Shown here in pieces: positions 1 through 64,000 of a stretch of 64,000 nucleotides of DNA. The notes under the pieces are model-generated. The model did no database searches. It saw only the letters and a program-made list of their open reading frames with translations, and had not been told where the DNA came from. The stretch comes from Methylococcus sp. EFPC2. Lineage in GTDB: Bacteria; Pseudomonadota; Gammaproteobacteria; Methylococcales; Methylococcaceae. The stretch lies in contig NZ_CP070491.1 of assembly GCF_016925495.1 (NCBI RefSeq), forward strand, positions 496,001-560,000, given 5' to 3'. Every line of letters starts with the position of its first letter. Within the stretch, counting starts at the first letter, position 1. The position numbers and the translations under genes are program-made.

Positions 1-2
1 TG

Positions 3-131
3 GTCGCCGTGTATGTGGTATCGGCCTTCCAGTCCCCGTCCGTGGAAGTGTCCGGTATTCACATCTCCGGTGAAGTTCAGTCCGTTCTGGCCCGCCTGGT
101 TTCGGGCTTTGCCGACCAAGTGTTCGGGTGA
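3..131 (+). CDS. 3' end of an unidentified gene (partial)
   Basis: An open frame enters from the left edge and stops at TGA 129-131. The 42 visible residues begin with a hydrophobic VAVYVV stretch and end GFADQVFG. I do not recognise the family. The reading frame has a normal high-GC codon pattern and ends well before sodB on the same strand, so it is a plausible C-terminus rather than a shadow. The roughly 250 bases from here to sodB hold no other gene that I can support. Confidence 0.4.
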
Positions 132-381
132 TCGGTCGGCGAGCTTGATGGTGATTATCTTCGACATGGGCGCTGCTGGCGGGGAAGTCTCGGGGGTCGT
201 GGGCGCGTATTTTGGCGATGAAGTTTCCCGATATCAAATAGCCCATGCACCGATGTGCGCACTTTATCCGGCGGGGCGCGCGGTGATAGACTGCAAATCC
301 AGACTTTCTTGCTGGGTTATCGTCCGGCCGTTCCGGCTGGACGCACCGGTTTCCACACCATCATCGTTAAATGGAGAAAAC

Positions 382-963
382 ATGTCACACGAACTGCCTG
401 CCTTGCCGTATGCCAAGAACGCTCTGGCTCCGCATATTTCGGAAGAAACGCTGGAATACCATTACGGCAAGCATCACCAGACCTATGTCACCAACCTGAA
501 CAACTTGATCAAGGGCACGGAATTCGAAAGCCTGTCTCTGGAAGACATCGTCAAGAAGTCTTCCGGCGGGATTTTCAACAACGCCGCTCAGGTCTGGAAC
601 CATACCTTCTATTGGAACAGCCTCTCGCCCACCGGCGGCGGCCAACCGACCGGCGAACTGGCTGCGGCCATCGACAAGGCTTTCGGGTCTTTCGACAAGT
701 TCAAGGAAGAACTGACCAAGACCGCCGTCGGCACCTTCGGTTCAGGCTGGGCCTGGCTGGTGAAGAACGCGGATGGCAGCCTCGCCCTGGTCAGCACCAG
801 CAACGCGGCCACCCCGTTGACGACCGATCAAATTCCCTTGCTGACCGTCGACGTGTGGGAACATGCCTATTACATCGACTACCGCAATCTGCGCCCAAAG
901 TACCTGGAAGCGTTCTGGGCACTGGTGAACTGGGACTTCGCCGCCAAGAACTTCGCGGCCTGA
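382..963 (+). CDS. sodB: Iron superoxide dismutase
   Basis: Converts superoxide to hydrogen peroxide and oxygen, most likely in the cytoplasm because no signal peptide is present. The 193-residue length is typical of Fe-SOD. The N-terminal helix carries the ligand region [11 protein letters not shown], the centre has [13 protein letters not shown], and the C-terminal domain has the metal-binding [24 protein letters not shown] and GSGWAWL are the forms usual for iron enzymes. ATG 382 was chosen because it follows a GGAGA ribosome-binding site at 373-377; the longer upstream frame has no such site and would add an unrelated N-terminus. The gene is monocistronic and is closed by a strong terminator just downstream. 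Confidence 0.96.
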
Positions 964-1000
964 AGCCTAGCCCGCAAGTCTGGGGCTCCCTGATGCGAAC

Positions 1001-1036
1001 CCCGTGCTCCCGCAGGAGCACGGGGTTTTTGTTTTT
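1001..1036 (+). terminator. Rho-independent terminator of sodB
   Basis: A perfect 10-bp stem (CCCGTGCTCC 1001-1010 with GGAGCACGGG 1015-1024) closes a CGCA loop and is followed by GTTTTTGTTTTT. The position, 37 bases after the sodB stop, fits transcript termination. Nothing else is evident between here and the next gene at 1274. Confidence 0.9.
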
Positions 1037-1273
1037 CGGCTCGGCCGTATGCATCGACCGCTCTTTCCCTTCGGGTGCGCACGAGCCGCAGTTCCCGTTT
1101 TTCCTTGGTGGGGCAAGGTCGGAGTGGATAGTGGCGGGAACAAGTGTTGCCTATATAGAAATAGTTAGTTACTGCGGTTTACATTGTTTCCGAATTGGAT
1201 CAGTGTAGGCCTACAAGACTTTCTCGAACGGCACCACGGTGCCGAAATGCAGGGTTCGCAGGAGGTAAAGTCG

Positions 1274-2218
1274 ATGTTCAGCGATATCCATACTTTCTAT
1301 TCCTTGCCTGTTTGTGAGTCGGGCTGCGCGGAATTCGATCCCGCCGATCTACGTCCATTCGAGATCCTCGTGGCTTTCGCGGTTCTTCTGATCGTCGAGG
1401 CTAAACACGGCCGCAGGGATAGCCCGATGAAAACCGTTCGCCGGTCCTATCTGACCAACGCGGGCACCTTCCTCCTGAACGATGTGCTGATGTCCGTCCT
1501 GTCGGTGTCATCGCTGTACTTCATAGCGGATCGCTACGCCGCATGGGGACTGCTCGGTTCCGTAGCGAGTTCCGGCTGGGCGGCCTTCCTGTCCTTCGTA
1601 TTGCTCGATCTGGGCCTGTATGTGTGGCATTGGGCCTGCCACCGCGTCGACGTGTTGTGGATGTTCCACAAAGTGCATCACAGCGACCGCTGCATCAATG
1701 TGTCGACGGCATTCCGCTCGCATTTCGGCGAGGTCTTCCTGACCGCGCTGGGCAAGGCTTTGTTCATCGTGGCGATCGGTGTTGAGGCGTCGGTCGTGCT
1801 CGCCAACGAAGTGATCGTTACGCTGTTCGTCATGTTCCACCATGCGAACATCACGCTGCCCGGCGAACGCCGGCTCGCTCGTTTGATCGTCAGCCCCGGC
1901 CTCCATCGGGTCCATCATTCGGTCCGGCGCGAGGAGCACGACCGTAACTACGGCGCGGTGTTTTCCCTTTGGGACAGGATGTTTGGCACCTTGGCCGAAT
2001 CGACGCCGCAAAAACTCGGTTTGGATTTCGTGAAAGAGCTCGATTTCATCCAGTTGTTCGGCTTCGGATTCAAACGCACCTACCGGCCGAGCCGCCGGAG
2101 CCAGCAGGCGATGATCGCCGAGGCGGCCTATTTCCGGGCCGAAAAACGCGGCTTCGCGCCGGGTTTCGAGATCCTGGACTGGCTGGAGGCGGAGAGGGAG
2201 GTCGGCTCCGACGGCTGA
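1274..2218 (+). CDS. Sterol desaturase / fatty acid hydroxylase family membrane protein
   Basis: A 314-residue integral membrane di-iron enzyme of the fatty-acid-hydroxylase superfamily. The histidine clusters that bind the two irons are visible: HWACH, then FHKVHHSD about ten residues later, and GLHRVHHS near the C-terminus. Several hydrophobic helices precede and separate them. Members oxidise the alkyl chains of lipids, sterols or carotenoids; the substrate here cannot be read from sequence. Sterol synthesis is known in some Methylococcaceae, but no sterol gene is nearby, so a sterol role is only a possibility. ATG 1274 is preferred over an upstream start at 1184 because AGGAGG lies at 1259-1264 with good spacing. 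The gene stands alone between sodB and proS. Confidence 0.85.
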   Translation: MFSDIHTFYSLPVCESGCAEFDPADLRPFEILVAFAVLLIVEAKHGRRDSPMKTVRRSYLTNAGTFLLNDVLMSVLSVSSLYFIADRYAAWGLLGSVASSGWAAFLSFVLLDLGLYVWHWACHRVDVLWMFHKVHHSDRCINVSTAFRSHFGEVFLTALGKALFIVAIGVEASVVLANEVIVTLFVMFHHANITLPGERRLARLIVSPGLHRVHHSVRREEHDRNYGAVFSLWDRMFGTLAESTPQKLGLDFVKELDFIQLFGFGFKRTYRPSRRSQQAMIAEAAYFRAEKRGFAPGFEILDWLEAEREVGSDG

Positions 2219-2359
2219 GTCGCGGATGGTCGGGACGTCGATGTTTCGGGCCGCGGCTGCCTCGTGAGCGGAGGCCGGTTTTCCGCGCGGGCTGACCGGG
2301 GGAGCGGCGTTCGTTAGAATGGCCGTTCCTTTCCTACATTCGACGAATTCCAACCTCCC

Positions 2360-4096
2360 ATGCGCACCAGTCAGTTCCCGCTCAATACCCTCAAGGAAAC
2401 CCCGGCCGACGCCGAAGTCGTCAGCCACAAACTCATGCTGCGTGCGGGCCTGATCCGCAGGCTGGCCGCCGGGCTCTATACCTGGCTGCCGCTGGGCGTG
2501 CGGGTGCTGCGCAAGGTCGAGCAGGTGGTGAGGGAGGAGCTGAACCGGGCCGGCGCACTGGAAGTGTTGATGCCGGTGGTGCAGCCGGCCGAGCTGTGGC
2601 AGGAATCCGGCCGCTGGGAGCAATACGGCCCGGAGCTGGCACGCCTGAAGGACCGCCATGAACGCGAATTCTGCCTGGGGCCGACCCACGAGGAGATCGT
2701 CACCGAGCTGGCGCGCAACGAGCTGAAGAGCTACAAGCAGTTGCCCATCAACTACTACCAGATCCAGACCAAGTTCCGCGACGAGATCCGCCCGCGCTTC
2801 GGCGTGATGCGGGCGCGCGAGTTCATCATGAAGGACGGCTATTCCTTCCATCTCGACCAGGAATCGCTGCAGCAGACCTACGACGCGATGTATGTGGCCT
2901 ACAGCAATATCTTCAGCCGCTTAGGGCTCAAGTTCCGTCCCGTGCTGGCCGACACCGGCGCCATAGGCGGCAGCCACTCGCACGAGTTCCACGTCCTGGC
3001 GGATTCCGGCGAGGATGCGATCGCATTCTCCAACGGCAGCGACTACGCCGCCAACGTCGAGCAGGCGGAAGCGCTGGCACCGACTTATCCGCGCCCGGCC
3101 GCGACGCAGGCCTTGCAGAAGGTCGCCACTCCCGGCAAGAAGACCATCGCCGAAATCAGCGAATTTCTCGGCGTGACGCCCGACAAGGTGCTCAAAACCC
3201 TGGCCGTGATCCAGACCGTGGTCGATGCGGAAGGGGAGACACGCGAGGTTTTCGTGAAGGTCTACCTGCGCGGCGATCACGAGTTGAACCTCGTCAAGCT
3301 GGGCAAGCTGCTGGGGACTTTCCGCTTCGCCACCGACGAGGAAATCGAAAGCCATTTCGGCTGCCGGCCCGGTTATATTGGCCCCGTCGAGGTCGCGGCG
3401 CTCGGCCCGGTTTATCTGGACCGCGCCGCCGCGGTGCTGAACGATTTCGTCGCCGGCGCCAACGAGGCGGGCTTCCACCTCACCGGCGTGAACTGGGAGC
3501 GCGACGTGGCGCTGCCGGGTGAAGTCGTCGACATCCGCAACGTGGTCGAAGGCGATCCCAGTCCGGACGGCCTGGGCACGCTGAGCATCGCCCGCGGCAT
3601 CGAGGTCGGCCACATCTTCCAGCTAGGCACCAAATACAGCCAGGCCATGCAGGCCACGGTGCAGAACGAGCAGGGCGAAAACCAGGTGACCATCATGGGC
3701 TGCTACGGCATCGGCGTCTCCCGCGTGGTCGCCTCCGCCATCGAGCAGAACAACGACGACAAGGGCATCATTTGGCCGCAAGCCCTGGCGCCGTTCCAGG
3801 TGGCCTTGCTGCCGATGAACATGCACACCTCGGAACGCGTGCAGGCCGCGTCCGAAAAGCTCTACGCCGAGCTGCGCGGCGCCGGTATCGACGTGTTGTT
3901 CGACGACCGCAAGGCCCGCCCCGGCGTCATGTTCGCCGACATGGAACTCATCGGCATTCCGCACCGCGTGGTCATCGGCGACCGCGGCCTGGAGGCCGGC
4001 AAGCTGGAATACAAGGGCCGGCGGGATGCGGAGTCGCAGGAAGTCGCACTGGGCGATATCGTGGCCTTCCTGCAGGAGCGGATAAAGGAAGGCTAG
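2360..4096 (+). CDS. proS: Prolyl-tRNA synthetase
   Basis: A class II aminoacyl-tRNA synthetase that charges tRNA-Pro in the cytoplasm. At 578 residues it is the bacterial type with the editing insertion between motifs 2 and 3. Visible landmarks are the N-terminal [15 protein letters not shown], motif 1 around [16 protein letters not shown], motif 2 with [17 protein letters not shown], the editing domain near residues 230-390, motif 3 [17 protein letters not shown] and the C-terminal anticodon-binding domain. The ATG at 2360 lacks a strong Shine-Dalgarno sequence but starts exactly where the family does. It is followed by a hairpin and then by a convergent gene. Confidence 0.98.
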
Positions 4097-4112
4097 GGTC
4101 GCCGCGCTCAAC

Positions 4113-4147
4113 GACGCCCGGTTCGCATTCGCCGAGACGGGCGTCTT
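4113..4147. terminator. Hairpin between convergent proS and rubredoxin reductase
   Basis: An 8-bp perfect inverted repeat (GACGCCCG 4113-4120, CGGGCGTC 4138-4145) has a 17-base loop and only a short T tail. It lies between two converging genes and may end both transcripts, but the weak T tract keeps this tentative. Confidence 0.4.
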
Positions 4148-4228
4148 CCCGGGCCGCCATACATCATCGGAGTTGGTCGGGAACGGTATGCCGTCGGCTG
4201 CGGAAGGCGAGCTTTCGGAAGGTGCGCC

Positions 4229-5254
4229 CTAAAAGAGGTAGTCGTGTTTCGCGTTGAAGCCGGGAATCTTGGCCTTGGGCTTGAAAGCGGGGGGCTGCCA
4301 GGATGCTTCGTCGCTACCCGTAAGGTATCGAGCCAGCCAGATCGCCTGGCTGCGTACCGGGGTGACATAGGCGTAAAGCTTGCCGTCGGGGAGTTCGGCG
4401 ACGTCGCCGATGGCATGGATGTTCGGGTTCGAGGTCTTCAGCGCGCCGTCGACTCGAATGCCCCGGCCGGTATCCAGTCCGGCGGACGCGGCGAGTTCAA
4501 TGCGAGGTTTGAATCCGCAGGCGAGGATGATGCCGTGAAATCCGCTTTCCAACTTTTCGTCGACCCCGACCGTCAGTGCTCCGGGTTGACCGGAAAAGCC
4601 CTGGACAGCGCAATTCAGCCTGACGTCTATACGATAGTGTTCGGTGAGCAGGCGCAGCAATTCGGCGGAGTCTTCTTCCACCAATTGTCGCTCCATCAGG
4701 CGAGGCAGTGCGTGGAACAAACTGACCTGATCGCCGGAACCCGCGAGGTCGGCGGAAATCTCGCAGCCGATCAATCCACCGCCCACCACGGCCCAGCGAA
4801 CTTGCGCGACACGGCTGCGGTGTTCGTCACGCAGATGCCGCAGAGCCTTGAGGTCGGTCAGGCTGTTCAATACATGGAAAAGATTCGCCTGAGCGCGGAA
4901 GGGCGGAGGAACGAAAGCGTCCGATCCCTGAGCGAGGATGAGCTTGTCATAATCGAGGTGCAACGCCTTGCCGTCTTTTTCGCAGGCCAGGGTTTGGGCG
5001 CGGGCGTCGAGGGCAAGCGCTTCGGTCCCGCTCAGAACCTCGATGCCGGCAGATTGCGCCAAATCATCGAAAGTGCGGAGTACGATCCTGGTTTCGATGT
5101 CGGCGCGAGTGAAGGCATGGGACAGCAGCGGGCGCGAATAATAGCCGTCGGTTTCCCGGCTCACTAAGGTCACCGCGGTTTCGGGCGACCGTTTGCGCAA
5201 TTCCTCGGCGAAGCTGATTCCGGCGATGCCCGAGCCGACGATGACGGTATGCAT
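4229..5254 (-). CDS. Rubredoxin--NAD(+) reductase, FAD-dependent
   Basis: A 341-residue FAD/NAD(P)H oxidoreductase of the pyridine nucleotide-disulphide family that passes electrons from NAD(P)H to rubredoxin in the cytoplasm. The N-terminal dinucleotide fold VIVGSGIAGISFAEEL binds FAD, a second one VVGGGLIGCEISADL (about residue 160) binds NAD(P)H, and the closing FAD contact is NPNIHAIGDVAEL. There is no redox CxxC, as expected for this subfamily. It starts 9 bases after the rubredoxin stop, so the two partners are co-transcribed, and mtdA lies upstream in the same unit. A nitric oxide reductase-type NorW role is possible, but the adjacent rubredoxin favours the assignment given. Confidence 0.9.
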   Translation of the reverse strand: MHTVIVGSGIAGISFAEELRKRSPETAVTLVSRETDGYYSRPLLSHAFTRADIETRIVLRTFDDLAQSAGIEVLSGTEALALDARAQTLACEKDGKALHLDYDKLILAQGSDAFVPPPFRAQANLFHVLNSLTDLKALRHLRDEHRSRVAQVRWAVVGGGLIGCEISADLAGSGDQVSLFHALPRLMERQLVEEDSAELLRLLTEHYRIDVRLNCAVQGFSGQPGALTVGVDEKLESGFHGIILACGFKPRIELAASAGLDTGRGIRVDGALKTSNPNIHAIGDVAELPDGKLYAYVTPVRSQAIWLARYLTGSDEASWQPPAFKPKAKIPGFNAKHDYLF

Positions 5255-5263
5255 GGACGGTCT

Positions 5264-5437
5264 TTAGATGGTCACGAGATCGAAGTCGGCTTTCGTCGCG
5301 GCGCAATCGGGGCAGGACCAGTCCTCGGGAACATCTTTCCAGCGAGTGCCGGGTTGAATTCCGTTTTCGGGGTCACCCAGTTCTTCGTCGTAAATGTAAC
5401 CGCAGACTGCGCAGACGTATTTCTTGAATTCGGGCAC
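5264..5437 (-). CDS. Rubredoxin
   Basis: A 57-residue one-iron electron carrier. The four cysteines sit in the two standard knuckles, [11 protein letters not shown] near the N-terminus and [13 protein letters not shown] near the C-terminus, with [15 protein letters not shown] between them. The start is the GTG at 5435-5437, preceded by AGGAAG; the longer reading frame upstream runs back into mtdA and is not needed. The gene lies 20 bases after mtdA and just before its reductase. The final electron acceptor (for example an oxidase, peroxidase or alkane hydroxylase) is not in the window. Confidence 0.95.
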
Positions 5438-5457
5438 GGTTTCTTCCTGTTTCGGTT

Positions 5458-6315
5458 TTAGGCCATTTGTTTGGCGGTGGCGAAAATTTCTTCGGCGTCC
5501 AGTATCAAGTCGTTCTGTTCGAACAACCGGGCGATGCAGGCGCGGTGCAAGGCCAGCTTGAGGGTGCCGAAGCCTATCGCGCCCCAAACGATTTTACCGT
5601 GGCGCGCGGCGCCGCGGTCCATCATGTCGGTTCCGCCCAGACCCAATGGCGGCGTCGCGTTGGCATCGGCCAGCAGTTCCAGGTCGGGCAGGTCGCGCCA
5701 GTGCTCTTCACGCAGGAGTTCAACCCCCGCCGCCCCGCAGGCGAGTACGATATGCGCGCCTTCGATGGCGCGCGCACGGGCCTCGTGGTCGCTGGCTTCC
5801 AGCGGGGTCAGCTCGACGCCGAAGCGGTCGCGCATGGCGGTGCAAGCGTGTTCGGCGCGCTCCAGTTGCCGCGAACTGAGGCTGACCAGGCAGCCTTCCC
5901 GGGCCAGTATGACCGCCGCACGCTGGCCTACCGGTCCGGTGCCGGCCAACACGACCGCTTTCTTGCCGGCCAGTACCCCGCTGCCGGCCAGTCTGGCCAC
6001 GGCGGCGGCGGCCGTGGTGTTGCTGCCGTTGCTGTCCAACATGAGCGACACGCGAAAGTCGGCGAAAAACTTTTTCTTCACCGCCTTGAGGAGTTCCTGG
6101 CCGGCCAGCATGTCGCTGCCGCCGATAAAAATGGCCGTGTTTTTCTTGTCCTTGGGCGCCCTGGTGAAGATGGCGCCTTCCACCAAGGCGCCGACATTCT
6201 CGGGATGGAGCCCGCCGTGGGGGATGACGTGATCGGCGCCCCCGTCGTAAGCCACCACGGTGTCGAAAACGGAGGGCTGAGGGTCGGTATCGAACTGGAA
6301 CAGCAATTTTTTCAT
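5458..6315 (-). CDS. mtdA: NADP-dependent methylene-tetrahydrofolate/tetrahydromethanopterin dehydrogenase
   Basis: Oxidises methylene-H4F (or methylene-H4MPT) to the methenyl form with NADP, a central C1-transfer step in methylotrophs. The 285-residue sequence opens [15 protein letters not shown] with [10 protein letters not shown], and carries [13 protein letters not shown] and the nucleotide-binding [15 protein letters not shown]. These match what I recall of Methylorubrum MtdA and differ clearly from MtdB, so I call mtdA. The start follows an AGGT site. It heads the unit mtdA-rubredoxin-reductase and is divergent from fchA, whose product uses the methenyl-H4F made here. The pair is strong evidence for a methylotroph. 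Confidence 0.9.
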
Positions 6316-6338
6316 GGCTACCTGAACATGAACGCCGG

Positions 6339-6360
6339 GCGGAGAGTTTTAGCTCTCCGC
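6339..6360. promoter_or_regulatory. Palindrome between mtdA and fchA (possible operator)
   Basis: A perfect inverted repeat GCGGAGAG-N6-CTCTCCGC lies in the 112-base divergent spacer, 24 bases upstream of the mtdA start and about 14 bases upstream of the fchA -10 candidate. It could be a dimeric-regulator site serving both promoters or a hairpin in the mtdA leader. There is no adjacent regulator gene to name. Confidence 0.5.
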
Positions 6361-6379
6361 GTAGGCGCTGGCTTATAAT
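6350..6379 (+). promoter_or_regulatory. Putative sigma70 promoter of fchA
   Basis: A consensus TATAAT lies at 6374-6379, about 48 bases before the fchA start. The upstream element around 6350-6355 (TAGCTC, 18-base spacer) is poor, so the promoter may need an activator; the neighbouring palindrome is the obvious candidate site. Start of transcription would fall near 6386. Confidence 0.4.
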
Positions 6380-6427
6380 CGGCCGCTTAGTTTACGCACA
6401 GCGCAGCGCATTTTGGAGAGCCCGAGC

Positions 6428-7051
6428 ATGTTAAAAGACCGGCCGATACAACAGTTTCTCGACGAACTCGCCAGCAAGGCCCCCACGCCGGGCGGCGGGG
6501 GCGCGGCGGCCATCATGGGGGCCATGGGCGCATCCCTGGTCGCGATGGTGTGCAATCTCACGCTGGGTAAGAAAGCGTATGAAGCCGTCGAAGACGACAT
6601 TAAGGCCGCCCTGCAAGCCTCGGAAGCGCTGCGCGCCAGGCTGACCGATATGATACGGGCCGACGCCGAGGCGTTCGACTTGGTCATGGGGGCCTACGGG
6701 CTGCCCAAAGAGAGCGACGAGGAAAAAGCCGCGCGCAGCGCGGCAATACAGGATGCCCTGAAAGTCGCCACCGACGTACCCCTGGCTTGCGCCAAGGCTT
6801 GCGCGGAAGTGATCGAGCTGAGCCGGGCGGTGGCCGAAAAAGGCAACAAAAATGTGGTCAGCGATGCCGGAGTCGCGGTTCTGGCCGGTTATGCCGCGCT
6901 CAAGTCGGCCGCATTGAATGTCTATGTCAACACGAATGCCATCCGCGACGAGCACTTCGTGCACGAGCGCATCAGCGAACTGAATGCCATCCTGACCGGC
7001 ATGGAGGTTGCCATGGAGGAGATCTATCAGGAGGTGAAGAGCCGCCTGTAA
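6428..7051 (+). CDS. fchA: Methenyl-tetrahydrofolate cyclohydrolase
   Basis: Hydrolyses methenyl-H4F to 10-formyl-H4F, the step next to that of MtdA. The 207-residue protein belongs to the FTCD_C/FchA family. It has the glycine-rich APTPGGGGAAAIMGAMGASL near the N-terminus, a mostly helical body, and the conserved SDAGVAVLAGYAALKSAALNV and VNTNAIRDE segments. ATG 6428 was chosen because GGAGAG lies at 6415-6420; the frame could start earlier at a TTG but that overlaps the ribosome-binding site. It is read away from mtdA, and converges on zapD with a 14-base gap. Confidence 0.93.
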   Translation: MLKDRPIQQFLDELASKAPTPGGGGAAAIMGAMGASLVAMVCNLTLGKKAYEAVEDDIKAALQASEALRARLTDMIRADAEAFDLVMGAYGLPKESDEEKAARSAAIQDALKVATDVPLACAKACAEVIELSRAVAEKGNKNVVSDAGVAVLAGYAALKSAALNVYVNTNAIRDEHFVHERISELNAILTGMEVAMEEIYQEVKSRL

Positions 7052-7065
7052 TCACAGGCGCCGCT

Positions 7066-7887
7066 TCAAAGCATGCAGCAGGCCAGGCTAAACCCGACGT
7101 TTTCCTTGCTCTGCACGGGTCTTTCGTGGGTATGGGCGGTCATGAAGCGGATGGTGAAGCGGTGCTTGCCGCCGCTGATTTCGGCGAAACAGGCCTGATC
7201 CTTGGAAAGCGCCACGCGCAAAAGCTGGAAGGGCAGGGCGTGATCGAGGGTCTTCTGGAAGAAGCCTCCCGGGGCGACCTCCTCGCTCGCCTCCCCGCTC
7301 CGGCGGATGGTGTTGAGCACCAGGTCGATGGCGGCGCGGATGGTCGCGAAGGGCGCCAGCCAGTCTTCCAGATCGCGCTTGCGCAGCGCATCGCCCTGCT
7401 GCAGCCAGTAGTGGTAGGCGGGCAGGTCGAAGGGGCAGGTGCCGCCGGGTATGGCGCTGCGCTGGGCGATGGCCTTGAACAATTCGTTCTCGGCCAGCGG
7501 CTGGCCGATCTTGCCGGCCGAGGCATACAGCCGGCCGCTGAGGCTTTCCAGCTGGCTCAGCAGGGTGCTCAGCTTGGCCGCGTCGATGCCCTGGCTCCTG
7601 GCGAGTTTGCCGAATACGCCGGCGTGGCGGTCGAGTTCCTTGAGGCTTTCCGACTTGAGGTCGTTGCGGCTGAACAGGGCGAGGATTTCCAGCAGGGTGG
7701 CGATGACCGCGCGGCTGTCCCACACGGAGTTGCCCTGCATGAAATGGTCGGCCTGGAGGAATAGTTGTTCGAGGCGCATGAACACGCGGATCCGTTCGTT
7801 CAACGGAAACTCGTAGAGAACCAGATCGTTCAAGGGAGAACCGGCGGGTGTCGTGTGGGGCGGCCGAGCGGCCGAATGGGTCGGCAT
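7066..7887 (-). CDS. zapD: Cell division protein ZapD
   Basis: ZapD binds FtsZ and promotes bundling of its filaments at the division site. The 273-residue sequence matches the family along its length: LYEFPLNERIRVFMRLEQLF near the start, LKELDRH, IPGGTCPFDLPAYHYWL, GGFFQKTLDH, and the C-terminal GKHRFTIRFM. An N-terminal extension of about 20 residues precedes the conserved domain. A TTG inside it (LNDLVLYEF) could be the true start, but neither candidate has a good ribosome-binding site, so the ATG is kept. In many gammaproteobacteria zapD lies with coaE and yacG; neither is seen here. Confidence 0.9.
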   Translation of the reverse strand: MPTHSAARPPHTTPAGSPLNDLVLYEFPLNERIRVFMRLEQLFLQADHFMQGNSVWDSRAVIATLLEILALFSRNDLKSESLKELDRHAGVFGKLARSQGIDAAKLSTLLSQLESLSGRLYASAGKIGQPLAENELFKAIAQRSAIPGGTCPFDLPAYHYWLQQGDALRKRDLEDWLAPFATIRAAIDLVLNTIRRSGEASEEVAPGGFFQKTLDHALPFQLLRVALSKDQACFAEISGGKHRFTIRFMTAHTHERPVQSKENVGFSLACCML

Positions 7888-8037
7888 TTTGCAGTTTGCA
7901 GTCGATTAGTCAATACCGGAGCGAGCGTGCGGGTGTTTCCAGCCCGATGAAAGCGCGGTTTCCGCCGGTCGGCGTGGCGAGAACCCGGTCGAGTCCCCTA
8001 CAATCGACCGTCCATCCCCACACATTCCCGGCTCGAC

Positions 8038-8793
8038 ATGAAACTCTTGCGACGGTTGTTCATCTTGGCGCTCGTCTTGTTGCTGACGGGCTGCGTATGG
8101 CTGCGGATGCTGGAAATGAAAGGGCAGCTGAGCCATTTCGACGAGAATTTCCGGGTGGAAAACAACGGCCATTTCGTCCTCGATTTTCTCCATCCCGTGC
8201 TCTACGACGAAGATTACCTGACCCTGGCCAAGGTGGAGCCCAGCCTAAAGGAGAGCTTGCCGACGGGGCCGCGCTGGAAGCAGATATTCCACAAGGTCGA
8301 CGCGGGCGGCAAAACGGTGCCCGGCGTGGATATCGTTTTTACCCTGGACTTCGACGAGGAGAAACGGCTCAAGCGCTGGGACTTTTCGCCGGCGTTCATC
8401 GCGATGATCCCGGGCCGGTTTCTCGAAGCTTCCCTGCGCTCCCTAGGCAAGGGCAAGGTGGACGAGGGCAAGAAACAGTTGCGGGTGAATCCCGAAGACC
8501 TGCCCCGGCTGAACGAAAAGCCGCCCGGCCGAGCCCAGGTCGAAGCGGCCCTCGGTCCGCCGTCGGAAGTGTCCGAGGATGGCGGGAAGACGTTGAGCAT
8601 CTATCGTTTCCAGACCGATACCTTATACGTCAAGCCGGATTACGAAGATCGTCGTTTCGCTTACGCCAAGCTTTATTTCGACCCCGCATCGGATGAATTG
8701 CAGAAAGTGACGGCGCGTTTCCTGGGGCTGAAGTTTTCGGTCGACTTCCGCAAACTCATCAAATTGGAAGCCATAGGCAAGGGCGAAAAGTAG
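8038..8793 (+). CDS. Predicted lipoprotein of unknown function
   Basis: A 251-residue protein with a lipoprotein signal peptide: MKLLRRLFILALVLLLTGC places the lipobox LLTGC at residues 15-19. The mature part has no membrane segment. It contains aromatic and charged segments (FDFDEEKRLKRWDFSP, RVNPEDLPRL, GPPSEVSEDGGKTLSIYRF) that suggest an alternating beta fold, and the GRAQVEAALGPPSEV region resembles the start of outer-membrane SmpA/OmlA-like repeats, though this is a weak likeness. I cannot name the function. It is divergent from zapD and stands alone. Confidence 0.75.
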   Translation: MKLLRRLFILALVLLLTGCVWLRMLEMKGQLSHFDENFRVENNGHFVLDFLHPVLYDEDYLTLAKVEPSLKESLPTGPRWKQIFHKVDAGGKTVPGVDIVFTLDFDEEKRLKRWDFSPAFIAMIPGRFLEASLRSLGKGKVDEGKKQLRVNPEDLPRLNEKPPGRAQVEAALGPPSEVSEDGGKTLSIYRFQTDTLYVKPDYEDRRFAYAKLYFDPASDELQKVTARFLGLKFSVDFRKLIKLEAIGKGEK

Positions 8794-8864
8794 CGGGATT
8801 CGGGATTCCTTCCCGAATCGAATGCCGTCAGGCGAAAAACGGCCCTTTGCCGGCGTCGTGCGGC

Positions 8865-8894
8865 TTGCGCACATTGAAACGCCGGAAATATAAT
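8865..8894 (+). promoter_or_regulatory. Possible promoter with long leader ahead of the cytochrome gene
   Basis: TTGCGC (8865-8870) and a perfect TATAAT (8889-8894) are separated by 18 bases. Transcription from here would give a leader of about 190 bases before the cytochrome start at 9091. The leader begins with a GC-rich segment able to fold on itself (CGCCGCGCCGT with ACGGCGGCGCG). No protein of credible length is encoded in 8794-9090. Confidence 0.4.
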
Positions 8895-9090
8895 CGCGCC
8901 GCGCCGTCGGGCACCATGCATAACACACGGCGGCGCGCGGCTAGCGGAATTTGTCATCTTCGCCAAGACGCGGCTTCTTGAGGAAGGCGGTGGTTCAGTT
9001 CCCCGCATAATAAGCCAGCTATAACGGCTGCAAGGCCTGTGCTTGTGCAGTCTCGACATACCCAATTTTCTGTCCCTTCCAGGAGGCAAA

Positions 9091-9441
9091 ATGAGTCTGA
9101 AAAAATCGCCCATCATCATCGCCGGAGCCCTGCTGTTCGGTGCCACCGCGCCGGCTTTCGCCGAAGTCGATCCGCAAATCGCCGAAGGTTACAAGCTCTA
9201 CAAGCGCGAGCGCTGCGAAACCTGCCACGGCCAGACGGGCGAAGGCAGTGCGGCTTTCCCCAACCTGCTCAACTCGTTGAAGAAACTGAGCAAGGAAGAC
9301 TTCGCCAACGTGGTACTGAATGGTCGCAACGCCATGCCGGCCAACAAGGCTAATCCGAAGATCGCCAACGGCATCGACGCGCTTTACGCCTACGTGAAGG
9401 GCCGTTCCGATGGCACCGTTCCTGCCGGCGAACTGAAGTAA
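9091..9441 (+). CDS. Small monohaem cytochrome c (class I), periplasmic
   Basis: A 116-residue exported electron carrier. The signal peptide ends near APAFA at residues 20-25, and the single haem motif CETCH follows GYKLYKRER. A downstream methionine in the segment NAMPANKANPK is a likely axial ligand. The mature protein is about 90 residues. ATG 9091 is set by an excellent AGGAGG at 9081-9086. Methanotrophs use several small cytochromes c with methanol and methane oxidation, but nothing nearby fixes the partner. Also possible is a general carrier to terminal oxidases. It is transcribed alone and ends at a strong terminator. Confidence 0.88.
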   Translation: MSLKKSPIIIAGALLFGATAPAFAEVDPQIAEGYKLYKRERCETCHGQTGEGSAAFPNLLNSLKKLSKEDFANVVLNGRNAMPANKANPKIANGIDALYAYVKGRSDGTVPAGELK

Positions 9442-9463
9442 GCGCACCGCAAGGTCGCTTCGA

Positions 9464-9497
9464 AACCCGCTCCCCGTCCTCGCGGAGCGGGTTTTTT
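9464..9497 (+). terminator. Rho-independent terminator of the cytochrome c gene
   Basis: A 10-bp stem AACCCGCTCC (9464-9473) with GGAGCGGGTT (9484-9493) closes a 10-base loop and runs into TTTTTT. It is 23 bases after the stop codon. Confidence 0.9.
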
Positions 9498-9570
9498 AAT
9501 GCCTTCGCCTTCCTGCGGGAGTTCGGGCGCCGGCCGCATCGGTCGCAGTTCCGGCGACCGGCTGGGATTC

Positions 9571-9599
9571 TTGACACACTTGCCTCCCATTGATAATTT
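9571..9599 (+). promoter_or_regulatory. Sigma70-type promoter of the hrcA operon
   Basis: A consensus TTGACA at 9571-9576 is followed after 17 bases by TAATTT at 9594-9599. The -10 overlaps the first bases of the CIRCE element, so bound HrcA would block RNA polymerase. No sigma32-like box was recognised. Confidence 0.75.
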
Positions 9600-9624
9600 G
9601 GCACTCGTATAACCAGAGTGCTAA
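9598..9624. promoter_or_regulatory. CIRCE operator (HrcA binding site)
   Basis: The inverted repeat TTGGCACTC-N9-GAGTGCTAA differs from the consensus TTAGCACTC-N9-GAGTGCTAA at one base. It lies between the promoter and the hrcA start at 9636. HrcA repressor bound here is expected to silence hrcA-grpE-dnaK-dnaJ at normal temperature, giving autoregulation. Confidence 0.95.
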
Positions 9625-9635
9625 TCGTCGTAGCC

Positions 9636-10706
9636 ATGAGCCGGCCCCAGAAAAGACCCGAGTTGAATGAGCGCGCCCAGCACCTCTTGAAGGTATTGGT
9701 CGAGCGCTACATTTACGAGGGGCAGCCGGTCGGTTCCCGCGCGCTGTCGCGCGACGCGGGCTTGAATCTCAGCCCGGCCACCATACGCAACGTGATGGCC
9801 GACCTGGAAGACCTCGGTTTGATTACCGCGCCTCACACCTCGGCCGGGCGCATGCCCACGGTGAGCGGATACCGGCTGTTCGTCGATACCTTGTTGACGA
9901 TCAAGCCCTTGCAGCAGGAGGTCGTGCAACAGTTTCGCCGCGAAATGGGTCCACTGCATGATCCGGAAGAAATCGTCGAAACCGCTTCTCGTCTGTTGGC
10001 CGATGTGACTCACATGGCGGGCTTGGTGAGTCTGCCGCGGGTGGAGACGGTCACTTTCCGCATGATCGAATTTTTGCCGCTGTCCGAGCAGCGTATCCTG
10101 GTCATCCTGGTGACCAACGAGCGGGAAGTGCAAAATCGCATCATCTCGCCCGCTCGCCGCTTCAGCCCAGCCGAGTTGACGGCGGCCGCGAACTATCTGA
10201 ATGCGGTCTATGCCGGCAAGGATCTCAATGCGATCCGGACCAGCCTGTTGCAGGAATTGCAGAGCACTCGCGAGCAGATGAACCAGGAGGCGCTGCATGC
10301 CGCCGAAATCGCCGATTTGGCGCTGGGCAGCCGGGAGGCCAGGAAGCGCAAACCCTTCGTGCTGGCCGGTGAAACCAATTTGATGGACTTCGACGAGTTG
10401 GCCAGCATGGAACGACTGCGCGGCTTGTTCGCGGCCTTCAGGCAAAAGGAAGACCTCGTCCATCTCCTCGACCGCTGCCTGGAGAGTACCGGGGTGAAAA
10501 TCTATATCGGCGAGGAATCCGGTTACCGGGCATTGGACCAGTGCAGCCTGGTGACGGCGTCTTACGGAATCGATGAGCAGACCATAGGGGTGCTCGGCGT
10601 GATCGGCCCCACCCGCATGGAATACGAGCGGGTGATCCCCCTGGTCGACCTGACCGCAAAAATGCTGAGCGCGGCCTTGAATCAGAAAGCGCTGACCCCA
10701 TCTTAA
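9636..10706 (+). CDS. hrcA: Heat-inducible transcription repressor HrcA
   Basis: A 356-residue repressor that binds CIRCE and is released when GroEL is occupied by unfolded protein. The N-terminal winged helix is visible in LNERAQHLLKVLVERYIYEG, QPVGSRALSR and LSPATIRNVMADLEDLGLI, followed by HTSAGRMPTVSGYRLFVD. The C-terminal part with IGEESGYRALDQCSLVTASY and GVIGPTRMEYERVIPLVD is typical. The ATG at 9636 was chosen because the longer frame begins inside the CIRCE element. It is the first gene of the chaperone operon. Confidence 0.96.
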   Translation: MSRPQKRPELNERAQHLLKVLVERYIYEGQPVGSRALSRDAGLNLSPATIRNVMADLEDLGLITAPHTSAGRMPTVSGYRLFVDTLLTIKPLQQEVVQQFRREMGPLHDPEEIVETASRLLADVTHMAGLVSLPRVETVTFRMIEFLPLSEQRILVILVTNEREVQNRIISPARRFSPAELTAAANYLNAVYAGKDLNAIRTSLLQELQSTREQMNQEALHAAEIADLALGSREARKRKPFVLAGETNLMDFDELASMERLRGLFAAFRQKEDLVHLLDRCLESTGVKIYIGEESGYRALDQCSLVTASYGIDEQTIGVLGVIGPTRMEYERVIPLVDLTAKMLSAALNQKALTPS

Positions 10707-10787
10707 GCCCGGCCAAATCCCTATCCCTTATCCATCGCCTGCCCGATCGAGCAGGCCGGTGTCGTTTTGACAGGAGTGAGCAAATAA

Positions 10788-11366
10788 ATGAGTGAAGAGC
10801 AAATCGTGCAGGAAGAACCCGCGGCCGAGCCGGAGCAGATTCCTGCCGCTACCGAGACGGTCGGCGTGGAGCAACTGATCGCGCAGCTGGAGGCCGCCAC
10901 GCAAAAGGCCGAAGAGAACTGGGACAAGCTGGTCCGCGCCCAGGCCGAAATGGAAAACCTGCGCCGCCGCACCGAAAAGGAACTGCAGAGTGCCCATAAA
11001 TACGCGCTGGAAAAATTCGCCAAGGAATTGCTGGCCGTCGTGGACAGCCTCGAACTGGGCATACAGGCTGCCGCCGGCGACGCCCCCGAAGTGGCCAAGC
11101 TGCGCGAGGGCAACGAACTGACGCTCAAACAACTCCAAAGCGCCTTGGAAAGATTCAACGTGCTCCCGGTCGACCCGGCGGGGCAGAAATTCAATCCCGA
11201 ACATCATCAAGCCATGGCGGTCGAGCCGACCGTCGGTGCCGAGCCCGGTACGGTGGTCAAGGTATTCCAGAAAGGTTATCTGCTGAACGACCGTTTGCTG
11301 CGCCCGGCCATGGTAGTGATCGCCCAGCCGCCGGCGGAAGACGTGCATCTCGACGAGCAGGCTTGA
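10788..11366 (+). CDS. grpE: Nucleotide exchange factor GrpE
   Basis: Dimeric co-chaperone that releases ADP from DnaK. The 192 residues begin with an acidic, disordered stretch (about residues 1-25), then a long coiled coil ([36 protein letters not shown]) and the C-terminal beta domain with the conserved [12 protein letters not shown] and [23 protein letters not shown] precedes the start. It lies 81 bases after hrcA and 76 before dnaK in the CIRCE-controlled operon. Confidence 0.97.
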
Positions 11367-11442
11367 AAACAGGCCGGGGCCACCCCATAAAGCCGTCAGC
11401 GTTTATAACCGACACATCATACTGATTACTGGAGACATCTTA

Positions 11443-13383
11443 ATGGCCAAAATTATCGGCATCGATCTGGGCACCACCAATTCCTGCGTGGCGGTCCTGG
11501 AAGGCGGCAAGGCTCGCGTCATCGAAAACAGCGAAGGTGCCCGCACCACTCCTTCTATCATCGCTTATTCGGGCGACGGCGAGGTCCTGGTGGGGCAGTC
11601 CGCCAAGCGCCAGGCCGTGACCAATCCCAAGAACACGCTGTTCGCCATCAAGCGCTTGATCGGCCGTCGCTTCAAGGACGACGTGGTACAGAAAGACATC
11701 AAGATGGTGCCTTACAAGATCACCGGCGCCGACAACGGCGACGCCTGGGTCGACGTCAACGGCAGGAAGATGGCGCCGCCGGAAATCTCGGCGCGTGTCT
11801 TGATGAAGTTGAAAAAGGACGCCGAAGCCTATTTGGGCGAGGAAGTCACCGAGGCGGTCATCACGGTTCCGGCCTACTTCAACGACTCCCAGCGCCAGGC
11901 CACCAAGGACGCGGGCCGCATCGCCGGTCTGGAAGTCAAGCGCATCATCAACGAACCGACGGCTTCGGCCCTGGCCTACGGCATGGACAAGAAGCGCGGC
12001 GACCAGAAGATCGCGGTCTACGACCTGGGCGGCGGAACCTTCGACATCTCCATCATCGAAATCGCCGAGGTCGACGGCGAGCACCAGTTCGAAGTGCTGT
12101 CCACCAACGGCGATACCTTCCTGGGCGGCGAAGACTTCGACCTGCGCATCATCGACTACCTGGCCGACGAGTTCAAAAAGGAGCAGGGCATCGACCTGCA
12201 CAACGATTCGCTGGCCTTGCAGCGGCTGAAAGAGTCCGCCGAGAAGGCCAAGATCGAACTGTCCTCGTCGCAGCAGACCGAAATCAATCTGCCTTACATC
12301 ACGGCGGACGCCAGCGGTCCCAAGCATTTGAACATCAAACTGACCCGCGCCAAGCTGGAAGCTTTGGTCGAGGACTTGATCGACCGGACCAAGGGTCCCT
12401 GCGTCACGGCCCTGAAAGACGCCGGCCTGAAGGCGTCGGAAATCGACGAGGTCATCCTGGTCGGTGGCCAGACCCGTATGCCCAAGGTGCAGGATTTCGT
12501 GAAGGAAATCTTCGGCAAGGAACCCCGCAAGGACGTCAACCCCGACGAAGCCGTCGCGCTGGGCGCGGCGATCCAGGCCGGCGTGCTGGGCGGCGAAGTC
12601 AAGGACGTGTTGCTGCTCGACGTTACTCCGCTGTCTTTGGGTATCGAGACCCTGGGCGGCGTGATGACCAAGCTGATCGAGAAGAACACCACCATCCCGA
12701 CCAAGACCAGCCAGGTATTCTCGACCGCCGAGGACAACCAGTCGGCCGTGACCGTGCATGTGTTGCAAGGCGAGCGTGAAATAGCGTCCGGCAACAAATC
12801 GCTGGGCCGCTTCGACCTGAGCGATATCCCGCTGGCGCCGCGTGGTGTTCCGCAGATCGAGGTGACCTTCGACATCGACGCCAACGGCATCCTGCACGTC
12901 GGCGCCAAGGACAAGGCCACGGGCAAGGAAAACAAGATCGTCATCAAGGCCTCCAGCGGTCTTTCGGACGACGAGGTCCAGCGCATGATCAAGGAGGCCG
13001 AACTGCACGCGGAAGAAGACAAGAAGCTGCACGAACTGGTCAACGCGCGCAACCACGCCGATCAGGTCATACACGCGGCCAACAAGACGGTGCACGAGTT
13101 GGGCGACAAGGTGCACGGCGACGAAAAGGAAAAGATCGAATCCGCCATCAAGGAGCTGCAAGAGGTCGTCAAGGGTGACGACAAGGAAGCGATCGAGCGC
13201 AAGACCGAAGCCTTGACCGAAGTATCGGGTAAACTGGCCGAACGTCTTTATGCCCAGCAAAGTGGCGGCGACGCCCCGGGCGCCGACGGACCTTCAGCCG
13301 GAGCGTCCTCATCCGAGGAAAGCAAGGCAGGCGACGATGTGGTCGACGCCGAGTTCGAAGAAGTGAAAGACAACAAAAAATAG
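11443..13383 (+). CDS. dnaK: Chaperone protein DnaK (Hsp70)
   Basis: ATP-dependent chaperone of 646 residues. The nucleotide-binding domain has the phosphate-1 loop [17 protein letters not shown], connect and phosphate-2 [11 protein letters not shown], and the adenosine motif [13 protein letters not shown]; the linker [13 protein letters not shown] leads to the substrate-binding domain, and the lid ends in the acidic tail [14 protein letters not shown], which matches the EEVKD-type terminus of Gram-negative DnaK. GGAGA lies 8 bases before the ATG. It works with GrpE and DnaJ encoded on either side. Confidence 0.99.
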
Positions 13384-13425
13384 GCCGCCTGCGTAACCCA
13401 GGTTTTCCATCAACCCCCTGAATCA

Positions 13426-13447
13426 GCCGCGGACCCCGGTCCGCGGC
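13426..13447 (+). repeat. Strong GC hairpin between dnaK and dnaJ
   Basis: The palindrome GCCGCGGACC-CC-GGTCCGCGGC can form a 9-bp all-GC/A stem with a CCCG loop, ending 10 bases before the dnaJ ATG. No T tract follows, so it is not a classical terminator. It may stabilise the 3' end of dnaK message, mark a processing site or limit dnaJ translation, which lacks a clear ribosome-binding site. Confidence 0.6.
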
Positions 13448-13457
13448 GTATTACGTT

Positions 13458-15468
<2,011 letters not shown>

Positions 15469-15546
15469 CTCCGCCGAGCGGTGGGTCATGATGGGCCGTT
15501 GCAGAGTTTCACCATCCTAATTAGACCCCGCAACTGGAGCGCCATC

Positions 15547-16287
15547 TTGCCCCTGTCTAAGAAAGACATCGAGGCGCTATACCTCCAGCGGGTAAAGGGC
15601 CTACTGGTCGGCTTCCCTGATGGCGTCATCGTGCAGACCGAGGAGCCGGACTTCTTGGTGCAAGGCGAAAGCTTGACCATCGGAATCGAGCTCACTGAAC
15701 TACATCGTGAGGCTCCGGCCGGAACGGTGCCTCTGCAGGCAGCAGAGGCGATGCGTAATCGAGTAGTTCGACGAGCACAGGAACTCTATACGGTTGCTGG
15801 TCTTCCTCCAATCCGATGCACAGTTTTTATACGCGAGCAGCACATCAAGAAGGATCAAGTTGAGGCTCTGGCTACTGCCGTCGCGAAGATTGCTGAGCGA
15901 AATCTTCCTGGTTCCAACCAGTCACGTAGCGAATCCTACGATTGGGTAAACCGTGCCTATTTTCCAGAAGTTCTTGATACAGTAACCGTACATCGACTCG
16001 ATCAGATTACCGAGAACTTTTTCAGTTCGCCCGGATCGACCTGGGTTATTCCGCTTGCTGCGTCGGATATTGAGCGCGCCCTTTCGGCAAAGAACCCCAA
16101 GTACTCCGTGTACCGAGCGAAGTGCGATCAGGCTTGGCTGGTAATCAATGCCGACATCAGTACGATGTCTACTTGGTACAAGTTTGAGCGTTCAGTCATC
16201 GCCGGAAGGTTCAAGACGCCCTTCGATCGAGTCTTCCTTCTCCGCCATTTCGCGAGCGAACTTCACGAGCTTGATCTCACTCGTTGA
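15547..16287 (+). CDS. Unrecognised cytoplasmic protein, probably acquired
   Basis: A 246-residue protein with no signal peptide or membrane segment and codon use clearly less GC-rich than dapB before it. The TTG at 15547 is preferred because GGAG lies at 15536-15539 with 7-base spacing; an earlier GTG at 15481 is also in frame. The segment EPDFLV followed after a turn by IGIELTEL, then an alpha-helical stretch and a C-terminal RFKTPFDRVFLLRHF, recalls restriction-endonuclease-like folds, but the usual catalytic lysine is not obvious, so I do not assign nuclease activity. It interrupts the expected dapB-carA order and is followed by a palindromic repeat, both signs of transfer. Confidence 0.6.
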   Translation: MPLSKKDIEALYLQRVKGLLVGFPDGVIVQTEEPDFLVQGESLTIGIELTELHREAPAGTVPLQAAEAMRNRVVRRAQELYTVAGLPPIRCTVFIREQHIKKDQVEALATAVAKIAERNLPGSNQSRSESYDWVNRAYFPEVLDTVTVHRLDQITENFFSSPGSTWVIPLAASDIERALSAKNPKYSVYRAKCDQAWLVINADISTMSTWYKFERSVIAGRFKTPFDRVFLLRHFASELHELDLTR

Positions 16288-16416
16288 GTAAATAGAAAGT
16301 AAACTGGGTCAGGTCTTGCCTTTTGCAGTCTCGGGAGCAGCTTATCTTGTGCATTGCCAACAAGTGGAATGCGGGAGCAAAAAGCAAGACTTTCCCCCTC
16401 GATTTATCTCAATGCC

Positions 16417-16512
16417 GTTTAGTTAAGAGCTGTTCCCGCTGGCTGAGAGGAGCCGAAGCCAGCCGCACGCCTGATTCGCTTCGACTTCGCTCAGCGGACG
16501 GATTAACTTAAC
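16417..16512. repeat. REP-like palindromic element
   Basis: Nested imperfect inverted repeats span about 96 bases. The outer arms GTTTAGTTAAG (16417-16427) and ATTAACTTAAC (16502-16512) pair at 9 of 11 positions. The inner arms around GCTGAGAGGAGCCGAAGC and GCTTCGACTTCGCTCAGC differ at about 3 of 18. Just upstream, ACTGGGTCAGGTCTTGCC near 16303 recalls sequence I associate with REP-associated transposase (RAYT) elements. No transposase is present, so this would be a non-autonomous or decayed copy. Confidence 0.5.
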
Positions 16513-16537
16513 AGTGTTGCGATTTATCCTGCGGCGC

Positions 16538-17548
16538 TTAATTCGCGCCCACCGGATCGATTACACCTTTGGCGCATTGGGCTTTGGGGTGCTGTGAGAC
16601 ATCCAAAACACTCTGCAGCTTGGTCGCGGGATCGAGAACGCCCTGTAAGTTGATCGAAATGCCGCTAATCAATGTGCGCGCTCCGTCTTTGGAGCATTCG
16701 ATGGCCAACGCATTGGCCGAGCCCGGTCCAAAGCTTTGTTCAAAAGCGGTTTGCAGATCGGCGGTGGGTACTTCCTTGCCTACATGGGTTTCCACCAGGC
16801 GTTGAAGCTCCGAATTGTTAAGCTGGCTCAACAATGACTCGGCGGTTCGGAAATAAGCTTCCGGGCCGGTTCCAAAGCAGGTGCCATGCTTGATCCATTC
16901 ATGACGCTGCAAATTGGATTGGGTGCCGGGCATGATTTTGTCCAGCTCGGCGCGAGCTTGGGGTGATAGGGGCGGCTCCGGCAGAGCGTCCCAATTGTGG
17001 TTGTCATCGTTGCGCTTATCGTTGGCCGATACCTTGCAGTAATAGTTCCCTTTGGGTTGAGGCCACAGGCCATGCAGGGTGAAGTGAGTCGCGTCGAAGC
17101 GGCTGTTGGTTTCCGTGGTGCATTCGTCCTTGTTTTGGCCAGCGCCGCTTTCGCAGAAGGCCGGTTGCCAACTGGCGCTCAACAGAAATTTGCCGGATTT
17201 GCTGCTTGCACCGGGTTCGCCCCCCGTCGGCGGTTGGTCGCCGCCGCCACTCACCGGGCCGTCACCCAGCTTGCCGCAGCTCAGTTTGACCCAGCGCTCT
17301 TCGGGATGGGCGCCGGCTATCCGCAACAGCACATAAGCTCCGCCAGGCTTGTTCAGATTGACGGCGGTGTAACTTGCTCCGGATTTTACGGTGACATGTC
17401 CCGGGTTATCGTTCGAGCGTAGGCTTTTGGTGGCGGGGCAGTTGTCGGTGGCATTGAAGTTGCCGAGATCGGCGAGCGCTGCGCCGGGAATTCCAGAAAT
17501 GCAGGCCAAGACGACGCTCAAACCGATGATATGGACTCTAGCTTTCAT
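16538..17548 (-). CDS. Secreted ribonuclease T2 family protein
   Basis: A 336-residue exported RNase of the T2 family, expected to cleave RNA through 2',3'-cyclic phosphates in the periplasm or outside. A signal peptide ends near GAALA (about residue 26). Both active-site segments are intact: FTLHGLWPQ (CAS I) and HEWIKHGTCFG (CAS II), each with its catalytic histidine. Before the catalytic domain is an extra N-terminal region of about 90 residues followed by a Gly/Pro-rich linker (SGGGDQPPTGGEPGASS). Cysteines are frequent and probably form disulphides. It lies between the REP-like repeat and the rnr promoter region, on the opposite strand to its neighbours, and may be part of an accessory patch. 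Confidence 0.9.
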   Translation of the reverse strand: MKARVHIIGLSVVLACISGIPGAALADLGNFNATDNCPATKSLRSNDNPGHVTVKSGASYTAVNLNKPGGAYVLLRIAGAHPEERWVKLSCGKLGDGPVSGGGDQPPTGGEPGASSKSGKFLLSASWQPAFCESGAGQNKDECTTETNSRFDATHFTLHGLWPQPKGNYYCKVSANDKRNDDNHNWDALPEPPLSPQARAELDKIMPGTQSNLQRHEWIKHGTCFGTGPEAYFRTAESLLSQLNNSELQRLVETHVGKEVPTADLQTAFEQSFGPGSANALAIECSKDGARTLISGISINLQGVLDPATKLQSVLDVSQHPKAQCAKGVIDPVGAN

Positions 17549-17902
17549 GGTGTTTCTCCTCGTCGATTAACGGTGCTTGCTCGCCCAGGTCGAGACCGCG
17601 CATCTCACTCCGGACGATGATGGACGCAAGGGCAGTGGGTGCGACGTTGCAGTGCCGGCCGGATGGAGTCCGCCGCTGCACGGGCTTTCCTGTGGTTCGC
17701 CTCCCCACCTTTTCCTCCCGCTGGAAAAAAACCGGCATTCCTTTGTGGTACCGTAATGGCATGTCGATCCCGAAGAGAAATACGCCAATTCGACGTAGAG
17801 CGAACGCAAAGGGCGGCAACTGTTTTATCATGGGCAGACTTCAGTCGCTGCTTATGCGCGCGCCGAGAGATACTCAAGAAAAATCAATAGGATTGCCCAT
17901 AC
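17549..17902. other. Intergenic region between RNase T2 and rnr
   Basis: 354 bases between divergent genes. It must hold both promoters, but I see no convincing -35/-10 pair, operator or RNA. Small open frames here have no plausible start signals or protein-like composition. An A-rich stretch (AAGAAAAATCAATAGGA) precedes the rnr ATG and includes its weak ribosome-binding site. Confidence 0.5.
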
Positions 17903-20167
17903 ATGACCTCACCTTCCCAGCCGAAGGCCGATAACTTCAAATACAACGATCCTTTCGCCGAGCGCGAAGCGCAGAAATACGAGCGCCCCATTCCCAGCCG
18001 GGAATTGATACTCGAGATCATCAAGGAGCAGGGCACGCCGCTGCACCTGGAAGAGCTGGCGCCGTTGCTGGGCCTGGATCACGAGGACGATGTCGAGTCG
18101 TTGCGTCGTCGTCTCAAGGCGATGGAACGGGATGGCCAGCTCCTGCGCAACCGGCGCGACCGCTATTGTTACGTCAACCACAAGGATCTGATCGCCGGCC
18201 GGGTCATCGGCCATCCCGACGGATTCGGTTTTCTGCGTCCCGACGAAGGGGGGGACGATTTGTTCATCCCGCCGACCGAAATGCGCATGCTGATGCACGA
18301 AGACCGCGCGGTGGTCAGCGTACGCGGCGTGGACCGGCGCGGACGGCGCGAGGCGGCGGTCATCGAGGTGTTGGAACACAACACCCTGCACCTGGTCGGC
18401 AAGCTCTACCGCGAGCGAGGCCTGGCCACCGTCACCCCCGACAACAAACACATCACCCACGACATCGTCATACCCGAGGAAGGGCTGGCCGGCGCCCAAC
18501 TGGGACAGATCGTCGTCGTCGAGATCCTCGAATACCCCACCCGCCGGCGCGAACCGGTCGGGCGCATCGTCGAAGTGCTGGGCGACCACATGGCGCCCGG
18601 CATGGAAATCGAGATGTCGATACGCTCGCACGATTTGCCTTACGTCTGGCCCGATGAAGTCGAGCGCGAGATATCGGGGCTGGGACGCGAAGTGCCGGGA
18701 GAGGCCAAAGCCGGGCGCATCGACCTGCGCCATTTGCCGCTGGTGACCATAGACGGCGAGGACGCTCGGGATTTCGACGACGCCGTCTACTGCGAGCCGA
18801 CTCCCAAGGGCTGGAAGCTTTACGTTGCCATCGCCGACGTGTCGCATTATGTGCGGCCCGGCACGGCATTGGACCGGGAGGCGCAGAAAAGAGGCACCTC
18901 GGTTTATTTTCCGGAACGGGTGATACCGATGCTGCCGGAAATACTCTCCAACGGATTGTGTTCCATCAATCCGGAGGAAGACCGGCTGTGCATGGTCTGC
19001 GAACTGCTCCTCAGCGCCGATGGCCGGACCAGCCGCTCCAAGTTCTATCCCGCCGTCATGCGCTCCCATGCCCGCCTGACCTATACCGAGGTCGCTCGCG
19101 TCCTGGTCGAGCGCGACGAAAAGCTGCGCGAGCAGCGCCAGGCGCTGATCCCGCATCTGGAAAACCTGTACAAGGTCTACCAGGTCTTGCGCACGGCGCG
19201 CGAAGAGCGCGGCGCGATCGATTTCGACACCCAGGAGTCGAAGATCGTATTCGGCAAGGACCGCAAGATCGAAGAGATCGTGCCGGTCGTACGCAACGAC
19301 GCCCACCGCCTGATCGAGGAATGCATGCTGGCCGCCAACACCGCGGCCGCCAAATTCCTGGCCAAGGCCAAGTTGCCGCATCTGCTGCGCATCCACGAAG
19401 GGCCGTCGGACGAAAAGCTCACGGACCTGCGGACCTTCCTGGGCGAAGTGGGATTGCATCTGGGTGGAGGCGACGAGCCCGAACCCAAGCATTATTTTTC
19501 CCTGCTCGAGCAGATCAAGGACCGGGCGGATGCCCATCTGATTCAGACCGTCATGCTGCGTTCCCTGTCGCAAGCGGTCTACAGCCCGGAGAAGAAGGGC
19601 CATTTCGGCCTGGCGCTGGAGTCTTACACCCACTTCACCTCGCCGATCCGCCGCTATCCCGACCTGCTGGTGCACCGCGCCATCAAATATGCCTACGAGG
19701 AGCGGGCGCCGACGCTGTTCGGTTATTCGCAAAACGACATGGTATTGTTCGGCGAGCATTGCTCGGCCGCCGAGCGCCGTGCCGACGAAGCCACCCGCGA
19801 TGTCGTGAGCTGGCTCAAGTGCGAATACATGCAGGACCGGCTGGGCGAGGAGTTCTTCGGCGTCATATCGTCCGTGACCTCGTTCGGTTTCTTCGTGGAA
19901 CTGACCGATATCTTCGTGGAAGGCCTGGTGCACATCTCCACGCTGGACCGAGACTATTTCCATTACGATCCCATCGGCCATCGCCTGCAGGGCGAACGCA
20001 GCGGCGTCGTTTACCGCCTGGGCGACACGGTGCAGGTGATCGTGGCCCGTGTCGATCTGGACGAGCGCAAGATGGACTTCGAGCTGGTGAAAGCGAGCAA
20101 CCGCGCAGAGAAAGCGAGCCGGACCGGCGAGGGGCATAAGCGCCGCCGCCGCAGCAGGAAATCATGA
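17903..20167 (+). CDS. rnr: Ribonuclease R
   Basis: A 754-residue processive 3'-5' exoribonuclease able to degrade structured RNA. Domains in order: an N-terminal helix-turn-helix-like region (EIIKEQGTPLHLEELAPLLG), two cold-shock domains (about 80-230), the RNB catalytic domain with the acidic motif ITIDGEDARDFDDAVY-type segment TIDGEDARDFDDAVY, the HFTSPIRRYPDLLVHRAI block, an S1 domain (FFGVISSVTSFGFFVEL) and a short basic tail KRRRRSRKS. The rlmB ATG overlaps its TGA, so the two are translated together, as in many gammaproteobacteria. Confidence 0.98.
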   Translation: MTSPSQPKADNFKYNDPFAEREAQKYERPIPSRELILEIIKEQGTPLHLEELAPLLGLDHEDDVESLRRRLKAMERDGQLLRNRRDRYCYVNHKDLIAGRVIGHPDGFGFLRPDEGGDDLFIPPTEMRMLMHEDRAVVSVRGVDRRGRREAAVIEVLEHNTLHLVGKLYRERGLATVTPDNKHITHDIVIPEEGLAGAQLGQIVVVEILEYPTRRREPVGRIVEVLGDHMAPGMEIEMSIRSHDLPYVWPDEVEREISGLGREVPGEAKAGRIDLRHLPLVTIDGEDARDFDDAVYCEPTPKGWKLYVAIADVSHYVRPGTALDREAQKRGTSVYFPERVIPMLPEILSNGLCSINPEEDRLCMVCELLLSADGRTSRSKFYPAVMRSHARLTYTEVARVLVERDEKLREQRQALIPHLENLYKVYQVLRTAREERGAIDFDTQESKIVFGKDRKIEEIVPVVRNDAHRLIEECMLAANTAAAKFLAKAKLPHLLRIHEGPSDEKLTDLRTFLGEVGLHLGGGDEPEPKHYFSLLEQIKDRADAHLIQTVMLRSLSQAVYSPEKKGHFGLALESYTHFTSPIRRYPDLLVHRAIKYAYEERAPTLFGYSQNDMVLFGEHCSAAERRADEATRDVVSWLKCEYMQDRLGEEFFGVISSVTSFGFFVELTDIFVEGLVHISTLDRDYFHYDPIGHRLQGERSGVVYRLGDTVQVIVARVDLDERKMDFELVKASNRAEKASRTGEGHKRRRRSRKS

Positions 20168-20910
20168 GCGGCCGCCGCCGCATCGTCGGTCTGCACGCGG
20201 TTCAGGCCGCGCTCGAACATACGCCGGACAAGGTCGTCACGGCCTGGCTGGACGTCCAGCGCGCCGACCAGCGTATCCTCAAATTGCGCACCGAGCTCGA
20301 GCGGCTGGGCGTTTCGGTTCAGGCGGCCCATCGCAAGCAACTGGACCAGTTGTCCGAGGGCCGCAATCACCAAGGCGCGATCGTCGAGGTGGAACTGCCG
20401 CGGGAGCTGGGCGAGTCCGCCTTGCGCGATGCGCTGGACAGCGCGGATAGCCGGGCGTTTTTTCTGGTGCTGGACCATGTGCAGGATCCCCACAATCTGG
20501 GGGCTTGTCTGCGCAGCGCCGACGCGGCCGGTGTGCAGGGCGTGATCGTGACCAAGGATCAGTCGGTCGGCATCACCCCGACCGTGAGCAAGATCGCCTC
20601 CGGCGCCGCCGAGACGGTCCCGCTTTACCAGGTCACCAACCTGGCCCGCGCCCTGGGCTGGCTCAAGGACGCCGGGATATGGCTGGCGGGCGCGGCGGGC
20701 GAGGCGGAGAAATCCGTGTACGAAACCGATCTGAACCTTCCGCTGGCCATCGTGGTCGGCGCGGAAGGCAAGGGCCTGCGCCGCCTGACCCGGGAAAGCT
20801 GCGATTTTCTGGTCAAGATCCCGATGCTGGGCCAGGTCGAAAGCCTCAACCTCTCCGTCGCCACCGGCATCCTGTTGTTCGAGGCGGTACGTCAGCGTTC
20901 CCGACGGTAG
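20164..20910 (+). CDS. rlmB: 23S rRNA (guanosine-2'-O-)-methyltransferase RlmB
   Basis: SPOUT-family methyltransferase that modifies Gm2251 (E. coli numbering) of 23S rRNA with S-adenosylmethionine. The 248 residues carry an N-terminal L30e-like substrate domain (GLHAVQAALEH) and the C-terminal knot: LVLDHVQDPHNLGACLRSAD (motif 1), [13 protein letters not shown] (motif 2) and [17 protein letters not shown] (motif 3). It starts inside the rnr stop (ATGA). Its last 53 shared codons are repeated in diverged form at 22232-22390, beyond an inserted protease gene, so the present 3' end may be an acquired allele. Confidence 0.97.
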   Translation: MSGRRRIVGLHAVQAALEHTPDKVVTAWLDVQRADQRILKLRTELERLGVSVQAAHRKQLDQLSEGRNHQGAIVEVELPRELGESALRDALDSADSRAFFLVLDHVQDPHNLGACLRSADAAGVQGVIVTKDQSVGITPTVSKIASGAAETVPLYQVTNLARALGWLKDAGIWLAGAAGEAEKSVYETDLNLPLAIVVGAEGKGLRRLTRESCDFLVKIPMLGQVESLNLSVATGILLFEAVRQRSRR

Positions 20911-21044
20911 CAGGCCGATTGGTGTCCGCTTAGCCGGCTGGGCCAGTAGTCGCCTGGAAGTCTTCCGCGATAGCTAGGCCACTGCACGCCGGAGAGCCGA
21001 TCTCCGGAGCCCCGGTACTCGATGCCATGACGATAGCGGCGGCG

Positions 21045-22025
21045 TTAGGCAAGCGTGCAACTCCCGCCGCGGTCGCAGAACATTCCCATCTGATCCTGAA
21101 TCGGATAGGCAAGCCCGGCATAGTATCCCGGGTGGCGCGGGGCTTTACAATTCGTGTCGGCCTTGAAGTTCAAGCCTACGACATGGTCGTCGTCCCTCCC
21201 AACCGCGACCGACCCGGAGTCTCCACCGTCCACCCACGGTTCTTGGTTGTCGTTGCGAATGTAGATAGCGTTGCTGACCGCCCCGTCCATGCTGTTGTAA
21301 TGCAGGAAACAGACGCGTCCGGTCGTGTACAAGGTGCTCGCACCGAACTTGTAGACGGTTTCATGCACACGCGGGAGCCTATTCACAACCAGACGGCGGT
21401 GCCCGGGCCAACCCGGCCGGTTGGGGACCTCGTTCACCCAGGAGCGCCCTTGATCCAACTGCACGATCGCGCAGTCGTGGGACGCGTCCTTGTATCCACC
21501 CGCGAAGGTGCCACAACTGAAGCCTGCGGCGGCTGCTTTGTTTGATGTGTCCGGTTGAATCACGGTGCCGTTACCTCCCCGAGCGGGATCCGCGACCATC
21601 ACCACATGGTAGTTCGTGAGTAGGTACACGCCCCGCGGAATGGGAGGATGGACCTTCCCCGTCGTACGCACAAAGCATCCTAGGGTTCCGCAGACGGCCG
21701 GGTCCTCTTCGGCAGTGATTGCGAGCCCACTGAACATGCGCGCCGAGAAATGGTGAGGATCGGTGCCAACGTCGGCAAAGCAAAAGCTTTGCTCGATCAC
21801 GTCGGTGCGTACGCCATCGAACTCCAGCGGAACACGATGCTCCGATCGCGGGCTCGCAGTTTTTTGCCCTACGAAAACCAGCAGCGCAATTTCACGCGTA
21901 GACTGCCCTTGGATTTCCTTGAAGCCCACGGCCGCCGCACTGACCCCCGGCACAGTAGCCAGCCAGTGTTTGTGTTTCTCGATTGTGGCCCCGGCAAGCT
22001 GAATGCGGAGATCTGTGGTTTCCAT
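21045..22025 (-). CDS. Chymotrypsin-like serine protease (S1 fold), no signal peptide seen
   Basis: A 326-residue protein with a complete catalytic triad in the right order: His140 in LLTNYHVVM, Asp184 in SHDCAIVQL and Ser270 in [10 protein letters not shown]. The first 100 residues form a separate N-terminal region ([20 protein letters not shown]) of the type seen before trypsin-like domains of unknown bacterial proteins. Cysteines are scattered through the protease domain. The start at 22025 follows GAGGAG; no export signal is visible, so it may act inside the cell or leave by another route. It is the only gene in a segment bounded by two copies of the rlmB 3' end and reads against its neighbours. 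The substrate is unknown. Confidence 0.8.
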
Positions 22026-22231
22026 CGATCGCTCCTCAGTTATTCCTGATCCCACTTTGCCTTACATCGCTGCGCATTGATATGCGATCCATGAATGGGA
22101 CGTTGGTCGAGACCAGGGCGCATCTTCCTCGCTGGGTGCGGCATGGTCAAGACCGATACTGTTGCGGCCATCGTTCCCCAGCATTCCCCTCGGTCGGCAT
22201 GTCGTCCATGGCGGCGATTCACCGCTTCTTG

Positions 22232-22390
22232 CCGCTGGTCATCGTGGTCGGCGCGGAAGGCAAGGGCCTGCGCCGCCTGACGCGGGAAAGCTGCGACTTC
22301 CTGATCAAGATACCGATGCTGGGCCAGGTCGAAAGCCTCAACCTGTCGGTGGCGACGGGCATACTCCTCTTCGAGGCGGTGCGGCAGCGC
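22232..22390 (+). pseudogene. Orphan 3' fragment of a second rlmB allele
   Basis: These 159 bases align without gaps to 20740-20898 of rlmB, with 18 mismatches by my count (about 89% identity). Seventeen codons differ, 15 of them silently; only Ala-Val and Val-Ile changes alter the protein. It still encodes motifs [13 protein letters not shown] and [18 protein letters not shown] but has no start, no stop at the usual place and no 5' part. The silent pattern means it evolved under selection as part of a working gene. The rest of 22026-22443 holds no other recognised feature. Confidence 0.9.
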
Positions 22391-22443
22391 CGGGCCTGTA
22401 TCCTTCTCCGCGCCGCCGGCGCCTGGCTACGCGGCGGTGAAGA

Positions 22444-22911
22444 TCAGAGTTCTTCGTCGTTTTTGTATTCGGTAAGGGCCTGCTCGACGATCTCGCGGCA
22501 GCGCAGCAGGCGTTCGTATTCCAATTTGTCGATCCGTATCGTCTCGCCGGAGGGCGTTTCTTCCACCGGGCCGGTGAATACCTGTGCCGCTTCGAACAAG
22601 GCCCGCTCCAGCTGGAATATGCGCTCGCTGGCCCGTTCGAGATAGGGCAGCGGATTGGCCTGGATATTGTGTTCGTGCAGGGCGTCCAGGGACAAAAGCT
22701 CCCGGAAGCGCCGAACCGTGTCGCGTTTCTTCTTGCCGAAATCGCGTTCGATGACCGTCATGACGATACTCGCTATAGAGGGATGGTCGAAGCCGCCGGA
22801 ATCCGGCGGCACCCATGCTAGCCCGGGAGGCGGCCCTTCCACCCGGTGGCCGATGTGGGCCATGCGCCTATTTAGCTCGATGATCCGCGATTGTAAATAG
22901 CCGGTGATCAA
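22444..22911 (-). CDS. Unrecognised protein coupled to recB
   Basis: A 155-residue soluble, charged and mainly helical protein. The start is TTG at 22909-22911, overlapping the recB stop in a TTGA arrangement, so translation is probably coupled. A later ATG (AHIGHRVEG) is possible but has no ribosome-binding site. Visible segments are the proline-rich [14 protein letters not shown], a basic helix [18 protein letters not shown], and a long amphipathic C-terminal part ([37 protein letters not shown]). It occupies the place where recD sits in many genomes but shows no helicase motif. I do not recognise the family. Confidence 0.65.
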
Positions 22912-25900
22912 TGCCCGGCGAGGGAGCGATCCAGCGCGTCTATCAAGCCGCGGGGCGGGCGCGTGGCGTAGATGCCGGTGGCTCCCGTGTTGGTGGGGCT
23001 CATGCCGCGCAGGAACAGGTAATACACCCCGCCGTAATGTCGTTCGTAGTCGTAGTCCGCGCCGAGCCGCCAGCCCAGGTAACGATGCAGGGCCACGCTG
23101 TAGAGCAGGTATTGCAGATCATAGCGGTGCGCATTCATGGTCTCGCACAACTCGGGGTCGCTGCGGTAGGCGTCCAGGGTCGAGCCCAGGTGATTCGACT
23201 TGTAGTCGGCCAGGAAATAACGCCCTTCGTGTTCGAAGACCAGGTCGATGTAGCCGTGCATCACGCCGCGCGTGGGCTCGAAGCGCAGGGTAGGTGAGTC
23301 GGGGCGATAGTCGCCCAGACCGTGCAATATCCCCTGCAGCGTTTCGGGCCGCAGCTTCGCCGCGAGGGGATAGTGAAATTCCAGCTCGTTGAGCCGGCGG
23401 TCGTTGGGTAAGTCGCGCAATCTGAGGCCGCAGGGGAGTGGGGTGTCGAGCACTTCGTCCATCCAGCGTACGAGGGGCAGCAGCCAAAGGGCTTCGTCGT
23501 AGGCGTATTTGCGCAGGACACGGCTCGCTTCTTCGCTGTGGGCGTCCGATCCGGTCTGGGTGAAATCGAGCCGTTCCAGCAGTTCGTGCAGCATGCGGCC
23601 GGCCCGTTCGCCGCGCGGAAATCCCCAGCGGTCGGGGCGGCTTTCGACCTCCACCCATTCCGCCGGCTCGGCATCGTAGTCCGCCTCGCTCCGTCCCCGG
23701 GCGGTGAGGGCGCTGTAGCTGGCGATCCGCCAGTCCGTGTCGATGCGCCCCGTGAACGGGCGCGCTTTCAAGCTCTGGGATGCCGTCGCCCTTTTTTCGG
23801 TACGGGCGTGAGCGTCGGTGGGAAGGTCGGCCAGGGCGATGGCGCCCGCGCTGTCGAGCGCGAGTTTTTCCAGGCGCGCGCGGCGCGCCGGTTCGTCGAG
23901 CGCGGCGAAATGAGCCGGCGCTTCGCGCACCGGCTGCTCCATGCCGGGTGTTTGATAAAGCAGATAGGCGAGTGCACCGGTGCGCGCATCGCCGATATCG
24001 CCGAAGACCAGATAGCAGCGGTGCCGGGCGCGGGTGAGGGCGACGTAAAGCAGGCGCAGTTCCTCGGCCAGACGCTCCCGGTCGGCGAGTGCGTGATGGG
24101 CGTCCAAGGCGTCCGAGCCCAGTTCCAGGCAGAGCGCCCGAGTATCCTCCCGGTGAAAGACGAAGGGTGGTTTGCCCGCGTGCGGCCGGCCGTCCCATAG
24201 GCCGGGCAGAAAAACGACCGGGTATTCCAGCCCCTTGCTCTTGTGGACGGTGACGACCTTGACCAGGTTCTCGTCGCTTTCCAGGCGCAATTGCTGACCT
24301 TCGGCCGCGCCGTCGGGCTCGCGGCGGCGGTCGGCCAGCCAGCGCAACAGTCCTTCCATCCCGCGTCCCGATTCGGCCTGCAGCAGTTCGGACAAATGCA
24401 GGAGGTCGGTCAGACGCCGCTCTCCGGCCGTCCCGGCCAAAAGGCGTGAGGGAACCGCGTAATCGGCCAGCCACTCCTGAAACATGGCCATGTAGCCCTG
24501 GCGCAGCCAAAGCCGGTGGTAGCGCTGGAAATCCTCGCGGCGTTTTTCCCATTCGGATTCTTCCCGGGCCAGGCGCTGCAGATCCTGGGCATCCATGCCG
24601 ATCAAGGCTCCGGCCAAGGCGAGCCGCATCAGGCCGGCGTCGAGTGGTTCGGCGACGGCGGCCAGCAGCGTTTGCAGCTCGCGCGCCTCTTCCGTCGCGA
24701 ACACGCTCTCCTGGCTGAGGAATACCGACGCCGTGCCTCGCTGGGTCAGCGCCTGACGCAGGTCGGCCGCCTCGTAGCGGTTGCGCACCAGGATGGCGAT
24801 GTCGCCGGCCCGCAGGGGCCGGTCGCCGATGCGCGTAGCCCCCGTCAGCAGCTCGACGATTTCGCCGGCCACCGCCTGAGCGATCGCAGTCCTGGCCTTG
24901 TCTTTGGAAACGGGGTTTTCCAACTTGCCGCGGGTGGCGTTGTCTTCGGTTTTGTGCAGGTACCACAGACACAGGGGCGCAGGCGACTGTCCGTCCTGAG
25001 TGTACGGTTCCCGGTCGGCCCGGCCCGAGGCTTTGACCGGATGGAAGTCGATTTCTCCGGGAAAGAGAAACGGCGCCGCCGCACCCGCAAAGACCTGGTT
25101 GACGGCCTCGACCAGGCGGGTGGACGAGCGCCAGTTGGTGTCCAGGGTGTAGTGCGAGCCGCCGGGGCCGGTGTCGCGCCGGGCCTGCATATAGGTGTAG
25201 ATGTCACCGCCGCGGAAGCCGTAAATCGCCTGCTTGGGGTCGCCGATCATATACAGGCCGCAGTCCGGCGCGTCGGAATAGATGCGGTTGAACACTGCGT
25301 ATTGCGCGGGATCGGTGTCCTGGAATTCGTCGATCAGCGCGACCGGATAACGCCGACGCAGGGTCTCCGCCATCACGTCGCCGCCGTCACCTTGCAGGGC
25401 GTCCAGCAGGCCGGCGATCAGATCGTCGAAAGCCAGGGCGTTTTGCGCCTGTTTACGCGACTGCAAATCCGCGCGGCACTCGTCGATCGCGTCGGACAAC
25501 AGACGCTGCAGCCGGTGCTCGCACAGCTCGTTCAGGTCCCGGCAGGCGTCGAAAAAGGGATGGCGGGGCGCGACGGCGCCCTTTTTCCGCTTGGCGTCGG
25601 AGACCGCGCCTTCCAGGGTGGCCGGGAAAAACAGCTCGAAATGGGTTTCCGGGCGCGCATAGTCGCAAGGCTCGGCCCCTGCGTACGCGTCCATGGCGGC
25701 GTAGGCCGCTTCCAGCCGGTCCAGGCGGTAGCTCTTCTCCGCTCGGCCGAGGGCTTTGTCCTCGTTCAGCAGGGTCTTGATGGCTGCGGCCTGATCGGAC
25801 CAAATCCGCAACAGGTGGGCGCGCGCCAACTGGTAGGCCTCGGGCGATACCGTTTCGGACGGGATGGCCGGCAGAATTTCGCAAGGCCGCGCCAGGTGCG

Positions 25901-26468
25901 GCCGGATTGCCGTATGCAGGGATGCCGGACCGGAATACGCCGTGCTGACCAGGCGGGCGAGGCCGGCGGCCTGGGCGGGATAAAACGTCCGCCGCCAGAA
26001 ATCTTCCACGACGGCAGGCAGCAACTCGGCCTCGCTTTCGAGGAAGGTCGGGTCGAACGGCGCCCCGCTTTCCACCGCGCTTTCCTGCAACACCCGCTGG
26101 CAGAATCCGTGTATGGTGTAGACCGCCGCCTCGTCCATGCCCAGCAGCGCCGCTTTCAGGCGGGCCCGCACCAACGCCGGGTTCTCGCAACGGGCCAGCA
26201 GTTCGGAAATCGTATCTCCCGCCGGTATTTCCGCCCCGCTTTCCGAGCGGTGCAAGGTCTCCCGCAATACCTCGCGGATGCGCCCGCGCAACTCCCCGGC
26301 CGCCGCCCGAGTGAAGGTGACGACCAGGAGCTCGCGCACGTCCAGGCCGCGTTCGAGCAATAAGCGCAGATACAGACGGGCGATGGCGTAGGTCTTGCCG
26401 GTGCCGGCGCTGGCTTCGATGAGGCTGATGCCGCTCAGCGGCAAGGTCTTGATGTCCAGGGTTTGCAT
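22908..26468 (-). CDS. recB: Exodeoxyribonuclease V beta subunit (RecB)
   Basis: A 1186-residue helicase-nuclease of the RecBCD double-strand break repair enzyme. The N-terminal SF1A helicase has Walker A EASAGTGKTYAIARL (near residue 20), DEFQDTDPAQYAVF as motif II, the ATP-coupling YMIGDPKQAIYGFRGGD, and VVTVHKSKGLEYPVVF. The C-terminal nuclease domain retains its acidic and lysine residues in GYIDLVF and FLADYKSNHLG. The length agrees with the family. It follows recC by 50 bases and overlaps the next gene at its stop. No recD is found on either side. Confidence 0.97.
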   Translation of the reverse strand: MQTLDIKTLPLSGISLIEASAGTGKTYAIARLYLRLLLERGLDVRELLVVTFTRAAAGELRGRIREVLRETLHRSESGAEIPAGDTISELLARCENPALVRARLKAALLGMDEAAVYTIHGFCQRVLQESAVESGAPFDPTFLESEAELLPAVVEDFWRRTFYPAQAAGLARLVSTAYSGPASLHTAIRPHLARPCEILPAIPSETVSPEAYQLARAHLLRIWSDQAAAIKTLLNEDKALGRAEKSYRLDRLEAAYAAMDAYAGAEPCDYARPETHFELFFPATLEGAVSDAKRKKGAVAPRHPFFDACRDLNELCEHRLQRLLSDAIDECRADLQSRKQAQNALAFDDLIAGLLDALQGDGGDVMAETLRRRYPVALIDEFQDTDPAQYAVFNRIYSDAPDCGLYMIGDPKQAIYGFRGGDIYTYMQARRDTGPGGSHYTLDTNWRSSTRLVEAVNQVFAGAAAPFLFPGEIDFHPVKASGRADREPYTQDGQSPAPLCLWYLHKTEDNATRGKLENPVSKDKARTAIAQAVAGEIVELLTGATRIGDRPLRAGDIAILVRNRYEAADLRQALTQRGTASVFLSQESVFATEEARELQTLLAAVAEPLDAGLMRLALAGALIGMDAQDLQRLAREESEWEKRREDFQRYHRLWLRQGYMAMFQEWLADYAVPSRLLAGTAGERRLTDLLHLSELLQAESGRGMEGLLRWLADRRREPDGAAEGQQLRLESDENLVKVVTVHKSKGLEYPVVFLPGLWDGRPHAGKPPFVFHREDTRALCLELGSDALDAHHALADRERLAEELRLLYVALTRARHRCYLVFGDIGDARTGALAYLLYQTPGMEQPVREAPAHFAALDEPARRARLEKLALDSAGAIALADLPTDAHARTEKRATASQSLKARPFTGRIDTDWRIASYSALTARGRSEADYDAEPAEWVEVESRPDRWGFPRGERAGRMLHELLERLDFTQTGSDAHSEEASRVLRKYAYDEALWLLPLVRWMDEVLDTPLPCGLRLRDLPNDRRLNELEFHYPLAAKLRPETLQGILHGLGDYRPDSPTLRFEPTRGVMHGYIDLVFEHEGRYFLADYKSNHLGSTLDAYRSDPELCETMNAHRYDLQYLLYSVALHRYLGWRLGADYDYERHYGGVYYLFLRGMSPTNTGATGIYATRPPRGLIDALDRSLAGH

Positions 26469-26518
26469 GGCTGATCGATGCGGATTGCGACGGGTGTGGC
26501 CGACTAGGGTGACCGGTT

Positions 26519-29500
26519 TCAGGGCGAGGAGGCGCTCAGCAGCGGGTCGTAGACCGTGAGGGCCAGGGTCTTGAACTCCGTCAGCGTAGCGCCGGAAAAC
26601 GGGTCGCGTCCGCGAAAGGCCAGGGCGGTGGCGAGGTTTTCGCCTTCGCCCTGGCGATCGTTATAGGGATCGCCTTCCCATAGCTTATAGGCCGCCGCCA
26701 CAGCCTCTTTCTCCGTCCGCTTCCGGTTGATCGCGTCGGCGTAGGCGTAGGAGGACTGCGGAAAAAACGCCGCCGGCGCATCCAGTCCGCTGCGGTACAG
26801 GCCGAGCAGTTCGACCAGGTGGATGCGGGCCGACTTCGGCTCCAAGGGCGGGAAGGCCAGCAGGGTATCCCGACTGACGAACAGGCTCCGGCACGGCTCG
26901 CGGCCTTCGCAGGCCAGTTGCGCGACCAGGTGTTGCAGCCAGAATTCCAGCCGGTCCTGAGGTCTCAGCCGGCCGACCCGGTAACCGAACAAGCCTGTGG
27001 GGCCGATGCGCATGGCGCGTGCCGAGAAAGTCAGATCGCCTACCCGCAGGGTCACCGGCGGGGTGGACTCGAAAGTCGGCGGCATCAGGGGCCGCAGTCG
27101 TTCGGCGAAATCCCCGGCTTCGGCCTCCAGGCTGCGGTATCCCAGTTCGCCGAACACGCCTTGCGGCAAGTCCCCTCTCGCCTTGTGGAGCCTAAGGGCC
27201 TCCGCTTCGTCGTAGGCGTCGACCAGCCGCTTTGCTACGGACTCCCCGGTCAACGCGTATCGGGTGAGCGGATCCAGCGCGAACGGTTCGCTGGTTTCCA
27301 GCACTTCCGTCTCGTCGTCGTAGCGCAGGTCGAGCCGGTGACGCAGGAAATGCGCGGCCGGGTTGCGGAAAAACCGGATCAGGGATTCCAGATCGATGTC
27401 CAGCAGGGCCGAATCGGGCGGTTCGGCGAGTGCGCCGGAGACGAAAGGCGCATAGGCCGCGCCGCGCTCGGCCCAAAGCGGTGCGTAACTGAACAAGTGT
27501 GGCTCGACGCCGCTGAAATAGCGCGGGCTGAAGGGTTGCAAGGGGTGCTCGACGATGAAGCCCAGCTCCCTGAGCTGGCCGATGCGGTCTTTGCCGTCGG
27601 CCTCGAACGGCAAGTCCAGGCGTTCGGCGATCAGCTCCTGCAATTCGCTGACCAGCACCGATGGCTGCAACTCGCTGTTGTCGCGCTGGCTGCGGCCGGC
27701 GTAGCTGATGTACAGCCGGCTGCGTGCCGAAAGCAGGGCCTCTAGGAACAGATAGCGGTCGTCCTCGCGGCGCGAACGGTCGCCGGGCTGCGGGTCGCGG
27801 GCGATCAGATCGAAGCCGGGGGTGTAGCGCCGGCGGGGATAATCCTGATCGTTCATGCCCAGCAGACAGACGACCTCGAACGGGATGCTGCGCATGGGCA
27901 TGAGCGAGCAGAATGTGATGCGGCCGGTGAGAAAGCCTGTGGCCTGGTGCGGCTCGTCCAGATGGCCTTGCAGGAAGTCGGCGATGACCGCGCGGCCGAT
28001 CTCGCCGGCAAATTCGGCGCTGGCGCTGATCTGGTTCAGCGCGTCCAGTGCGTCGAGCAGGATGGGCAGCGCGGCGTCTTCCTCCTCGCCCGGCCGGAAG
28101 AAGGCCTCGCGCAGCGCGTGCAATTCCTCTATCCACTGCGCGACCGACCGTTTGGCCGCGAGGCGGTGGCGGAATTCCTCCAGACGGTCGATGAACCGGA
28201 CCAGACGCCCCAGCGCTTCCGCCTGCTGTCCCTCCACGTCGGGGTAGGGGGCGATATCCCGGCAGAGCTCGGTTTCCGGTGCAAGGGCGTAACCCATCAG
28301 CATGCGGTCCAGGCCGAAGCGCCAGGTATGCAGATCGTCCGCCGGAATTTTCCAGGCCTGTTTGTCCTTGCCGTCCAGCCCCCAGCGTATGCCGGTTTCC
28401 GCGATCCAGCGGCGCAGGGTTTCCAGGTCGTCGCCGTTCAGTTCGAAGCGCGCGGCCACCGCCGGCGTGGCGAGCAACTCGAACACCGCCGCCGCGTCCA
28501 GCCGGCTTTCGGGCAGTTCGAGCAGGCGCGGAAAGACATCCAGCAGGGTGTGTTCGCGCCGCGCCGCGCGGTCGGCGATGGCACAGGGCAGACGCGGCCC
28601 GGTTCCCCCCTCGCGGCCACCCCGCTCGCGCACCGCGAAGACCGCTTCCACCAGCGGGGCGTAGCGCTCGATCGCCGGCGTCATGACCACGATGTCGCCC
28701 GGCTTCAGTGCGGGATTCGCTTCCAGCAAGGCGAGCAATTGATCGTGCAGCACTTGCACCTCGCGCATGGCCCCGTGGCAGGCGTGAAAGCGGATGCTGT
28801 CGTCGTTCAGGAGTTCGGCCGGCGCGGGTTCGTTTTCCCGCAGATCCAGGATATCGCCCTGGACCAGGCGGAGCAGGCTGTCGTCGCCGGGTTCGACGAA
28901 ATGCTCGCGTTCGTCCAGCTCGCGGTTGGCCGCGTAGATCAGGCGGATGAAGTCGCGGCCCTGCTTGCCCTGGGAGGCCAGCAGGGGATGGCCGATTTCC
29001 TGATGAAGGGCGCGGTCGGGCCGGTGGGCCAGCCAGCGCTCCAGCGTGCGGCGGTCCTCGATGTCGCCCCAGTATTGCCGGCAGGGATTAGGCAGGAAAA
29101 CATGGATGTCGCACACCTCGCCCAGCCATTCCAGGACTTCCAGATAAGCCGGCGGCAGGCTGCTCAGGCCGAACACGCTGAGCCGGGGCGGCAACAGGCC
29201 GGGTTGGGGGGCCAGGTTCGCCAGGCGCTGGAACAGTCTCGCGCGGTGCGGCGCATCGCCGGTCTTTTGCACCAGTGCCCGCCACAGCGGCGCCTGCCAA
29301 TCGCCGCTGTCTTCGCCGGCTTCCCAGGCCAGCAGCAGGGAGCCGCGGTAAAGCTGATACTGGTCGAACACGTCGGCGATCTGCCGGGCCAGGCGATAGC
29401 GGCGCAACTCGTCGCCCGGGTCTGCCAGGTAGTGGCGCAGGGGGGCGAAAGCGGCTTGCGGCAGCAGCTCCGGCAAGCGGTCGTAAATGCGCCAAACCAA

Positions 29501-29761
29501 TACGTCCCGTTGATAGACGTCGGAAGCGCCGCCGATGTGGCGTTCGAATATTTCCCAGATGAAGGCGCCGGGCAGGGGAAACCGCACATGCGCCGCCACG
29601 CCCAGCCGGTCCGCCAGCCGCAGAGCAAGCCAGCGCGCCATGCCTCGGCTCTGGGTGATGACGACCTCGGCCTGCAGGGGCGGGGCCGGCTCTTCGGCCA
29701 GAAGTTGCGCCAGTTCGTCGGCCAGGTTTTCGAGCCGGTTGCCGTGGTGGAGGATGAGCAT
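26519..29761 (-). CDS. recC: Exodeoxyribonuclease V gamma subunit (RecC)
   Basis: The Chi-recognising subunit of RecBCD. The 1080-residue protein begins at ATG 29761 (LILHHGNRLENLADELA), where the family starts; the open frame extends 100 codons further upstream but that part is unlike RecC. Characteristic segments include EVVITQSRGMARWLALRLAD, VFGLSSLPPAYLEVL, FHACHGAMREVQVLHDQLL and ITFCSLMPMRSIPFEVVCLL with GMNDQDYPRR. It is the first gene of recC-recB and is divergent, over a 133-base spacer, from the propeller-KAP gene. Confidence 0.96.
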   Translation of the reverse strand: MLILHHGNRLENLADELAQLLAEEPAPPLQAEVVITQSRGMARWLALRLADRLGVAAHVRFPLPGAFIWEIFERHIGGASDVYQRDVLVWRIYDRLPELLPQAAFAPLRHYLADPGDELRRYRLARQIADVFDQYQLYRGSLLLAWEAGEDSGDWQAPLWRALVQKTGDAPHRARLFQRLANLAPQPGLLPPRLSVFGLSSLPPAYLEVLEWLGEVCDIHVFLPNPCRQYWGDIEDRRTLERWLAHRPDRALHQEIGHPLLASQGKQGRDFIRLIYAANRELDEREHFVEPGDDSLLRLVQGDILDLRENEPAPAELLNDDSIRFHACHGAMREVQVLHDQLLALLEANPALKPGDIVVMTPAIERYAPLVEAVFAVRERGGREGGTGPRLPCAIADRAARREHTLLDVFPRLLELPESRLDAAAVFELLATPAVAARFELNGDDLETLRRWIAETGIRWGLDGKDKQAWKIPADDLHTWRFGLDRMLMGYALAPETELCRDIAPYPDVEGQQAEALGRLVRFIDRLEEFRHRLAAKRSVAQWIEELHALREAFFRPGEEEDAALPILLDALDALNQISASAEFAGEIGRAVIADFLQGHLDEPHQATGFLTGRITFCSLMPMRSIPFEVVCLLGMNDQDYPRRRYTPGFDLIARDPQPGDRSRREDDRYLFLEALLSARSRLYISYAGRSQRDNSELQPSVLVSELQELIAERLDLPFEADGKDRIGQLRELGFIVEHPLQPFSPRYFSGVEPHLFSYAPLWAERGAAYAPFVSGALAEPPDSALLDIDLESLIRFFRNPAAHFLRHRLDLRYDDETEVLETSEPFALDPLTRYALTGESVAKRLVDAYDEAEALRLHKARGDLPQGVFGELGYRSLEAEAGDFAERLRPLMPPTFESTPPVTLRVGDLTFSARAMRIGPTGLFGYRVGRLRPQDRLEFWLQHLVAQLACEGREPCRSLFVSRDTLLAFPPLEPKSARIHLVELLGLYRSGLDAPAAFFPQSSYAYADAINRKRTEKEAVAAAYKLWEGDPYNDRQGEGENLATALAFRGRDPFSGATLTEFKTLALTVYDPLLSASSP

Positions 29762-29894
29762 GTGCGGATGCGCGATGGATGCGTGAAATCCGGCCCATGG
29801 TAGCACCGCGAGCGAGCGGCCATGGATAAGGAGAAGCCTTAGAGACGGTGCGCGTGCAAGCGGTGTATCGTCGAGTTGCCTGAAGGAGCGGCCG

Positions 29895-32800
29895 ATGAAC
29901 CCGCACGAAACAAAGCAAAAAATAGCAGCACACCCTAGCCCCAAGACTAAGCCGGCGCGCCGTGCGTATCGGCCAGGCTGGTTATGGTTCTCCCTCGCGC
30001 TGTTGCTGACGCTCAGCGCCGGCGCCGTCTTGCAGCCGCCCCACCCCGACCCCTGGCGCACGACGCAGGGATGGCACCTGACCAGCCTCGACGGATGGCG
30101 CTACCCCGTCGAATACAACGCCTTTAAACGGCTGCCCGTGATACACGGGGCTTTGAATAGCGTCCATGCCCGCCCGAACGGGCGCGAGGTATGGGCGGTG
30201 GGCGAGGGCAGCTTGATCGTTCATTCGTCCGATGGCGGCGCTCACTGGGAACAGCAGTATCCGCCCGTAGCGGTGCAGCCGACCCAAGCATCCGCCCCTT
30301 GGCTGGACTGGCTGGCCCGTCCCGTGTTGGCTGCGGAACTCGCGAATAACGCGCCGAATCCGGCTTATCCGGACTCGAAGGCGGAACGCGTGTTGCGCAA
30401 GCCTTCGACCGATCAGGCATTGCAAGACCGAAAAGCGTCCCTCGCAAAGAAAGCGGCCATAGAGCGCTCGGTGCCAGCCAAGCCGGATACCACGGTTAAG
30501 GCACCGGAGCAGCCGGCCACCGACCCGGAAAAATCCCAAATCGGGACGACGGAAAAAGAGACTTCGGCAAAAACGGTAGAGGATCAGCCGAAGAGCGTGA
30601 CACCGCCTCAAACGCCGCAACGGGTCACACTGAACGGCATTTACTTTGCCGATGACACCCACGGCTGGGCGGTGGGGGACAGCGGCACCATCCTGGCGAC
30701 CCGCGACGGTGGCGCGCACTGGACACCGCAGAAAACTGAGACTCCAGCGGGTTTCGCATCGGTCTACTTCGTCACGGAGAATCAGGGCTGGGTCGTCGGG
30801 GCAGCGGGCGTGATCTTCTCGACTACGGACGGCGGCGAAAAGTGGACCAAGCAAGTCAGCACCACTCAAAGCGGGCTTCGCTCGGTCTTCTTTTCCAGCG
30901 GAGGGCAAAAGGGCTGGGCTGTAGGTGAGGGGGGCACGATACTCGCCACTATCGATGGCGGTAAGAACTGGGGGCAAAAAGACAGTGATATTCGGTGGGA
31001 GCTTCGCGCCATCCAATTTCTCAACGACACTCATGGATGGGCGGTAGGGGCGGGCGGCGTTATTCTCGTAACCAGCAATGGTGGCGAAAGTTGGGAACTG
31101 CAGTCCAACGACAGCCAGGTGGCTCTCACCTCCGTTCATTTCATCGACGAGCAGCATGGTTGGGCCGTAGGCTGGAGCGGCAGAATTTTGGCGACCGAGG
31201 ACGGTGGGAAGACCTGGAACGCAAGGAACACCGGTACCGAGAACTGGTACGAGTCTGTCCATTTCGCCGATCTGCGGCACGGATGGTTAGTCGGAACCGA
31301 CGGCACCATACTCGCTACCACGGATGGCGGACTAACCTGGACATTGCAAAGCACAGGCAGCGAGAGCGACTTGCAGTCAGTGTACTTTTCCGGTCTCGGA
31401 CACGGCTGGGCTTTGGGGACAAAAGGGACAAATTTTGCGGCCTCCGATGAAGGCGCACGGTGGACTCCCCAGTCCCGAGTCAAGGAATCCGAACTCACTA
31501 CGGACGTCATGTCCGTGATGTTTGTCGACGCTCAACGCGGCTGGGCTGTCGGTAAAGGCGCCGACATATTCCATACGATAGACGGGGGACGTAGTTGGGG
31601 GGAACAAACGGTCGAACACGACCCTCCCGAGATAAGGGATTTCCATGCAGTCGCCTTTGCCGACCCAGATCGCGGTTGGCTGGTCGGCAAAAGCGGGGTC
31701 ATTTACGCAACCCCGGATGGAGGGCGGAGATGGCAGCCGCAAAAGAGTACTGTCCGGGTAGATCTGATGTCCGTGCATTTCGTAGACGGAAAACTCGGCT
31801 GGGCGGTGGGAGATGAAGGGAACATACTCGCAACTGCGGATGGCGGCGCAAACTGGAAGCCGCAGACGAGCGGCACTACAGCGTTACTTCGTTCCGTTTA
31901 TTTCGTCGATGATCGACACGGTTGGACGGTGGGAGATGACGGGAAAATCATTGCCACGATCAACGGTGGCGCGAATTGGAAGCCGCAGACGAGCACGGTT
32001 CAAACCCATCTTCGGGCGGTCCGCTTCGTCGACGTACAACACGGTTGGGCCGTGGGGGACAACGGAGTCATAGTCGTCACGGCGAACGGGGGCGCGGATT
32101 GGAAACCGCAGCCGAGCCGCACTCAGGCAAATCTTCGTTCGGTCTATTTTGTCGATGCCCGACATGGCTGTGCCGTTGGGGACGGTCATACCATACTATT
32201 GACCCGCGACGGCGGCAGTACCTGGAGCGATATCGAATACCAGCGCTTACCCGCTCCCTGGTATTACCTGGGACTGGCGGTCTGTCTGCTCGCATTTGTG
32301 CGTGGGTTCGCTCCGCCGGCTCCCGTCAGTCTGCCGGGTCGAACAAAACCTAACGCGGCTAACGACGAAAACCACGGCGCAGCCGGCATTTTCGTGTCGG
32401 ACCAGCCCTGGAAACCGGGCGATCCGGATCATCTGGGACACGGGGCTCTCGCCGTCGGTTTGAGCCGCTTCTTGCGCAACGAGAATACCGAGCCCGGATT
32501 GACGCTGGCGATCACGGGGTCCTGGGGTTCCGGCAAGAGCTCCATCATGAAGCGCCTGCAGCACGACCTGGAACATGCGCATTTCCGTCCCGCCTGGTTC
32601 AACGCCTGGCATCACCAGCAGGAAGGCCGGCAACTGGCCTCGATGTTCAGCGCGATGCGCCGGCAGGCCATCCGTGCCTGGTACACGCCGGCCGGTTTTT
32701 GGCTGCGCATACGGCTGCTTTGGGCCCGCGGCTGGGGCTATCGGATGATCCTGGGCCTGACGCTCGCCGTTCTGGTCGTCGGGGTAGGCGATGCGGCCGG

Positions 32801-34532
32801 GCACGAGGATATGCTGAAGGCGCATTGGCGCAGCTATGTACTGAAAGAACCGCAAACCGTGTTGACCCAGACCAGCCTGGAAAAGCTGAAAAAGGACGGC
32901 GCATTGAACGAGGCGGACCTCACGCTGCTCAAGCAGCGCGCCGTTTGGCAGGTGCCGGCCGGGCAGGGCGGCTGCACGGCCAAGTCGGCCGATCGGAACG
33001 CCACCGCTTGCGTGTTCGAGTCGCCGGGCCATCTGCTGGAGAGCCTGGAAAAATCCCTGCTGAAACGTTCCCTGTCGCAAGAGGAGCAAACGGCGGTACT
33101 GGCCGCGGCCCATCATTTGCCGCCGGCAGAATTGTTTCCGCATCTCACGGTGATCGTCGCGCTGCTGGGCCCGTTGTTGGCCTTGTTGATGGGCAAAGGC
33201 CTGGCCGTGTATGGCCTGGACTTGCTGCCCTGGGTGCGCCGTTTCCTGACCGACGGCGGGGCCGAGGCGCCGAAGGCCGCGGTCGGCACGCTGGAGCACT
33301 ATCGGCGCGAGTTCGAACTGCTGACCCATGCGCTGAAGGGCCGGCTGGTGCTGTTCATCGACGACCTGGACCGGTGTACCCCGGAAACCGTGCGCGAAGT
33401 GCTGGAACTGGTGAACTATTTGGTCAGCGCCGGGCAGTGCTTCATCGTGCTCGGCATGGCCATGGAGCACGTCGAGGCCTGCATCGAACCCAAGGACAAG
33501 ACGCAGAACCAGGACGAATACGCCAAGCAATATCTGAAAAAGCTCATCAACATCGAGGCGCCGGTTCCCCTGGCCACGGCGGAGGGGATCGGCAAGTTGC
33601 TGGAAGGTTTCCGTGCCCGTGCATCCAAGGGCGCGGAAAAGAAGCCGGGCCATACGGCGGTCCTCGCCTGGCTGCGGCGGCGGGGAGCGAACGAATCGGT
33701 CATGAATCTTGCGGCTGCGCTGTCGCAGCGGGCTCGTTCCGCCATGAACATCGCATGGTCCCGGGTTTCGCAGGGCTTGGGCTTCGTTCTGCCCGCTACG
33801 CCGCCGCTGGCCTTATGCGCCGTGCTGGCCTGGGGCTTGTTGATACGCGAGGCGCCCAAGCCGCTCGAATTCGCCGAGCCGGTGGTCGCGCAGGCGTCGG
33901 TGAGCGCGGCGGATAGGGGAAATTCCGGCGATACCGCAACAGCCCAGGCGCCGGAAAGGAAAGACAGCGGCCCGGTCGGCGTCATGGCGGCGCAGACGTA
34001 TGATCCGGCCAAGGCCTTGAGGCTACCTCTGGGCTTCGTCGGCTTGGTCGCGCTCTCGTCGTTCTGGCTGTACGGCTACCGCAAGGAGTTGTTCGATCTG
34101 CCGGAGCGCACGGTGGATTCGGACGAATTCGTTACCACCCTGGACGCCTGGCGCGACATCATCCGCCTGGGCGACCCCACGCCGCGCGGGGTGAAGCGTT
34201 TCGTCAACCGGGCCAGGCTTTTTTCCATGCAGGTGGAGGCGATGCGGATGCCGGACGACGAAGTCATGCGCGAGTCGGTGCTGGTCGGTTTGGCGGCTTT
34301 GCATCATTTGAATGAAGGACTGGTGGAACACACGGCCGGCTTTTCTATGCGGAGCATGGATGATGACGCGCGCCGGAGCCTGGAAGAAAAGCTGGGCAAG
34401 CCGTGGAAGGAGATCGGTGAATTGATCGAAAGCGTGACGGTCAAACTGTCGGACGGACACGGCGGCTGGGCGCCGACCGAGGCCGAATGCCGGGCTTTTC
34501 TCTCCCTGGCCAGGGGTGTTTACATACGCTAG
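29895..34532 (+). CDS. Ycf48-like beta-propeller fused to a membrane KAP P-loop NTPase
   Basis: A 1545-residue protein with, in order: a short basic N-terminus; a membrane helix at about 28-46; one propeller motif near 97; a Pro/Lys/Glu-rich linker; 13 more motifs from about 256 to 780, of the form HGWAVGDSGTILATRDGGAHW, seen here in parts as GWAVG and DGG-x-x-W; a second membrane helix near 786-806; and a KAP-type NTPase. Walker A is TGSWGSGKSS (about 874-883) and Walker B LVLFIDDLDRC (about 1151-1161). Two hydrophobic segments (about 949-965 and 1080-1110) lie between them, a KAP hallmark, and two more follow (about 1294-1316 and 1377-1396). Fourteen repeats suit two seven-bladed propellers. 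The simplest topology places the propellers in the periplasm and the NTPase inside. GAAGGAG precedes ATG 29895. The architecture is known to me only as separate parts; the function is unknown. Confidence 0.85.
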   Translation: MNPHETKQKIAAHPSPKTKPARRAYRPGWLWFSLALLLTLSAGAVLQPPHPDPWRTTQGWHLTSLDGWRYPVEYNAFKRLPVIHGALNSVHARPNGREVWAVGEGSLIVHSSDGGAHWEQQYPPVAVQPTQASAPWLDWLARPVLAAELANNAPNPAYPDSKAERVLRKPSTDQALQDRKASLAKKAAIERSVPAKPDTTVKAPEQPATDPEKSQIGTTEKETSAKTVEDQPKSVTPPQTPQRVTLNGIYFADDTHGWAVGDSGTILATRDGGAHWTPQKTETPAGFASVYFVTENQGWVVGAAGVIFSTTDGGEKWTKQVSTTQSGLRSVFFSSGGQKGWAVGEGGTILATIDGGKNWGQKDSDIRWELRAIQFLNDTHGWAVGAGGVILVTSNGGESWELQSNDSQVALTSVHFIDEQHGWAVGWSGRILATEDGGKTWNARNTGTENWYESVHFADLRHGWLVGTDGTILATTDGGLTWTLQSTGSESDLQSVYFSGLGHGWALGTKGTNFAASDEGARWTPQSRVKESELTTDVMSVMFVDAQRGWAVGKGADIFHTIDGGRSWGEQTVEHDPPEIRDFHAVAFADPDRGWLVGKSGVIYATPDGGRRWQPQKSTVRVDLMSVHFVDGKLGWAVGDEGNILATADGGANWKPQTSGTTALLRSVYFVDDRHGWTVGDDGKIIATINGGANWKPQTSTVQTHLRAVRFVDVQHGWAVGDNGVIVVTANGGADWKPQPSRTQANLRSVYFVDARHGCAVGDGHTILLTRDGGSTWSDIEYQRLPAPWYYLGLAVCLLAFVRGFAPPAPVSLPGRTKPNAANDENHGAAGIFVSDQPWKPGDPDHLGHGALAVGLSRFLRNENTEPGLTLAITGSWGSGKSSIMKRLQHDLEHAHFRPAWFNAWHHQQEGRQLASMFSAMRRQAIRAWYTPAGFWLRIRLLWARGWGYRMILGLTLAVLVVGVGDAAGHEDMLKAHWRSYVLKEPQTVLTQTSLEKLKKDGALNEADLTLLKQRAVWQVPAGQGGCTAKSADRNATACVFESPGHLLESLEKSLLKRSLSQEEQTAVLAAAHHLPPAELFPHLTVIVALLGPLLALLMGKGLAVYGLDLLPWVRRFLTDGGAEAPKAAVGTLEHYRREFELLTHALKGRLVLFIDDLDRCTPETVREVLELVNYLVSAGQCFIVLGMAMEHVEACIEPKDKTQNQDEYAKQYLKKLINIEAPVPLATAEGIGKLLEGFRARASKGAEKKPGHTAVLAWLRRRGANESVMNLAAALSQRARSAMNIAWSRVSQGLGFVLPATPPLALCAVLAWGLLIREAPKPLEFAEPVVAQASVSAADRGNSGDTATAQAPERKDSGPVGVMAAQTYDPAKALRLPLGFVGLVALSSFWLYGYRKELFDLPERTVDSDEFVTTLDAWRDIIRLGDPTPRGVKRFVNRARLFSMQVEAMRMPDDEVMRESVLVGLAALHHLNEGLVEHTAGFSMRSMDDDARRSLEEKLGKPWKEIGELIESVTVKLSDGHGGWAPTEAECRAFLSLARGVYIR

Positions 34533-34626
34533 CCCAGCGTTCCGGCACGACCGACTTGCAGGCCTTGCCGGGCGGGTAACAAGGATGAGACGCTAGCGGC
34601 TGGCACTATCCAATCAGGAGATCGAG

Positions 34627-36273
34627 ATGAGCCCCGCTGAATCGGACACGATAGGTCGGTATCTCCTCCAGCGTCTGTACGAAGAGGGTGTGCGAGACAT
34701 CTTCGGCGTACCGGGCGATTACGTGCTCGGCTTCTACGATCTGATGGCCAACAGCCCCATCCGCCACATAGGCACCACGCGCGAGGACACCGCCGCGTTC
34801 GCCGCGGACGGCTACGCGCGCTGCCGCGGCCTGGGGGCGCTGGCGGTCACTTACGGCGTGGGCGCCCTGAATACGGTCAACGCCGTGGCCGGCGCTTATG
34901 CCGAATCCGCGCCAGTGGTGGTCATCAGCGGCGCGCCGGGTGTGCGCGAGCAGCGGGAAGACCCCCTGTTGCACCACCGTTTCGGTCCGTTCAATTTTCA
35001 GCGCGAGATTTTCGAACGCATCACTTGCGCCACGGCGGTGCTCGACGATCCGCTGATGGCTTTGCGCCAGATCGATCGGGTGCTCGTGGCGGCGCGCCGG
35101 CAGTGCAAGCCGGTTTATATCGAAATACCGCGCGACCGGGTGGCAACGCCGGGCTATCCCGTGCCGGCGGAAGCGTTCGAGGAAGAGCCGGCCAGCGATG
35201 CCGCGGCCTTGGCCGAAGCGGTCGCCGAAACCGTGGAATTGATGGGCCAGGCGGTCTCGCCCATGCTAGTCGCCGGCGTTGAACTGCACCGGCGCGGCCT
35301 GCAGGATGCCCTGATCGAACTGGTGGAACGGGCGCATCTGCCGGTCGCCGCCACCCTCACCGGCAAATCGGTCATCGCCGAGCGTCACCCCGCCTATCTG
35401 GGCATCTACGAAGGCGCGATGAGCGCGGAAGGCGCGCGCTACACGGTGGAGCAATCCGATCTGCTGCTCATGCTGGGCGTCACCCTGAACGACGTGGACA
35501 CCGGCATCTACACCGCGCGGCTGGATCCGCGGCGCATCGTCCGCGCCTCGCAGGACGAAGTCGTCATCCATCACCACCGCTATCCGCGCGTCGCCCTGGC
35601 GGACTTTGTCCTCAGCCTGGCGCAATCGGCAGGCGCGCGCGCCGACGCCTACCCGGCCGCCCCGGCCGTGCCCGAGTTCGGCTTTCCCGAGCCGAATCGG
35701 CCCATGGCCGTGGAGCGCCTGATCGCCCGCCTGGATCGCGCGCTGACGCCGGAGATGATCGTGGTGTGCGACGTCGGCGACTGCCTGTTTGCCGCCCTCG
35801 ATCTGCGGGTGCACGAACGCAGCGAATTCCTCGCCTCGGCCTTCTACACCTCCATGGGCTACGCGGTGCCCGCCGCGCTCGGCGCGCAGATCGCCCGGCC
35901 CGATCACCGGGCGCTGATCCTGGTGGGGGACGGCGCGTTCCAGATGACCGGCACGGAGCTTTCCACCCACGCGCGTTACGGTCTGGCGCCCATCGTGGTG
36001 GTGTTCAACAACCGCGGCTATAGCACGGAGCGCTTCATCCTCGAAGGTCCGTTCAACGACATCGCGTCCTGGAACTTCGACCGTCTGGGCGAAGTGTTCG
36101 GTCCCCTGCGGGGCTACGACGCGCCCGACGAACAGTCCTTCGAAATCGCGCTGCTCGGCGCGCTGGCCGAGCACACCCAGCCCAGCATCATCAACGTCCA
36201 CCTGCCGCAGACCGACGCCTCGGCGGCCATGCAGCGCCTGGCCGCACACCTGCATTCCCGGGTTCAGGGATAG
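34627..36273 (+). CDS. Thiamine-diphosphate 2-keto acid decarboxylase (pyruvate/indolepyruvate decarboxylase type)
   Basis: A 548-residue cytoplasmic enzyme expected to decarboxylate a 2-keto acid to an aldehyde. The N-terminal domain has IFGVPGDYVLGFYDL and the catalytic glutamate region GTTREDTAAFAADGYAR. The twin histidines that separate decarboxylases from acetolactate synthases are present in DPLLHHRFG. The thiamine/magnesium motif runs from GDGAFQMTGTELS to FNNRGYSTERF. Pyruvate, phenylpyruvate and indolepyruvate are all possible substrates; the sequence alone does not choose. AGGAG precedes the ATG. It lies 94 bases after the KAP gene with no clear terminator between, but a functional link is not evident. 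Confidence 0.9.
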   Translation: MSPAESDTIGRYLLQRLYEEGVRDIFGVPGDYVLGFYDLMANSPIRHIGTTREDTAAFAADGYARCRGLGALAVTYGVGALNTVNAVAGAYAESAPVVVISGAPGVREQREDPLLHHRFGPFNFQREIFERITCATAVLDDPLMALRQIDRVLVAARRQCKPVYIEIPRDRVATPGYPVPAEAFEEEPASDAAALAEAVAETVELMGQAVSPMLVAGVELHRRGLQDALIELVERAHLPVAATLTGKSVIAERHPAYLGIYEGAMSAEGARYTVEQSDLLLMLGVTLNDVDTGIYTARLDPRRIVRASQDEVVIHHHRYPRVALADFVLSLAQSAGARADAYPAAPAVPEFGFPEPNRPMAVERLIARLDRALTPEMIVVCDVGDCLFAALDLRVHERSEFLASAFYTSMGYAVPAALGAQIARPDHRALILVGDGAFQMTGTELSTHARYGLAPIVVVFNNRGYSTERFILEGPFNDIASWNFDRLGEVFGPLRGYDAPDEQSFEIALLGALAEHTQPSIINVHLPQTDASAAMQRLAAHLHSRVQG

Positions 36274-36923
36274 CTATCCGGATTATTCCGCTTTTTAATG
36301 GCCGTCGCCTTAGGGTTATTGCAGGCGGAAAGGCCGGTTCGGCATAAGCAAGGGAATCTCGAACGGATAACGACTAGGCACGTGCCGGATATTGCCCGAT
36401 AGGCGCAAATAGGCCGGATTCGAATCGCTGCCCGGAATACAGCAGCCATGGTGCAGTTTGCTTGGTTTGAAACAGTTTGTGGTCGGCATGACAAACCGGG
36501 CTGCGGGAGTCCGAAATTATCCTATTCAGTCCAGGGCTGCTGACATAAATCCCGACCGGCTGCGGCTTTGCGGGCGGATTATCGCTGGGTTCAGATTGGG
36601 CGGGTGGGCATATATTCCGGATTAGCCGAAGGAGTTGACGGATTTTTAGTATGGAATTGTATCTCCCCCAATTGTATAGTGGCCTCGCCTATTAGTGGCA
36701 TGAATGTTGATGATTATGCTCAGGGAATAAGGACGCAGGGATGGAGCGGGTATATACCCTTGCCGGTTCGCAGTGGAGCGGCCGATATAAGGATATCTCC
36801 TGGTGCGCTCATACGGCGTAGTTAACGCATCCCGGGGGCCTGCATGAGCCACGACGTCAGTTGCCGAGCCGGTTTTCGATCGCCGACTGATACCGATGTA
36901 AAAGTTTAACTTAGGGAAGATTT
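36274..36923. other. Long lower-GC intergenic region
   Basis: 650 bases with no credible gene. Immediately after the decarboxylase, CGGATTATTCCGCTTTTTAA could act as a weak terminator. A perfect 12-base palindrome GGGTATATACCC lies at 36748-36759. An 85-codon frame at 36568-36825 has no ribosome-binding site or domain. AGGGAAG near 36913 is the ribosome-binding site of the next gene. The rest shows no RNA or repeat that I recognise. Confidence 0.5.
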
Positions 36924-37601
36924 ATGAGACTCAACGACGTAAGGTATTTATTGATGGCCGCGGTGATCGGCGGTCCGCTCCAGGCTCAGGCCGCCGGTAT
37001 CACCGATCCGGTTGGGGATTATCTGTCAGGATATACGGGCAGCACAGCGGGGGATCTGGATGTGCTCAGCGCCTCGCTGACCTATAACCCGAGCACCGAT
37101 ATATTCCATTTCGAAAGCAATTACGGCGCGGATGTGGGCACTACGCCGGCCGGGTTTTATGTGCTGGGCATAAATCGCGGCGCCGGGACTGCCCGTTTTG
37201 CCGCCAACGGATTGCCGAATGTGCTTTTCGACACCGTGATACGTTTCGGCAGTACTGGGACCGGCTTGATCAATCTGTTGAATACCGATCCGGCGACCGT
37301 GACTCCGTTGCTCCCGAGCGCGATCACGATACAAGGCAAGCGCTTGTCCGCGGATATCGCCGGCGCATTGTTGCCCTCGGCCGGCTTGGCCAAATCGGAC
37401 TACACGTGGAATCTGTGGCCACGCGACGGCGCCTCGGGCACGGGCTTCCCCGCCATTTCCGATTTCGCACCGGACACGACGAATGCCGCGGTCCAGACGG
37501 TCCCCGCGCCGGCGGCGGTCTGGCTGTTCGGCTCGGTCCTAGGCGTGATTACCGTGATCGGGAAGCGTCGGGTGCCGGCGCCTGCTGTTCTCCCGGTTTA
37601 G
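36924..37601 (+). CDS. Secreted PEP-CTERM-like surface protein
   Basis: A 225-residue exported protein with a signal peptide ending near QAQA (about residue 23). The C-terminus has the tripartite sorting signal of exosortase substrates: a VPAPAAVW motif, the hydrophobic stretch LFGSVLGVITVIG and a basic end KRR. The motif reads VPAP rather than VPEP or VPLP, a common variant before AAVWLFGS. The mature domain is rich in Gly, Thr and Ser, and probably beta-sandwich. Such proteins are processed by EpsH/exosortase and sent to the surface or to exopolysaccharide. No exosortase gene is in the window. The short basic tail is followed by an unusual PAPAVLPV extension. Confidence 0.8.
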   Translation: MRLNDVRYLLMAAVIGGPLQAQAAGITDPVGDYLSGYTGSTAGDLDVLSASLTYNPSTDIFHFESNYGADVGTTPAGFYVLGINRGAGTARFAANGLPNVLFDTVIRFGSTGTGLINLLNTDPATVTPLLPSAITIQGKRLSADIAGALLPSAGLAKSDYTWNLWPRDGASGTGFPAISDFAPDTTNAAVQTVPAPAAVWLFGSVLGVITVIGKRRVPAPAVLPV

Positions 37602-37620
37602 CGACCGGCCCGCGATCCTG

Positions 37621-37653
37621 CGCCGGGGTGGCTGAAGCTCAGCCGCCCCGGCG
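37621..37653 (+). terminator. Terminator of the PEP-CTERM gene
   Basis: A 15-bp stem with one G-U pair (CGCCGGGGTGGCTGA with TCAGCCGCCCCGGCG) closes an AGC loop and is followed by TCATTTCTCTCT. It lies 20 bases after the stop and before the convergent ubiB end, and may slow transcription from either side. Confidence 0.7.
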
Positions 37654-37663
37654 TCATTTCTCT

Positions 37664-39373
37664 CTATCGTCTGCCGCCGCCCTTGGGGAAGATGACCCAC
37701 AGGCCGCCCAGCGCGGCCGCTACGAAGCCTATGATCCCCAGGGTCGACAGCGCCGGACCGCCCGCCGCCGTGACGATGATGGACGAGCCTATGATGAGCG
37801 CCGCCACGATGAGGCCTTGCGCCAGGCGGTTCACGGCGTTTTCGAATTGGTCGCCGACCCGCCTGATGTGGTTCACCTCGACGTGGATGTCCAGCTTGCC
37901 CCGGCGTATGCGCCGCATCAGTCGGTTCAGGTCTCCGGGCAGGACGCCAAGGAAGTTCAGGCCTTCCGCCGCCGAACGCCAGCCTCGCCTGACCAGGGTC
38001 CAGGGCGCATAACGCGCCTCGATGGCGTGTTTCAACATCGGCAGCATTTCCGCCGGGATGTCGAACTCCGGGTCGATCTCGCGGCCCATGCCTTCCAGCG
38101 AGATGAAGGTCTTGAACAGCAGGACCAGGTCGGGCGGCAGGGTGAGATGGTGTTGCCGCATGAGGCGGGCGAAATCCGTCAGCATCGCGCCGAGCTTGAG
38201 ATGCTTGAGCGGGAGGCCGTGATACTGGTCGAGATAGGTTTGCACGTCCAGCGTCAGGCTGGATTCGTCCGCGGTATTGGAGCCGCCGGCCCAATCGAGC
38301 ATGACTTCGGTGACCAGGCTGGGCTGCAGGTTGAACATGCCGAACAGCAGACGGGTCAGTTCGTCGCGCCGTTCCTCGGTCAGCCTGCCCACCATGCCGA
38401 AGTCGATGAAAGCCATGCGGTTGCCGGGCAGGTAGAACAGGTTGCCCGGATGCGGGTCGGCGTGGAACAAGCCGTCTTCGATGACCATCTTGAGCACGGC
38501 GTGCGCGCCGCGGCGGGCCAGCAGCTTGCGGTCCAGTCCGGCCGCTTCGGCGGCGTCCAGTTGGCGGCCGGGGATGGCGTCTATGTATTCGAGCACGGCG
38601 ACGCGCTCGGAGGTCCATTCCCAGTGGACGCGGGGAATCACGATGAGCGGCGGCGCACCGGGCTGGAGTACCGGGGTGTCGGCATCGACGTAGCCGACGA
38701 AGTTTTCCGCGATGCGCTCGGCGTTGCGGCATTCGCCGGCGAAATCGAGTTCGCGCCGCAGCGACTGGGCGAATTGTCCGGCGATCTCGACCGGATGGAA
38801 TTGGCGCAGTTCCGGGGTTTCCGACTCGATCAGCAGGGCGAGGCGGCTCAGCCAGCGCAAATCGGCTTCAATCTGCGGGCGTATGCCGGGGCGGCGCACC
38901 TTGACCACGACTTCGCTGCCGTCGTCCAGGCGGGCGCGGTGCACTTGGGCGACGGAGGCCGCCGCCAGGGATTGCTCGTCGAACCAGGCGAACAGGGTTT
39001 CCGGCGGAGCGCCCAGATCTTCTTCGAGTTGCCGGCGTATGTCCTCGTAGGGCACGGCCGGCACGCTGTCCTGCAGCTTGCTGAATTCGGCGATCCACTC
39101 GGGATCGAAAATGTCCACGCGGGTGGCGAAAACCTGGCCGAGCTTGACGAAGGTCGGACCCAGTTCCTCCAGCACGCGCCGCACCCGGGTGGGGGCGTCG
39201 AGCTGGAACACATCCTCCATTTCCTCCCAGTGCAGCGCGCGGCCCGCCTTTTCCAGCAGACGGGCCAGCCCCATGTTGCGCACCATCGCCCCGAATCCGT
39301 AACGGATCAGGATCGCGGCGATTTCGTGCAGGCGCCCGAGGTCGCGGGCCGCCGTCAGCGCCTGCCAGAACAT
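37664..39373 (-). CDS. UbiB/ABC1-family atypical kinase
   Basis: A 569-residue member of the ADCK/UbiB family, needed in other bacteria for ubiquinone synthesis and thought to act as an ATPase on membrane lipids. The family signature FVKLGQVFATR (about residues 75-85), the Ala-rich loop LAAASVAQVH, the ion-pair lysine in VVVKVRRPG, and the catalytic FHADPHPGNLF and FIDFGMVGRL are all present. The C-terminus has two hydrophobic segments (QGLIVAALIIGSSIIV and LGIIGFVAAALGGLWVIF), as expected for membrane attachment. Its ATG shares one base with the stop of the upstream gene (TGATG), so the two are coupled. Without other ubi genes nearby, it could be a paralogue with a role other than ubiquinone synthesis. 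Confidence 0.9.
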   Translation of the reverse strand: MFWQALTAARDLGRLHEIAAILIRYGFGAMVRNMGLARLLEKAGRALHWEEMEDVFQLDAPTRVRRVLEELGPTFVKLGQVFATRVDIFDPEWIAEFSKLQDSVPAVPYEDIRRQLEEDLGAPPETLFAWFDEQSLAAASVAQVHRARLDDGSEVVVKVRRPGIRPQIEADLRWLSRLALLIESETPELRQFHPVEIAGQFAQSLRRELDFAGECRNAERIAENFVGYVDADTPVLQPGAPPLIVIPRVHWEWTSERVAVLEYIDAIPGRQLDAAEAAGLDRKLLARRGAHAVLKMVIEDGLFHADPHPGNLFYLPGNRMAFIDFGMVGRLTEERRDELTRLLFGMFNLQPSLVTEVMLDWAGGSNTADESSLTLDVQTYLDQYHGLPLKHLKLGAMLTDFARLMRQHHLTLPPDLVLLFKTFISLEGMGREIDPEFDIPAEMLPMLKHAIEARYAPWTLVRRGWRSAAEGLNFLGVLPGDLNRLMRRIRRGKLDIHVEVNHIRRVGDQFENAVNRLAQGLIVAALIIGSSIIVTAAGGPALSTLGIIGFVAAALGGLWVIFPKGGGRR

Positions 39374-40077
39374 CAGTCGGGCCGGTCTTTGTCGTATCGA
39401 CGGGGCTGCAGTCGGTCGGCCAGGCCGGCCAGTACGCCGGCCGCGATGTCGCGCATCAAGTCGGCGGTGGCGTGCGCCAGTTGTACGCCGGTCCCGATGC
39501 CGCTGAAACCGGTGCCGGCGACGTGCTGGCCGAAGCTTGCCAGGGTTTCCTGTAGTTGCGCGCCCACGGCGGTGCCCTGGCGCTCGGAGTGTTCGAGGAT
39601 GCCGCGCAGGGTGTCCGCAACGAAGCCCTGAGTCGCCGTTGCGGTGGTTTTCAGGGTCTCCAGGAAAAGCGACTCCAGACTTTCGAGATCGGAGCGCACC
39701 TTGGCGAGGTCCTCGCTGCCGAATGTTTGTGCCCGTCCCACCGCTTCTTCAAGAGTGAGCTTGGCCGCCTCCGCGAACTGCGCCAAGGCGGTATCCAGCC
39801 CGTCGATCGCCTGCTCGAAGCGTGAGCGGGCGAGCTGAGCCTGCTCCGCCGTTTGCTGCAGTTCGCGCTGTGCGCCGTGGCGCGCGCCTTCGACCACGGA
39901 CGTGATGATGCGGCGCAATGATTCCAGGTCGAGGGGCTTTTCGCTCAAGGCGTCGTAGGTCGCCTGGCGCACGGTTTCTTCGACGTCTTCGCCGCCTTCG
40001 ACGGCGAGCCTGACATTGGATTCGAGCGTATCTTCCCGAAGAGCGGATACCTCGGTTGGTTTGGTTTCATTGGACAT
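39373..40077 (-). CDS. Helical coiled-coil protein coupled to the UbiB-like kinase
   Basis: A 234-residue soluble protein, almost wholly alpha-helical by composition, with heptad-like stretches in RELQQTAEQAQLARSRFEQA and VRSDLESLESLFLETLKTTA. It has no signal peptide; a Gly-rich segment GTGFSGIGTGVQ lies near residue 190, and the C-terminus is basic. The family resembles conserved hypothetical proteins placed beside ubiB-like genes. GGAGG lies 7-8 bases before the ATG, and the stop overlaps the next start. A role as partner or regulator of the kinase is inferred only from coupling. Resemblance to phasin-like amphipathic proteins is possible. Confidence 0.75.
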   Translation of the reverse strand: MSNETKPTEVSALREDTLESNVRLAVEGGEDVEETVRQATYDALSEKPLDLESLRRIITSVVEGARHGAQRELQQTAEQAQLARSRFEQAIDGLDTALAQFAEAAKLTLEEAVGRAQTFGSEDLAKVRSDLESLESLFLETLKTTATATQGFVADTLRGILEHSERQGTAVGAQLQETLASFGQHVAGTGFSGIGTGVQLAHATADLMRDIAAGVLAGLADRLQPRRYDKDRPD

Positions 40078-40187
40078 GATCGTCGACCTCCATGAAGTTC
40101 CGGAACCGTCAGCGTATCACGGCTGGATGAACATGACGCGCTATTGGCGAACGGGTACGGAGGCGGGGCCGTATGCCCGTCCGGTCC

Positions 40188-40733
40188 CTAGCGTTCGGCC
40201 GGCGCGGCGCTGTCTTCGTCCATTTTCTTTTCCAGCGAGCGGATGGCTTCGAGTTTTTCTCTCAGCAGTTTGGTTTCGTCCTTGCTGGCCTTGGGTTCCG
40301 CTTCTCCCTTGGTGGCGCGGCGCTCCGATGCGGCCGCCCGGCGCCCGCTGCTGCCGCTGCCCAATCGTTTGAGGATTTCCGCCTGGTAGGCGGCCATGCC
40401 GGCGACGGGCGCATCCAGGGTGTTTTGCCGGGCCAGGTCTTCGTAAGCGGACAGCAGCCGGGAGGTGTCGCCGCAGTTGTCCGACAACGCCCGTCCCATC
40501 ATCAGGCGCAACAGCCAACTGGCCTGGGGCGTTTCTTTCTGACGCTGGCTCAGCCAGCGGCATTCCTCGGCGCGCGCGGTGGCCGAGCGGGCGGCGAAAT
40601 CGCGCTGGAAGTCGATCAATTCGCCGACATTAGGTCCGCTGGTGCCGAATTGCTGAACGGGAAAGCCGTATTGATTGCCCGCGCAGCCGGCGAGCAGGGA
40701 CGTACACAACAAGAGGGGGATTGCGGATTTCAT
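40188..40733 (-). CDS. Lipoprotein downstream of the kinase-like gene (QseG-like by position)
   Basis: A 181-residue lipoprotein: MKSAIPLLLCTSLLAGC places the acylated cysteine at residue 17. The mature part is helical (LIDFQRDFAARSATARAEE, AYEDLARQNTLDA) and ends in a Lys/Glu-rich segment. It begins directly after the stop of the kinase-like gene with no gap. In enterobacteria qseG (yfhG), a lipoprotein, lies between glrK and glrR; the same order of kinase and lipoprotein is seen here, so a similar envelope role is likely. The response regulator expected next is absent. Confidence 0.7.
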   Translation of the reverse strand: MKSAIPLLLCTSLLAGCAGNQYGFPVQQFGTSGPNVGELIDFQRDFAARSATARAEECRWLSQRQKETPQASWLLRLMMGRALSDNCGDTSRLLSAYEDLARQNTLDAPVAGMAAYQAEILKRLGSGSSGRRAAASERRATKGEAEPKASKDETKLLREKLEAIRSLEKKMDEDSAAPAER

Positions 40734-42257
40734 TCAGTTCACATCGACTCGGGGTATCAATACGTGTACGCGGGCGCCGGTTTGATCCTGGCGCGGGTCG
40801 AGGATTTCCAGCCTGCCCAGGGCATGGGCGACGTATTCGGCGGCGATGGCCAGGCCCAGCCCCGGTCCCTCGGTGTTCAGCGCCAAGGCGGCATGGCCGC
40901 GATGGAAAGGTTTGAGCACGTCGGCCCGCTCGTCCGCGTCTATGCCGGGTCCGTCGTCCTCCACCTCGAATTCGATGGCGTCGCCGTGGACCCGCAGCAT
41001 GACGCGGATTTCGCCGCCTTCGGGGGAGAATTTAACGGCGTTGGAGATCAGCTGCTCGAAGATGCCGCGCAACTGGTCGACGATGCCGTGATAAGGCACG
41101 CGCTGGATCAGGGCCTTGGTGCGCAGGGACTTGGCTTGCAGATGTTCGCGCTGGTCGGCGAGCACGCCTTCCAGCAGGGTCTTCAGATCGGTGTCCTTGC
41201 GTTCGCTCAGTATGGGACTCTCGTTGACCCGGCTGTAGCGGACCAGTTCGTCGGATACGGCCTTGAGCTGGTCGACGCGCGATTGCAGCCGCGCGCATGC
41301 CGCTTGCGCCGGACCCGCGTCCGGCAGTTCGCGGACGAGCAGGGCCGAGTCGTCCCTCAGGCTCGCGAGCGGCACCTCGATTTCCCGCGCGACGTTGTGC
41401 ATGAACTGCTGCTTGGCCTCCTCCAGGTTCAGCAAGCGGCCGCGCAGCCAGTCCAGCCGTTCCCCCAGGTGGCGTAGGTCCTTGGGGCCCCTCACGTTCA
41501 CCGTCTCGGCGAAGCGGCCGGCGCCCAGGCGGCGGATGGCGGTGTCCAACTGGCGGATCGAGCGGTTCAGCACGGTCAGGATGAGCAGGAAAGAGGCCAG
41601 GGACACCCCCATCAGGCTGGCGGTCCGCACCCACATGCGTTGCTCCAGTTCAAAGGACTGCCGGTGCAAGGATTCCACCTGGCGGTCGACCCGCACGCTG
41701 ATTTCCTGCCACAGGCCGTTGGCCGCGTCGCGCAGGCCGCGGAATGCGTCTTCCACCGGCAGCTTGGGCGTGGCGTCGGACCCGGTGATCTGCTCGTGGA
41801 TCAGCCTTTCCTTTTCCAGCAATTCATTCACCAGCAGAGTGAGCCGGCTGTCCAGGGCGGGCTGTTGCAGCAGCTCGTTCAGGGTCTGGCGGAACGAGTT
41901 GCGGACGTTCTCGTAGGATTCCCGCTCGTAGGGTTGGCGCAGGGCGGGGTCGGACAGCAGCACGAAGAGCTTGGCCTTGCGCTCCAGGTCGTTGGCCTTC
42001 TGCAGCGCCACCCGCATCACCTTCATTTGCTCGGCGGTCTGGTACAGGGCCTTTTCTCCCAGTCTCGCCGTCTCCCGCATCCCCAAGCCGGCGTAGGTGA
42101 GGGCGATGAACACGGGGATCATGGTCGCCAGGAAGCCGGTAGCGAGCAGGTTTTTCAACGAGAACAAGCGTCCGAAGAGGCGGCCGGGCAAGGACGTGGG
42201 ACGGGTGCCCTTGTACTGGTCCGGTTCGGATACGATGATTTTCCGTAAAAAATTCAA
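40734..42257 (-). CDS. GlrK/QseE-like sensor kinase homologue lacking the phosphoacceptor histidine
   Basis: A 507-residue inner-membrane protein with a helix at about 37-57, a periplasmic helical domain, a second helix (ASLMGVSLASFLLILTVL), HAMP, a dimerisation region and a HATPase domain. The ATP-binding boxes are intact: EQLISNAVKFSPEGGEI (N box), DDGPGID (G1) and EGPGLGLAIA (G2). The H box, normally F-x-x-x-V-S-H-E-L-R-T-P-L, reads FMHNVAREIEVPL, with Arg291 where the histidine should be. It is therefore unlikely to autophosphorylate in the usual way. The start is a TTG with no clear ribosome-binding site. A lipoprotein gene follows immediately; no response regulator is near. Confidence 0.85.
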   Translation of the reverse strand: MNFLRKIIVSEPDQYKGTRPTSLPGRLFGRLFSLKNLLATGFLATMIPVFIALTYAGLGMRETARLGEKALYQTAEQMKVMRVALQKANDLERKAKLFVLLSDPALRQPYERESYENVRNSFRQTLNELLQQPALDSRLTLLVNELLEKERLIHEQITGSDATPKLPVEDAFRGLRDAANGLWQEISVRVDRQVESLHRQSFELEQRMWVRTASLMGVSLASFLLILTVLNRSIRQLDTAIRRLGAGRFAETVNVRGPKDLRHLGERLDWLRGRLLNLEEAKQQFMHNVAREIEVPLASLRDDSALLVRELPDAGPAQAACARLQSRVDQLKAVSDELVRYSRVNESPILSERKDTDLKTLLEGVLADQREHLQAKSLRTKALIQRVPYHGIVDQLRGIFEQLISNAVKFSPEGGEIRVMLRVHGDAIEFEVEDDGPGIDADERADVLKPFHRGHAALALNTEGPGLGLAIAAEYVAHALGRLEILDPRQDQTGARVHVLIPRVDVN

Positions 42258-42423
42258 GGGATGGGGTGCCGAGTGGGTGAAGGGCGGACGCGGAGGGATT
42301 TCGAAAGCATCATGTTACCAAAACACCCCGTCCGGGGTCAGGCAAGGCCGGGGCGATGGAAGTTCCCCGGGGTGGCGGAGCGCTTCGCGTCGGCCGGCTG
42401 ATTCGTCGCACGGGAGCGGCGTG

Positions 42424-43644
42424 TCAGGCCGGCCCCGGCGTTTGCGGATCCAGCAGTTCGACCCAATGACGCACCGGCACTCGGGCGGCCGATTGAAGAT
42501 GGCTGAGGCAGCCGATATTGGCGGTGGCGATGAGTTCCGGTTGGCCGGCCTGCAAGGCCGCCAGCTTGTTATCGAGCAGACGTCCGGCCAGTTCGGGCTG
42601 GAGCAAGGAATAGCTGCCTGCCGAACCGCAGCACAGATGCGGGTCGGCGACCGGCGTCAGCTCGAAGCCGAGTCGGGTCAACAGGTCTTCCACGGCGCCG
42701 GCCAGTTTCTGGCCATGCTGCAGGGTACAGGGAGATTGGTAGGCCAGCCGGCGCGGGCGGATAGTCAGGCGGCTCGTATCCTCCCGCGCCAGGACTTCGG
42801 CAAGATCGAACGTCAGGGCGGACACGCGGGAGGCCTTTTCTGCGTACGCCTGATCGTGCTTCAGTACCTCGGCGTATTCCTTAACCATCAAGCCGCAGCC
42901 GCTGGCCGTCATGACGATCGCCTCGGCGCCCTGCTCCAGGTAAGGCCACCAGGTGTCGATATTGCGGCGCATGAAACCGAGCCCTTCCTCGTGCGCGGAA
43001 AGGTGATGGCTTAGCGCGCCGCAGCAGCCCGCGCCTTCCGCCCGTATCGCCTGTATGTTCAAGCGGTCCAGCACGCGCGCCGTCGCGGCATTGATGGCGG
43101 GCGCCAAGGTCGGCTGCACGCAGCCTTCCAGCAGCAGCATCTTGCGGGCATGCCGGCCGGCCGGCCACGCATCGGGCCCGGGCAGGGCGGGGAGCTTGCC
43201 GCGCAGCGAGGCCGGCAACAGCGGACGCAGCCCCGATGCGAGCCGGGCGAGCCGCGCGAAACGGGATGGATACGGCAGGACGGCGCGCAAAGCCCGGCGG
43301 ACCAGCTTGTCCGGCCACGGACGAGGGGCTTGCTGGTCCACGACACGGCGGGCGATGTCCAGCAGATGACCGTAGCGCACGCCCGAAGGGCAGGTCGTTT
43401 CGCAGGACCGGCAGCTCAGGCAGCGGTCCAGATGCCCACGGGTCCTGGCGCTGGGTCGTTCCCCTTCCAGGACCTGCTTGATCAGGTAGATACGTCCGCG
43501 CGGGCCGTCCCGTTCGTCGCCCAGCAATTGATAGGTCGGGCAGGTCGCGGTGCAGAAACCGCAATGGACGCAGGAGCGCAGGATGGCTTCGGCTTCGTCG
43601 CCGTCCGGAGTCGCCTTGATGAATTCGGCCAGTCGGGTTTGCAT
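42424..43644 (-). CDS. glcF: Glycolate oxidase iron-sulphur subunit GlcF
   Basis: A 406-residue subunit that passes electrons from the flavin subunits of glycolate dehydrogenase to the quinone pool. Two ferredoxin clusters are visible near the N-terminus, CVHCGFCTATCP and CLSCRSCETTCP, and two CCG domains follow (GAGCCGALSHHL and LCCGSAGSYSLLQ). It starts 2 bases after the glcE stop and is certainly co-transcribed with it. Glycolate oxidation in a methanotroph would salvage 2-phosphoglycolate or feed glyoxylate metabolism. GlcD, the catalytic flavoprotein, is not encoded here. Confidence 0.95.
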   Translation of the reverse strand: MQTRLAEFIKATPDGDEAEAILRSCVHCGFCTATCPTYQLLGDERDGPRGRIYLIKQVLEGERPSARTRGHLDRCLSCRSCETTCPSGVRYGHLLDIARRVVDQQAPRPWPDKLVRRALRAVLPYPSRFARLARLASGLRPLLPASLRGKLPALPGPDAWPAGRHARKMLLLEGCVQPTLAPAINAATARVLDRLNIQAIRAEGAGCCGALSHHLSAHEEGLGFMRRNIDTWWPYLEQGAEAIVMTASGCGLMVKEYAEVLKHDQAYAEKASRVSALTFDLAEVLAREDTSRLTIRPRRLAYQSPCTLQHGQKLAGAVEDLLTRLGFELTPVADPHLCCGSAGSYSLLQPELAGRLLDNKLAALQAGQPELIATANIGCLSHLQSAARVPVRHWVELLDPQTPGPA

Positions 43645-43646
43645 GT

Positions 43647-44723
43647 TCAGCAGTCAGGATAAAGCCGGCCGGGATTGAGGATGCCTTGCGGGTCGAAGGC
43701 GCGCTTCAATTGCACGTGGAGTGCATGCAGCTTGTCCGGCAGGGCTTGGAATCGCCCGTTTGCCGATGCGCACGTGCGGAACAGCGTGGCGTGTCCACCG
43801 AGCTTGCGGGCCTCCGCGAAAACCGCTTCCGCGGGTGCATCGGTTTTCAGCCAGCGCAGCGCGCCGCCCCAGTCGATGAACCGAGTGCCCGGCAAGTCCG
43901 CGGCGGGGCTGGCCGGGGGAACCGACAGGCGCCAGAGGTCGCCGTCCCCGGCGAAGAAAGGCAGGCGCTGTTCGCGCAGATCGCCCCAGTAACCTTCGCC
44001 ATGCGCCAGTTCCTCGCCGCCCAGTACGCGCCGGGTTTCCCTCAGCGCCGCCTCGGCTCCGGCCAGGCGGGCGAACAAACGGGTGCCGTCGTGGCAGACC
44101 GCGGACAAGGGCAGGCAGGACCCGGCCCAGCGCTGGGCCGTCGCGATCGCCTCGTCTTCCGGCAGTTCGAAAGTCAGGGTGATTTCCGCCTCGGGGAGGG
44201 GCAGAACCTTGAGTGAAATGTCCAGCAACACACCCAGGCCACCCAAGGCGCCGACCATGAGCCGCGAGATGTCGAAGCCGGCCACGTTTTTCATCACCTC
44301 GCCGCCGAAGCGGAGCATTTCGCCCCGTCCGTCGACGATGCGCACGCCGAGCACGCAATCGCGCGCCGATCCGGACCAGGGCCGGCGCGGTCCGGACAGG
44401 CCGCAGGCCAGGGTGCCGCCCAAGGTGGCGTCGGGGCCGAAATGGGGCGGCTCGAAAGCCAGCATCTGGCCGCGTTCGGCGAGCGCCGCTTCGATCTCCG
44501 CCAGTCGAGTGCCCGCGCGGGCCGTCAGCACCAACTCGGTCGGCTCGTAGTGCACGATGCCCCGGTGCCCGCGCACATCCAAGGTTTGGCCTTCGGCGGC
44601 CCGGCCGTAAAACGCCTTGCTGCCGCTGCCGCGGATGCACAGTGGCACGCGCGTGCGCGCCGCGGCGGCCACCGCGGCACATAACGCGGCGCTCGAGTCT
44701 TGACCGGCCGGGCTAGCGCTCAT
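43647..44723 (-). CDS. glcE: Glycolate oxidase FAD-binding subunit GlcE
   Basis: A 358-residue FAD-binding (PCMH-fold) subunit of glycolate dehydrogenase. Conserved segments are IRGSGSKAFYGR, LDVRGHRGIVHYEPTELVLT, GGTLACGLSGPRRPWSGSARD, RFGGEVMKNVAGFDISRLMVG and the C-terminal FDPQGILNPGRLYPDC. ATG 44723 matches the E. coli start; in-frame codons further upstream include another ATG at 44759, but those residues are unlike the family. In E. coli the order is glcD-glcE-glcF; here an SNF2 helicase starts divergently 139 bases upstream, where glcD would be. Confidence 0.93.
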   Translation of the reverse strand: MSASPAGQDSSAALCAAVAAAARTRVPLCIRGSGSKAFYGRAAEGQTLDVRGHRGIVHYEPTELVLTARAGTRLAEIEAALAERGQMLAFEPPHFGPDATLGGTLACGLSGPRRPWSGSARDCVLGVRIVDGRGEMLRFGGEVMKNVAGFDISRLMVGALGGLGVLLDISLKVLPLPEAEITLTFELPEDEAIATAQRWAGSCLPLSAVCHDGTRLFARLAGAEAALRETRRVLGGEELAHGEGYWGDLREQRLPFFAGDGDLWRLSVPPASPAADLPGTRFIDWGGALRWLKTDAPAEAVFAEARKLGGHATLFRTCASANGRFQALPDKLHALHVQLKRAFDPQGILNPGRLYPDC

Positions 44724-44862
44724 GTTCAGCAGGATAGGGAAAGGGGTGCAGTCTATCATGCCGCTGCTTGTCGGCCGTGACGCGGAGCCGATGAAAAAAT
44801 CGCGGCGATCGCGCAATTGCTGAGGGTACAATGGCGGGTCTGGTTCACATTTTTCGTAGTAC

Positions 44863-47800
44863 ATGAAGACTTCCGATCAGCCCGCCGTGTCCGGGGGCAA
44901 GGCCGCACCGTTCACGCTGGACGACCTGACCCATTGGCTCGGTGCCAACGAGATTGCCAAGGGCAGGGCTTACCTGAACAGCATACGTCAGTTCGAGCGG
45001 GGACCGGGCTGGTTTGCCGCGCGCATACAGGGCACAGGCCGCAATCCGTACGAGGTCGTGGGCGCCTGGTCGAAAGCCCGCTTCGAGGCGGAATGCAGTT
45101 GTCCGGTGGGACGGCGCTGCAAGCATATCGCGGCGGGTTTTCTGCATTGCCTGGAAGGTCTGCAGGCGAAGCCGGCACCGGTCGGCCCGCGCGCCTCCGT
45201 GCTGGAATGGCTGGAAGAAATCAGCAGTCGGCCGGGTGCGGCCGAACCCGCGGAGGACGGCCCGCGAAAAAAGCCGGCCAAGCCTCAGGCGCCGCAGCAT
45301 CTGCTCTATTTCGTGCGGCGTCAGGGCGGCGAGCTGAAGCTGTCGGCCTGGAAGGCCCGGCTGGGCGCGGAGGGCCTTTGGCAGGCGAGTGAAACCTGGG
45401 CCAACATCGAGCGCGCGCTCAAATCCCCTCCCAAGTTCGTCGGCGAGGAAGACATGCCGGTCCTGCTCGCGCTGTACCAGCTCGCGCCGGCCAAAGACTG
45501 GGCGTGGTCCGAGTTCACCCTCACGGGCGAGGGGGCGGCGAAAGTGCTGGAAGCGGCGCTGGCGACAGGCCGCTTGCTGGTGTCGGACCGGGAGGCCGAA
45601 GCGAGCAACCGCGGCGGCGTGGTGCCGCATGGCGCAGGCTTTTGCCGGGGCGAGCCCAGACGGGCTCGTCTGAGCTGGCGCATGCAGGCGAGCGGCCATT
45701 GGGCGCCCGAGGTGTGCATAGAGCCGGGCGGAAAACTGCTGCTGACCTCTCCGCTTTGGTATGTCGATTTCGAGCAGTCGCAGATCGGCACCGCCAACCT
45801 GGAGGACGGAGACGGCGCCTGGCTGGATGCCTTGATGCACGCGCCCGCGCTCACGGCCCAGGAGGCCCCGCTGGTCGCCCAGGTGCTCAGGGAGAAGGGA
45901 CTGGGGGCCTACGCTCCGCCGGCCGAGGCCACCGCCCGCCTGCGCGTGGTCGATCTCGAACCGGTGCCGGTGCTCAGGCTCGCGTCGCTCAAGAAGCGCC
46001 GTTACGTCGCTTATCCGCCGTATTTCGAAGATTATCTGGACTATGCCCGGCTGCTGTTCGCCTACGGCGAGCATGTCCTGGAGCCGGGCAAGCGCGACCA
46101 GTTCATGACCGATGCCAACGGCGATCCGGTGCAGCTCAAACGCCACGCCAAGTTCGAGGCCAAGGTGAGCGGGACGCTGAAATCGCTGGGATTCAAGCCG
46201 CAAACGGAGATCGACATCTACCTCGCCAACCAGTCCGTCGCGACGCAAAGTTTCGGCTTGGCGCGGCCGGAAAACTGGGTCCACTTCATGACCGAGGAAG
46301 CCGCGCGCCTGCGCGAACAGGGGTGGCGCATCGAGCCGGACGACAGTTTCCGTCACGCCGTGATGGAGATCGATGCCTGGCACGGCGAACTGGAAGAGGG
46401 CGAAGACGGCTGGTTCAGCCTGGCCATGGGCATCGAGGTGGGCGGGCAGCGCCTGGCTTTGCAGCCGCTGCTGAGCGAATTGTTTTCCCGCGACGCGCGC
46501 TGGCTGGCGCCGGATGGCCTGAAGACCATACTCGACAAGGAACCCATCGTGCTTTTGGCGCCGGGTATCGGCCGTATCGGTGTGCAGGCCGGCCGGCTGA
46601 AACCCATCGTGCGTACCCTGATCGATTTGTTCGACCGGGGCGAGGAGGGCGAGCACCTTAAGGTGTCGCGCTGGGATGCCGCGCGCCTGGAAGAACTGGC
46701 CCTCCTGGCCGACAAGCAGCGCTGGCAGTTCAAGGGGCAGGATGCGGTGGTCCAGCTCGCCGAGCGGCTGAACGGGAAAGAAATGCCCGAGGCCCGAGTG
46801 CCGGCGGGCCTGCATGCGCAGTTGCGGCCCTACCAGCTCGACGGCCTGCGCTGGCTGCAATATCTGCGTTCGCAGGATTTGTCCGGCGTGTTGGCCGACG
46901 ACATGGGACTGGGCAAGACGGCGCAGACCATCGCGCATCTGCTGAGCGAGCAGGAAGCCGGGCGGCTAGATCGGCCGGCCCTGGTTGTGATGCCCACCTC
47001 CCTGCTGTTCAACTGGGCCCAGGAGCTGACGCGCTTCGCGCCCAGCCTGAAAACGCTGACCCTGCACGGTCTGGCGCGCAAGGACGCGTTCGCTGCCATA
47101 CCCGAGCACGACGTCGTGCTGACCACTTATCCCTTGCTTTGGCGCGACGCCGAGGTCCTGAAGGAACACCAATTCCACCTGCTGATCCTGGACGAGGCGC
47201 AGACGGTCAAGAATGCCGCTTCCAAGGCCGCCGGTGTGGTCCGCCGTCTGCAGGCCCGCCATCGGCTGGCGCTCACGGGCACACCGCTGGAGAACCATTT
47301 GGGCGAGTTGTGGGCGCTGTTCGATTACCTCCTGCCGGGTTTCCTCGGCGACGGGAAGGATTTCGCCAAGCGTTGGCGCACACCGATCGAAAAACACGGC
47401 GACCGGGTGCGCGCCGAGTTGCTCGCCCGCCGGGTCCGCCCCTTCATTCTGCGGCGGCGCAAGGAAGACGTGGCCAAGGAACTGCCCCCCAAGACCGTCA
47501 TCGTGCGCACCGTCGAATTGGAAGCGGCCCAGCGGGATCTTTACGAGACGGTGCGCGTGGCCATGGATGACAAGGTGCGCCAGGAAATCGCCGACAAGGG
47601 CTACCGGCGCAGCCACATCGTCATCCTCGACGCCCTGCTCAAGCTGCGTCAGGTCTGTTGCGATCCCGGCCTGGTCAAGCTGCCGGCGGCACGCAGGGTG
47701 AAGCAGTCGGCCAAGCTCGAACTCTTGATGGAAATGCTGCCGGAGCTGATAGACGAGGGCCGGCGCATCCTGTTGTTTTCGCAGTTCACCGCCATGCTGG

Positions 47801-48228
47801 AGCTCATCGAGGCGCAGCTCGACAAACTCGAGATTCCCTACGTCAAACTGACCGGCGACACCAAGGACCGCGCCGAACCGGTCCAGCAGTTCCAGGCCGG
47901 CAAGGTTCCGCTGTTCCTCATCAGCCTCAAGGCCGGCGGTGTGGGGCTCAACCTCACCGCAGCCGACACCGTCATCCATTACGATCCCTGGTGGAACCCG
48001 GCCGTGGAGAACCAGGCCACCGACCGCGCCCACCGCATCGGCCAGGACAAGAACGTCTTCGTCTACAAGCTGGTGGTGGCGGGTTCCATCGAGGAGAAAA
48101 TCATGGCCTTGCAGGACAAAAAGGCCGCCCTCGCCGCCGGCATCCTCAACCAGGACGCCGGAGAACTCTCCAAATTCAACGAAAACGACATCGCCGCCCT
48201 ATTGGCACCCTTGCCGAAAATTGACTAG
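44863..48228 (+). CDS. SNF2-family DNA-dependent ATPase with SWIM zinc finger
   Basis: An 1121-residue helicase-like protein. A SWIM zinc finger CSCPVGRRCKHIAAGFLH lies near residue 77, followed by a long middle region typical of bacterial SNF2 proteins and by the motor core: Walker A DDMGLGKTAQTIAHL (about 677-691), DEAQTVKN (about 776), ALTGTPLENHLGELWALFD, RILLFSQFTAMLELI, SLKAGGVGLNLTAAD and DRAHRIGQDK. It should move on double-stranded DNA or remodel nucleoprotein; the bacterial role of this class is poorly defined, some members being linked to transcription recycling and others to defence. No defence partners are adjacent, so I treat it as a housekeeping paralogue. The start has no clear Shine-Dalgarno. 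Confidence 0.92.
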   Translation: MKTSDQPAVSGGKAAPFTLDDLTHWLGANEIAKGRAYLNSIRQFERGPGWFAARIQGTGRNPYEVVGAWSKARFEAECSCPVGRRCKHIAAGFLHCLEGLQAKPAPVGPRASVLEWLEEISSRPGAAEPAEDGPRKKPAKPQAPQHLLYFVRRQGGELKLSAWKARLGAEGLWQASETWANIERALKSPPKFVGEEDMPVLLALYQLAPAKDWAWSEFTLTGEGAAKVLEAALATGRLLVSDREAEASNRGGVVPHGAGFCRGEPRRARLSWRMQASGHWAPEVCIEPGGKLLLTSPLWYVDFEQSQIGTANLEDGDGAWLDALMHAPALTAQEAPLVAQVLREKGLGAYAPPAEATARLRVVDLEPVPVLRLASLKKRRYVAYPPYFEDYLDYARLLFAYGEHVLEPGKRDQFMTDANGDPVQLKRHAKFEAKVSGTLKSLGFKPQTEIDIYLANQSVATQSFGLARPENWVHFMTEEAARLREQGWRIEPDDSFRHAVMEIDAWHGELEEGEDGWFSLAMGIEVGGQRLALQPLLSELFSRDARWLAPDGLKTILDKEPIVLLAPGIGRIGVQAGRLKPIVRTLIDLFDRGEEGEHLKVSRWDAARLEELALLADKQRWQFKGQDAVVQLAERLNGKEMPEARVPAGLHAQLRPYQLDGLRWLQYLRSQDLSGVLADDMGLGKTAQTIAHLLSEQEAGRLDRPALVVMPTSLLFNWAQELTRFAPSLKTLTLHGLARKDAFAAIPEHDVVLTTYPLLWRDAEVLKEHQFHLLILDEAQTVKNAASKAAGVVRRLQARHRLALTGTPLENHLGELWALFDYLLPGFLGDGKDFAKRWRTPIEKHGDRVRAELLARRVRPFILRRRKEDVAKELPPKTVIVRTVELEAAQRDLYETVRVAMDDKVRQEIADKGYRRSHIVILDALLKLRQVCCDPGLVKLPAARRVKQSAKLELLMEMLPELIDEGRRILLFSQFTAMLELIEAQLDKLEIPYVKLTGDTKDRAEPVQQFQAGKVPLFLISLKAGGVGLNLTAADTVIHYDPWWNPAVENQATDRAHRIGQDKNVFVYKLVVAGSIEEKIMALQDKKAALAAGILNQDAGELSKFNENDIAALLAPLPKID

Positions 48229-48319
48229 GCCGGCTCCGGTCGCCGTCGGGCTTCTGACTCGAGAGCCGCTTGCGGCTGGGGCTCGCGGCTATCGGCGGCT
48301 TAGCCGCGTCGAGCCGTTT

Positions 48320-49156
48320 TCACGGCTGATCCATCACGGCGGCGCAGGCGGCGGGGAGGGGCGGTTTGGCGGCCGGGGGGACGGCCGGAGCGGGCGGGTG
48401 CGGTTCGAACCACCAGTCCAGGCTGGCGTCGCAGCCGTCGCCCTGGGGGATAGGGTCCTGGTCGTCGCAGTCGGGATCGCCGGCCGGGCAGGCCAGGCGC
48501 AGATGGAAATGATCGTCGTGGTAATACCAGGGCCTTATCTTGTGCAGCCAGTCGCGCTTGCCGTGGATCGTGCGGCAGAGTTCCCGCTTGATCCAGGGGT
48601 TGACGAAGATGCGGTCCACCCGTGGCTGGTGGGCGGCCAGCTCCAGCATCTCGACGTGATGCTCGCTCCACAAGCCCCGGTTTAGCCCCTTGCCGTCGCT
48701 CGCCAGCATGGACGGCGCATTGACATTGGCGCGCAAGGCGTCGGCGTCGCTGTAGATGCGCGGATCGAGGTTGAACCAGACATCCACGTCCAGTCCGGTC
48801 TGGTGACTGCGGTGGCCGGTAGGCATGGGGCCGCCGCGCGCCTGGGCCAAATCCCCGATCTGTAATCGGCCGATGCCCCGCTTCTGCATCTGCCCTCCCA
48901 AATCCTGCAGGGTGGCTATCAAGTCGGGATGGCCGAAATAACGCCTGCGTTCCAGGTGCATCACCATATAGCCGGTGCCGTCCTTGGGCAGGGCCACGGC
49001 CCCGGCGATGCAACCGTTGCTGGTCTGACCTATGGCCCGCGGCACCCCGGTGGTGGGCTTTGTCACCGCGGACGCTAGCGCCAGGGCCGGCAGGGAAAGT
49101 ATCGAGGACAGCAAAATCGCCCGCCCGGCTGAGCGAGCGGCAAGGGGAGGGAGCAT
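48320..49156 (-). CDS. mepA: Penicillin-insensitive murein endopeptidase MepA
   Basis: A 278-residue periplasmic zinc metallopeptidase of the LAS family that cuts D-Ala-meso-DAP cross-links in peptidoglycan. A signal peptide ends near LALA (about residue 28). Metal and catalytic residues lie in GHRSHQTGLDVDVWF and in YYHDDHFHLRLAC. The conserved pairs of cysteines (GCIAGA, LCRTIHG, CPAGDPDCDD) are as in E. coli MepA. The C-terminus is Pro/Ala-rich. It is convergent with the SNF2 gene. Confidence 0.94.
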   Translation of the reverse strand: MLPPLAARSAGRAILLSSILSLPALALASAVTKPTTGVPRAIGQTSNGCIAGAVALPKDGTGYMVMHLERRRYFGHPDLIATLQDLGGQMQKRGIGRLQIGDLAQARGGPMPTGHRSHQTGLDVDVWFNLDPRIYSDADALRANVNAPSMLASDGKGLNRGLWSEHHVEMLELAAHQPRVDRIFVNPWIKRELCRTIHGKRDWLHKIRPWYYHDDHFHLRLACPAGDPDCDDQDPIPQGDGCDASLDWWFEPHPPAPAVPPAAKPPLPAACAAVMDQP

Positions 49157-49682
49157 GGGGGGCGTCCGGCTATGAGGTGAGGCTTATCTTGGCAAGCTTG
49201 TTCACCGGACTCAAGCCTCCGTGGATGAGGCCGCTCGGCCTCGCGTGGCCGCCATCGCCCGATTCTGCCGCCCCGTTCTGCCATCCGTTTTCGCCACCGT
49301 CGGTCCCTGTCTCCGTCCCGCGCTGCATCCTCGCAGCCTGTCTCAGCTTGACCTCCCTCCACTCGACTGGCCCGGTTACCGACACGGAATTCGCCTTCCG
49401 GGTTTCTCGTCAGTGAGTGATTTACCCCGCGCTTTGCGTTAATTGACCTGGTTTATCCCCCAAAGAAACCAGGTATATGCGCTCCGATAATACTTATCTA
49501 TTTGAATTGTAGGGATGATGGGTTTCTGGCATGGCGATTGCCATATTGAACGGGGTAATTGCTCTTTATCGCGTCCACTGAAGCAATTATTCGGTCCGGT
49601 CGGAGAAATCCTTAGGTGATTGGCTTGTGGATTCGAAGGCGCCGCTATCCGCTATGGGTATAACTTTGTCAGGAGTTTTTCT
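49157..49682. other. Intergenic region ahead of the metal-handling block, with a hairpin
   Basis: 526 bases without a credible gene. A perfect 9-bp inverted repeat ACCTGGTTT (49446-49454) and AAACCAGGT (49466-49474) with an 11-base loop is the only clear structure; it could be an operator or a leader hairpin. From about 49440 the sequence becomes AT-richer, as expected of a promoter region for the gene at 49683, though no consensus pair stands out. AGGAG at 49669-49673 is the ribosome-binding site. Confidence 0.5.
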
Positions 49683-50063
49683 ATGAAATCTATGGTATTG
49701 CGTGTTCTTACGCTGATGGCTTTAAGTGCTGTTTTCAATGCTGGTTTTGCCGGCGGCCGCTACGAGGATCCGCCCGCGAACCTGGTCGAGGTATTCAAAT
49801 TCAGCCAGCAGTCGGCGGAAGCCATTAAACAAGGCAATCAGTCCGCCGCCTTGGACGCCGCGAAACAGGGGCGCAAGCTGGCCGTCGAATCCTACAAAGA
49901 AAAAAGCACGATGCCCATGCAGGTATCATCCGGCAGTTTGAAGGAGGCCATTGCGGCCCTGGAAGCCAATAACCTGCCGGAAGCGGGCTCCAAAGTCGAG
50001 CATGCCATACAGAAGCTCAACGAAGAGATCGAATACTACAAAAAAGAAGGAAAGATCAAATAA
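49683..50063 (+). CDS. Small periplasmic helical protein
   Basis: A 126-residue exported protein. The signal peptide ends near NAGFA (about residue 22). The mature part is helical with two similar-looking amphipathic stretches (VEVFKFSQQSAEAIKQGN and GSLKEAIAALEANNLPEAGS) and a charged tail EEIEYYKKEGKIK, somewhat like tandem helical-hairpin proteins such as SmbP, but without the many histidines. No cysteine is present. AGGAG precedes the ATG. It begins the run of same-strand genes that leads into the TonB receptor and may belong with them; a hairpin follows it. I do not recognise the function. Confidence 0.75.
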   Translation: MKSMVLRVLTLMALSAVFNAGFAGGRYEDPPANLVEVFKFSQQSAEAIKQGNQSAALDAAKQGRKLAVESYKEKSTMPMQVSSGSLKEAIAALEANNLPEAGSKVEHAIQKLNEEIEYYKKEGKIK

Positions 50064-50079
50064 AGAGTCGGCTATATGG

Positions 50080-50108
50080 CGCCCGATTTATTGAGTATTG
50101 ATCGGGCG
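50080..50108 (+). terminator. Hairpin after the small periplasmic gene
   Basis: An 8-bp perfect stem CGCCCGAT (50080-50087) and ATCGGGCG (50101-50108) has a 13-base AT-rich loop. It begins 17 bases after the stop. Only a few T residues follow, so it may attenuate rather than stop transcription into the downstream block. Confidence 0.4.
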
Positions 50109-50182
50109 TCCCTACCAGGAATTTTGCTCTGTTCTAGCATATTGATCCGGGCGGGAATCCGCCCGGTCGGGCTGAGGTCGTC

Positions 50183-50320
50183 ATGCGCATGATGAGATGG
50201 CGCTACGCCATTATTACAGTGATGAGTTTTTGTCTTTTCGCCTGCGGCAACGAAGGACCGTTCGGTAATACGCCGGGCCCGAAAAAACCGCAGTGGTCGC
50301 TGCATCTGTTTCCCGGCTAA
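50183..50320 (+). CDS. Tiny lipoprotein ahead of the TonB receptor
   Basis: A 45-codon frame from ATG 50183 to TAA 50318-50320. It encodes a basic start (MRMMRWRY), a hydrophobic core (AIITVMSFCLF) and a lipobox LFAC with cysteine at residue 21, then a 24-residue mature peptide rich in Gly and Pro ending SLHLFPG. GAGGTC precedes the ATG. It ends 65 bases before the TonB receptor on the same strand. Proteins of this form (for example LptM-like lipoproteins, also near PGPKKP-type sequences) act as small outer-membrane partners; a link to the receptor is inference. The opposite-strand frame at 50072-50305 is rejected in its favour. Confidence 0.65.
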   Translation: MRMMRWRYAIITVMSFCLFACGNEGPFGNTPGPKKPQWSLHLFPG

Positions 50321-50385
50321 CTCCGTATATCCAAGGCCATCGTGATTAAATGCCTAGGTCGATGATAAGAACGGAGAACCATAAT

Positions 50386-52518
50386 ATGCGACATTATCGC
50401 TTACCCAAGCTTAAGCATCGGGGTACCTTCGTTTGGCCGGCGCTGCATTGCGCCCTTTGGTCGGGAGCCCCGGTAGAGCAGGCGCTCGCTCACTCCCGGC
50501 CGCCGGCCGAAGAATCGGAAGGCGAGATCAAGACGTTGGACACGATCGAGGTGGAGGGCCGTGCGACCGATTTGCTCGGCGTTGCCGGTTCGGCCTCGCA
50601 GGGTGTGGTCGGCCAGCCCGAATTCAAATTCCGCCCGCTGGCCCGCGTCGGCGAACTGGTGGAAGTGGTGCCCGGCGCCCTGGCGACCCAGCATAGCGGC
50701 TCCGGCAAGGCCAACCAGTATTTTCTGCGCGGATTCAATCTGGATCACGGCACCGATTTTTCCGTGCTGGTGGACGGCGTGCCCATGAACATGCCCACTC
50801 ATGCGCACGGCCAGGGTTACCTGGATTTGAACAGCATCATCCCGGAGTTGGTGGACAAGGTGGAATACGGCAAGGGGCCTTATTACGCCGACGTCGGCGA
50901 TTTCTCTTCGGCCGGCTACGCGCGCATGCACACCCTGCACACCCTGTCGCAAGGGTTGCTGAAATTCACCGGCGGCGAATTCGGTTATTACCGGACGGTG
51001 CTGGCCAACTCGCACAAGATCGGCCCGGGCGAACTGCTCTACGGCGGAGAGGTCCATTTCTACGATGGGGTCTGGAAGCAGCCGGAAGATCTCGACAAAT
51101 ACAACGGCATGTTGCGCTACACCGTAGACGAAGAAGACTGGGGTGTGTCGGTCAACGGCAAGGCTTATCACTCCAACTGGACCGCCACCAACCAGATTCC
51201 CGACCGCGCCATCCGTGACCGCAGCCTGGATTTGTACGGCAGCCTGGATCCGAGCGATGGCGGCAATTCCAATCGCTACAGTCTGGCCAGCAATTTTTGG
51301 AAGCGCGGCGACGCCTACAAGAGCGATTTCAACGTTTACGCCGTCTATACCGACCTGGCGCTTTATTCCAATTTCTCCGGCTACATCGACCCGGCCGGCG
51401 ATCAGATCAAGCAGCAGGAACGCCGCGTGGTGGTGGGCGGCAACGGCGAGCTCACGCATTACGACCGCTGGTTCGGCTTCGACATGGACAACACCGTCGG
51501 CCTGCAGGTGCGCCACGATGAAGTCATGGGGCTCGCGCTGAACCACACGCAAGCCCGCGAAACGCTGCAAAACATCCGCCGCGACGACGTCGGCGAGACC
51601 AGCTTAGGGCTGTACATCAAGAACCAGACGCACTGGTTGGAGAAGTTCCGCACCATCACCGGATTGCGCAGCGACTTCGTCGACTTCGACGTGAAATCGC
51701 CGAGCGACGGCCGCAATTCCGGCGACAAGGGCGCGGCCCTGATCAGCCCCAAGCTGAGCTTCGTGATTGGACCCTGGTACGACACCGAATATTTCCTCAA
51801 TCTGGGCTACGGCTATCACTCCAACGATGCACGCGGCACCGTGCAGCGCATCGATCCGAATAGCGGCGACGCCGTGTCGCCGGTCAATCCGCTGGTCTGG
51901 TCGCGCGGCGGCGAGATCGGCTTGCGCAGCCAGGCGGTACCCGGACTCAACACCACCTTGGCGTTGTGGTGGCTGCAGATGAATTCCGAGCTGGTCTTCG
52001 TCGGCGACGCCGGCACCACCGAGCCGACCGGGCGCAGCGAGCGCTACGGCGTGGAATGGACCAATTACTACCAGCCCACCGACTGGCTGACCCTGGACGC
52101 CGACCTCGCCTTTACCTCGTCCGGTTACACGCACGTTGCCCGTAACGCGAACAACATCCCCAATTCGGTCGGGCGGGTCATCAGCGCGGGCGCGGTGATC
52201 GACTTGCCGCAAGGCTATTTCTTCACCGCGCGGGTACGCCATTTCGGCCAGGTCGCCCTGACCGAGGGCAACACCGGATGGGCCGGCGACACGACCCTGG
52301 TGAGTTTCGGCGGCGGTTACCGGTACAAGGACTACAAGGTCGAACTCGATTTGTTCAACGCCTTCGATTCGAGGGCCAGCGACATCGCCTACTACTACAA
52401 CGCGTGCACGCGCACCGAGACCTGTCCGAGGGCGGGCGACGAGCCCGGCAATCCCGGTTTGCTGCGCCATCCCGTCGAGCCGCGCATGGTGCGCGTGACG
52501 GCCTCGCTGAGTTTCTAG
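50386..52518 (+). CDS. TonB-dependent outer-membrane receptor, probable metal or metallophore importer
   Basis: A 710-residue outer-membrane receptor. After an N-terminal export region (up to about residue 36, EQALA) comes a short His/Glu segment, a TonB-box-like region around TLDTIEVEGRA, a plug domain (QYFLRGFNLDHGTDFSVLVD, PMNMPTHAHGQGYLDL) and a 22-strand-type barrel ending in the aromatic RMVRVTASLSF. The plug loop MNMPTHAHG groups Met and His, residues suited to soft metals. The barrel has few other metal-binding clusters, and a cysteine pair (CTRTETC) lies near the end. ATG 50386 has GGAGA 8 bases upstream. It heads a tight run of seven genes that includes CopC-like and ZnuA-like proteins, which suggests metal transport; organic substrates cannot be excluded. 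Confidence 0.85.
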   Translation: MRHYRLPKLKHRGTFVWPALHCALWSGAPVEQALAHSRPPAEESEGEIKTLDTIEVEGRATDLLGVAGSASQGVVGQPEFKFRPLARVGELVEVVPGALATQHSGSGKANQYFLRGFNLDHGTDFSVLVDGVPMNMPTHAHGQGYLDLNSIIPELVDKVEYGKGPYYADVGDFSSAGYARMHTLHTLSQGLLKFTGGEFGYYRTVLANSHKIGPGELLYGGEVHFYDGVWKQPEDLDKYNGMLRYTVDEEDWGVSVNGKAYHSNWTATNQIPDRAIRDRSLDLYGSLDPSDGGNSNRYSLASNFWKRGDAYKSDFNVYAVYTDLALYSNFSGYIDPAGDQIKQQERRVVVGGNGELTHYDRWFGFDMDNTVGLQVRHDEVMGLALNHTQARETLQNIRRDDVGETSLGLYIKNQTHWLEKFRTITGLRSDFVDFDVKSPSDGRNSGDKGAALISPKLSFVIGPWYDTEYFLNLGYGYHSNDARGTVQRIDPNSGDAVSPVNPLVWSRGGEIGLRSQAVPGLNTTLALWWLQMNSELVFVGDAGTTEPTGRSERYGVEWTNYYQPTDWLTLDADLAFTSSGYTHVARNANNIPNSVGRVISAGAVIDLPQGYFFTARVRHFGQVALTEGNTGWAGDTTLVSFGGGYRYKDYKVELDLFNAFDSRASDIAYYYNACTRTETCPRAGDEPGNPGLLRHPVEPRMVRVTASLSF

Positions 52519-52551
52519 AACCATGGCCGCGCCACGACAGAGAAGCCATGT

Positions 52552-53751
52552 ATGAGCGCCTGGATCCTGTTCGCGGGACTGGTTTTGTCCGCCGCACCGC
52601 TGATGGCGTGGAGCGATGGCGCCAGGCAGTTACCGGATATCGCCGGCCTGTACGACATCCAGAGCCTGGACGTGGCGGCCGACGCGCGCGGCATCCACGT
52701 GCTGGCCGTCGGCAAGACCCAAGCCGCCGCTCAGCCCCGGCTGGTTTACACGATCACGGCGGACGGCGGGAGAACCTGGCGCAAGCCGTCGGTGGTTGAT
52801 CGCGGCGGGACGCTCGTGGCATCCCGGCTGGGCAACGATGCGCAACTGGCGGTGCATGGTTTGACGATGGCGGTGGCGTGGCAGCGGAGCGGGGATCCGC
52901 CCGGGTCCGGTCCGATGGCGGCGGCCTATTCCCGCGACGGCGGCATTACCTGGCAGCAGGCCCAGGCACCCCAGTCCGAGGATCCGACCCAGCAGCAGTC
53001 CTATATGGATCTCGCCGCGGACCGCAGCGGCCGTTTCCATCTGGTGTGGCTGGACGATCGCGAGGAGAACGGCAACACCCAGGGCTTGCGCCACGCGATT
53101 TCCAGCGACGGCGGCCGCAGTTGGCGGGAGGAGGCCACAGTGGATGCGGCAGTGTGTACCTGTTGCTGGAACCGGTTGACGGTGCTGCCGGACGACAGCA
53201 TCGCCGTGCTCTACCGGGACGACGCACCGCACGACATGAGGCTGGCCCTGCGGGCCGCGAATGGACGCTGGCAGGGCCTGGGCGCCGTCGGCGAATTCAA
53301 CTGGGATTTCGCCGGTTGTCCGCACTGTGGCGGCGGACTGGCGACGGCGCGCACCCGGCACGGAACCGTGCTGCACAGCGTGGTCTGGACCGGCAAGGAG
53401 GATGCCGCCGGTCTGTATTACCTGGCGTCCGCCGATCAGGGCAAAACCTGGTCCGTGCCCCGGCGTATCGCGGATGCCAGCAGCCGCGAGGCGGACATCG
53501 CGGTTTACGGCGATGCGGGCGTAGGCATCGTCTACACCCGGCCGGCGGAGGAGGGCAGTGCCGTGTATTACGTGCACACGAAGGACGGCGGCGGACACTG
53601 GACCCCGGCGCGACGCATCAGCGCCTCGGCTACCCAGGCTGATCATCCCCGCATCCTGGGTGAGGGCGCGGGCGGTATCGCGGCGTTCTGGACCGAGCAC
53701 CGGACCGGTGCGGGACGCGTCTTGGCAATGGCTAGCTTAAGCGATGGGTGA
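52552..53751 (+). CDS. Exported sialidase-fold (Asp-box) protein with a cysteine cluster
   Basis: A 399-residue exported protein with a signal peptide ending near PLMA. Asp-box repeats of the beta-propeller fold are plain: TADGGRTW, SRDGGITW, SSDGGRSW, SADQGKTW and TKDGGGHW. Sialidase catalytic arginines are not evident as a set, so glycosidase activity is doubtful. Unusually, cysteines cluster in VCTCCWN (Cys202, 204, 205) and GCPHCGGG (Cys256, His258, Cys259), which could bind a metal or form disulphides. It follows the receptor by 33 bases and its stop overlaps an upstream ATG of the CopC-domain gene. A periplasmic metal-binding or sensing role is inferred from the operon. Confidence 0.8.
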   Translation: MSAWILFAGLVLSAAPLMAWSDGARQLPDIAGLYDIQSLDVAADARGIHVLAVGKTQAAAQPRLVYTITADGGRTWRKPSVVDRGGTLVASRLGNDAQLAVHGLTMAVAWQRSGDPPGSGPMAAAYSRDGGITWQQAQAPQSEDPTQQQSYMDLAADRSGRFHLVWLDDREENGNTQGLRHAISSDGGRSWREEATVDAAVCTCCWNRLTVLPDDSIAVLYRDDAPHDMRLALRAANGRWQGLGAVGEFNWDFAGCPHCGGGLATARTRHGTVLHSVVWTGKEDAAGLYYLASADQGKTWSVPRRIADASSREADIAVYGDAGVGIVYTRPAEEGSAVYYVHTKDGGGHWTPARRISASATQADHPRILGEGAGGIAAFWTEHRTGAGRVLAMASLSDG

Positions 53752-53758
53752 ACCGGAC

Positions 53759-54286
53759 ATGAAGATATCGATGAAACGGGCGTGGCCCCTACTGGCCCTG
53801 CTTTCCTGTACGGCCGAGGCTGGTCTGCGTGAAGGCCAAATGGGGGCGACGGAGAAGAGCGCGAACTCGGTCCAGGCGCCTTTTTCCATGGCCGCGCATG
53901 AGCTTGGGCGAATTCAAGCGGATGTGTCGGCCTACGCCGATCCCTTCGCACTGGCGTCCCGGCCGGAAACACCCGTCCTCCTGGCCCACGCCATCCTGGT
54001 GCAAGCGCTGCCGGACAAGGAAGCGGTCGTGTCGGACGCGCCGGAAGAAATACTGCTGACTTTCAATGAAGGCGTCGGCCAGGAGTTCCTGGCCCTGGCC
54101 GTCGTCGACGAGTCCGGCAAGCGGGTCGACAAGCACGACGCGCGGCAGGACTTCACCGACCACTCTCATCTGAGGGCCTCGGTCGAAAAGCTGGTGCCAG
54201 GCCGCTACATGGTGCGTTATCGGGTCTTGTCCGCCGACGGCCACGTGGTGAGCGGGAAATATTTCTTCAACGTGCAGGCGAAATGA
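53759..54286 (+). CDS. CopC-domain periplasmic copper-binding-type protein with N-terminal extension
   Basis: A 175-residue exported protein. The C-terminal 100 residues form a CopC domain: AHAILVQALPDKEAVV, PEEILLTFNEGV, and the closing LSADGHVVSGKYFF with Asp160 and His162. In CopC the Cu(II) ligands include the amino-terminal histidine of the mature protein; here the equivalent His77 lies after a 55-60 residue extension that follows the signal peptide, so that ligand would not be terminal unless processed again. ATG 53759 is preferred, with GGTGAA upstream; an ATG at 53744 overlapping the previous stop is also possible. CopC proteins carry copper in the periplasm, often with CopD; no CopD is here. 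The position supports a metal role for the operon. Confidence 0.85.
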   Translation: MKISMKRAWPLLALLSCTAEAGLREGQMGATEKSANSVQAPFSMAAHELGRIQADVSAYADPFALASRPETPVLLAHAILVQALPDKEAVVSDAPEEILLTFNEGVGQEFLALAVVDESGKRVDKHDARQDFTDHSHLRASVEKLVPGRYMVRYRVLSADGHVVSGKYFFNVQAK

Positions 54287-54300
54287 AAGAGGTCGCAACC

Positions 54301-54996
54301 ATGAACCGTCGATTCCCCATCTCGAACCTAAAGAATCCGCTGGCCGTGCTGACGATGCTGGCCTGCTGCCAACAGGGATTGGCCGCCGGCACGCCGCGCG
54401 ATAATTCCAACGGCCGGCAGTCGTATACCAGCTCCAACATGAGCTGCCTCATCGCCAACGATTTTTACGCGGTGCATTTCACCGCCATCCAGGAAGGCCA
54501 GCAAAAAGGCGAGAACACACCCTTCGTCAAGTATTGCCAGGAGATACCCGCGATCGGTAAGACCTTTCTGAGCATCGATCTGCTGGATAGGGACGTGCGC
54601 ACCACGCCCATCAGTTTGCGGGTGATCGAGGAAAGCGTCAGCGACGACGGCCGCACGCACGAGATCAAAAGCACCTTGTCGGAAGTGCCCGCCAGGATTT
54701 ACCGCAATGGTACCGCCGACACCCATTTGATGATCGACAAACCCGGCCATTACGCCCTGATCGCCACCATAGGGGACGGCGCGATCAGCGAAGACGACCG
54801 GCTGCGCATCCCTTTCACCGTGGGACTCCCCGTCAGCCCCAGCTATTCGACCCTGTTCGGTAAATTCACCGGCGGCCTGGCCATCGCATTTTTCGCGGTC
54901 ATGGGCGTGATCGGTTACCGGACCTTCCGGGTTTACCGGCCCAAGACCCGGAAAAGCGTCGCGGACGACGATGCGGTCGAGGCCAAAGTCGGCTGA
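54301..54996 (+). CDS. Periplasmic protein with C-terminal membrane anchor
   Basis: A 231-residue protein with an N-terminal signal sequence (about residues 1-29), a periplasmic domain and one C-terminal helix (GGLAIAFFAVMGVIGYRTF, about residues 191-209) followed by a basic cytoplasmic tail. The periplasmic part has a Met/Cys/His-bearing segment SSNMSCLIANDFYAVHF and a second cysteine in FVKYCQEIP; the rest resembles an immunoglobulin-like beta domain (DKPGHYALIATIG). ATG 54301 has AGAGG with 7-base spacing; an ATG at 54283 overlapping the copC stop is an alternative. The family is unknown to me. The topology, a periplasmic domain held by a C-terminal helix, is like that of several copper-delivery proteins. 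Confidence 0.75.
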   Translation: MNRRFPISNLKNPLAVLTMLACCQQGLAAGTPRDNSNGRQSYTSSNMSCLIANDFYAVHFTAIQEGQQKGENTPFVKYCQEIPAIGKTFLSIDLLDRDVRTTPISLRVIEESVSDDGRTHEIKSTLSEVPARIYRNGTADTHLMIDKPGHYALIATIGDGAISEDDRLRIPFTVGLPVSPSYSTLFGKFTGGLAIAFFAVMGVIGYRTFRVYRPKTRKSVADDDAVEAKVG

Positions 54997-55038
54997 GGTC
55001 CCTGGCTTGCCTAGCGACGAGCGAGACGGTGATATGAG

Positions 55039-56625
55039 ATGAACGGCGGCTATTGGGCCAAGCGGCACGAAAGCGTACGGCGCAAGTGCCGGGCGTTGCG
55101 ATGGGCGAGCACACTGGTCGCGGGACTGCTTCTATGGGCCGGACATAGTCCGCTCGCGGGCGCGGACTGGAGCGGGTTCTCGCAGTACCAGGCGGTCGCC
55201 GAGGCGCGCCTGGTGCCGGGGAGGCTCAGCGTGAACCTCAAGATCAAATCGGTGGCCATGCCGGATCTGGCGCGCCGAACCGGCGTCGCTTCGGACGATG
55301 CCGGCATGATCGCCGCTCGCTTGCTTCGTTTCCAGGACGGCTCCGGCAAACTGCCGAACGGCACACCGGCCGCCGTTCGCCGGGTCGATCCCGATTCCGC
55401 GGGATCGGCGGCCGAGGCTTACGTCGAGGCCGAACTGGAGTTCGCGCTCGACGGCGAGCCGGCGGAACTGACCATCAAACCGGCCGACGGCCTGGCGGAC
55501 AAGACGCTAGGCCTGGTCTTTCTGCATCGGGGCATACCGGTCGGCGACCTGTTTCCCTTGAACAAGCCGGTGAAACTGGACGTGAATCACGCCGATCCCT
55601 GGCGCTCCCGCTTCGACGACCCCGAGCTGGTCCGCCGTCATGCCGAGCCGCGCACTTATGTGTATCTCGAAGCTTACGAAGTCCGGCAGGAATCGGTATT
55701 GCGCCTGAGCGACCTGGAGCCCTACCTGAATCTGGGATTGAAAGATGCCCGCTTCGTCGAGCCGACGGAGCTCGACGGGGTGAAAGAAAAAATCGGCGCC
55801 TTCATGGCGGCCAAGCATGCGCTGACGATAGACGGCCGGAACCTGCCGGGGCAGCTGGACCGCGTCGAGTTTCTCGCTTACGGCGCGGCGGGTTTGCGCC
55901 CGGTGGACGATGCCGGTCGGCTGGAGACGGCCACGGCTGTGCTGGGCGTCATCCAGGTCTATCTGACCGAGCGGCCCGCGCAAACGCTCAGCGTCGACTG
56001 GGATCTGTTTCCGGACGGTAGTGACAAGAGAGCAGTCAGCGTCCTACACGGGCGGGAGACTTTCGACGGCTATGTCACCCGGCAACAGCCCCGTTACACG
56101 TGGTCGCGCGACGAGGCCTTCGAGCCGGTGGCCGATTCCGCCGGCGACGATGCCGCGTCGGCTGGTCTCCAACCGTCGGTCGTCTTGAATATTACCGACG
56201 AGGCACGGCTCAAGGATATGCTCCGTCCCTTGCTGCACAACGCTTATCGCGCCTTTCAGCTACGCGACGAGGAGGCCGTGTACGACCGGCTGGCCAAGAG
56301 CCTGGACGGCCCGCTGCTGGAAGATACCTACCTGCAGCACCGACGCGCCTTGCTGCAACGGGCCAAGGGACTGGGTGGAGTAGGGCGGGTGGAACGCGTC
56401 ACTATCACCGAGGCCCATGCGCTGGCCTTCCCCAACCGCTCGGACCCGGAAGTTCGCGTACGCTGGATCGCGCACGGCGTGGTTGCCCACTGGGGCCATT
56501 CCCACCCGCGCGACAACTACTACGAAGCCCGGCTGCGGATACACGGGGATGAAGAGGGGGCCTGGAAAATCGTCGCCCTGCACTTCGTCGACGGGCAGGA
56601 CATGCAATCGCTGGCCAGCCGATGA
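55039..56625 (+). CDS. Large exported protein of unknown function in the metal operon
   Basis: A 528-residue exported protein; the basic start RRKCRALRW and hydrophobic TLVAGLLLWAGHSPLAGA give a signal peptide of about 42 residues. The body is acidic with many beta-prone stretches (RLVPGRLSVNLKIKSVAM, PVKLDVNHADPWRSRF). The last 135 residues look like a separate alpha/beta domain (NAYRAFQLRDEEAVYDRLA and EGAWKIVALHFVDGQDM) of possible NTF2-like form, and contain HWGHSHPRDNYY with three histidines. No cysteine cluster is seen. The next gene starts within its stop (ATGA), so it is firmly part of the transport unit. I do not recognise homologues. Confidence 0.8.
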   Translation: MNGGYWAKRHESVRRKCRALRWASTLVAGLLLWAGHSPLAGADWSGFSQYQAVAEARLVPGRLSVNLKIKSVAMPDLARRTGVASDDAGMIAARLLRFQDGSGKLPNGTPAAVRRVDPDSAGSAAEAYVEAELEFALDGEPAELTIKPADGLADKTLGLVFLHRGIPVGDLFPLNKPVKLDVNHADPWRSRFDDPELVRRHAEPRTYVYLEAYEVRQESVLRLSDLEPYLNLGLKDARFVEPTELDGVKEKIGAFMAAKHALTIDGRNLPGQLDRVEFLAYGAAGLRPVDDAGRLETATAVLGVIQVYLTERPAQTLSVDWDLFPDGSDKRAVSVLHGRETFDGYVTRQQPRYTWSRDEAFEPVADSAGDDAASAGLQPSVVLNITDEARLKDMLRPLLHNAYRAFQLRDEEAVYDRLAKSLDGPLLEDTYLQHRRALLQRAKGLGGVGRVERVTITEAHALAFPNRSDPEVRVRWIAHGVVAHWGHSHPRDNYYEARLRIHGDEEGAWKIVALHFVDGQDMQSLASR

Positions 56626-57290
56626 TCAAAGTCCAGCAACTGTCTTTCGCCTATCCGCATACCGGATTCTCGCTCCAATTGCCGGAGTTTCATGTGGCTG
56701 AAGGCGAAAAGCTGGCCATCGTAGGGCCCAGCGGCGCCGGCAAGACCACGCTGTTGAAGTTGATCTCCGGCATCCTGCAGCCTCAGGCCGGCCGCTTAGC
56801 CGTCGACGGCTCGCCCCTGCACGCCATGGGCGAGGCCGAACGGCGCGACTTTCGCATCACCCGCATCGGTTTCGTGTTTCAGGAACTGGAACTGCTCGAA
56901 TACCTGAATGTGTGGGACAACATCATCCATACCTATCGGATCAACCGGGTGCTCAAGCTCGACCGCATGGTCCGGGACCGCGCGGCGGCTCTGGCGGAGG
57001 ATGTCGGCCTGGGTGGAAAACTGCAGCGCATGCCGCGCGAGCTTTCCCAGGGCGAACGGCAGCGGGTTGCGGTGTGCCGCGCCCTGCTGCCGGAACCGGC
57101 GCTCATATTCGCCGACGAAGCGACCGGCAATCTCGATCCGGCCAACAAGAGCAGAATCCTGGACTTGTTGTTCCGTGCCGCGGACAGGCGCAATGCCAGC
57201 ATGCTTGCGGTGACCCACGACCACGAACTGTTGCCCCGGTTCGACCGGATTTTCGATTTCCGCCAGATTCACGCTCGAGCGGATGCGTAA
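56622..57290 (+). CDS. LolD/MacB-type ABC transporter ATP-binding protein
   Basis: A 222-residue ATPase with Walker A GPSGAGKTTLLKL, Q-loop FVFQELELLEYLNVWDN, signature LSQGERQRVAVCRAL, Walker B ALIFADEATGNLD and the switch histidine in VTHDHELL. The spacing LLEYLNVWDN and the short length place it in the o228/LolD family, which serves FtsX-like permeases that move or pull substrates in the envelope rather than ordinary importers of the ZnuC type. It overlaps both neighbours, by 4 bases upstream and 8 bases downstream, so subunits are made together with the permease that follows. Confidence 0.93.
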   Translation: MIKVQQLSFAYPHTGFSLQLPEFHVAEGEKLAIVGPSGAGKTTLLKLISGILQPQAGRLAVDGSPLHAMGEAERRDFRITRIGFVFQELELLEYLNVWDNIIHTYRINRVLKLDRMVRDRAAALAEDVGLGGKLQRMPRELSQGERQRVAVCRALLPEPALIFADEATGNLDPANKSRILDLLFRAADRRNASMLAVTHDHELLPRFDRIFDFRQIHARADA

Positions 57291-58464
57291 CGATTTCTAC
57301 CTCGCCTGGCGCTATCTGGGCTTTCACAAGACGCGCACGCTGATCATCGTCACCTGTCTCAGCCTCATCGCCATCCTGCCGGTGGCTTTGCATTTTCTGT
57401 TGAACGAGGGCAATCGGCAGATGACGACGCGCGCCGCGGCGACGCCTTTGTTGATCGGTGCGCGAGGCAGCGCCCTGGATTTGACCCTGAACGCGTTGTT
57501 CTTCGGTGCCGTTTCCCCATCCATCACCCTGGTCGAAGCCGACAAGGTGACTGCGACGGGTTGGGCGGACGCGTTGCCCATCTACTCTCGCCTGCGCGTG
57601 CTGGGGCAGCCTCTGGTCGGCGTGACCCTGGACTATTTCGACTACCGTGGTTTGCGTGTGGCGCAAGGTCAGATGCTGGCCATGCTGGGCGAGTGCGTGT
57701 TGGGGGCCGCAGCGGCTGAAGCCCTGAAGCTGAAGCCGGGCGACAGCCTCCCGACGCCGCCGGAAAGCCTGTTCGACCTGGCCGGCAACTACCCGCTCAA
57801 GCTGCGCGTGGCCGGTGTGCTGGCCCGCACCCACACGCCGGACGACCAAGCGATCTTCATCGACTTGCAGACCGCTTGGGTGATCGACGGCATCGGTCAC
57901 GGACACGCTGAGCAAAAAAATCTGCCCGAGCGCAGTGCGGGTCCATTCGGGTTTGCCGAGATCAATCGGGCGGCCGATGGCAAATTACCGACCTATACCG
58001 AAATCACGGCGGACAACATCGATTCATTCCATTTTCACGGCGATCCGGGCGGATTTCCCATCAGCGCCGTCATCGCCCTCCCGCATGACCGTAAATCAGC
58101 GACCTTGCTGCGCGGCCGCTATGTCGACCAAGGCGAGAAGATTCAGATCGTCCAACCCCAGGAAAACCTGCGCGGCCTGCTGGACAACATATTCCGCGTG
58201 GGCGCCTTGTTCGATGGACTCCTGGCCGTGGTCGGCGGCGTGACTTCTTTGGCGCTCGGCCTGGTGTTCGCCTTATCCCTGCGCTTGCGGCAAGGGGAAA
58301 TCCGGACCAATACCTTGCTGGGCTGCGGGCGTCTGATGGTGGCCAGGCTGCTCGCCGCGGAACTGGTCTTACTGTTACTGGTCAGCGGCGGCCTGTGTCT
58401 GGTCCTGCTCGAAGCCATCCGGCGCTATGCCGGCGATATCGTGCGTTACGCGCTCATTTCTTGA
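57283..58464 (+). CDS. FtsX/MacB-type ABC transporter permease
   Basis: A 393-residue inner-membrane protein of the MacB/LolC type: an N-terminal helix (TLIIVTCLSLIAILPVALHF, about residues 20-39), a large periplasmic domain of about 240 residues, and three C-terminal helices (LFDGLLAVVGGVTSLALGLV, LMVARLLAAELVLLLLV and a short one after it). The periplasmic part contains a His-rich IDGIGHGHAEQK and DSFHFHGDPGG, unusual for the family and suited to metal contact. It is the likely partner of the preceding ATPase and of the binding protein that follows 11 bases later. Whether it imports, exports or remodels an envelope complex cannot be told. Confidence 0.88.
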   Translation: MRNDFYLAWRYLGFHKTRTLIIVTCLSLIAILPVALHFLLNEGNRQMTTRAAATPLLIGARGSALDLTLNALFFGAVSPSITLVEADKVTATGWADALPIYSRLRVLGQPLVGVTLDYFDYRGLRVAQGQMLAMLGECVLGAAAAEALKLKPGDSLPTPPESLFDLAGNYPLKLRVAGVLARTHTPDDQAIFIDLQTAWVIDGIGHGHAEQKNLPERSAGPFGFAEINRAADGKLPTYTEITADNIDSFHFHGDPGGFPISAVIALPHDRKSATLLRGRYVDQGEKIQIVQPQENLRGLLDNIFRVGALFDGLLAVVGGVTSLALGLVFALSLRLRQGEIRTNTLLGCGRLMVARLLAAELVLLLLVSGGLCLVLLEAIRRYAGDIVRYALIS

Positions 58465-58475
58465 AGGAGATCCGT

Positions 58476-59381
58476 GTGAAGCTAGTTCGTGGGTTACTCA
58501 GTGCCGCATGGCTCGCGCTGATATCGGGTTTTTCCTGTGAGGCCCTTGCCGATCTGGAGGACGGCAAGCTGAAAGTGTTCGTCTCCAATTATCCGCTCGC
58601 CTATTTCGCCGAGCGTATCGGCGGCCATCGGGTGGCAGTGAGCTTGCCCGTGCCGGCAGGGGAGGATCCCGCGTTTTGGCGGCCCGATCCCGAAGCGATC
58701 AGCCGAATGCAGAAGGCCGATCTGATCGCGCTGAACGGCGCCGACTACGAGAAATGGCTCAACCGCGTCAGCCTGCCCAGGCTCAAGCAGGTGGACACCT
58801 CGGCCGGTTTCAAGGCGGCCTATATCCGCATCGAAAACGCCGTGACCCACAGCCACGGACCGGGCGGTGAGCATTCCCACGACGGGATCGCCTTCACCAC
58901 CTGGCTGGATTTAGCCCAGGCGGGCAAGCAGGCCGAAGCGCTGGCGCTGGGCGTGATACGCAAGCGACCCGAGCTGAAGGCCGTTTTTCTGGAGAATCTG
59001 AGCGGACTGCAGGCCGACCTCAAGGTCCTGGACGATGAGCTTTTAAAACTGGGCGAGGCCAAGAAAAATCAGCCTTTGCTGGGTTCCCATCCGGTTTATC
59101 AATACCTGGCGCGCCGTTACGGCTTGAACCTGAAATCCGTCCACTGGGAGCCGAACGAAATGCCGCCGGCCGCGGAATGGGTGGCGCTGGATGAGACGTT
59201 GATCCGTCACCCCGCCCGGACCATGATCTGGGAGGCGCAACCCAGCCCGGAAATCGCTGCCCGCCTAAAGGAAAAAGGCGTGAGTAGCGCGGTGCTTGAT
59301 CCTTGTGCCCAGCGCCCTGAACAAGGTGACTTTCTCTCCGTCATGCAAGCGAATATCGCCAACTTGGAATCGACACCGTAA
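58476..59381 (+). CDS. ZnuA/TroA-like metal-binding protein with altered ligand set
   Basis: A 301-residue exported protein of the cluster A-I metal-binding family. The signal peptide ends near EALA (about residue 25). Family landmarks are present: KVFVSNYPLAYFAERIGG, ISRMQKADLIALNGADYEKW, and GSHPVYQYLARRYGL with His205. A His-rich loop HSHGPGGEHSH (residues 125-135) is like the loop of ZnuA. However, the first ligand histidine (usually D-P-H-x-Y) is replaced in DPAFW, Ala66, and the second (H-x-W) in TTWLD, Thr141. The start is GTG 58476 with AAGGAG upstream. No znuB or znuC is near; it follows a MacB-like pair instead, so it may hand metal to an envelope complex rather than to an ordinary importer. 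Confidence 0.85.
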   Translation: MKLVRGLLSAAWLALISGFSCEALADLEDGKLKVFVSNYPLAYFAERIGGHRVAVSLPVPAGEDPAFWRPDPEAISRMQKADLIALNGADYEKWLNRVSLPRLKQVDTSAGFKAAYIRIENAVTHSHGPGGEHSHDGIAFTTWLDLAQAGKQAEALALGVIRKRPELKAVFLENLSGLQADLKVLDDELLKLGEAKKNQPLLGSHPVYQYLARRYGLNLKSVHWEPNEMPPAAEWVALDETLIRHPARTMIWEAQPSPEIAARLKEKGVSSAVLDPCAQRPEQGDFLSVMQANIANLESTP

Positions 59382-59509
59382 TCATCGCTGCCGTTGTACA
59401 AGGCGCACGCACGGGGCAGGGCGGCCGGACTCGGGCTGGTGTCATGCCCTTGGCAGGTGCTAGACTAATCCGCGACACATAGGGCGGCATCGCTCGCCCC
59501 ACCCACCCC

Positions 59510-59586
59510 GCCCCGGTAGCTCAGTTGGATAGAGCATCCCCCTCCTAAGGGGAAGGTCGTACGTTCAAATCGTATCCGGGGCGCCA
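59510..59586 (+). tRNA. tRNA-Arg (anticodon CCT)
   Basis: A complete 77-base tRNA. The acceptor stem GCCCCGG pairs with CCGGGGC at 59576-59582, followed by discriminator G and an encoded CCA. The D arm is GCTC...GAGC, the anticodon stem TCCCC/GGGGA encloses CTCCTAA with anticodon CCT for AGG, and the T arm is GTACG-TTCAAAT-CGTAT with one G-U pair. It is immediately followed by a terminator and by a tyrosine integrase gene, so its 3' end is the probable integration target. Confidence 0.97.
59547..59586 (+). other. Probable attachment site (att) of the integrated element
   Basis: Tyrosine integrases of this type commonly use the 3' half of a tRNA gene as the crossover site, and the integrase gene begins 345 bases beyond this tRNA. 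The direct repeat that would mark the other end is outside the window, so the exact core cannot be set. The range given is the anticodon-to-CCA part of the tRNA and is inference. Confidence 0.4.
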
Positions 59587-59595
59587 ATAAAAACA

Positions 59596-59625
59596 AAGTC
59601 TTACGCTAAAACGTAGGGCTTTTTT
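59596..59625 (+). terminator. Terminator after tRNA-Arg
   Basis: A 10-bp stem with two G-U pairs (AAGTCTTACG 59596-59605, CGTAGGGCTT 59612-59621) and a CTAAAA loop is followed by a run of T. Confidence 0.8.
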
Positions 59626-59632
59626 ATTGCCT

Positions 59633-59796
59633 GTGGGACACTGGCGGGACACTCACCCGCAACAAACCACGATAAAACGCGCCTTTTCTACCCTGCCATA
59701 AGCGGCATTTCATGCCCGTCATTTCACCGACACCAGACCGGCAAACTGTCCCATGAGTGCCCCATTTTTTGACTAATTGCCCCGTGAGTGTCCCAC
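59633..59796. repeat. Repeated GGGACACT boxes between the tRNA and the integrase gene
   Basis: GGGACACT occurs twice in direct order, 11 bases apart (59635-59642 and 59646-59653). Its complement AGTGTCCC appears at 59787-59794, and a related CTGTCCCATGAGTGCCCC at 59746-59763. The outer copies form a perfect 10-base inverted pair GTGGGACACT/AGTGTCCCAC. The position near an att site suggests arm-type integrase or excisionase binding sites. No gene is present in 59626-59931. Confidence 0.5.
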
Positions 59797-59931
59797 AAGC
59801 AAGGCCATACGGATTATTTGAACTGCTTTTCAATGTGTTATGCCATTCTTTCATCCCATTGATGATGGGATGTTGCCTTTTGTTGCGCCTTGTTCTAGTC
59901 TTTTGGCCAAGGCAAACGAGAGGGCGCGACC

Positions 59932-61032
59932 ATGGCAACCATCGAGAAACGCGAGACACAAGACGGCAAGTCAAGCTACCGGGTCAAGGTTCGGCTGAAA
60001 GGCTACCCCGCGCAGTCCGAAACCTTCGACCGGCTGACCGATGCCAAGAAGTGGGCCGCTGCGACCGAAAGCGCCATTCGGGAAGGTCGCCACTTCAAAA
60101 CCGCCGAAGCCAAGAAGCACACCCTTGGTGAACTAATAGACCGCTACACGCGGGACGTCTTGCCAAACGAGAAGCCCAAGGAGCGCGCGAAGAAGACAAC
60201 CAACCTCGCCCGCTGGAAGGACGAGCTAGGCCATGCCCTGCTTTCGGACCTCACACCCGCCGCGATTGTCGCAGTAAGGGACAAGCTATCGAACGAAAAG
60301 ACGGCACGAGGCAAGCCGAGAGGGCCGGCAACCGTCACCAGTTATATGAATGCCCTAAGCGCCGTTCTATCCCTTGCGGTGAATGAATGGGGATGGCTGG
60401 AAGATAACCCCATGCGGAAGGTGAAGAAGCCAAGCCCGCCGCGCGGCAGGGTGCGCTTCCTGTCCGACGATGAACGGGCCGCGCTGCTGCAAGCCTGCCG
60501 GGAGTCATCGAACGCCCTACTTTATCCCGCCGTGGTGCTGGGACTTTCTACCGGAATGCGTCAAGGTGAAATTCTGGGGCTTTACTGGCGAGAGCCCAAG
60601 CGCCCGCCCGAGCATCGCGCCTGGGGCGTGGTGGATGTAGCCGCCGCGCGTATCACACTACACCTGACCAAGAACGGAGAGCGCCGAGTGGTTCCACTGG
60701 TGGGCCATGCCCTGGAGAGCGTCAAGGAACTGGCCAAGGTCCGCCGCTTGGGTACCGACTTACTGTTTCCTGGCAAGGTTGACCCGAACGAACCCATAGA
60801 CCTTAGGCAACCTTGGGAAGCCGCCTTGAAACGGGCAGAAATCGAAGATTTCCGCTTTCATGACCTGAGACATAGCGCCGCGTCTTATCTGGCCATGAAC
60901 GGCGCCAGCTTGGCCGAAATAGCCGAAACCTTAGGCCATAAGACCCTGCAAATGGTGAAACGCTATTCCCACCTGTCCGACGCCCATGTTTCCAGCGTGG
61001 TGGAGCGGATGAACGCCAAGATTTTCGGATAG
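59932..61032 (+). CDS. Tyrosine recombinase (phage/island integrase)
   Basis: A 366-residue site-specific integrase. The N-terminal AP2-like arm-binding domain is seen in SSYRVKVRLKGYPAQSETF, followed by a SAM-like core-binding domain (about 65-165) and the catalytic domain with all residues of the active site: Arg210 in STGMRQGEI, His310 and Arg313 in FHDLRHSAAS, His336 in LGHKTLQ and Tyr345 in RYSHL. Its position just after tRNA-Arg(CCT) and transcription away from it match elements integrated at a tRNA 3' end. The enzyme looks functional. Confidence 0.95.
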   Translation: MATIEKRETQDGKSSYRVKVRLKGYPAQSETFDRLTDAKKWAAATESAIREGRHFKTAEAKKHTLGELIDRYTRDVLPNEKPKERAKKTTNLARWKDELGHALLSDLTPAAIVAVRDKLSNEKTARGKPRGPATVTSYMNALSAVLSLAVNEWGWLEDNPMRKVKKPSPPRGRVRFLSDDERAALLQACRESSNALLYPAVVLGLSTGMRQGEILGLYWREPKRPPEHRAWGVVDVAAARITLHLTKNGERRVVPLVGHALESVKELAKVRRLGTDLLFPGKVDPNEPIDLRQPWEAALKRAEIEDFRFHDLRHSAASYLAMNGASLAEIAETLGHKTLQMVKRYSHLSDAHVSSVVERMNAKIFG

Positions 61033-61169
61033 GCCAAGCACGGGACAAAACCCACAAAACCTATCCGGTCCCGTGCTGGTGCGGGTTATCGCCAGCAAGA
61101 GCGGGGCGCATGGTGCTACGAACACCAAACGCCCCTAAACATCACCATGACTTCCAAGGAGTCAAAGCA

Positions 61170-61472
61170 ATGTCTACTGAAAATTCTACCACTCACGACA
61201 AGCCCGCTAGGTTGTTGCAGGATGAATTTACCTGTTCCCGTGGCGTGTATCTCATCAACGCCGATGACCAGCTAGCCGTTTATGACCAGTTGACTGCACA
61301 GGCTTCAAAGCTTGCGTCGATGCTGGCCATGATTTCGGGCAACGGGTATGAAACATTCGCGGGATGTAACGGGGAAACTCAAGAGAATTACTTGTGGGGG
61401 TGCTCTAGTCTGGCGAAAGAGGTTAAGCAGTTGGCTGAACTCATCAGCGACGGAGCTGGTAGACAGGCATAA
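61170..61472 (+). CDS. Small unrecognised island protein
   Basis: A 100-residue soluble protein starting at ATG 61170 with AAGGAG at 56-61 of that line (61156-61161). The centre has a hydrophobic-helical stretch YDQLTAQASKLASMLAMIS and the C-terminus a second helix SLAKEVKQLAELISDG; two cysteines lie in FAGCNG and LWGCSS. The form resembles short DUF-type proteins found in proteobacterial islands, but I cannot name it. Base composition is lower in GC than the chromosome to the left. Confidence 0.6.
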   Translation: MSTENSTTHDKPARLLQDEFTCSRGVYLINADDQLAVYDQLTAQASKLASMLAMISGNGYETFAGCNGETQENYLWGCSSLAKEVKQLAELISDGAGRQA

Positions 61473-61547
61473 GCACTAAACCGGAAACCGGGACGGTAGC
61501 CGCCGCCCCGGTGACCTGACCAAGACCAAGCCGTAGGAGGGCTTGTC

Positions 61548-63152
61548 ATGGCTGATGAGATTCTAGCCCTTGAGCTACAAAAATACTTCCCGGCGAGAGG
61601 CCCGGATACGATGTCGCTCAAGGGTTTTCTTGGCGTGCTTGAGGAAGCTCACGAGCACCAAAGCCCCCTTGACCGCCTACATACCCTAATTTCCGAGCAT
61701 GGCCTACCCATAATCGACCAAGCAGGAGAGCCAGTCCCTTCTTCGGAATTAGCCGAGAAACTTCAACAAGCAGACCTGGAGTGGTTCTCGGAAGATGTTG
61801 ATGGGGATTGGGACTACCTAAAGTATCTGCCGGAAGAGAAAAATTACATCGTGCGCCGCTTCGATGTATCGGACGCTTATCGCACGGCGGGTTGCTCGAC
61901 ATTCCCATGGGCGCGAATAAATACCCAAACCATGGAAGCGGAGCTTGCTTGGCTCGACTTGGAGTTTCATAACTCAGCCAAAGGGTTTGGGGTTGCTGCC
62001 AGCGACGACGATTTCGCGGATGCGTTGAAACAGGACTCTTGGACTGCCACAGAGGCCTTGTGCTGGTTGAAGGGTCGAGTGCCCGATAAAAGCCGGGAAC
62101 ATCAATTACCCAAATACTACGAAACGGAAGTCGCTGCGATTCAAAAAGCATTGCCCGATAAAAATGGACAAGGCGGCGTGCTCACTTTTGACAAATCCAA
62201 GCCGCATGAATGGATTATTTGGGCGGAGTCGCAAGGCTGGATTTTGCCTCAAGGGCTGGAATACGCCATGAAGCAAGAATTTCTGGACCTAAAAGACCTT
62301 GAGCTTGAGCACGACGGGCTTGTACGCAGATTAAGCACAGAGAAGATGCCTCCCTCCGAGGAGGTGGTACTTGAATCGAAAATCGAGAATCTGCGGAAGC
62401 AGATTGACTTCAAGCGGGCACATATGGCGATGTTGCCGAAATATCACAGCGAGAAAATACCGCCCACTTGCGTGTCTGTCATCAATCAACAACAAGAGTC
62501 GCCTAATAAACGTTATCCGCGCGCGATGGGCAAATACTTAACCGTTGCCGAATTACGTCATCGCTGGGGTCTGGATAACAACAGTTATCTCGATGAGTTG
62601 GCCAGCCATGAAGAGCTTGTTCCTTGCAAGAATGGCGAGACCTTCCATGTTCGGGAAATTGGCTGGGGCCATGAGTTCGGCATACCGCCAGACCTGAGTG
62701 ATTACGATACCGACCTATCGGCAAAGACTCGCGTCTTCGACACGAGCAAGATTACTTGGGTAAGCACGCTGCCCGATGACGCGGTCTATTCTCTACCGTT
62801 CATCCTTGGCTACGAGGAAGGAAATCCTCAACTAAAACCCGCTGAAACCAAGCCAGAACCCGCGCCAGCTTCGACGGTGGTGGATGAGGTGAGCGCCGAC
62901 AATTGGCGAAATGACCAGGAACTGACCAAAGGGGAAAAGCAGCGCTGCGCCATCCTGACCGCGATTCGTTTGAAGAAATATGACCCCATGAAGATTCCAA
63001 CCGGTGGAAGGGGAATCCTGAAGACTATTTGCGAAAATGACTACCCCGAGATTTTTGACGGGGATACTTCATTCGAAAACCGATGGAAGCTCGGCAGAGG
63101 TATTGATTGGAAAATGGCGCACCACGCCAGCTTTGCCAAGCGCGGAAAGTAG
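61548..63152 (+). CDS. Unrecognised 534-residue island protein
   Basis: A large soluble protein with TAGGAGG just before ATG 61548. It is acidic and Trp-rich (LEWFSEDVDGDWDYLKYL, HEWIIWAESQGWILP), has a helical part with possible coiled coil (SEEVVLESKIENLRKQID) near residue 280, a Pro/Ala-rich spacer (KPEPAPASTVVDE) near 445, and a C-terminal segment CAILTAIRLKKYDPMKI with KWKLGRG-like basic residues (RWKLGRGIDWKMAHH) that may contact nucleic acid. No catalytic motif is evident. It is probably element cargo or regulatory; codon use is clearly less GC-rich than core genes. Confidence 0.65.
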   Translation: MADEILALELQKYFPARGPDTMSLKGFLGVLEEAHEHQSPLDRLHTLISEHGLPIIDQAGEPVPSSELAEKLQQADLEWFSEDVDGDWDYLKYLPEEKNYIVRRFDVSDAYRTAGCSTFPWARINTQTMEAELAWLDLEFHNSAKGFGVAASDDDFADALKQDSWTATEALCWLKGRVPDKSREHQLPKYYETEVAAIQKALPDKNGQGGVLTFDKSKPHEWIIWAESQGWILPQGLEYAMKQEFLDLKDLELEHDGLVRRLSTEKMPPSEEVVLESKIENLRKQIDFKRAHMAMLPKYHSEKIPPTCVSVINQQQESPNKRYPRAMGKYLTVAELRHRWGLDNNSYLDELASHEELVPCKNGETFHVREIGWGHEFGIPPDLSDYDTDLSAKTRVFDTSKITWVSTLPDDAVYSLPFILGYEEGNPQLKPAETKPEPAPASTVVDEVSADNWRNDQELTKGEKQRCAILTAIRLKKYDPMKIPTGGRGILKTICENDYPEIFDGDTSFENRWKLGRGIDWKMAHHASFAKRGK

Positions 63153-63260
63153 CTCCTCCTTGCCCCCAAGAAACCCAAGAGTCCCCACTTCGACTCCCTA
63201 CTAGGGCCGCTGTTTATTTTGTCGCCACTGCATCAAGCAGGGCAAACACGGTAAACAGAA

Positions 63261-63491
63261 ATGACCCGAAATCTTCTCACCATCAAGCAGCTTGCCGATA
63301 AACACTCGGCATTTTCACAGGCTGCACTTCGTAATTACATCTTCAAAAGTAAACCCATAGTCACCAGTAAAGGCACGATTCCAGGTAATGGATTCGATGC
63401 CTGCATGGTGCGCGTCGGACGAAAAATCCTTATCGACGAAAGCGCCTTTTTTTCTTGGATTGACCGCATCAACGGTAAGGAGGCTGCGTAA
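63261..63491 (+). CDS. Small helix-turn-helix DNA-binding protein, excisionase/AlpA-like
   Basis: A 76-residue protein with an N-terminal helix-turn-helix-like segment (TIKQLADKHSAFSQAALRNYI) followed by a beta wing (RVGRKILIDESAFFSWID). This is the layout of MerR-like excisionases and AlpA regulators; the phrase RKILIDESAFFSWI is typical of the wing and closing helix. Such proteins direct excision or control element genes. Its stop overlaps the start of the next gene (TAATG), so the two are coupled. Confidence 0.75.
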   Translation: MTRNLLTIKQLADKHSAFSQAALRNYIFKSKPIVTSKGTIPGNGFDACMVRVGRKILIDESAFFSWIDRINGKEAA

Positions 63492-63982
63492 TGATTATTT
63501 CAAAAGTCATTCGCGACCATCGCCGCCATATTACCCGAGCGGATTACGGTGACCGGAAACCCATGCTAGGCTCGGAAAATGTGGTGTTGCCCCGTGTTAA
63601 AAGCCTTCAAGCCCGAGCATTGCGGCGGTTATTTCCAGCGGGTTCGATGCTGTCGCACCGGGAATTTGATTCGGCTTCACATAGTTATCGGCTAGGCAGC
63701 TTTATCGACGAATTGCGTGAAAAGGGCTGGACCATCGTTGACCACGATGAGGTTGCGTCAACCGGGGATGATGTTCCCCGAAAGGCGAAATTCACCCGCT
63801 ATGAACTGTTCGCGGAGTTCACGCCGGAACTGCTTGAGCGGATCGGTGCATTTTGTAAGGCAGTTGACGACTTCGAGGCTCGCGCAAAGGAGAAAAGGCG
63901 AGCCGCATTCGACAACTCGAGGCAATCACTTGAAGCCGGGGCGGGTGGTGCCGCCCCTGAGCAAAGGGAGAGTGCGGAATGA
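63491..63982 (+). CDS. Island protein with a winged-helix-like domain
   Basis: A 163-residue soluble protein. The segment LQARALRRLFPAGSMLSHREF, then SYRLGSFIDELREKGWTIV and KFTRYELFAEF looks like the winged-helix domain found in many phage and island proteins that alter DNA contact or gene control. The C-terminus is basic then low in complexity (ARAKEKRRAAFDN, GAGGAAPEQ). It is coupled to the gene before it and overlaps the gene after it (ATGA). Confidence 0.65.
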   Translation: MIISKVIRDHRRHITRADYGDRKPMLGSENVVLPRVKSLQARALRRLFPAGSMLSHREFDSASHSYRLGSFIDELREKGWTIVDHDEVASTGDDVPRKAKFTRYELFAEFTPELLERIGAFCKAVDDFEARAKEKRRAAFDNSRQSLEAGAGGAAPEQRESAE

Positions 63983-64000
63983 AGGCTTTCATAATTACCG
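63979..64000 (+). CDS. 5' end of the next island gene (partial)
   Basis: ATG 63979 overlaps the preceding TGA in an ATGA arrangement and opens a frame MKAFIIT that runs off the window. The overlap and the shared strand support a real start, but nothing can be said of the product. Confidence 0.4.

Follow-up and report, generated by a model that had tools for sequence, protein, structure and literature searches.

The locus described here raises the question of which function is served by a single gene that encodes both Ycf48-like propeller blades and a membrane NTPase of the KAP family. It lies in the window, a stretch of 64,000 nucleotides from Methylococcus sp. EFPC2 (contig NZ_CP070491.1, positions 496,001 to 560,000 of the forward strand), to which coordinates refer unless another contig is named. 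As originally read, the gene is one unbroken frame of 1545 codons that unites the blade repeats with the P-loop NTPase (Table 1); this was confirmed by the translated frame, which starts with ATG, and by Pfam. In a genome-wide domain search, KAP matched nowhere else in the host genome, and every PSII_BNR match fell within this gene. An assembly chimera or a frameshift join was ruled out, as the junction is shared by 18 genomes of this order, by one of another order and by a phage contig. The protein is real and conserved, and its architecture is undescribed in the literature that could be searched, where no description of a double propeller fused to KAP was found; the original prediction had likewise known of no system joining the two. 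With a probability of roughly one half, we favor its interpretation as a receptor-switch that spans the envelope and is encoded by a single gene; its most likely role would be anti-phage defense or superinfection exclusion. A more specific version is offered tentatively: the protein may be an inner-membrane-spanning pattern-recognition receptor, carried by bacteria and phages, whose exchangeable periplasmic double propeller senses phage attack and fires a cytoplasmic KAP AAA+ switch, and which has a paralogous family where the KAP output gives way to another propeller array followed by a SHOCT tail.

Table 1. Features of the propeller-KAP gene, with positions in the window and residues (aa) of the encoded protein.
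Feature	Position	Strand	Basis
Shine-Dalgarno-like AAGGAG	29883..29888	+	Read in sequence; 6 nt upstream of ATG
Double propeller-KAP NTPase gene, 1545 aa	29895..34532	+	Sequence, ORF translation, Pfam
Predicted TM1 (aa 28-46), uncleaved-anchor-like, K/R-rich N-terminus ahead	29976..30032	+	Hydropathy; model helix 27-45
Blade 1 (aa 85-121)	30147..30257	+	Repeat positions and model; probably closes the second (membrane-proximal) propeller
Charged low-confidence linker (aa 122-242)	30258..30620	+	pLDDT under 50; alignment
Blades 2-8 (aa 243-529), closed seven-bladed propeller	30621..31481	+	Structural alignment to 7bie, Ycf48 match
Blades 9-14 (aa 530-785), six blades of the second propeller	31482..32249	+	Repeat positions, model
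YQRLPAPWYYL motif and predicted TM2 (aa 782-811), ectodomain exchange junction in relatives	32238..32327	+	Sequence, hydropathy, comparison
KAP_NTPase domain (aa 856-1266)	32460..33692	+	Pfam PF07693; top structural match of the model is RdrA
Walker A TGSWGSGKSS (aa 874-883)	32514..32543	+	Sequence; W, G, G, K, S invariant in 18-row alignment
Predicted TM3 (aa 951-969), inside NTPase domain	32745..32801	+	Hydropathy
Predicted TM4 region (aa 1080-1111), inside NTPase domain	33132..33227	+	Hydropathy
Walker B LVLFIDDLDRC (aa 1151-1161)	33345..33377	+	Sequence; DDLDRC invariant in 18-row alignment
Predicted TM5 (aa 1299-1317)	33789..33845	+	Hydropathy
Predicted TM6 (aa 1374-1392)	34014..34070	+	Hydropathy

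The outer half contains the 14 DGGxxW repeats that had been counted originally, with blade centres at aa 113, 271, 312, 354, 395, 436, 477, 518, 563, 608, 649, 690, 731 and 772, and it passes the curated cut-off of the Pfam family PSII_BNR (PF14870; E=9.2e-76, 255.4 bits against 27). The first repeat is indeed set apart by a charged linker (about aa 122-242), which was found in several relatives and is missing from others in the alignment. The propeller and KAP parts were modelled as separate structures, and the propeller model (pLDDT 75.1) yielded the expected fold. Its residues 243-529 align with 7bie, a designed seven-bladed propeller (Z 33.8, rmsd 2.1 A, 279 aligned), and the propeller model matches the tandem seven-bladed GH74 structure 2cn2 with a TM of 0.51 by query. 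These models suggest that blades 2-8 form one closed propeller and that the other blades presumably form a second one of seven. Because the model already closes blades 2-8, the propeller of blades 9-14 most likely takes blade 1 as its seventh; both membrane helices would then exit the same membrane-proximal propeller, with blades 2-8 positioned away from the membrane. The two propellers proposed earlier are thus supported, whereas a division into blades 1-7 and 8-14 was rejected because blades 2-8 close on themselves. A similar tandem layout occurs in the highly repetitive propeller structure 2ymu and in the GH74 xyloglucanases, although these are not membrane proteins and have no KAP domain. 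GH74 enzymes are glycosidases.

The blades are of the type found in Ycf48 / HCF136, the photosystem II assembly factor, which likewise forms a closed seven-bladed propeller. The sequence match to Ycf48 covers aa 239-512 (E about 1e-23), and the propeller model matches Ycf48 5ojp_B with a TM of 0.78 by target length. However, the Ycf48 equivalog NF010237 scored 269.4, summed over 8 stretches, and did not reach its cut-off of 326; moreover, the host protein differs from Ycf48 / HCF136 in having two propellers, membrane anchors at both ends and a fused NTPase. This likeness is the first point in favor of the main rival explanation, an envelope assembly or quality-control ATPase. By analogy with Ycf48 and photosystem II, its propellers would hold partly assembled components of some membrane or periplasmic complex, which the KAP domain would place or remove at the expense of ATP. 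The host offers a second point: it has two PmoA/AmoA-family gene copies (434 bits each) and is therefore probably a methanotroph. We consider this explanation unlikely in view of the distribution data given below.

With respect to topology, the propellers had been placed outside and the NTPase inside, and this arrangement is supported by hydropathy and the positive-inside rule, which predict a periplasmic propeller and a cytoplasmic KAP NTPase. The N-terminal stretch before TM1 consists of 26% K+R. Hydrophobic segments between Walker A and Walker B, also noted at the outset, correspond to the two hydropathy peaks of TM3 and the TM4 region, and two further hydrophobic regions follow Walker B. 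An even number of segments after TM1 would bring both Walker regions, and also the C-terminus, back to the cytoplasm. The TM3-TM4 loop bears repeated Cys residues in members with a long insert, which fits a periplasmic location of this loop but does not prove it.

The NTPase half is a member of the KAP family and shows each family feature that was tested. The Pfam family KAP_NTPase (PF07693) matched well above its cut-off (E 1.8e-28, 100.1 bits against 20), and both Walker motifs recognized in the original prediction are intact. The KAP fold is also supported by the model of this half, which has a moderate pLDDT of 64.8 and gave RdrA of RADAR as its top structural match (Z 16.9, rmsd 3.6, 229 aligned). 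RdrA chains fill the top seven rows of the structural list at Z 14.5-16.9 with the next unrelated rows at about 13; such lists are compatible with other folds as well, and plain Foldseek returned no match to the KAP model at E <= 0.001. According to the structure entry titles, RdrA was solved as a ring with its partner RdrB, whereas the host NTPase is a membrane protein. No RdrB deaminase adjoins the host gene in the window, where Pfam identified the adjacent genes as recC and a TPP enzyme.

By sequence, the nearest named profiles to the NTPase half are PifA and QatA, from which the host gene differs by its large ectodomain and by having no QatBCD partners. The QatA profile (NF041923) scored 77.3 against an equivalog cut-off of 600, and the operon genes QatB, QatC and QatD are absent from the neighborhood, where recC and the TPP decarboxylase are found and no partner is conserved in relatives. 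Judged by these profile scores, the protein belongs neither to QatA nor to Ycf48 proper. A further relevant system is the anti-phage protein Tmn (PMC11846954), which by its description resembles the host protein in being a single KAP NTPase of the membrane, with two membrane-spanning segments. The PADLOC and NCBIfam scans gave no profile named Tmn. To our knowledge, no periplasmic propeller is present in Tmn. Altogether, the nearest KAP proteins with known roles are anti-phage proteins (PifA, QatA and RdrA by sequence or fold, Tmn by description), which favors the defense reading.

A profile restricted to the junction (last blade, PAPWY, TM and Walker A) was used to find relatives, as the original prediction had suggested for propeller-KAP proteins, and a family emerged. 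Full-length or near-full-length matches were found in 18 of the 311 genomes of the order, mostly in ORFs of 1200-1600 aa, and the loci behind them contain blades and KAP on reading. One genome of another order encodes a 1392-aa fusion that shares the long linker after blade 1. The phylum-wide search of 398 genomes revealed no further full junction, and 72,556 plasmids yielded no relative beyond short KAP matches. A scan of genome contigs with propeller patterns alone gave no fusion among the matches listed (at least 57 loci), and fusions may still occur in other phyla. In three fusion genes (L120, L113 and L125), a break separates the KAP core from the C-terminal part, which suggests decay or assembly error. 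Another locus, L127, has about four blades compared to about fourteen in its close relative L128, reflecting either natural loss or a repeat collapse during assembly.

The gene neighbors of these relatives were tabulated, and no neighbor gene was conserved across genera, on which basis an operon or multi-gene system was rejected. In the window, the neighbors are recC, the TPP decarboxylase and housekeeping genes (Pfam), and no defense island is evident around the gene. Within the genus g25 the gene occurs in 9 of 37 genomes, and three related genomes have empty sites with contiguous flanks that are 87-90% identical; the alignment at the empty site is too poor to show insertion scars. Based on these comparisons, the propeller-KAP gene is an accessory one-gene presence/absence unit. 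Such a patchy distribution, with the fusion in just 18 of 311 genomes and clean empty sites within a genus, does not fit an assembly ATPase well. Participation in building the methane-oxidising membrane complex (pMMO) is disfavored in particular, since the fusion is missing from most genomes of the order and occurs at full length in two draft genomes (G668 and G019) without an AMO/pMMO hit. The link to Ycf48 made originally stands at the level of the fold only.

The same design was also found once in a phage. Two IMG/VR contigs encode the same 1308-aa homologue, with the architecture of the host gene: 13 detected blades and one degenerate blade (counted by eye) are followed by KAP. As the two contigs are identical across the 6.5 kb compared, they were counted as one phage lineage; no relative was detected among 50,697 phage records. 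The phage copy (L181:6985-10911 in IMGVR_UViG_3300014489_000164) is located inside the structural module, flanked by tail-module genes and directly before the tape-measure gene, on a contig that also carries head protease, scaffold, major head, Hc1 (head-closure) and minor tail genes. A precedent for prophage-expressed exclusion of other phages is SieA of P22 (PMC10883804). Given that other bacteria and one phage lineage share this design, the gene probably encodes a receptor that acts on its own in conflicts of bacteria with phages or of phages with each other. Phage carriage is a further point that assembly or quality control would leave unexplained, together with the patchy presence and the fusions in genomes without a pMMO hit.

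At one syntenic locus, the two halves of the protein differ in their histories. Between L117 and L119 at this locus, the ectodomains share 58% aa identity with a pS of 0.71, compared to 83% and 0.49 in the KAP half and mostly 0.25-0.49 in the flanking genes. Between L117 and L121 the ectodomain is the more similar part (pS 0.11), with 0.335 in the KAP half and 0.21-0.36 in the flanks. The break in history falls at about aa 780-840, which is the junction, and recombinational exchange of the outer half would be its simplest cause. At the level of single blades, only 1 of 12 best matches between L123 and L124 occurs at the same position, although blade number stays near 14, and positional identity fades over longer distances. 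Positive selection on the ectodomain is not seen and not claimed, since its dN/dS of 0.16-0.27 is purifying. Trees of the KAP and ectodomain halves have long branches and few well-supported forks and were used as background only.

Taken together, the empty sites, the ectodomain exchange and the phage-borne copy independently support a conflict role, which the original prediction had no more than mentioned; all three also speak against an assembly factor. An exchangeable ectodomain with patchy presence would also fit conflict between bacteria, in which the propeller would recognize a rival's toxin, effector or cell-wall lesion as a competition or envelope-damage sensor, the KAP domain would trigger the response, and phages would be mere carriers. 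A weak match to the Pfam family Tli3 (T6SS immunity), obtained on blades of both L009 and the phage homologue, would agree with this explanation but probably reflects shared repeat character. No neighbor genes co-travel across genera, and the position of the phage copy amid structural genes favors phage conflict; we regard inter-bacterial competition as rather improbable.

Paralogues in the genus g12 (L010-L016 and L019) show that the outer part can be combined differently. They have the same anchor, 13-14 detected blades and the PAPWY TM, with several copies per genome, but where KAP would follow, they carry another large blade array (about 13-14 blades detected), with a SHOCT match in three of the four scanned. 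On this comparison the outer part is a module that occurs joined to at least two different inner halves, and the ectodomain can work without the NTPase. These paralogues would suit a surface scaffold or adhesion platform, whose large repeat ectodomain holds partners while KAP organizes the inner membrane face. Intact Walker motifs in all aligned KAP members nevertheless speak for nucleotide use, and we view a scaffold as very unlikely.

For the favored receptor-switch, a mechanism can be proposed, in which the propeller would sense a target and control the NTPase, as the original prediction had it. The exchangeable propeller would bind something that varies between phages or envelopes, such as a component of the phage tail, a protein ejected by the phage or damage to the envelope during DNA entry, and binding would be relayed via the pair of membrane helices that exit the membrane-proximal propeller. 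ATP-bound KAP domains might then assemble into an RdrA-like ring, and the segments inserted in the NTPase would act on the membrane so that genome entry is blocked or the cell is shut down. Several points count against a defense role, namely the QatA score far below its cut-off, the lack of an evident defense island, the purifying selection on the ectodomain, the single phage lineage and the moderate confidence of the KAP model, for which plain Foldseek gave no match. Among the bacterial immune sensors that have been characterized, most recognize components of the phage inside the cytoplasm. If the receptor reading is true, this protein would represent an outward-facing immune arm, with a recombinationally exchanged ectodomain across the membrane from a defense-type NTPase. 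Its sensing and acting halves could be swapped or mutated separately, which would make the mechanism of membrane KAP proteins such as Tmn and PifA testable, and the g12 paralogues with their different inner half would provide a natural set of output modules.

Some additional features of the locus were noted. Promoter and terminator scans found no promoter-like site for the propeller-KAP gene. In its propeller region, GC drops to 0.58 (window 31000-31999) compared to ~0.65 around. The TPP-dependent decarboxylase (34627-36273) is on the same strand and begins 95 bp past the gene; its best NCBIfam score is for the indolepyruvate/phenylpyruvate type and lies below the cut-off. The recB and recC genes are side by side at 22908-30061, and the sole strong recD match is ~2 Mb away from them (G000:C1:2480710-2482485). 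At a relative's locus, a by-eye reading of sequence starts pointed to apparent serine-cycle genes.
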